Positions 1-24,677 of a stretch of 24,677 nt of DNA are shown one piece after another. The DNA comes from a virus. Both the position numbers and the translations under genes were made by a program. Numbering within the stretch: position 1 is the stretch's first letter; each line of letters begins with the position of its first letter. The stretch is taken from positions 1 through 24,677 of IMG/VR virus record IMGVR_UViG_3300047472_000001; one strand, given 5' to 3'. The notes beneath the pieces were generated by a model. The model saw only the letters and a program-made list of their open reading frames with translations, did not search any database and was not told the DNA's origin.

Positions 1-90
1 AGGACGCCGACCGGTACGTGATAGCCGCTGAGATCGCGCCACAGTTCCAGGGTCGATCAGGGGGAGGGGGAGCTGGCGCTCACCGAGGCC

Positions 91-106
91 GTTGCACCAT
101 CGTTAC
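91..106. promoter_or_regulatory. Operator-like site GTAAC-N4-GTGCAA (on minus strand)
   Basis: Read on the minus strand, this site is GTAAC, GATG, GTGCAA. It nearly matches the site at 24061-24075 (GTAAC, GAT, GTGCAA), differing by one inserted base. It lies just downstream of the minus-strand gene at 125-319. Binding by a phage repressor is inferred from this recurrence, not shown. Confidence 0.35.
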
Positions 107-124
107 CCCAGGTCAGCGGCGAGA

Positions 125-319
125 TCAGGCTGGGAAGGGACGCCCTTCGGCTGCCGCGTCCCAGTGATCAGGAGTGAGGGCATCCTCCCCGTGCTCAGCG
201 GCGAAGGACTGGATGCGTCCGAGCGGTGAGTCGGCTGACGCAGGCCCCTCGCTCACGATGCCGCCGAGCATCTGGGCAGCGAACTCCGCGCCGATCTCCT
301 GGGCCGTCTTCTCCTCCAT
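125..319 (-). CDS. Small acidic hypothetical protein (64 aa)
   Basis: I do not recognise this protein. It is 64 residues, begins MEEKTAQEIGAEFAAQMLGG and ends in a short Asp/Glu/Ala-rich stretch with a DHWDAA motif. Codon use is typical of the rest of the phage (mostly G or C in third positions), which supports real coding. The ATG at 319 has no clear Shine-Dalgarno upstream; a GGAGGAG lies just inside the coding sequence instead. It is divergent from the gene starting at 334, with only 14 bases between the two start codons, so one or both may be translated from leaderless mRNA. No membrane segment, signal peptide or known domain is visible. It could be a regulator or host-takeover peptide, but nothing in the sequence shows that. 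Confidence 0.5.
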   Translation of the reverse strand: MEEKTAQEIGAEFAAQMLGGIVSEGPASADSPLGRIQSFAAEHGEDALTPDHWDAAAEGRPFPA

Positions 320-333
320 GGGACCAGCGTACC

Positions 334-537
334 GTGAGCACCGTGGGCGATCCGCTCCAGCTCCTGCACGACGTGCTCGGTGCCGAGGTCATCGAGGTAG
401 CCACGTCGCCGCCTCCCGCCCTGTCGGGTACTGGTGGAGCTCCTGGTCCAGAGGAGATCTCCGAGGCTCGTCAGGAGCTGCACAGCGCCGAGGTGCTGGA
501 AGAGATCCCCGAGCTCCCGGACGATGACGAGGCTTGA
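334..537 (+). CDS. Small acidic hypothetical protein (67 aa)
   Basis: This 67-residue protein is not recognised. It starts at GTG 334 (VSTVGDPLQLLHDVLG). After a Pro/Gly-rich middle it ends in a strongly acidic tail (EIPELPDDDEA). Codon use is coding-like from the GTG onward, whereas the open frame upstream of it (from 226) is Arg/Pro-rich noise opposite the minus-strand gene, which is why I chose this start. There is no good Shine-Dalgarno. It is followed by a hairpin-rich stretch with no gene. The acidic tail would fit a small DNA-mimic or adaptor protein, but this is only a compositional resemblance. Confidence 0.45.
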   Translation: MSTVGDPLQLLHDVLGAEVIEVATSPPPALSGTGGAPGPEEISEARQELHSAEVLEEIPELPDDDEA

Positions 538-560
538 CGCTCAGCCGTCTTCGTTCACTG

Positions 561-576
561 CCGGGCGACAGCCCGG
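561..576. other. Small hairpin CCGGGC-GACA-GCCCGG
   Basis: A perfect 6-bp stem closes a GACA loop 23 bases after the stop of the 334-537 gene. It may act with the stronger hairpin at 630-646 to end that transcript. Confidence 0.4.
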
Positions 577-629
577 ACCCAGCCCGCTTCGCTCGCTGAG
601 CCCTTCGCCGCTGCGTGTCTTCGACAGGT

Positions 630-646
630 GGGGGGCTCCGCCCCCC
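630..646. terminator. GC-rich terminator hairpin after the left small gene
   Basis: GGGGGGC and GCCCCCC pair over a TCC loop, a perfect 7-bp stem. There is no T tract, as is usual for actinobacterial terminators. It would separate the 334-537 gene from the late operon. Confidence 0.5.
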
Positions 647-735
647 TACTTCACCTCGCCGTCGAACCTCACTGTGTAGGTGTGAGCCAGGTCACAAGAA
701 GAAGCCCGCAACAAGGCTGAGGGGGTCCGCGTCTC

Positions 736-741
736 TATAAA
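736..741 (+). promoter_or_regulatory. Candidate -10 box TATAAA
   Basis: TATAAA is an unusually AT-rich hexamer for this genome and matches the -10 consensus at five of six bases. No convincing -35 lies 16-18 bases upstream (AAGGCT or similar). It is embedded in CTCTA-TAA-ACGTAGAGG, a degenerate version of the palindrome at 863-876, so a repressor could occlude it. Confidence 0.3.
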
Positions 742-770
742 CGTAGAGGGCTAGCGCCAAGCGAGATGTT

Positions 771-860
771 GGAGCCTGTCGGCTCCACTTCACGAAGACG
801 AAGTACGTCAGTGCAAGTGGTGGGCCTGTCGGCCCCGCTTGTCGAAGACGTACTTGCACT
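771..860 (+). repeat. Two 27-bp direct repeats, exactly 50 bp apart, each with a TGTC-loop hairpin
   Basis: Positions 774-800 and 824-850 match at 23 of 27 bases. Each copy carries a hairpin with loop TGTC: GGAGCC/GGCTCC at 771-786 and GGGCC/GGCCC at 822-835. The A-T pair 773-784 in copy 1 is a G-C pair (823-834) in copy 2, a compensatory change that suggests the RNA or cruciform structure matters. AGTGCAAGT at 810-818 is inverted at 852-860 and could fold the second hairpin into a larger stem. The sequence does not fix the function. Confidence 0.6.
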
Positions 861-862
861 TG

Positions 863-876
863 CCTCTACGTAGAGG
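863..876. promoter_or_regulatory. Perfect 14-bp palindrome CCTCTACGTAGAGG
   Basis: This is a perfect dyad. The half-site ACGTAGAGG recurs at 741-749, so the two copies frame the hairpin repeat at about 130 bp distance. It could be a dimeric repressor operator or, in RNA, a 5-bp hairpin with an ACGT loop. Confidence 0.45.
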
Positions 877-885
877 ACAGAGACT

Positions 886-944
886 GCCCCCGAGTCGACA
901 GCTACGAGCAGCTTGGTGCACGCACCAAGGACGTCGTCGGGGGC
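886..944 (+). terminator. Nested hairpin upstream of HNH gene (terminator or leader structure)
   Basis: The outer arms GCCCCCGA (886-893) and TCGGGGGC (937-944) pair perfectly. They enclose a second perfect stem, CTTGGTG (912-918) with CACCAAG (923-929) over a CACG loop. The outer stem is followed by TTC. It ends 16 bases before the HNH ribosome-binding site, so it could terminate a short upstream RNA or control read-through into the packaging genes. Confidence 0.45.
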
Positions 945-970
945 TTCAGCTTCCACGTCGGGAGGTGCGC

Positions 971-1285
971 GTGAGCGGATGGCAGAACAGCAACCGGAGG
1001 GACAGACTTCCCCCGGACTGGTTCAAGATCCGGGCACGGGTACTTCGGCGAGACGGTCACACATGCACTCACCGCGACGCGAACGGCATCAGATGCACCG
1101 ACCTCGCAACCGACGTGGACCACATCAAGCCTGGCGATGACCACAGCATGGAGAACCTGCGGGCTCTCTGCTCCTGGCATCACGGGAAGAAGTCCGGCGC
1201 TGAAGGCGCAGCCGCGAAGGCTGCGAACTGGCGACGGCAAGACAGGAAGTTCAGGCGGTCGGAAGACCACCCCGGACTTCTCTGA
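971..1285 (+). CDS. HNH endonuclease (packaging-associated)
   Basis: This 104-residue protein carries a clear HNH/treble-clef core: C32, C42, the DVDHI motif with D50-H51, N62, then C67-x2-H70-H71 followed by GKKSG. H51, N62 and H71 are the expected catalytic and metal-binding residues; C67 and H70, with C32 or C42, would form the zinc knuckle. GTG 971 is chosen because GGAGG at 961-965 sits 5 bases upstream; the open frame continues back to 839 but without typical codons. In HK97-type cos phages an HNH nuclease next to the terminase genes assists genome-end cleavage. The position here, ahead of both terminase subunits, fits that role, although a homing-type HNH is possible. Confidence 0.9.
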   Translation: MSGWQNSNRRDRLPPDWFKIRARVLRRDGHTCTHRDANGIRCTDLATDVDHIKPGDDHSMENLRALCSWHHGKKSGAEGAAAKAANWRRQDRKFRRSEDHPGLL

Positions 1286-1372
1286 GAACGCGGCTGCTCC
1301 TGGGGCCCTCTCCCCCGGTCGAGCGGCTGCTTGGCGTGTTCCCCGTCCTCCTCTCCGGGTCGAGCGCGCCTC

Positions 1373-1398
1373 GCCCCCTGGCCGAACTACCAGGGGGC
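1373..1398. terminator. Hairpin between HNH and membrane-protein genes
   Basis: GCCCCCTGG (1373-1381) and CCAGGGGGC (1390-1398) form a perfect 9-bp stem with an 8-base loop, followed by TTGAC. The 139-base gap 1286-1424 holds nothing else convincing, apart from two copies of GGTCGAGCG. Confidence 0.55.
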
Positions 1399-1424
1399 TT
1401 GACTTCGATGGAAGGCGGTAACCA

Positions 1425-1655
1425 GTGAGCATCTGGACCTGGCTCTGGATCGGCTGGCTCGCAGCCTTCCTGGGCATCGAGGGCGTCGCCCTGTTCAACA
1501 AGAGCAAGGACGACACCCTCTCCGAGCACGTCTGGAAGTGGTTCGGCACCTCGAAGCTGGAGAAGCCCTCGGGCTGGGTCCGGCTGCGGCGCTTCACCCT
1601 CCTCGCCTTCATGGCGTGGCTGTCGGTGCACTTCCTGACGGGCGGCATCTTCTGA
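1425..1655 (+). CDS. Small membrane protein with two hydrophobic spans
   Basis: This 76-residue protein has an N-terminal hydrophobic span (about residues 3-23, WTWLWIGWLAAFLGIEGVALF) and a second near the C-terminus (about 57-74). A charged stretch containing KDD, HVWKWFG and basic residues lies between them. GTG 1425 is preceded by GGAAGGCGG. Its stop overlaps the next ATG by one base (TGATG), so the two genes are probably translationally coupled. Small two-span proteins are common in this position in actinophages, but I know of no established function. Membrane location is predicted from hydrophobicity only. Confidence 0.7.
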   Translation: MSIWTWLWIGWLAAFLGIEGVALFNKSKDDTLSEHVWKWFGTSKLEKPSGWVRLRRFTLLAFMAWLSVHFLTGGIF

Positions 1656-2026
1656 TGTGGGACCGGCGTGCGTACGTCGAGGCCGTCAAGGACGGCGACA
1701 CCCTGGAGGTGCGGCTCGACCAGGGCTTCGGTGACACGAAGACCCTGGCGCTGCGCCTCTACTCCACGTTCGCTCCCGAGCACGACGAGCCGGGCGGCAA
1801 GGAGACCCGCGACTTCGTCCTGGACTGGCTGAACCACGCCGATCCGGACGGCGACGAGTGGCCCTTCGTGGTCACCACGGTGCGGATCAAGTCCGGCGCA
1901 CATGAGGTGACCACCCTCGGGCGCTACGTCGGCATCCTGCACGACGTCGAGGGGCGCTGCCTCAACGACGACATCAACGACTTCGTAGCCAAGAAGGGCT
2001 ACGGACGCGGCATCGGTAGCAAGTAG
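1655..2026 (+). CDS. Staphylococcal nuclease-like (TNase-fold) protein
   Basis: The 123-residue protein follows the pattern of the thermonuclease OB-fold family. It has VKDGDTLEVRL near the N-terminus (D15 matches D21 of staphylococcal nuclease), RLYSTFAPE (R34 and E42 match R35 and E43) and LGRYVGIL (R90 matches R87), ending in the family-like LNDDINDFVAKKGYG. The position of the calcium ligand D40 is Phe (F39), so metal binding may differ or activity may be lost. The start ATG overlaps the upstream stop. It lies directly before the terminases, suggesting a role linked to DNA packaging or degradation of host DNA, but this is inferred. The alignment was made by eye. Confidence 0.65.
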   Translation: MWDRRAYVEAVKDGDTLEVRLDQGFGDTKTLALRLYSTFAPEHDEPGGKETRDFVLDWLNHADPDGDEWPFVVTTVRIKSGAHEVTTLGRYVGILHDVEGRCLNDDINDFVAKKGYGRGIGSK

Positions 2027-2038
2027 GAGGTGAGCCAG

Positions 2039-2467
2039 GTGCCAGGACCCGTACCCAACCGAGAAGCCGACCTGGCTCGCCCCCGCGAGCGCAAGGGGTC
2101 GGACGTTCAGCCCGTGACCCGAGGCGAGATGCGGCCCACGAAGATCCCGAACGCGGATCGAGAGTGGCACCCCATCGCCCGGCGTCTGTGGGACTCCCTG
2201 AAGACGTCCGGCCAAGCCGACTTCTACCAGAACAGCGACTGGGCCTTCGCCTACTCGCTGTGTGAAGACCTCTCCGTCTACAAGAAGTCGGGGAAGCGCA
2301 GCGGCCAGATGCTCCAGACCATCTACTCCAGCTTCGAGCGACTGCTCGTTGCGGAGGGCGACCGACGTCGTGTCCGCATCGAACTGCATGAGCCCGAGGA
2401 CGAGGGAGACACCGCGTCCGTGGTCGCCATCGCCGACTACAAGAAGGAGCTGGGGCTCGCCGAGTAA
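2039..2467 (+). CDS. Terminase small subunit
   Basis: This 142-residue protein begins VPGPVPNREADLARPRERKG and contains a WHPIARRLWDSLKTSGQADFYQNSDWAFAY region. Both are typical of the P27-like small terminase family of actinophages. It recognises the packaging site and recruits the large subunit. GTG 2039 is preferred over the in-frame GTG at 2030 because GGAGG (2026-2030) lies 8 bases before 2039 and overlaps 2030. The basic N-terminus could contribute to DNA binding and the helical C-terminal part to oligomerisation. It is followed within 14 bases by the large subunit. Confidence 0.85.
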   Translation: MPGPVPNREADLARPRERKGSDVQPVTRGEMRPTKIPNADREWHPIARRLWDSLKTSGQADFYQNSDWAFAYSLCEDLSVYKKSGKRSGQMLQTIYSSFERLLVAEGDRRRVRIELHEPEDEGDTASVVAIADYKKELGLAE

Positions 2468-2481
2468 CGGAGGTGAGCCTC

Positions 2482-4128
2482 ATGATGGCCAAGCCGGTCA
2501 TGACGACCGAGGAGATCGAAGCCCTCGAACCGGAGTTCCACGGTCCTACGTGGATGCGGAACGAGGACGGCTCCTGGGTCCTGCCCGAGCGCACGCTCGG
2601 CTGGCAGATCGCAGGCTGGTGCGCTGAGTACCTGAACGCCGAGAACGGCGGTCCCTGGCGGTTCACGAAGGAGCAGCTTCGCTTCGTCCTGTGGTGGTAC
2701 GCCATGGACGAGACGGGTCGCTTCGTGTACCGCAAGGGCGTACTCCAGCGCCTGAAGGGCTGGGGCAAGGACCCGCTCCTCGCCGTGATCTGCCTGGTCG
2801 AGTTCGTCGGGCCGTCGCGCTTCTCCCACTGGGATGCCAACGGTGACCCTGTCGGCGTACCTCACCCGCAGGCGTGGGTGCAGATCGCTGCCGTGTCTCG
2901 GGATCAGACCCGGAACACGATGACTCTGATGCCGTCGCTCATGTCGGACAAGCTCATCAACACCTACGGCATCAAGGCCGGGGCCGAGCTGATCCGAGCG
3001 AACGGCGGACGTCAACGGCTCGAAGCCGTGACCTCCAGCTTCCGTGCTCTTGAAGGTGGCCGGTCCACCTTCGTCGTGCTGAACGAGACCCATCACTGGG
3101 TCCGAGGCAACAACGGCGACAAGATGTACGAGACGATCGACGGTAACGCGACCAAGAAGGACGCGCGCTACCTGGCGATCACCAACGCCTACCTGCCCGG
3201 CGAGGACTCTGTCGCTGAGCGGATGCGGGAAGCGTTCGAGAAGATCCGCGAGGGTCGAGCTCTGGACATCGGCTTCCTGTACGACTCGATCGAGGCGCAC
3301 CCGAAGACACCCCTCTCCCCCGAGGCGCTGCGCATCGTCCTCCCCAAGATCCGGGGAGACGCGATCTGGCTGAAGGTGGAGACCATCATCCAGTCCGTGC
3401 TCGACACGACGCTCTCCGCGAGCCGGTCTCGACGCATGTGGCTCAACCAGATCGTGGCTGAGGAAGACGCCCTCTACGGCCCTGCCGAGTGGGACGTGCT
3501 CCGCGACGAGCGCCTGACACTGAAGCCCGGTGACGAGATCACCCTGGGCTTCGACGGTGGCAAGACCGACGACGCAACCGCCCTGGTGGCGGTCCGCGTC
3601 AAGGACATGGCCTCGTTCGTGCTCGGGATCTGGGAGAAGCCAGACGGTCAGGCCGGTGACGGGTGGATCGTGCCTCGCGCTGCCGTCGACTCGGCGGTGC
3701 ACGACGCCTTCCAGACCTTCACGGTCGTCGGCTTCTTCGCCGACGTCGCCCTCTGGGAGTCCTACATCTCCGAGTGGGATGACGCCTACGGCGAGAGCCT
3801 GTCGGTCAAGTCCCCCCTCGGGAAGGACTCGATCGGCTGGGACATGCGTGCGTCGCAGAAGACGTCGACCATGGCCCACGAACGCCTGATGCGCTCGGTC
3901 TTCGACAAGAAGCTGAAGCACGACGGTGACCTGACCCTGCGACGCCACGCCCTCAACGCGCGCCGGGCGACGAACAACTACGGCATCGGCTTCCGCAAGG
4001 AGAGCAAGGACTCTCCTCGCAAGGTCGACGCCTACGCCGCCCTGATGCTGGCGCATGAGGCGCTGGTCGAGCTCCGAGCTCGCGGCAAGAAGACCAAGAA
4101 GCGGACCGGTCGCGGGTACTTCCTGTGA
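2482..4128 (+). CDS. Terminase large subunit (packaging ATPase and nuclease)
   Basis: 548 residues, the usual length. The ATPase domain has an atypical Walker A, LKGWGKD (residues 91-97), and a Walker B-like FVVLNETHHW (197-206) where N201-E202 replace the usual D-E. The C-terminal RNase H-like nuclease starts with LGFDGGKTDD (D358), and a late acidic residue lies in KVDAYAALML (D516). The enzyme pumps DNA into the prohead through the portal and cuts concatemers. ATG 2482 is chosen because GGAGG (2469-2473) lies 8 bases upstream; the in-frame GTG 2473 overlaps that site. The motif variants are shared by many actinophage terminases as far as I recall. Confidence 0.95.
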   Translation: MMAKPVMTTEEIEALEPEFHGPTWMRNEDGSWVLPERTLGWQIAGWCAEYLNAENGGPWRFTKEQLRFVLWWYAMDETGRFVYRKGVLQRLKGWGKDPLLAVICLVEFVGPSRFSHWDANGDPVGVPHPQAWVQIAAVSRDQTRNTMTLMPSLMSDKLINTYGIKAGAELIRANGGRQRLEAVTSSFRALEGGRSTFVVLNETHHWVRGNNGDKMYETIDGNATKKDARYLAITNAYLPGEDSVAERMREAFEKIREGRALDIGFLYDSIEAHPKTPLSPEALRIVLPKIRGDAIWLKVETIIQSVLDTTLSASRSRRMWLNQIVAEEDALYGPAEWDVLRDERLTLKPGDEITLGFDGGKTDDATALVAVRVKDMASFVLGIWEKPDGQAGDGWIVPRAAVDSAVHDAFQTFTVVGFFADVALWESYISEWDDAYGESLSVKSPLGKDSIGWDMRASQKTSTMAHERLMRSVFDKKLKHDGDLTLRRHALNARRATNNYGIGFRKESKDSPRKVDAYAALMLAHEALVELRARGKKTKKRTGRGYFL

Positions 4129-4158
4129 CAGTGAGACCAACGGAAGGACGGTGGGCCT

Positions 4159-5592
4159 GTGGCTGACACCTCCCCGGCGTCGCTGGCCAAGCAGCTCCTC
4201 GCGATCCTTCATCGGGACGGCGACCGGCTGCGACGCATCGACGCCTACAACCAGGGCAAGCATGACGACCCCTACATGCCGCCCCAGGCGGACGACGAGT
4301 ACCGGCTACTGGCCCGGAGGGCAGTGTCCAACTGGATGCCCCTCCTGGTCGGCACACCGGCTCAGGCTCTGTACGTCGATGGCTTCCGTCGAGGACAACT
4401 CGGCGAGACCATCGCAACTTCCGAGCCTGAGTCCGCGTCTCTGGAGTGGAAGCACTGGCAGCGGTCGCGGCTCGACGCCCGGCAGTCTGCGGTGTACCGG
4501 GGCGCGCTGGCCTTCGGTCACAGCTTCACGCTGACCGAGAAGACCAAGAAGGGCGTCATCACCAAGGGCCTGTCGGCCATGCGGACCGCTGCCCTGTTCG
4601 AGGACCCGGCGAACGACGACACGCCCTACGCGGCGTTGACCGTCACGGCCTGGGCCAAGGATGACGTCCCCGGCAAGGCTCGCCTGTTCGACGGCAAGTC
4701 CGAGTACCAGGTCACCTTCAAGTCCCTCTCGGACCTGAAGGGTGTGACAGTGGGTGCGGGCAAGCGTCACGGCGCGAGCGAGTGTCCGGTCACCCGGTTC
4801 GCTGCGTCGGTCGACCTCGAAGGCCGTACGACCGGCGTGATCGAGCCGATGATCGCGCTTCAGAACCGCATCAACCAGACCATCTTCGATCTCCTGGTCG
4901 CCCAGACGTACACCTCGCATGAGGTGCGGTACGCGACCGGCATGGCCCCTCCCATCGAGCGGGACGAGAACGGCGATCCGGTCCTGGATGAGAACGGCCA
5001 GCCCAAGGCCATCCCGATGAACCACAACTCCCGGCGCTTCCTGTTCGCCGAGGACGCGGACGTGAAGTTCGGCTCACTGCCGGGCGGTCCGATCGGTGGC
5101 CTCATCGAGTCCGTCGACATGAGCATCCGACACCTCGCGGCTGTCTCTCAGACGCCGCCGCACCACCTGCTGGGTCAGATCGCGAACCTCTCTGCTGAGG
5201 CTCTGCTCGCTGCCGAGACTGCGCTGTCGCGCAAGATCGCGGAGTTCCGGGCGTCCTTCGGTGAGAGCTGGGAGCGCGTGATGCGCCTGGCTGGGGAGAT
5301 GGAGGGCGACATCACCTCTGCTGAGGACTTCGCTGGCGAGGTCATCTGGCGGGACATGGAGCAGCGTTCGCTGGCTCAGGCCGCTGACGCTCTCGGCAAG
5401 CTGAAGGAACAGCTCGGCATCCCTGCCCGTGGTCTGTGGAAGCGCGTGCCTGGGGTCACCCAGACCGAGCTCGAAGACTGGGAGTCGATGCGCGAGGACG
5501 ATGACCCCATCGGTCAGCTCGCCTCCTCGATCACCCGTGCAACCCCTGACCCGACGCCGATCTCCGCTACCCCGGAGGTGGCTGTCGAGTGA
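4159..5592 (+). CDS. Portal protein (SPP1 gp6-like)
   Basis: 477 residues, starting at GTG 4159 after GGAAGGA. Recognisable parts are RRAVSNWMPLLVGTPAQALY near the N-terminus, the LQNRINQTIFDLLVAQ helix in the middle, and SQTPPHHLLGQIANLSAEAL followed by a long helix ending in WERVMRLAGEM. These match the SPP1-type portal family. Twelve copies would form the ring at the capsid vertex through which the terminase packages DNA. The C-terminal 50 residues are acidic and Pro/Thr-rich. The stop overlaps the next start (GTGA), indicating coupling with the MuF-like gene. Confidence 0.92.
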   Translation: MADTSPASLAKQLLAILHRDGDRLRRIDAYNQGKHDDPYMPPQADDEYRLLARRAVSNWMPLLVGTPAQALYVDGFRRGQLGETIATSEPESASLEWKHWQRSRLDARQSAVYRGALAFGHSFTLTEKTKKGVITKGLSAMRTAALFEDPANDDTPYAALTVTAWAKDDVPGKARLFDGKSEYQVTFKSLSDLKGVTVGAGKRHGASECPVTRFAASVDLEGRTTGVIEPMIALQNRINQTIFDLLVAQTYTSHEVRYATGMAPPIERDENGDPVLDENGQPKAIPMNHNSRRFLFAEDADVKFGSLPGGPIGGLIESVDMSIRHLAAVSQTPPHHLLGQIANLSAEALLAAETALSRKIAEFRASFGESWERVMRLAGEMEGDITSAEDFAGEVIWRDMEQRSLAQAADALGKLKEQLGIPARGLWKRVPGVTQTELEDWESMREDDDPIGQLASSITRATPDPTPISATPEVAVE

Positions 5593-6710
5593 CGACTGCT
5601 TCTCGCGCCAAGGAGGCCGAGGAAGCAAGCGTCGCGTTCCAGATCGCTCTCACCCAGATCGGCGTGAAGACGGTCGAGGAAGCACTGAAGTTGTGGGCCG
5701 AGGTCCCCGTTACCGCGCGGGCCTCGACCTCCAACTCCTGGCTGAAGAAGGCCATCACGATGGTGATGACCAGGCGGCGCATGAGCCGCGACCTGGCCAG
5801 GGCGTACTACCGGCTGGCCCGCGCACTGCGGACCGGCACGACCGTCGCTGATCCGTACCACCCCGAGCCCACCTACGTGACGCTCGACTCCCTACGTCGT
5901 GAGTTCGCCTCCCTGGCTGGAGGCTCTGAGCAGCCCCAGGAGGGCCGCACAGAGTCGGCCCCTACCGAGGAGACCAGCTCCGACTCCCAGCCCGCTCAGC
6001 CCCCCAAGGCGGACGGCCCTGACGCTCCTGCGGACGAAGACTCCGAGGACGCAGAGGCCGACCGCATCTTGGTCGAGGAGCTGGAGCGGCTGAAGGAGGA
6101 CGAGGAACGGATCGAGCGCGAGGCAGAGGCCGAGCTGAGGGAAGCCCTTCAGAACCTCGGACCCAACAACCTCGCGAAGAAGCAGCGCGACATCGACCCC
6201 GAGGCACCGGCCAAGGACGTGGACAGGCTCCGCGACGAGGCCCATGCCCAGGCTGGTGCTCGGCAAGCTGCGGCTGCGGAGCGCATCGCCATGAACGGCG
6301 GGCGCTCGACGGTCTGGAACCACGCTCAGCGCGACAAGCGAGCCATCGGCTACGTCCGACTCTCGCGCACCGGAACCCCCTGTGGGTGGTGCGCGATGTT
6401 GATCTCTCGCGGTGCTGTCTACAAGTCCAAGCACTCGGCTGAGTCCCGTGCTGGCGTCGCCAACTTCGGCGACGGAGACAAGTACCACGACAACTGCCAC
6501 TGCTACGCGGAGCCCGTGTTCTCCCCGGAGCAGTACCGCGACTCCCCCCTGTACGCCGTGAACCGGCGTTACGAGGAGTTGTGGCCCCAGGTGACCAAGG
6601 GACTCGGCGGCAAGTCCGCGATCTCCGCCTGGCGGCGCTTCATCCGCACGGAACAGCAAGCCGCTGCCCAGGAGGCGCGGCGATCCACAACGAGCGTCCA
6701 GGAGGCGTAA
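5589..6710 (+). CDS. MuF-like minor head protein
   Basis: This is a 373-residue protein in three parts. The helical N-terminus (about 1-110) is followed by a charged Pro/Glu/Ala-rich, probably coiled-coil middle (about 115-240). The C-terminal MuF-type domain has the paired metal-like motifs CGWC (residues 265-268) and YHDNCHC (299-305). MuF/SPP1 gp7 proteins are minor head proteins that bind the portal and may be ejected with DNA. GTG 5589 overlaps the portal stop, and GGAGG lies 10 bases upstream. No protease motif is visible in it, so I do not call it a protease fusion. Confidence 0.88.
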   Translation: MTTASRAKEAEEASVAFQIALTQIGVKTVEEALKLWAEVPVTARASTSNSWLKKAITMVMTRRRMSRDLARAYYRLARALRTGTTVADPYHPEPTYVTLDSLRREFASLAGGSEQPQEGRTESAPTEETSSDSQPAQPPKADGPDAPADEDSEDAEADRILVEELERLKEDEERIEREAEAELREALQNLGPNNLAKKQRDIDPEAPAKDVDRLRDEAHAQAGARQAAAAERIAMNGGRSTVWNHAQRDKRAIGYVRLSRTGTPCGWCAMLISRGAVYKSKHSAESRAGVANFGDGDKYHDNCHCYAEPVFSPEQYRDSPLYAVNRRYEELWPQVTKGLGGKSAISAWRRFIRTEQQAAAQEARRSTTSVQEA

Positions 6711-6714
6711 CCGC

Positions 6715-7257
6715 ATGAGCACCCCGACCGAGACCCAGACCCCCGGCTCCACCCCGGTGACCGAGGAGAAGCCCGCTGAGGGCACCGCTCCTGAGTCGCC
6801 GTCGACCCCGAGCACCGAGGAGAAGCCCGCTGAGGGCGTCACTCCGGAGGCCAAGCCCGAGGACGAGCTGCCCGAGTGGGCACGCAAGGAGCTGACCAAG
6901 GTCCGAGGTGAAGCCGCGAACTACCGCACCAAGCTGCGGGAAGCCGAGGCGTCCCTCCAGAACGCGAAGACCCCCGAGGAGTTCGAGGCCGCAAGGTCCG
7001 AGCTCTCCACCCGGATCGCCGAGCTGGAGCACCAGGTCGTGGTGACTGCGGTTGCGCGCAAGTACGAGCTCCCCGACGAGCTCATCCCCCTCCTGAAGGG
7101 CGACAGCGAGGAGGCGCTGGAGGCGGTCGCGAAGACCCTCTCCAAGTACGCCGTCACGCCTGCGCCTGAGTCGCTGGGCGGCGGTCTGACGCCGTCCGAC
7201 GACGACGACGACGAGATGGACCCGCGCAAGCTCGCGCGCCGTACACGACGTCGCTGA
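6715..7257 (+). CDS. Capsid scaffolding protein
   Basis: 180 residues. The first 50 are Pro/Glu/Thr-rich and contain two copies of TEEKPAEG. A heptad-like coiled coil (about 55-105) follows, then a helix-rich segment, a run of five Asp, and a basic C-terminus (MDPRKLARRTRRR). This architecture, and its place directly before the major capsid gene, are those of scaffold proteins, whose basic helix docks to capsid subunits. ATG 6715 is preceded by AGGAGG with 9 bases of spacing. A terminator-like hairpin follows, which may lower scaffold relative to capsid output or process the mRNA. Confidence 0.85.
   Translation: MSTPTETQTPGSTPVTEEKPAEGTAPESPSTPSTEEKPAEGVTPEAKPEDELPEWARKELTKVRGEAANYRTKLREAEASLQNAKTPEEFEAARSELSTRIAELEHQVVVTAVARKYELPDELIPLLKGDSEEALEAVAKTLSKYAVTPAPESLGGGLTPSDDDDDEMDPRKLARRTRRR
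6761..6843 (+). repeat. 24-bp direct repeat inside the scaffold gene
   Basis: Positions 6761-6784 and 6820-6843 carry the same coding unit for TEEKPAEG, separated by a Pro/Ser/Thr-rich linker. It looks like an in-frame duplication in a disordered region. Confidence 0.6.
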
Positions 7258-7284
7258 CGCACCCAGAACACCTACCCATCCCCC

Positions 7285-7311
7285 AGCCCTCGGTCGCACT
7301 GACCGGGGGCT
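7285..7311. terminator. Hairpin between scaffold and capsid genes
   Basis: AGCCCTCGGTC (7285-7295) pairs with GACCGGGGGCT (7301-7311): 11 bp including one G-T wobble, with a GCACT loop. It ends 11 bases before the capsid ribosome-binding site, so it may be a partial terminator or an RNA-stability element for capsid mRNA. Confidence 0.6.
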
Positions 7312-7335
7312 TCGTCACACCTGGAGGACACACCA

Positions 7336-8364
7336 GTGGCTGAACACCAGATCGTCAAGCCCGAGAAGCTCGCCGCGACTGCGGTCGGGATGCTGGAGCA
7401 GGAGCTCGTCATCCCCAACCTGTTCCAGAAGGAGGGCATCGACCAGTTCAAGGGCGCGGACAACGACACCGTCTCCGTCAAGGTCGAGGGCGTCCTGCCG
7501 TTCCACGACTACGCCTTCCGCAACGACCGCTCCGCGCCCATCGTCTTCGATGAGTACAAGGAGCGGAAGATCGCTGTCACCTTCGGTGGCAACGTGTACT
7601 CCGCCGTCAAGGTGACCGACGAGCAGAACGACTTCGACCTGGACGACTGGGGCAAGCTGCTCCGTCCGCAGGTCAAGGCCGTTGGCCGTGGTCTCCAGCG
7701 TCGTGCGGTCGGCACCCTGCTCGGCCAGGACTACGCCGTCACCATCGGTGGCGCTGAGGCGAACCTGCGCGGCGCGATCATCGAGGCGCGTCGGGTCCTG
7801 AACAAGCTCAACGTCCCGGACGACCAGCGGTACCTGCTCGTCGGCTCGGACTTCGAGAGCGCCCTGCTCTCGGACGACAAGCTCAACCTCGCCCAGAACG
7901 TGGGCGACAGCGAGGCCGAGTCCGCGCTCCAGACCGCGACGATCACGAACCGCTTCGGCTTCAAGATCGTGGTCGACCAGACCATCCCGTCCGACGCCGC
8001 GTTCGCCTTCGCTGGCTCCGCGTTCGTCTTCCTGTCGGGTGCCCCGAGCGTCCCGCAGTCGGTGCCCTACGGCGCGACCCAGTCCTTCGAGGGCATCGCC
8101 CTCCGGTGGGTCCGCGACTACGACCCGACCTACATGCAGGACCGCTCCGTCGTGAACACCTACGCGGGCTTCCGCGCGGTGACCGACGTGCTGCTCGGCT
8201 GGGACGAGGCCAACCACAAGGAGATCGTGAGCGCGGGCGAGCACTTCGTCCGTGGCATCAAGCTCACCCTCGGTGGCGCGTCCGAGTACCCGGCTGTCGG
8301 CTCGGAGCTCCAGACCATCACCGGTCTGACCGAGCGTCCGATCGTGGCCGACCCGGCTGCCTGA
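7336..8364 (+). CDS. Major capsid protein (HK97 fold)
   Basis: 342 residues, starting at GTG 7336 with GGAGGA 7 bases upstream. Its size, position after the scaffold and sequence pattern fit an HK97-fold coat protein. An N-terminal helix (VKPEKLAATAVGMLEQELVI) comes first, followed by an E-loop/strand region (TVSVKVEG, APIVFDEYKERKIAVTF), a spine helix (RGLQRRAVGTLL), and A-domain strands with NRFGFKIVVDQTIP. The C-terminus is short. Codon use is the most regular in the window, as expected for the most abundant protein. No prohead protease gene precedes it. Confidence 0.92.
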   Translation: MAEHQIVKPEKLAATAVGMLEQELVIPNLFQKEGIDQFKGADNDTVSVKVEGVLPFHDYAFRNDRSAPIVFDEYKERKIAVTFGGNVYSAVKVTDEQNDFDLDDWGKLLRPQVKAVGRGLQRRAVGTLLGQDYAVTIGGAEANLRGAIIEARRVLNKLNVPDDQRYLLVGSDFESALLSDDKLNLAQNVGDSEAESALQTATITNRFGFKIVVDQTIPSDAAFAFAGSAFVFLSGAPSVPQSVPYGATQSFEGIALRWVRDYDPTYMQDRSVVNTYAGFRAVTDVLLGWDEANHKEIVSAGEHFVRGIKLTLGGASEYPAVGSELQTITGLTERPIVADPAA

Positions 8365-8375
8365 TCCCGCTGACG

Positions 8376-8408
8376 GAGGGGGCTGGCTCACTTCGAGCTG
8401 GCCCCCTC
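8376..8408. terminator. Strong hairpin after the capsid gene
   Basis: GAGGGGGCTGGCTC (8376-8389) pairs with GAGCTGGCCCCCTC (8395-8408): 14 bp with two adjacent G-T wobbles and an ACTTC loop, followed by TGTTC. The apical 17 bases are almost identical to those of the hairpin at 22305-22341. Confidence 0.75.
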
Positions 8409-8434
8409 TGTTCGTCCTCGCGAAGGAGTGACCG

Positions 8435-8896
8435 ATGGCCTACGCCACGATGGAAGACCTGAAGGCTCGCCTCGACTGGGAGCTGGACGAGGACGAGGAG
8501 CGGATCGCAGGCGGGGCGCTGGAAGACGCCTCGGACCTCGCTGCCCACTACGGCAGAGAGTGGCCCGAGACCACAGCCCCTCGCCTGGTTCGGACCCTGG
8601 TCCTGAAGGCCGCGTCGCGGTACATGAAGAACCCGGACGGCTACATCCAGTCCCGTGCAGGCGACGAGACGCTGGGCTGGAACGACAAGGCTGGCGAGAA
8701 CGCTGGCACTGTCTACTTCACGGACGAGGAGCAGAAGCTCCTGATCTCCCTGGCTGGCAAGAAGCCCGGCCTGGTGAGCGTTCCGATCTCCGCCTGGAAC
8801 AGCAAGATCCGTCACCGCGATGCCGGTGGCCTGGTGCCCGTCGACTACGGGGGCGACCCCTTCCCGCTCTACGGCGATGAGGTGAGTCCCTGGTGA
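8435..8896 (+). CDS. Head-tail connector (adaptor) protein
   Basis: 153 residues, with ATG 8435 after GAAGGAG. The N-terminal half is helical and begins AYATMEDLKARLDWELDEDEERIAGGALEDAS, followed by RLVRTLVLKAASRYMKNPDGY. This is the usual pattern of gp6/gp15-type adaptors that ring the portal. The C-terminal half (TVYFTDEEQKLLISLAG) is less conserved. It follows the capsid gene and overlaps the next gene by 4 bases (GTGA). Confidence 0.8.
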   Translation: MAYATMEDLKARLDWELDEDEERIAGGALEDASDLAAHYGREWPETTAPRLVRTLVLKAASRYMKNPDGYIQSRAGDETLGWNDKAGENAGTVYFTDEEQKLLISLAGKKPGLVSVPISAWNSKIRHRDAGGLVPVDYGGDPFPLYGDEVSPW

Positions 8897-9231
8897 GCTC
8901 GATGCAGCGCAGGCGTGGACAGAAGGCCAAGATCTGGAAGACCAAGCTGGTCGAGGACCGGCGCGGGAACAAGCTCCAGACGGCAACGCAGGACGGACCG
9001 CATGAGGTTCGAGCCGCGTTCATCCCGCAGCGGTCCGGCAAGGCCGAGGTGCCTGGTCAGCAACTGATCAACGTCACCCGGATGATCGTCGCCGCCGACC
9101 TCGAAGACGTGACCCTCTGGTCCCGAGTCGAGTACATGGGCAAGACGTGGGACATCGTCACACCGCCCGCGTACCACCACGGCCCTCGGAAGACCAGGCA
9201 CTGGTCGATCGACATCCGAGAGAGGACGTGA
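8893..9231 (+). CDS. Head-tail stopper (head closure) protein
   Basis: 112 residues, basic N-terminus, then a small beta-rich domain with QLINVTRMIVAADLEDVTLWSRVEYMGKTWDIVTPP. The GKTWDIV..P pattern near the end is common in gp16/FII-type stoppers. GTG 8893 overlaps the upstream stop; ATG 8902 is an alternative start. It would seal packaged DNA between connector and tail. The assignment rests on position and general pattern. Confidence 0.65.
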   Translation: MSSMQRRRGQKAKIWKTKLVEDRRGNKLQTATQDGPHEVRAAFIPQRSGKAEVPGQQLINVTRMIVAADLEDVTLWSRVEYMGKTWDIVTPPAYHHGPRKTRHWSIDIRERT

Positions 9232-9232
9232 C

Positions 9233-9619
9233 GTGGCTGAGATCAAGCACAACATCGGGCGAGTCCCGATCGAAGACTTCATCGCTCGGAACGACGGCGT
9301 CGTTCATGAGCTCGACAACCGCACCTTCGAGATCGCAGTCCGAGCCGAGGCCCTGCTCCTGGAGCACCGCCTCGAAGGCGACGCCTCCATCGACGTCGAG
9401 CGCGGCAAGTACGACCGCTACGTGGTCCTGTCCGACGAGGCGGGCCAGAAGCACGCACTGTCCATCGAGTACGGACGCGCGGCTGGCGAGAAGGAAGTCC
9501 GTGACCCGAAGACCGGCGAGACGAACACCGTCTCCTGGGGCGCGATGGACGGGCTCTACATCCTCGCCACTGCGAGCAACCTCCCGAAGAAGCGGAAGGG
9601 CAAGGTGCATCTCGACTGA
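9233..9619 (+). CDS. Neck or tail-completion protein (gp10/DUF5403-like)
   Basis: This 128-residue protein is alpha/beta in character. It has an N-terminal helix (TFEIAVRAEALLLEHRLEGDASIDVERGKYDRYVVL) and a short IEYGRAAGEKE loop, and ends in a basic KKRKGKVHLD tail. The AL.IEYGR pattern is seen in small actinophage neck proteins. GTG 9233 has AGAGGA 6 bases upstream and starts 2 bases after the previous stop. I infer a role in head-tail joining from its place between stopper and tail terminator. Confidence 0.6.
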   Translation: MAEIKHNIGRVPIEDFIARNDGVVHELDNRTFEIAVRAEALLLEHRLEGDASIDVERGKYDRYVVLSDEAGQKHALSIEYGRAAGEKEVRDPKTGETNTVSWGAMDGLYILATASNLPKKRKGKVHLD

Positions 9620-10122
9620 TGGCTGGACTCCCGGACCACATCAAGGGTCTGGCGGAGATGAGCCCGGTCGAAGACCTGCTCCTGTCCGTGCTTCGCGAGG
9701 GGCTGCCTGGCATCCAGGTCAAGTCCCTGATCGAGGCGCACCAGACCTTCCCCCTCGTACTCGCTCGTCGCACCGCAACCTTCGGGGAGTGGGGCGGCGA
9801 CACTCGCTTCACCGACGCGGCGCAGGTGGTCGTTCACACCTTCTGCGAAGACCCTGACGGTGACGAGGACGCGGCCATCCTCTCCGAGGCTGTACGTGTC
9901 GTCCTTCGCGACGCCTGGCTCAGCCAGAAGGTCGTCCCCGGACGTGGCCACTTCACGAAGGTGGAGCTCACGTCCGCACCACGGCGAGTCACCGACTGGG
10001 CAACAGCCGCAGGGCCTGTCCAGTACGCCGACCTGCCTACGGGCGTGTGGCGCTACGAGTCGATCTACCAGATCAGCATCCGCAAGCCACGCTCCCGGCC
10101 CTACCCATCCCTGACCCCCTGA
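9619..10122 (+). CDS. Tail terminator protein
   Basis: 167 residues. ATG 9619 overlaps the previous stop (TGATG). The order helix, strand (PLVLARRTA), strand (ARFTDAAQVVVHTFCEDPDGDEDAAILSEAVRVVL in part) and a late YESIYQISIRKP strand fit the gpU/gp17-type terminator fold, which caps the finished tail tube for head attachment. The gene sits immediately before the tail tube gene, as expected. Confidence 0.7.
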   Translation: MAGLPDHIKGLAEMSPVEDLLLSVLREGLPGIQVKSLIEAHQTFPLVLARRTATFGEWGGDTRFTDAAQVVVHTFCEDPDGDEDAAILSEAVRVVLRDAWLSQKVVPGRGHFTKVELTSAPRRVTDWATAAGPVQYADLPTGVWRYESIYQISIRKPRSRPYPSLTP

Positions 10123-10138
10123 GCAAGGAGTACACACA

Positions 10139-10696
10139 GTGCCTCTGAACGACGACGCCACTCTCGTCATCGGTAGTGGTAACTACCTGACCGCGCCGGT
10201 CGGTACCGACATCCCCGCCGACCTCCTGTCCCCGAACAGCCCGTGGATCAACACCGGCCACACCTCGCTGGAGGACATCTTCAGCATCTCGTCCGAGGGC
10301 GGCGAGGCCACCGTCATCGGCACGCTCCAGAACAAGAGCCTGCGGACGAAGTACTCGGCCCGTACCGAGACGATGACCTTCACGCTCCAGCAGTTCGATG
10401 AGGCTGGGCTGAAGCTGTACTACGGCTCGAACGCCCCGATCCTCCCGGACGGCAGCGTCGGTGTCCCGACCGACCCGACCCCCACGGTGGCCGCGTTCCT
10501 CGCGATCTTCGTGGACGGCGACAACGTCTTCGCGTTCTACGCGCCGAAGGCGGAGATCTACCGTGCCGACGACCTGTCCCTCGCGGACACCGAGTCGCTG
10601 GCCGGTCTGCCGCTCGGCGTCAAGCCGATGGCCTACGGCAACAACGCCTGGACCTACGCGGTCACCCCGCTCGGCGCTGTGCCGGACGCTGGCTGA
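10139..10696 (+). CDS. Major tail (tube) protein
   Basis: 185 residues, GTG 10139 with AAGGAG 9 bases upstream. The protein is beta-rich: an N-terminal LVIGSGNYLTAPVGTDIP strand pair, GHTSLEDIFSISSEGGEATVIGTLQN with typical tube-protein spacing, and MTFTLQQFDEAGLKLYYGSN in the middle. Length and position before the chaperones and tape measure are those of siphovirus tube proteins, which stack as hexameric rings. A large hairpin pair follows, probably raising tube output over downstream genes. Confidence 0.88.
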   Translation: MPLNDDATLVIGSGNYLTAPVGTDIPADLLSPNSPWINTGHTSLEDIFSISSEGGEATVIGTLQNKSLRTKYSARTETMTFTLQQFDEAGLKLYYGSNAPILPDGSVGVPTDPTPTVAAFLAIFVDGDNVFAFYAPKAEIYRADDLSLADTESLAGLPLGVKPMAYGNNAWTYAVTPLGAVPDAG

Positions 10697-10716
10697 TCTC
10701 AGCCGATCAAGTAACT

Positions 10717-10774
10717 CCCCGGTGTGCAAGTGAGTGCGGACCCGCTTGCACACCGGGGGCTCACCCGAGCCCCC
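10717..10774. terminator. Two overlapping, mutually exclusive hairpins after the tail tube gene
   Basis: Hairpin A pairs CCCCGGTGTGCAAG (10717-10730) with CTTGCACACCGGGG (10745-10758), a perfect 14-bp stem. Hairpin B pairs GGGGGCTC (10755-10762) with GAGCCCCC (10767-10774), a perfect 8-bp stem with an ACCC loop. They share 10755-10758, so both cannot form fully at once. The arms of A contain the GTGCAAG motif found at other intergenic sites. Confidence 0.75.
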
Positions 10775-10828
10775 ACTTCGTAGGTCCGCAACCCATCCCG
10801 TTCCACTCAACTTGGAGGTCCGCACCCC

Positions 10829-11152
10829 ATGGCCAGCTTCTCTCTCGATGACATCCGTTCCGCCGCTGAGGCGAAGTACGGTTCCACCGACATCAACTTC
10901 GGCGACGACGTCTGCCGACTGCTCAACCCCCTGCGCCTCTCGAAGGAGAAGCGTGCGGAGCTCATGAACATCCAGAGCAAGCTGGACGGCGAGGACGTCG
11001 ACCAGGAGCAGGTGCTCCAGGACGCGATCCGCCTGGTGGCCGAGTCCCCGAAGGCGGCTGAGAAGCTGCTCGGCGCGATCGGTGACGACCTCGCAGTCCT
11101 GGCCCAGATCTTCGAGACCTACGGCGAGGGGACTCAGGCGGGGGAAGCCTGA
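10829..11152 (+). CDS. Tail assembly chaperone, short form (gpG-like)
   Basis: 107 residues, ATG 10829 with GGAGGT 9 bases upstream. Mostly helical and acidic. It lies between tube and tape-measure genes, where siphoviruses encode the G and GT chaperones that coat the tape measure during tail assembly. It ends two codons after a GGGGGAA slippery sequence (11140-11146), and the -1 frame is open beyond its stop, so it is the unshifted product of a frameshift pair. Confidence 0.88.
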   Translation: MASFSLDDIRSAAEAKYGSTDINFGDDVCRLLNPLRLSKEKRAELMNIQSKLDGEDVDQEQVLQDAIRLVAESPKAAEKLLGAIGDDLAVLAQIFETYGEGTQAGEA

Positions 11153-11538
11153 GCCTCGCCAAGCTCGTAGACGACTACGGCGAAGGCATCTACCCCGACC
11201 TGCTGCACTACTACGGAGTTGATCTCCGAGAGGTGATCGCAGGTCGGGGTCCTTCGCCGTCTCTCGTCCTCTTGCTGGTGCAGAGGCTCCCTGACACGTC
11301 GCTCACCATCGCCCTCGCGTCGGGCGGACGTGAGCACTTCGGCTGGGGCATGGACAGACACATGACCGCCGATCTCTACGACGCGCTGAACCAGAACACG
11401 CGGGCGACTGGTCAGTGGGGGAAGAAGGGTGCGCCCAAGATCCCCGAGTACCCGCGACCCAAGGCCAAGAAGAAGGACGAGAGCAAGAAGAAGTTCAAGT
11501 CCGTGGCCGACATCTACAAGGCGTTCTCCAGGAGGTAG
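10829..11538 (+). CDS. Tail assembly chaperone, -1 frameshift fusion (gpGT-like)
   Basis: A -1 slip at GGGGGAA (11140-11146) joins the 107-residue frame to a downstream frame open from 11143 to the TAG at 11536-11538. The fused product is about 236 residues. The downstream part reads LAKLVDDYGEGIYPDLLHYYGVDL, continues with GWGMDRHMTADLYDAL and ends in a Lys-rich tail (KAKKKDESKKKFKSVADIYK). That pattern is typical of the T domain that binds the tube protein. No start codon with a ribosome-binding site begins this frame independently; GTG 11233 is internal to the conserved sequence. The fusion is made in small amounts in other siphophages. Confidence 0.85.
11140..11146 (+). other. Slippery heptamer GGGGGAA for -1 frameshift
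   Basis: Zero-frame codons are GCG-GGG-GAA-GCC-TGA. Slipping back one base keeps GGG pairing in the P site; the A-site pairing is imperfect. The zero-frame stop follows two codons later. The open -1 frame beyond the stop encodes the T domain. Confidence 0.8.
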
Positions 11539-11541
11539 CAA

Positions 11542-14500
11542 GTGGCAGGTTCACCAGGCGGGCAGGTGATCGGGCGCGTCTCGGTCAAGGTCTTGCCGGA
11601 CACCTCGAACTTCCGCCGAGAAGCCGAGAAGGCGCTCAACAAGATCGAGAAGACGCTGAAGCTCAGCGTGGCCACCAAGGTGGACATGAGCGGCGCGTCG
11701 CGAGAGTTCCTGACCGAGCTGCGCAAGATCAACCAGCGCAACCGGAACATGGACTCCCGCAAGATCAGGTTCCACACGACGATCTCGACAGACGGCATGA
11801 CCGAGGCGATCACCGTCGCCCGTCGCCGCCTCCAGCAGAAGGCCGACCAGAACAAGATCAAGTTCAAGGTCGACGGCGCTGAGGTGGCTGGCCAGGTCAA
11901 GCTGGAGCTCGACCAGGCGGCTGCCGACAAGGTGGCTCGCGACCTGAAGGACTGGGCCAAGAACCACAGCCCGATCAAGATCAAGGTCGAGCCCGACTGG
12001 AGCTCCACTGGAGCTGCCGTCACGTCTGCCCGCATGGCCGTACTCACCCGGCCTCGCACCGTGTCGATCATCCCGAACCTGAACAACGCAGCCGTCGCGA
12101 AGGTGGGTGCAGCTCTGGCTGCCCTGTCCGGTGCGCGCGTGCTCAACTCGATGTTCGAGAAGCTGGGCAACACTCTGCGCAACCTCGACAAGTCCGTCCC
12201 GATCATCGGCTCCCTGGCTACCGCCATCGCCGGTCTCGGTGCACTGGGCCTGACATCTGCGAGCAACCTGTTCGCCTTGTCGTCGTCGCTTGCGCAGATC
12301 GGTCCAGCAGCCCTCTTGCTTCCCGGCCTGTTCGGCGGTCTCGCAGTAGGACTCGGCGCTTCGTTCGCCGCGTTCAAGGACTTCAACAAGATCCTGCCCG
12401 AGGTCAAGACCCAGCTCTCGGCGTTGCAGGACACCATCTCCTCGAACTTCTGGGAGAAGGCCAAGGCTCCGATCAAGGACCTGGTCGACGGGCTTCTGCC
12501 CGAGCTCACGGCTGGCTTCGCCAAGACCTCGACTCAGCTCGGTGGTTTCTTCGGCTCGCTGGCTACGCACCTGAAGGGCGCGCTCGACCCGGCGCTCGGC
12601 CAGATGTTCACCGACCTCTCCGCGTCCATCTCGGAGACGACCAAGCACACGGGCGCGATGGCCAACATCATCGCCGTCCTGGGCAAGGTGGGTACCTCGT
12701 ACCTGCCCGAGCTCGCGAAGTGGTTCGGCGATCTGACCGAGCGGTTCTCCAAGTTCCTCTCGAAGAACGAGGAGAGCGGCCAGCTCACCGACTGGATCGA
12801 CACCGCCATCCAGAACATCAAGGAGCTCGGCGGGGTCATCTCGAACCTGTTCGGGATCTTCGCCGGTCTGGGTCGCGCTGCTCAGGAGGCTGGCGGCTCC
12901 ACGCTCGCCATGCTGAACGACACGCTGGAGCGCATCCACAAGACGGTGGACAGCCCCGGCTTCCAGAACGGACTGGTCGGCGTCTTCAAGGCGGCTCACA
13001 CCGCGATGCAGACCCTGGCCGACACCGCTGGTCCGGCTGTCGAGAACCTGTTCATCAAGCTGTCCAGCCTGCTCACCACGATCCTGCCGCAGGTCGGCAC
13101 GATCCTCGGTACGGCGATGAAGGCCATCGCCAACGCGCTCGCACAGCCCGCTGTGTCCGAGGGCATCAAGGCCATGTTCGACGGCATCCTGAAGGCGGTC
13201 ACGGCTCTCGCTCCCGCGATGGGTCCGGTCGGCAAGGCCCTCGGTGCGCTGATGCAGGTTGTCGGCGCGATGCTCACGGCCTTCGGTCCGCTGATCGCTG
13301 CGGTGCTGACGCCTCTGGCCAACGCCTTCGCCCAGCTCGCTCCGAAGATCATCCCGATCATCCAGCTCCTGTCCGGCGCTCTGCTCCAGGCAGTGAAGAT
13401 GATCGCTCCGATCCTCATGCAGATGGTGCCGGTCATCGGCCAGGCTCTGGCTGGTGCCTTCAAGGCGCTCCAGGGTGTGCTGCCTGGGATCATGACCTCC
13501 TTCGGTCAGATCCTCGCTGCGGTGATGCCGCTCGTCGGCGCACTGATCGGTGCACTCGCTCCGATCCTTCCGGTCATCGCTTCCCTGTTCGGGACGATCA
13601 TGGCTGCCCTGGCCCCCCTGGTGCAGGTCATCGCTTCGGCGCTGGCTCCGCTCCTGCCGGTCCTCGGTGCTGCGATCGGCACGATCCTCACGGCGCTCCA
13701 GCCGGTCGTGGCTCTGGTCCTGAACATCATCTCGGCAGTCCTCACGCCGCTGATCCAGGTGCTGACCCCGATCATCCAGGGTCTGCTGCCTCCGCTGGCC
13801 GACGCGATCTCGCGTCTGTTCGCTGCGCTTCAGCCGATCCTCCAGGTGCTCCTGGTCATCGTGAACGTCCTGATGACGGTGCTCGCACCGGCCATCGGCT
13901 TCATCGTGGGCATCCTCGGTGGCGCGCTGATCGGCGTGATCAACGGTGTCTCCCTGGTCCTCGAAGGACTGAAGGAGTTCTTCGTCGGAGTCTTCGACTA
14001 CATCGTCGGCTTCTTCAAGATCTGGTTCGGCATCTTCAAGGGCATCTTCACCGGCAACTGGTCGACGTTCTTCGACGGCTGGAAGCAGCTCTGGAACGGC
14101 ATCAAGGGGATGCTGAAGGGCGTCTGGGATGCCATCCTCGGCGCGCTCGAAGTCTGGCTGAACTGGGGCATCCTCGGTGCAGCGAAGAAGGCGTTCACCG
14201 CGCTGAAGGGTCTGTTCACCGCTGTCTGGGCTGGCATCAAGACCGCCTGCTCGGTCGCGTGGATCGGCATCAAGGCTGCCTTCTCGGGGTTCATGTCTGC
14301 GATGCGGACGACGCCCATGAAGGCGCTCGACTCGATCAAGGCCCTGTTCTCGAACACCTGGGCTTCGATCAAGGGCGCGGCCTCGTTCGCATGGTCGTAC
14401 ATCAAGTCCGCGTTCACGACCGGCGTGACCAACTGCGTCAACGTCGTGAAGGGTCTGCCCGGCAAGGCGAAGGCGGCGCTCGGTGCCATCGGCTCCGCGC

Positions 14501-15654
14501 TCTACAACGCCGGTGTCGAGATGATCAAGGGCTTCATCAACGGCATCAGCTCGATGATCGGTTCGGTCAAGTCGAAGCTCAAGGGCCTGACCGACATGAT
14601 CCCGGACTGGAAGGGTCCGCTCCCCAAGGACAAGGTTCTGCTGTACGGGGCGGGCAAGGCGATCATCGCCGGTCTGATCAAGGGCCTGGAGTCCCAGTTC
14701 GCCAACGTCAAGAAGGTGCTGGGCTCACTGACCAGCCAGATCGGCAAGGCCAAGCTCAGCAAGGGTCTGACCGCTCACCTGAAGTCGCAGAAGTCGCAGC
14801 TCGACACGCTCCTGAAGTCCTGGGAGAAGATCGACGCCAAGATCGACGCGGCCAAGAAGAAGCTCGCGGACCTGAAGACGGCCAAGGCCGACTACGCCGC
14901 AGGCGTGGCCCAGAAGATCGTTGACGCTGCCGACATCACGAACATGGAAGGCGGCTTCGCTGGGATCATCACGTCGCTGAAGATGCAGGTCGAACAGGCC
15001 AAGCACTTCGCCGACGTCCTGGCCAAGCTGAAGAAGCTGGGCCTGAACAGCGAGATGTTCGACCAGCTCGCGCAGGCTGGACCCGAGGCTGGCATGGCTG
15101 CGGCTGAGGCTCTGGCCAACGCTGGCAAGGCTGGCGTGGACGAGGTCAACAACCTGGAGAAGCAGCTCGCCTCTGCCGCTGGCAAGGTCGGAGCTACCGC
15201 CTCCCAGGTGATGTACGACAACGGCATCCACATGGCCGAGGGTCTGCTGAAGGGTCTGGAGAAGAACGCAGACAAGATCGAGAACCAGATGCTGAAGATC
15301 GCCGAGTCGATGACGAAGGCGATCAAGAAGGCACTGGGCATCCACTCCCCCTCGCGGGTGATGAAGGCGATCGGCGTCTGGGTCGGCAAGGGCCTGAGCA
15401 ACGGTCTCGACAAGGGGCGCTCCGGTGTCCTCTCCACGATGAAGGCCATGGCGCTCGACGTCTCTGGCTACGACATCCAGCCGCCTGCGGTGGCTCAGCT
15501 CGACGTCTCGTCTGCGGTCGCTTCGGCGGTCGACGGCAACGCGGCGGGCGGTGTCACGAAGGTACTCAACTACTACGCGGCTCCGGGCTCGTCTCTCTCC
15601 TCCGAGGAAGACCTGTTCGCCGCGTCGAACCGAGCAAGGATGGTGGGCTGGTAA
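11542..15654 (+). CDS. Tail tape measure protein
   Basis: 1370 residues. GTG 11542 is preceded by AGGAGGT at 11530-11536, overlapping the chaperone stop. The N-terminus is helical and basic. A hydrophobic segment at about 215-290 is followed by a very long hydrophobic Pro/Leu/Ala repeat region (about 540-830, units like APLLPVLGAAIGTILTAL) and a Trp-rich FFKIWFGIFKGIF region. The C-terminal part carries the typical tape-measure motif KKALGIHSPSRVMKAIG. It sets tail length and is ejected to form a channel. At roughly 0.15 nm per residue, the tail would be about 200 nm. No lysozyme or peptidase domain is evident. Confidence 0.96.
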   Translation: MAGSPGGQVIGRVSVKVLPDTSNFRREAEKALNKIEKTLKLSVATKVDMSGASREFLTELRKINQRNRNMDSRKIRFHTTISTDGMTEAITVARRRLQQKADQNKIKFKVDGAEVAGQVKLELDQAAADKVARDLKDWAKNHSPIKIKVEPDWSSTGAAVTSARMAVLTRPRTVSIIPNLNNAAVAKVGAALAALSGARVLNSMFEKLGNTLRNLDKSVPIIGSLATAIAGLGALGLTSASNLFALSSSLAQIGPAALLLPGLFGGLAVGLGASFAAFKDFNKILPEVKTQLSALQDTISSNFWEKAKAPIKDLVDGLLPELTAGFAKTSTQLGGFFGSLATHLKGALDPALGQMFTDLSASISETTKHTGAMANIIAVLGKVGTSYLPELAKWFGDLTERFSKFLSKNEESGQLTDWIDTAIQNIKELGGVISNLFGIFAGLGRAAQEAGGSTLAMLNDTLERIHKTVDSPGFQNGLVGVFKAAHTAMQTLADTAGPAVENLFIKLSSLLTTILPQVGTILGTAMKAIANALAQPAVSEGIKAMFDGILKAVTALAPAMGPVGKALGALMQVVGAMLTAFGPLIAAVLTPLANAFAQLAPKIIPIIQLLSGALLQAVKMIAPILMQMVPVIGQALAGAFKALQGVLPGIMTSFGQILAAVMPLVGALIGALAPILPVIASLFGTIMAALAPLVQVIASALAPLLPVLGAAIGTILTALQPVVALVLNIISAVLTPLIQVLTPIIQGLLPPLADAISRLFAALQPILQVLLVIVNVLMTVLAPAIGFIVGILGGALIGVINGVSLVLEGLKEFFVGVFDYIVGFFKIWFGIFKGIFTGNWSTFFDGWKQLWNGIKGMLKGVWDAILGALEVWLNWGILGAAKKAFTALKGLFTAVWAGIKTACSVAWIGIKAAFSGFMSAMRTTPMKALDSIKALFSNTWASIKGAASFAWSYIKSAFTTGVTNCVNVVKGLPGKAKAALGAIGSALYNAGVEMIKGFINGISSMIGSVKSKLKGLTDMIPDWKGPLPKDKVLLYGAGKAIIAGLIKGLESQFANVKKVLGSLTSQIGKAKLSKGLTAHLKSQKSQLDTLLKSWEKIDAKIDAAKKKLADLKTAKADYAAGVAQKIVDAADITNMEGGFAGIITSLKMQVEQAKHFADVLAKLKKLGLNSEMFDQLAQAGPEAGMAAAEALANAGKAGVDEVNNLEKQLASAAGKVGATASQVMYDNGIHMAEGLLKGLEKNADKIENQMLKIAESMTKAIKKALGIHSPSRVMKAIGVWVGKGLSNGLDKGRSGVLSTMKAMALDVSGYDIQPPAVAQLDVSSAVASAVDGNAAGGVTKVLNYYAAPGSSLSSEEDLFAASNRARMVGW

Positions 15655-15656
15655 CG

Positions 15657-16514
15657 ATGGCGAAGCTCCTCTTGGAGAACGCCCTGGACTCCTTGTCCCT
15701 CAACGGGGTCGAGGATGAAGGCAGGGGGGTGCAGGCAACGACTGGCGTGTCCGGTCTGGGCCTGCCCCCCGTGTCTGTCCAGTGGCTGGAAGGCGCGGGC
15801 GACGGTGCGATGTACCGACGCACCCGCGTCCTGGCGCGGGACATCGACATCCCGCTGGACATCGTCGGCACTGACCGCGATGACCTGAAGTCGATCCTCT
15901 CCCGGCTGGCTCGGATGCTGGCCGGGCCATGCACGCTGCGGCTGGTCGAGGACGACGGTTCCGACTGGTCCACCGATGTGGTCCGGGTCGGGGGCGGCGA
16001 GTACGCCTACGGCACGGACACCACCGGCAACCGGGACGTCCAGACGGTGATCACGCTTCGCGCGGGTGATCCGTACTGGACGTCCTCGGTGACCACCACA
16101 CAGCAGATCGGCGGCACCACCACCGCAGGTTCGTTCGTGTCCGGCTTCATGTCCATGCCGGTGGCCTCCTCGCAGGCGATCGGCGAGATCACGCTGGAGA
16201 ACACGGGCGACGTTGCGGTCTACCCCGTCTGGACCATCTTCGGTCCGGGCGACAACTTCAAGGCGATCTCCCCCACGGGAGAGACCTTGTACTGGAAGGG
16301 CACGCTCGCGGCTGGCGAGAAGCTGATCGTGGATGCGCGCTACGGCACCGTCAAGGACGGGACCGGCGCGAACCGCTACTCGCTCCTCGACACGGCCCCG
16401 AGGTTCTGGGCGATCGAGCCCGGCATGTCGACGTGCACGGCCAGCCTGCTCAACACCACGTCGGCCTCGAAGATCACGGTGGCATGGAAGCCCCGGAAGT
16501 GGATGGTGATCTGA
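15657..16514 (+). CDS. Distal tail protein (Dit-like)
   Basis: 285 residues, ATG 15657 two bases after the tape-measure stop. The N-terminal half has the pattern of siphovirus distal tail proteins: a short strand pair, RRTRVLARDIDIPLDIVGTDRDDLKSILSRLARML, then LRLVEDDGS. The C-terminal half is a beta-rich galectin-like region containing NTGDVAVYPVWTIFGPGDNF. Dit forms the hexameric hub connecting the tail tube to tip proteins. No strong ribosome-binding site precedes it, so translation is probably coupled to the tape measure gene. Confidence 0.85.
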   Translation: MAKLLLENALDSLSLNGVEDEGRGVQATTGVSGLGLPPVSVQWLEGAGDGAMYRRTRVLARDIDIPLDIVGTDRDDLKSILSRLARMLAGPCTLRLVEDDGSDWSTDVVRVGGGEYAYGTDTTGNRDVQTVITLRAGDPYWTSSVTTTQQIGGTTTAGSFVSGFMSMPVASSQAIGEITLENTGDVAVYPVWTIFGPGDNFKAISPTGETLYWKGTLAAGEKLIVDARYGTVKDGTGANRYSLLDTAPRFWAIEPGMSTCTASLLNTTSASKITVAWKPRKWMVI

Positions 16515-16518
16515 CCCC

Positions 16519-17736
16519 ATGAAGCTCCGCGACCTCACGGTCGAGGTGCGGGACAAGGCGCTCAACCGCGTCGGTGCCATCCGCCCCGAGGAGCTGGTGC
16601 TGGAACTGGAAGACCAGTTCAACAACGTCGGAACCTGGAAGCTCACACTGGCTGCCGAGCACCCGCTCACGCAGGCACTGCGGACTCCAGGTTCCGGCGT
16701 CATCATCACCGGCCCGACCGACGTGCTCATGTCCGGCCCGACCTCGAAGAACGAGTTCGCCTCGACACCCGAAGACCCAGGCGGGTCAGTGGTGTTCGAG
16801 GGGATCTCCGACACCTGCATCTTGTCGGACATGCTGTCCTTCCCCGACCCGACCAACGTCAACCCGACCACGCAGACCCTCTCGCACGACGTCCGTACCG
16901 GGCCTGCCGAGACCCTGCTCCACGCCTACGTCAACGCGAACATCGGACCGAGCGCACCGGCAGCTCGACGCAGGGCTGGGCTCATCATGGGCACCAACCT
17001 GGCGCGCGGCACGGTGATGACGAAGTCCGCCCGCTTCCCGGTGCTGGGCAACCTGCTCACTGACATCGCCGTCGTGGACGGCCTTGGCTTCCGCATCGTG
17101 CAGCGCGGTGCGAACCTGGTCTTCGAGACCTACCAGATCACCGACCGGACGAAGACGATCCGGCTCGACGTCCTGAACAACACGCTGGCCGGTCAGCGCG
17201 TGGCCATCTCTCCCCCGTCCGCTACCCACGTCATCGTGGCCGGTCAGGGCGAGCAGGAGGACCGGACCTTCCGGGACGTCACGACTCCCGAGTCCCTTGC
17301 CGCTGAGGCGGACTGGGGTCGACGCATCGAGGTGTTCCAGGACCAGCGAGATCAGGCGGAGGACGCCCAACTCGACCAGTCCGGGCTGGAGACGCTGGCC
17401 GAGAAGGGCTTCACTGCGGTCGCCGTACAGGCGGTCCCGATGGAGGACTCGGCCATGCAGTTCGGCGTCGACTGGGGCCTGGGCGACACCGTCTCGGTCG
17501 TGGTCAACGACCAGGAGCTCAGCTCCACCGTCACCGGCATGATCCTGAAGGCCACCTCCGATGGCTTCAAGATCGGCGTCGAGCTCGGTGACGCAACCGG
17601 CTTCAACGCCGAGGCTGCCTACGCGCAGCGAGTCCAGGACACGGAGAACCGTGTGAGCAAGCTCGAACGCAACAGTTCGGGTGGCGGCGGCGTCTCTACC
17701 GATGACCAGATCATGAACATCATGGGGGTGTGGTAA
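16519..17736 (+). CDS. Tail tip protein, ReqiPepy6 Gp37-like (Tal-type hub)
   Basis: 405 residues. The N-terminus MKLRDLTVEVRDKALNRVG and the WKLTLAAEHPLTQAL...GSGVIITG region match the pattern of Gp37-like tail proteins of actinophages, which occupy the place of the Tal baseplate hub. The middle contains FEGISDTCILSD and a helical segment. Later strands include DTVSVVVNDQELSSTVTGM, and the end is a Gly-rich linker plus TDDQIMNIMGVW. It probably forms the trimeric tip below Dit. No enzymatic domain is visible. ATG 16519 follows the previous stop by four bases. Confidence 0.82.
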   Translation: MKLRDLTVEVRDKALNRVGAIRPEELVLELEDQFNNVGTWKLTLAAEHPLTQALRTPGSGVIITGPTDVLMSGPTSKNEFASTPEDPGGSVVFEGISDTCILSDMLSFPDPTNVNPTTQTLSHDVRTGPAETLLHAYVNANIGPSAPAARRRAGLIMGTNLARGTVMTKSARFPVLGNLLTDIAVVDGLGFRIVQRGANLVFETYQITDRTKTIRLDVLNNTLAGQRVAISPPSATHVIVAGQGEQEDRTFRDVTTPESLAAEADWGRRIEVFQDQRDQAEDAQLDQSGLETLAEKGFTAVAVQAVPMEDSAMQFGVDWGLGDTVSVVVNDQELSSTVTGMILKATSDGFKIGVELGDATGFNAEAAYAQRVQDTENRVSKLERNSSGGGGVSTDDQIMNIMGVW

Positions 17737-17739
17737 CGA

Positions 17740-18042
17740 GTGGCGAACACGCCGACATGCCTCTACCGAGGTAACACGACGACCAGCTTGGCGACGGTCT
17801 ACACCGTGCCGACGAAGACCAAGACCATCGTCACCAACATCGTGGTGACCAACAGCGGCACGACCGCTGCGACCGTCCTGCTCCAGATCGGCGGCTACGC
17901 CATCGTCCCGAACACCCCCGTCCCGGCGAACGGCATCTTCACCCTCGACGTCACGCAGGTGATCGAGGAGACGAACACCGTCAAGGTGCAGGCAAGTTCG
18001 ACCACATGCGCAGTGCACGTCTCAGGAGTGGAGGTGGCCTGA
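17740..18042 (+). CDS. Small beta-sandwich tail protein
   Basis: 100 residues, starting at GTG 17740 three bases after the previous stop. Thr/Val-rich alternating strands ([24 protein letters not shown], and [23 protein letters not shown] in part) suggest one immunoglobulin- or jelly-roll-like domain. No family is assigned with certainty. It lies between tip and fibre genes and its stop overlaps the fibre start (TGATG), so it is likely a tail-tip appendage or fibre-attachment protein. Confidence 0.65.
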
Positions 18043-19706
18043 TGGGCTTCAGCGTCATCCCCGCTCCCGAGGTCTCCGGCCTCACTGGAGCTCCAGGGCC
18101 ATCCGGCCTGAACGGGTCCAACGGCAACGTGATCCTGTCCGGCACCACGGCACCAACTGCCGCGCAGGGCAACGACGGTGACGTCTACATCCAGGACGAC
18201 AGCCGGACCTTCCTCGGTGTGACGAGCACCAACCTCACGGTCTACCGCAAGGTGTCCGGCGCATGGACTCAGGTCGGTGCCTCGCCGGTCGGTGGATCGA
18301 AGTGGTACCTGAACACCACCTCGACGTCGAGCACCGACACTAAGCCCGGCGACATGCTGCTCCGCACCGACACGGGCGACATCTGGCAGCGCAGTGCCTC
18401 TGGTTGGGGCAACCCGATCGGCAACCTGAAGGGACCGAAGGGCGACACCGGGGCGACTGGCGCTACCGGTGCGACTGGTCCCGCTGGGCCGACAGGCGCG
18501 ACCGGGGCTACCGGCCCGACTGGTCCGACTGGCCCCCAGGGTCCGGCTGGTCCGGCTGGCGGCGTCACCTCGGTGAACACCAAGACCGGTGCCGTCTCCC
18601 TGTCGGCTGCCGACGTCAACGCCCTGCCCACCACGGGCGGCACGCTCAGCGGCGAGCTCAGCGTGGACGGTGCGGCTGCCACGTACCGCGAGTTCTCGTT
18701 CAAGACGGGCGGCGCGAAGCGTTGGTCGATCCAGGCGGAGAACAGCTCCGAGGCTGCCGGTGACGGCACGGGCTCCGACTTCCGGATCTTCTCCCGGAAC
18801 AACGACGGCACCTTCAACCTGACCGGCATGTCGATCACCCGCAAGTGGGCGCAGACCGCCTTCGGCGACGGCAAGCCCCTGGGCGACGCGAAGGCCACGA
18901 CCATCGGGGCGCACGGCCTGCGAGACATGACCTGGGAGCCCGCCCTCCCCAACGAGGGCGTCCTGCTCTACTCGCGGGGCGGCTTGCCCTACATCAAGCA
19001 GGGCAACGGGACGGTCTTCCAGGTGACGCCTGCGGGTGTTGGTCCCCAGGGTCCGGCTGGCCCTACGGGTCCTGCTGGTCCGACTGGTCCGGCTGGACCG
19101 CAAGGCATCCAGGGTGCGACTGGCTCCACCGGTCCGCAGGGTCCGGCTGGTCCGTCTCTCCCGCAGTTCGAGCCTGCCGACCTGGGCCTGGCGGCGTGGG
19201 CGTTCGACCCGGCGCTGACCCTGTCGGACGGGCGACTGCCCGGCACCTCTGCCCGCGTCACGGCTGTGGTACTGAGGCAGACGACGACGATCTCGAAGGT
19301 AGCGTTCCACTTCACCAGCTACGCGGGCGGCATCACGACCGGCTCCTGGGCTGCGATCTACGACACTGCCGGGACGAGGAAGGCCACTACGGCTGACATC
19401 GTCGGCACGACCCAGTTCCCCACCGTCTCAGCCGCTGGTGGCCAGACCGTCTCCGTGCCGCTGACCTCCTCGGTCTCGCTCACGCCCGGCATCTACTACA
19501 TCGTCTGGCGCTTCCAGTACACGACGAACGGGCCGCTGCTCCTCCAGTTGGAGAACGCGGGCAACACGCCCCCGAACAACTTCGGCCTCACGGTCGTCCG
19601 GCGCTTCGGCGTCTACTCCTCTGGCCTGGGCACGACAGCACCGGCCAGCATCACCGTCTCCAGCATGGAGGTCGGGGCCAACCGCTACTGGGCGGGACTG
19701 GCGTAA
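18042..19706 (+). CDS. Collagen-like tail fibre / receptor-binding protein
   Basis: This 554-residue protein has two collagen-like G-X-Y segments. The first covers about residues 131-174 (units GAT, GPT, GPA) and the second about 334-370 (GPA, GPT, GPQ). They separate an N-terminal attachment domain (1-130), a middle domain that includes [21 protein letters not shown], and a C-terminal beta-rich domain (about 371-554) likely to be the receptor-binding head. G-X-Y segments form trimeric stalks. ATG 18042 has GGAGG 7 bases upstream and overlaps the previous stop. The receptor is unknown. Confidence 0.85.
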
Positions 19707-19734
19707 CCCCTTGTGACAGAAGGGAGTTCAACCC

Positions 19735-20154
19735 ATGGGCGCTTCTCTGTACCCGCCCACCAAGAACGACACCGGCTGGCTGTCTTTCGGCAGCCTGCCC
19801 GGCATCACCTACTCCAACGGCTTCTCGTACAGCTCCGGTTCGTACCGGCTGTACGACAACCGCATGGCCTTCTCGGTCGTGGTGAAGCTCAGCGACACCG
19901 CGTCAGCCATCCCGACCACGGCCACAGGTGTCGGCTCGGGCAACGTCGTGGGTGACCCGGTCATCTTCACGCTGCCTGTCGGCTACCGCCCGTCCAGCGT
20001 TCAGGTGCTCCTGCTCGACGCCTCCCTCGGCGGGTACAGCGGACGCCTCCAGGTCGCCGGAACGCTGGGCATCTACGACGGCCCCACAGGCGCGTCGATC
20101 TCGCCTGGTGACTTCATCACCATGTCCGCCGACTACATCCTGCTCGGCATGTAA
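19735..20154 (+). CDS. Tail appendage protein, MGAS-YPP family copy 1
   Basis: 139 residues beginning MGASLYPP. Beta-rich, with FSVVVKLSDTAS, VIFTLPVGYRPSSVQVLL and a C-terminal SPGDFITMSADYIL strand. ATG 19735 follows a GAAGGGAG site. It shares its first eight residues (one change), the LPxGYRP motif and general layout with the next gene, so the two are probably diverged duplicates. The likely role is a small fibre-tip or receptor-binding head protein; the LPxGYRP motif is widespread in phage fibre-tip domains. Confidence 0.7.
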   Translation: MGASLYPPTKNDTGWLSFGSLPGITYSNGFSYSSGSYRLYDNRMAFSVVVKLSDTASAIPTTATGVGSGNVVGDPVIFTLPVGYRPSSVQVLLLDASLGGYSGRLQVAGTLGIYDGPTGASISPGDFITMSADYILLGM

Positions 20155-20178
20155 CCCGAAGGAGCGCCACCCCCCACC

Positions 20179-20565
20179 ATGGGCGCAAGCATCTACCCCC
20201 CACCCGTAGCAGCCGCCCCGTCGCCGGTCACCGCCACCTCTGGCGTCACGGCGTCGAGCGGCTTCTCGCTGAACAACTGCTTCCTGACGAAGATCAACGG
20301 CATCGCGACCGTCAAGGCCGACGTCAAGGTGGTCACCGCGATGAGCGCAGGCAGCTCCGCCCCGTACAACCTGGCGGACACCGTGATCTGCAACCTGCCG
20401 GACGGCTACCGCCCACGGCAGACCATGACCGCGCTGTACTCCACCGGCTACGCGGATGGCGAGTGTGACATCACTTCTGACGGCGACGTCACGATCCGAA
20501 CGACCAACACGTACAGCCTCTCGGCCAACGACACGGTCCGCTTCTCGGCGACCTTCGTCCTGTAA
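20179..20565 (+). CDS. Tail appendage protein, MGAS-YPP family copy 2
   Basis: 128 residues beginning MGASIYPP. It has KINGIATVKADVKVVTAMS, CNLPDGYRPRQTMTALYS and a final SANDTVRFSATFVL strand, parallel to copy 1. It has a Cys pair (NNC and ICN) absent from copy 1. AAGGAG (20159-20164) lies 14 bases from the ATG, which is longer than usual, so expression may be low or coupled. A terminator-like hairpin follows. Confidence 0.68.
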   Translation: MGASIYPPPVAAAPSPVTATSGVTASSGFSLNNCFLTKINGIATVKADVKVVTAMSAGSSAPYNLADTVICNLPDGYRPRQTMTALYSTGYADGECDITSDGDVTIRTTNTYSLSANDTVRFSATFVL

Positions 20566-20580
20566 CTCCCCCTGCACTTC

Positions 20581-20609
20581 AAGCCCCTGAGCCGTCTGGC
20601 CGGGGGCTT
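20581..20609. terminator. Hairpin before the S74 fibre gene
   Basis: AAGCCCCTG pairs with CGGGGGCTT (one G-T wobble), then a bulged A and GCC/GGC close a GTCT loop. It is followed by CTTCC. It lies just before the ribosome-binding site of the next gene. Confidence 0.6.
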
Positions 20610-20638
20610 CTTCCATGCCCACCAGGAAGGACCCCTCA

Positions 20639-21904
20639 GTGGCACAGACCTCCTACCCCTTCGACGCGCAGACCGTCAGCGAGTCCCAGTACAGTCAGTA
20701 CTTCCGCGAGCTCCAGGACTCCGGTGTCGTCGGTTCAGCCGGTGGCCCCGAGCTGAAGGTCTCGTCGTCTGGCGGCATGACCCTGTCGGTCGCCATCGGT
20801 CAGGCCGTCGTGCGTGGCCACTTCTACAACAACGACGCCGTCGCCTCGCTGACCATCGCGGCTGCCGACACCGCCGCTCGAACGGACCGGATCGTCCTTC
20901 GACTGGACCCGGCTGCGAACAGCATCGTGCTGATGATCCTGCGGGGTGCGGCTGGCGGCGGCGTCCCCGCGCTGACCCAGACCGACACCGGCATCTACGA
21001 CATGGTGCTGGCCAACGTCACGGTCGGCGCGAGCGTCACCTCGATCTCGGCTGCCAACATCACCGATCAGCGCCGCTTCGTCGGCACCCGCATCGGTGCC
21101 TGGAGCACCGCGCTGCGCCCGACCTCTCCGCGCACCGGCAAGCTCGGCTTCAACACCGACACGCTCGTCTGGGAGTTCTGGAACGGCACGGCCTGGACGA
21201 ACCTCACGCAGTCCGTCGACTGGTCCAGCCTGAGCAACAAGCCCGGCACGTTCCCCCCGAGTGCACACACCCACCTGTGGGCCGACGTCACGGACAAGCC
21301 GACGACGTTCACGCCCAGCTCGCACACGCACGACTGGTCGCAGATCACGGGCGAGCCCGCCACGTTCCCGCCGTCGACTCACTCGCACTCCTGGTCCTCG
21401 ATCACCTCGAAGCCGACCACGTTCGCCCCGAGCTCGCACAGCCACAGCTCCTACCTGGAGTCCGGCGACACGATCTCCTGGGCCAACGGCACCAAGCGAG
21501 TCCACGCCGACTCGGTCTCCGGGTCCGGCACCTACTACGCGGTGTGGGTCCAGGGTGACGGCACCTTCGCTCGCAACACCTCCTCGATCAGGTTCAAGGA
21601 GAACGTCCGCGACCACCCGATCGACCCGGCCAAGGTGCTGGCTCTGCGCCCGGTCATCTACGACCGCAAGCTCCAGGAGGGCGACGAGTCCCGGCGCACC
21701 GACGAGTTCGGGCTCATCGCCGAGGAAGTCAACGAGCACATCCCCGAGATCGTCAACATCCTGGATGGCGAGGTCGACGGCCTTCGCTACGACCTTCTGC
21801 CGGTGGCCATGCTCACTGTCGTCCAGGACCAGCAGGCTCGCATCGAGTCGCTGGAGGAGAAGGTTGCCCGACTGGAGTCCCTGGTCCAGGGCCTGACGGG
21901 GTGA
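20639..21904 (+). CDS. Tail fibre with HxH repeats and C-terminal S74 intramolecular chaperone
   Basis: 421 residues. The N-terminal domain (about 1-175) starts VAQTSYPFDAQTVSESQYSQ. Four repeats follow, with His pairs at 210/212, 229/231, 248/250 and 267/269, an exact 19-residue period with KP-TF-PSxHxH units. HxH clusters bind iron in T4-type fibres. The C-terminus (from about S315, SSIRFKEN, with GLIAEEV at 358-364) is a peptidase S74 chaperone that trimerises the fibre and then cleaves itself off; Ser315 or Ser316 and Lys320 are the likely catalytic pair. A short coiled coil ends it. GTG 20639 is chosen because AGGAAGGA lies 7 bases upstream; the in-frame ATG 20615 lacks a site and overlaps the hairpin region. 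Confidence 0.88.
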   Translation: MAQTSYPFDAQTVSESQYSQYFRELQDSGVVGSAGGPELKVSSSGGMTLSVAIGQAVVRGHFYNNDAVASLTIAAADTAARTDRIVLRLDPAANSIVLMILRGAAGGGVPALTQTDTGIYDMVLANVTVGASVTSISAANITDQRRFVGTRIGAWSTALRPTSPRTGKLGFNTDTLVWEFWNGTAWTNLTQSVDWSSLSNKPGTFPPSAHTHLWADVTDKPTTFTPSSHTHDWSQITGEPATFPPSTHSHSWSSITSKPTTFAPSSHSHSSYLESGDTISWANGTKRVHADSVSGSGTYYAVWVQGDGTFARNTSSIRFKENVRDHPIDPAKVLALRPVIYDRKLQEGDESRRTDEFGLIAEEVNEHIPEIVNILDGEVDGLRYDLLPVAMLTVVQDQQARIESLEEKVARLESLVQGLTG

Positions 21905-22293
21905 ACACCGCGATGGAGCCGACCGTTCAGGTCGCGCTCGTAACCACCGGAGGCACGATCCTGGTGACGCTCATCGGCGTAGTGGTCGAGATGCTTCGAC
22001 GCAACCACAAGGCCCTCACCGAGGTGCAGGAGAACGCGCAGATCGCTCGCGATCAGGTCGCCAACTCTCACAGCACGAACCTCCGTGACGACATGGATCG
22101 GCTTCACGACGACGTCCGCGAAGTGCTCGACGTCCTTCGTCAGCACGGCTCGGAGATCGGCGGCCTGCGGGCCGACCTTCGGCAGGAGCGCGTCGAGCGC
22201 CTTGCCGTCTCCGAGCGACTGGACCACCACCTGACCACGGTCGCCTCGACCACTGCCGCGACGGTCGCTGCCGTCATGGGCGGGACCGAGTAA
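21901..22293 (+). CDS. One-span membrane protein with coiled coil (DUF2746-like), possible lysis protein
   Basis: 130 residues. A single hydrophobic span (about residues 9-32, VQVALVTTGGTILVTLIGVVVEML) is followed by a long charged helix with heptad character (NAQIARDQVANSHSTNLRDD..., RLHDDVREVLDVL, GLRADLRQERVERLAV). This pattern fits the small phage family DUF2746. GTG 21901 overlaps the fibre stop; ATG 21913 is an alternative. Position directly before the endolysin suggests a holin or spanin-like lysis accessory, but topology alone does not prove it. Confidence 0.72.
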   Translation: MNTAMEPTVQVALVTTGGTILVTLIGVVVEMLRRNHKALTEVQENAQIARDQVANSHSTNLRDDMDRLHDDVREVLDVLRQHGSEIGGLRADLRQERVERLAVSERLDHHLTTVASTTAATVAAVMGGTE

Positions 22294-22304
22294 CGACCAC
22301 CCCC

Positions 22305-22341
22305 GCGAAGGCCCTGGCTCACATCGAGCTGGGGCCTTCGC
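22305..22341. terminator. Strong hairpin before the endolysin gene
   Basis: Arms 22305-22320 and 22326-22341 form a 16-bp stem with two adjacent G-T wobbles and an ACATC loop. The apical TGGCTCACATCGAGCTG matches the post-capsid hairpin apart from one loop base. It ends 9 bases before the endolysin AAGGAG. Confidence 0.72.
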
Positions 22342-22361
22342 CATGTACGGAAGGAGAACCA

Positions 22362-23345
22362 GTGAGCACTGGACCCCAGACCTACCCCGGCGCGAACACC
22401 ACCAAGGAATGGTTCCAGGACAACTACCCCGGCTCCAGCATGGAGGTGAACGTCGGCGTCATCCACACGACCGAGGGCACCAGCCTGCCGACCTACTCCA
22501 ACGGTGCCGTCGCTCCGACGATGACCCTGGTGCCGGACTTCAAGGCGAAGAAGATGGTCGCCTACCAGCACTTCCCGATCGACAAGTCCGGACGCGCTCT
22601 CGTCAACGCTGCGGGCGGCGTGGAGACCAACACCCTCAACGCCTTCCAGGTCGAGCTCGTCGGCACCTGTGACCCCGGCACCCACTCGAAGTGGGCCAAG
22701 GCTGGGTACCCCCACATCTACTGGCCGGACGCTCCCGAGTGGGCGTACGAGGGCGTCGCCGACCTGATGCGCTGGCTCAACAAGGAGCACGGCATCCCGC
22801 TCACCTCGGGTCTGTCCTTCCTCGCCTACCCCAGGAGCTACGGCTCCGTCAGTGGGCAGCGCATGAGCGGGGCCAAGTGGCAGAGCTTCAAGGGATGGTG
22901 CGGACACCAGCACGTCCCGGAGAACGTGCACGGCGACCCCGGCGACTTCCCCATCGAGAAGGTGCTGGCGATGGCGAAGCAGGGTGCGACAGCTCCCGCC
23001 CCAGCCAAGCCTGCACCGGCCAAGCCCGTCCCTGCCAAGCCTGCCCCGGCGAAGCCGAAGCCTGCCCCGAAGCCGGTCAAGCCGACGTCGAAGCTCTACA
23101 AGCTGGCCTCCGGCGTGAAGCCGGGCGCGAGGCACGTCCAGGTCAAGGACATCCAGCAGCTCCTGCTGAAGCTCGGCTACAAGATCCCCGGCGCGGTGAC
23201 GGACTTCTACGGTCCTGCCACTGAGGCGGCTGTGGCCGCGTGGCATGAGCGGAACCCGAAGTACAAGAGCTACGGCGTGAAGCGGGACACCAAGCTCGGG
23301 GCGGCTGGCTACATCGCGCTCCAGAAGCAGTGTGGTCGGCGATGA
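22362..23345 (+). CDS. Endolysin: N-acetylmuramoyl-L-alanine amidase with peptidoglycan-binding domain
   Basis: 327 residues. The N-terminal amidase_2-type domain (about 1-205) has VGVIHTTEG (H35) and GHQHVPENVHGDPGD; H184 and D192 have the spacing of the second and third zinc ligands, so H35, H184 and D192 probably bind zinc. A linker of repeated PAKP units (about 210-240) leads to a C-terminal peptidoglycan-binding domain (about 248-322, VQVKDIQQLLLKLGY, DFYGPATEAAVAAWHERNP). It cuts the amide between MurNAc and L-Ala. There is no signal peptide, so export would need a holin. GTG 22362 follows AAGGAG by 5 bases. Confidence 0.93.
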   Translation: MSTGPQTYPGANTTKEWFQDNYPGSSMEVNVGVIHTTEGTSLPTYSNGAVAPTMTLVPDFKAKKMVAYQHFPIDKSGRALVNAAGGVETNTLNAFQVELVGTCDPGTHSKWAKAGYPHIYWPDAPEWAYEGVADLMRWLNKEHGIPLTSGLSFLAYPRSYGSVSGQRMSGAKWQSFKGWCGHQHVPENVHGDPGDFPIEKVLAMAKQGATAPAPAKPAPAKPVPAKPAPAKPKPAPKPVKPTSKLYKLASGVKPGARHVQVKDIQQLLLKLGYKIPGAVTDFYGPATEAAVAAWHERNPKYKSYGVKRDTKLGAAGYIALQKQCGRR

Positions 23346-23392
23346 GCGGCGAGCACCGAGCCCCCTCCCCCAAGTTCCAGAAGGAGTCCTTC

Positions 23393-23629
23393 GTGGCCCT
23401 GCTCCTGCCCCTGCTCCCCACCAAGGCCCGGCCCTACGCGAAGGCGATCCTCGCCCTCCTGGGCACGGCTGCCTCGATCGCGACCCTGGTCTACGCGGAT
23501 GACCCCCGCGTGGCTGCGGTCGTCCAGGCCCTGACCGCCCTGGGTGTCTACGCCCAGCCGAACGGCTCGGTCCCCGAGGACTTCCCCGAGGACGGGCTTG
23601 ACGAGAACGAGCTCACCACCGAGGGCTGA
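23393..23629 (+). CDS. Holin candidate (small membrane protein)
   Basis: 78 residues from GTG 23393, which has AAGGAG (23381-23386) 6 bases upstream. An upstream in-frame ATG at 23342 overlaps the endolysin stop (ATGA) and would add 17 residues including SGEHRAPSPKFQKESF, but has no good ribosome-binding site. A hydrophobic span (AKAILALLGTAASIATLVYA) and a weaker one (AAVVQALTALGVYA) are followed by a strongly acidic tail (PEDFPEDGLDENELTTEG). Position right after the endolysin and size fit a holin. The two possible starts recall holin/antiholin dual starts, without proof. Confidence 0.7.
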   Translation: MALLLPLLPTKARPYAKAILALLGTAASIATLVYADDPRVAAVVQALTALGVYAQPNGSVPEDFPEDGLDENELTTEG

Positions 23630-23639
23630 CCTCGGAACG

Positions 23640-23681
23640 CAGAAGACCCCCACCAGCTACGTGCTGAGTGGGGGCCTTCTG
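23640..23681. terminator. Bidirectional terminator between lysis genes and the leftward gene
   Basis: CAGAAG (23640-23645) pairs with CTTCTG (23676-23681), CCCCCAC (23647-23653) with GTGGGGG (23668-23674), and CAGC with GCTG over a TACGT loop; there is one mismatch and one bulge. It lies between convergent stops at 23629 and 23701 and could serve both strands. Confidence 0.82.
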
Positions 23682-23700
23682 TCGTCTGTGGGCCTGGGCC

Positions 23701-23982
23701 TCACGACTGCTTCAGCTTCTCGATGTCTTCGAGGCTGACCACCTTCGCGGTGGACCGGCGACGCGGGGTGGTCGTCTTCTTCGCCGCCGTCTTCTTGACC
23801 GGCTGCGGGGTGATGCCTGCCGGGCTCTCGTCCAGCTTGAACAGCAGGGTCTCGATCGGACCGGCGTGATCCTTGCACAGGTCCATCTCGGTGCGCTCCC
23901 CGTCGCGCGTGATGGTGTAGTGCATCGTCGCCTTGCCCACCTCGGTGGGGTCCATGTCGCAGACCGTGACCTGAACCTTCAT
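23701..23982 (-). CDS. Small protein with Lsr2-like N-terminus and basic tail
   Basis: 93 residues. ATG 23982 has AGAAGGAGA upstream on the minus strand; the longer frame from 24051 lacks a site. The N-terminal part (VQVTVCDMDPTEVGKATMHY, then DGERTEMDLCKDHAGPIETLL) follows the strand-DG-E-DL-A-L pattern of the Lsr2 dimerisation domain, or of small actinobacterial zinc-ribbon-like proteins with CD...DLC..H. The C-terminal part is basic and Lys/Thr/Arg-rich (KKTAAKKTTTPRRRSTAK), with a PRRR hook-like motif, then VSLEDIEKL. It may bridge DNA or silence host or phage promoters. It is the only clear leftward gene in this half and has its own promoter region with operator-like repeats. Confidence 0.72.
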   Translation of the reverse strand: MKVQVTVCDMDPTEVGKATMHYTITRDGERTEMDLCKDHAGPIETLLFKLDESPAGITPQPVKKTAAKKTTTPRRRSTAKVVSLEDIEKLKQS

Positions 23983-24022
23983 GCGGATCTCCTTCTCTCG
24001 GTGTGTGTTGCTCGGTAGGTGC

Positions 24023-24051
24023 AACGTACACGAACTTGCTTGCACTGTCAC
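24023..24051 (-). promoter_or_regulatory. Candidate promoter for the leftward gene
   Basis: On the minus strand GTGACA (24051-24046) and TACGTT (24028-24023) are separated by 17 bases, close to TTGACA-N17-TANNNT. Transcription would start near 24016, giving a leader of about 34 bases. A GTGCAAGC motif lies inside the spacer and GGTGCAAC (24018-24025) overlaps the -10 box. Confidence 0.5.
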
Positions 24052-24068
24052 TCCCTGTGTGTAACGAT
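24040..24068 (+). promoter_or_regulatory. Weak candidate promoter for the helix-turn-helix gene
   Basis: TTGCAC (24040-24045), 17 bases, AACGAT (24063-24068). The match to the -10 consensus is poor. It would overlap the leftward promoter, and GTGCAAGT at 24069-24076 would sit near the start of transcription. Confidence 0.25.
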
Positions 24069-24107
24069 GTGCAAGTAGTTACCGAGACCACATGAGAGGA
24101 GCACCAC

Positions 24108-24566
24108 ATGGGAGCCCGCAAGATCCAGGACGAGCAGGAGGTCATCCGCTGGTTCGAGGAGGGGCGCACGTACGCCTGGATGGTGGACGAGTACAAGCGC
24201 AAGTACAACATCGAGACCGTGCCCTCCCTGTGGGGGAACTTCCGGCGTCGGCGTGGGTTACAGCGTCGGCTCACCCGCAACGACGAGCTGATCCCCTGGC
24301 ACGTCAAGCCTGAGCACCGCTGGCTGTACCCGATCGGGATGCTGCGCGTCGAGGCTCGGCGGCGAGACAAGGGCGAGGACGCCATCAGTGACCTGGAGCG
24401 CACCCGGCTCAACTCCTGGAAGAAGATGCTGGCCGACGAGAACGCCGTCGTGCACTACGACCCGGACACCGAGGAGGGCTTCTTCTACGTCCCGCGCGGT
24501 GAGGGTGACACGGACCTGATCCACGTCCCCAAGGTCAAGACCACCCCACGCCCTCGGGTGGACTGA
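24108..24566 (+). CDS. Helix-turn-helix DNA-binding protein
   Basis: 152 residues, ATG 24108 after GAGAGGAG. The N-terminal 55 residues (KIQDEQEVIRWFEEGRTYAW, then MVDEYKRKYNIETVPSLWGNF and RRRRG) have the layout of a helix-turn-helix: a first helix, a turn with a small residue, and a recognition helix followed by Arg-rich contact residues. The rest contains IPWHVKPEHRWLYPIGMLRVEARRR and an acidic C-terminal part with VVHYDPDTEEGFFYVPRG. I recall similar proteins in Streptomyces phages, annotated as HTH proteins of unknown role. It sits beside a divergent promoter region full of GTGCAA motifs, so it may be the regulator that binds them. Confidence 0.72.
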   Translation: MGARKIQDEQEVIRWFEEGRTYAWMVDEYKRKYNIETVPSLWGNFRRRRGLQRRLTRNDELIPWHVKPEHRWLYPIGMLRVEARRRDKGEDAISDLERTRLNSWKKMLADENAVVHYDPDTEEGFFYVPRGEGDTDLIHVPKVKTTPRPRVD

Positions 24567-24572
24567 CCCGGT

Positions 24573-24603
24573 TTGTAACCGTTCAAGTTTCCAGTGTTAC
24601 TGT
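24573..24603 (+). promoter_or_regulatory. Operator-like site and candidate promoter after the HTH gene
   Basis: GTAAC (24575-24579) and GTTAC (24596-24600) flank GTTCAAGT (24581-24588), an arrangement like that at 24061-24082. TTGTAA (24573-24578) and TACTGT (24598-24603) could be -35 and -10 boxes, but their 19-base spacing is long. Confidence 0.35.
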
Positions 24604-24659
24604 TCGACCCCGCAGTTCCGGTGCCACGGACTGCCCAGATGAAGACAACGTCTGATGCA

Positions 24660-24667
24660 ACTTGCAC
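24660..24667 (-). promoter_or_regulatory. GTGCAAGT motif at the window end
   Basis: The minus strand carries an exact GTGCAAGT, identical to 811-818, 10724-10731 and 24069-24076. The region 24604-24677 holds no gene start that I can support. Confidence 0.4.
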
Positions 24668-24677
24668 ACTGGCCGAA

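Follow-up and report, generated by a model that had tools for sequence, protein, structure and literature searches.

The window analyzed here, that is, the whole stretch of 24,677 nt, represents the left end of the genome in a Streptomyces phage of Camvirus type and spans the cos junction; at least 80% of it is covered by 24 sequenced phage records. The junction lies at 9-36 (no strand assigned), where the right genome end GACCGGTACGTGAT (9-22) is joined to the left end AGCCGCTGAGATCG (from 23). The first base of relatives' records in several genera is the equivalent of window position 23, and the record of phage Pavo ends on the right with GACCGGTACGTGAT, matching 9-22. Beside the junction, AGCCGCTGAGATCGCGCCACAGTTCCAGGGTCGATCAG (23-60) is strongly conserved across genera and is a candidate terminase recognition site. 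On the + strand, the gene order is an HNH endonuclease of 104 aa (971-1285; phrog_333, E 1e-36, and relatives), a 76-aa protein, a nuclease, the small terminase (PF25673), the large terminase, portal, protease, scaffold and major head protein; a tRNA/tmRNA search returned no such gene within the window. The region at 732-944, just upstream of HNH, is probably the leader of this HNH/terminase operon. A sequence-only reading had proposed a structured RNA of about 200 nt in this role, and the strong covariation in related phages and the + strand polarity described below bear it out.

On the promoter side, the TATAAA box noted earlier is indeed present at 736-741 (+ strand), is the probable -10 element of the leader promoter, and has an AT-rich counterpart in relatives. 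Upstream of it lies a Crp-like palindrome, TGTGAGCCAGGTCACA (681-696, + strand; TGTGA-N5-GTCACA), an upstream operator conserved in relatives: 75 of 83 carry a site with 0-1 mismatch to TGTGA-N6-TCACA (in shuffled sequence the best site has 3.4 mismatches on average), and it is usually the sole such site in the genome. The AT-rich box follows the palindrome by about 38-40 nt in most relatives and by 34-35 nt in some, and transcription would start near 748, which therefore places the palindrome about 60 bp before the predicted start. A distance of about 60 bp upstream of the start is the usual class I activator site. The operator thus resembles Streptomyces Crp operators in this position and in its fit to the consensus GTG(N)6GNCAC, determined for S. 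coelicolor Crp by ChIP-chip (Gao et al. 2012, as cited in PMC10033298); Crp binding at 681-696 is putative, on a consensus match, and in vitro binding attempts with Streptomyces Crp were unsuccessful (PMC10033298). Ten phage records checked for a Crp protein had none above the cut-off, consistent with a host factor acting at the operator, and the literature searched contained no report of a Crp-controlled late promoter in a Streptomyces phage. A consensus scan of 1-6000 gave no sigma-70 consensus promoter. As a side observation, a conserved CTGTGCAAG-like stretch precedes the palindrome (within 672-696) and is perhaps a third half-site.

The leader has two parts, a fast-evolving domain of hairpin modules (742-876) and a compact, branched RNA (885-945; hereafter the junction RNA). 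The region 732-944 folds at -97 kcal/mol vs. -76.4 +/- 4.2 kcal/mol in shuffled sequences (z -4.95), with z values of -4.17 for 742-871 and -3.58 for 885-945 when folded alone. None of the Rfam 15 covariance models, including the pRNA family, matched at the gathering score, and a relaxed Rfam search over 560-1000 gave chance matches only (up to E 5). A protein-coding reading was rejected: the minus-strand ORF at 735-956 has no PHROG match, and the ORFs annotated at this place in relatives vary in strand and position. Term searches in the papers on phages Joe, Kamino and Amela/Verse returned nothing on the leader region, and the main text of Weinberg 2010 does not mention terminase.

The 5' domain, which separates the TATA box from the junction RNA, changes quickly in sequence and length. 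It is usually built from one or two modules inside a closing stem (P0), and each module consists of a hairpin and, after it, CGAAGACG or a near variant. Here, P0 is formed by CGTAGAGG (742-749) and 863-870, the latter lying inside the perfect palindrome CCTCTACGTAGAGG (863-876, + strand) that the earlier reading had recorded. Its two 27-nt direct repeats are likewise real (774-800 and 824-850; 85% identical, 50 nt apart), and each is overlapped by a TGTC hairpin, at 770-787 (TGGAGCC-TGTC-GGCTCCA) and 822-835 (GGGCC-TGTC-GGCCC), the two stems differing by the compensatory A-T to G-C change it described. With CGAAGACG at 793-800 and 843-850, these make up the two module copies (770-800 and 822-850, both + strand), and the fold encloses the second copy in a stem between AAGTACGTC (801-809) and 847-855. 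Both mutually exclusive pairings proposed for this domain exist in this sequence, i.e., AGTGCAAGT (810-818) with ACTTGCACT (852-860), or AAGTACGT (801-808) with ACGTACTT (848-855). Most two-module leaders of relatives again have the AAGTACGT/ACGTACTT-type stem around the second module, but a two-state switch is unsupported because the competing pairing is largely private to this phage and mostly absent from relatives. In 42 relatives, a perfect hairpin precedes 54 of 87 CGAAGACG-type motifs in the leader vs. 20 of 385 elsewhere (kinship ignored), and the closing stem is longer within than between phages (0 of 2000 permutations, a test that ignores shared ancestry). MAFFT misaligned the stems for a covariance model of the modules, and the module statistics were therefore computed by script.

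The junction RNA (885-945, + strand) is, on comparative grounds, conserved as an RNA, with its shape and not its sequence kept across many actinobacterial viruses. Its 61 nt fold into an outer stem of 8 bp (P1, 886-893/937-944), a GU bulge (894-895) that is invariant, a further stem of 4 bp (P2, 896-899/933-936) and, enclosed by P1/P2, two hairpins (P3, 901-903/907-909; P4, 912-918/923-929); P3 and P4 are not both essential, as several remote members retain one only. Position 944 is the 3' side of P1, with the ribosome-binding site of HNH 16 nt further on. When 31 relatives are aligned with MAFFT, standard pairs fill 96.9% of the pair cells, 13 of the 21 pairs have changed on both sides, and covarying cells number 86 vs. 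21 in shuffled alignments; if the partner is shifted by one to three columns, pairing falls to 33-58%. Among 64 distinct matches to the covariance model, an alignment that is fitted to the model and hence leans toward the structure, 96.2% of cells are paired, 16 pairs have changed on both sides, and the covarying cells are 220 vs. 67. The shuffle controls do not keep relatedness, so these counts are not probabilities; nonetheless, the effect size and the range of pair types make a chance origin implausible. Read on the + strand, G-U pairs outnumber A-C pairs 36 to 4, which assigns the RNA to the + strand. The nested, terminator-like stem that the sequence-only reading placed at 886-944 is present, but as part of a branched junction and with no T tract after it.

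The junction RNA is also closely tied to one gene. The covariance model built on it (R1) finds one strong match per phage genome, just upstream of HNH, and even weak matches (20-30 bits) in prophages of Lentzea, Kribbella, Cellulomonas, Paractinoplanes, Pilimelia and Saccharothrix nonetheless sit just before HNH. A script-based scan for the P1-GU-P2 core found it in 55 of 127 non-redundant windows upstream of HNH (about 52 without three probable artefacts, L104, L250 and L281) vs. 32 of 2391 windows drawn at random from these loci, while scans with other dinucleotide bulges gave 0-15 matches; the scan also added Salinispora (L158), Nocardioides (L202) and Actinorhabdospora (L203). An HNH-independent DNA-pattern search of viral contigs gave 79 stretches, and HNH directly follows the R1 match in each of those that have one (the HNH position in L107 was taken from a separate search). 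Nearly all members have 17-37 nt between the 3' end of the RNA and the start of HNH. Only two of 393 Streptomyces genomes carry the RNA, which rules out a host RNA and identifies it as phage-borne. The remaining 72 of the 127 HNH upstream windows, mostly of remote homologues, do not have the core, and hence the RNA is not essential to HNH; further, the link could merely reflect that HNH stands first in the operon. Prophages such as L070 and L068, whose large terminase is about 81% identical to the one here and whose first gene is not HNH, retain the operator, the TATA-like box and the two hairpin modules but have no junction RNA. The hairpin modules therefore go with the promoter, and the junction RNA with HNH as the first gene. 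By eye, the leader of L068 and L070 (about 2200-2500) runs into a cytosine methyltransferase-like gene rather than HNH.

Around and beyond the HNH start, several further elements were recorded. The Shine-Dalgarno sequence GGAGG (961-965, + strand) may pair with CTTCC at 950-954, a pairing available in 44 of 56 cases vs. 52% in shuffled sequence, i.e., little above chance, and absent in Likavirus; a hairpin that sequesters the Shine-Dalgarno sequence was thus rejected. Downstream of HNH are two tandem bipartite hairpins on the + strand (1290-1330, with a pyrimidine loop, and 1333-1370, with a TCCTCCTCTC loop), which share loops of the form YCCTCCTCTC, a 2-nt 3' bulge and CUC/GAG closing pairs. 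Much the same pyrimidine loop recurs after HNH in relatives on dozens of different stems, and this loop includes CCUCC, complementary to a Shine-Dalgarno sequence. A GC-rich hairpin, GCCCCCTGG...CCAGGGGGC, follows in the gap between HNH and the next gene (1373-1398, + strand) and recurs in relatives, with no T tract. In several relatives, tRNA genes lie shortly downstream of HNH (4356-4429 in L139, 4460-4538 in L138; also annotated in phiELB20, phiHau3 and phiScoe10), and type II hammerhead ribozymes above the Rfam gathering score are found on the minus strand within the Lentzea and Kribbella prophage regions (L139, 105-170; L138, 1089-1172).

Comparison of related genomes establishes that the RNA folds as described, on the + strand, that it occurs in a single copy at a fixed position just ahead of the HNH ribosome-binding site, and that the operator is conserved. 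A covarying + strand structure upstream of a gene, consistently linked to that one gene, is what a cis-acting leader looks like, and we favor, as the probable though by no means certain interpretation, that a structured leader RNA encoded in this region acts in cis to control how HNH, the first packaging gene, is expressed. Transcription would run left to right from the promoter with the TATA box at 736, with the operator upstream (681-696) bound by host Crp or another activator, and the leader would open the packaging operon. The 5' hairpin modules, as part of the promoter leader, may protect the transcript or help elongation. The junction RNA with its GU bulge may then serve as a protein-binding platform, or otherwise gate HNH expression, at the step of translation or elongation, its end 17-37 nt before the start codon being at the edge of the ribosome loading zone; gating is most likely to work through a bound protein because the bulge is kept while the stems change. 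The protein could be HNH itself, another phage protein or a host factor, and the effect would be to have the packaging nuclease made at the right time and dose. Such an arrangement resembles autoregulatory 5' UTR elements (e.g., ribosomal-protein leaders), which are structured, just upstream of the ribosome-binding site of the first gene and strictly gene-linked, but differs in that the downstream gene is a phage HNH nuclease and protein binding is putative.

The main rival to a cis-acting HNH leader is processive antitermination, in which the nascent leader would bind RNA polymerase, as the put RNA of phage HK022 does, or recruit a factor for read-through of the roughly 20-kb late operon. A compact, single-copy RNA of 61 nt with an invariant bulge, just past the probable promoter of a long gene cluster, would suit such a role, as would hairpin modules that remain with the promoter even where the first gene differs, and the GC hairpin after HNH. 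HK022 put, about 70 nt with two stem-loops, offers a parallel: putL follows closely on its promoter and has an effect over a distance of at least 10 kb (PMC9378689), and both are compact phage operon leader RNAs near a promoter with conserved unpaired residues. However, put consists of two adjacent stem-loops as the whole element and occurs at both early operons, whereas here the two hairpins sit inside a closing stem (P1/P2) and there is one junction RNA, at the packaging operon and tied to HNH. That tie, with the narrow distance to the ribosome-binding site and the absence where another gene comes first, counts against antitermination because an antiterminator would not need it, and 1-6000 holds no T-tract terminator on the + strand; we regard this role as possible but doubtful. 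It is improbable, in turn, that the stem at 886-944 is a terminator or attenuator that halts transcription before HNH unless relieved. The stem is stable and GC-rich (-31.9 kcal/mol) and directly precedes HNH, and actinobacterial terminators often lack U tracts, but the branched fold and the invariant GU bulge would be needless for termination, the GC stem is followed by no T tract and is not called by the consensus scan, and no conserved alternative pairing was found in relatives.

Two further explanations invoke packaging directly. A trans-acting packaging RNA of the terminase motor would fit a compact branched RNA near the packaged left end, beside the HNH and small and large terminase genes, and in its place near a genome end, its neighbors and its branched fold the junction RNA is similar to phi29 pRNA (Phage_pRNA). 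It differs in having no Rfam match, the pRNA family included, and in that phages with an about 80% identical large terminase are without it, two of them genome-wide, an observation that bears indirectly on whether the terminase needs it; its absence in prophages of the L070/L068 type argues against an obligatory packaging RNA, and the tie to the HNH ribosome-binding site suggests action in cis, which leaves this explanation very improbable. That the region works as DNA, as a cos or pac site, was also part of the sequence-only reading; in its favor are the short distance to the packaged end and the help that HNH proteins give to cos cleavage in other phages. Cleavage within 732-944 fails, however, because relatives' packaged ends join at window 22/23, about 710 bp away, and selection at the DNA level would not give G-U pairs on one strand only. 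No result speaks for a pac or terminase-recognition role. We consider a DNA site extremely improbable.

Returning to the cis-acting leader, a more specific version would have the HNH nuclease itself recognize the GU-bulge RNA, coupling packaging to HNH supply, while host Crp, acting at the operator, would adjust the operon to host development; this is speculative and, in our view, unlikely. More broadly, the junction RNA is a phage RNA motif new to Rfam, with strong covariation, that spans the Arquatrovirinae, is recognizable in prophages of several actinobacterial orders and keeps a fixed place before the packaging genes. For the control of packaging and structural genes in actinophages, the leader offers a defined RNA together with its promoter and a candidate regulator from the host, and Joe, phiCAM, Endor1 and Kamino are among the laboratory Streptomyces phages in which these can be tested.
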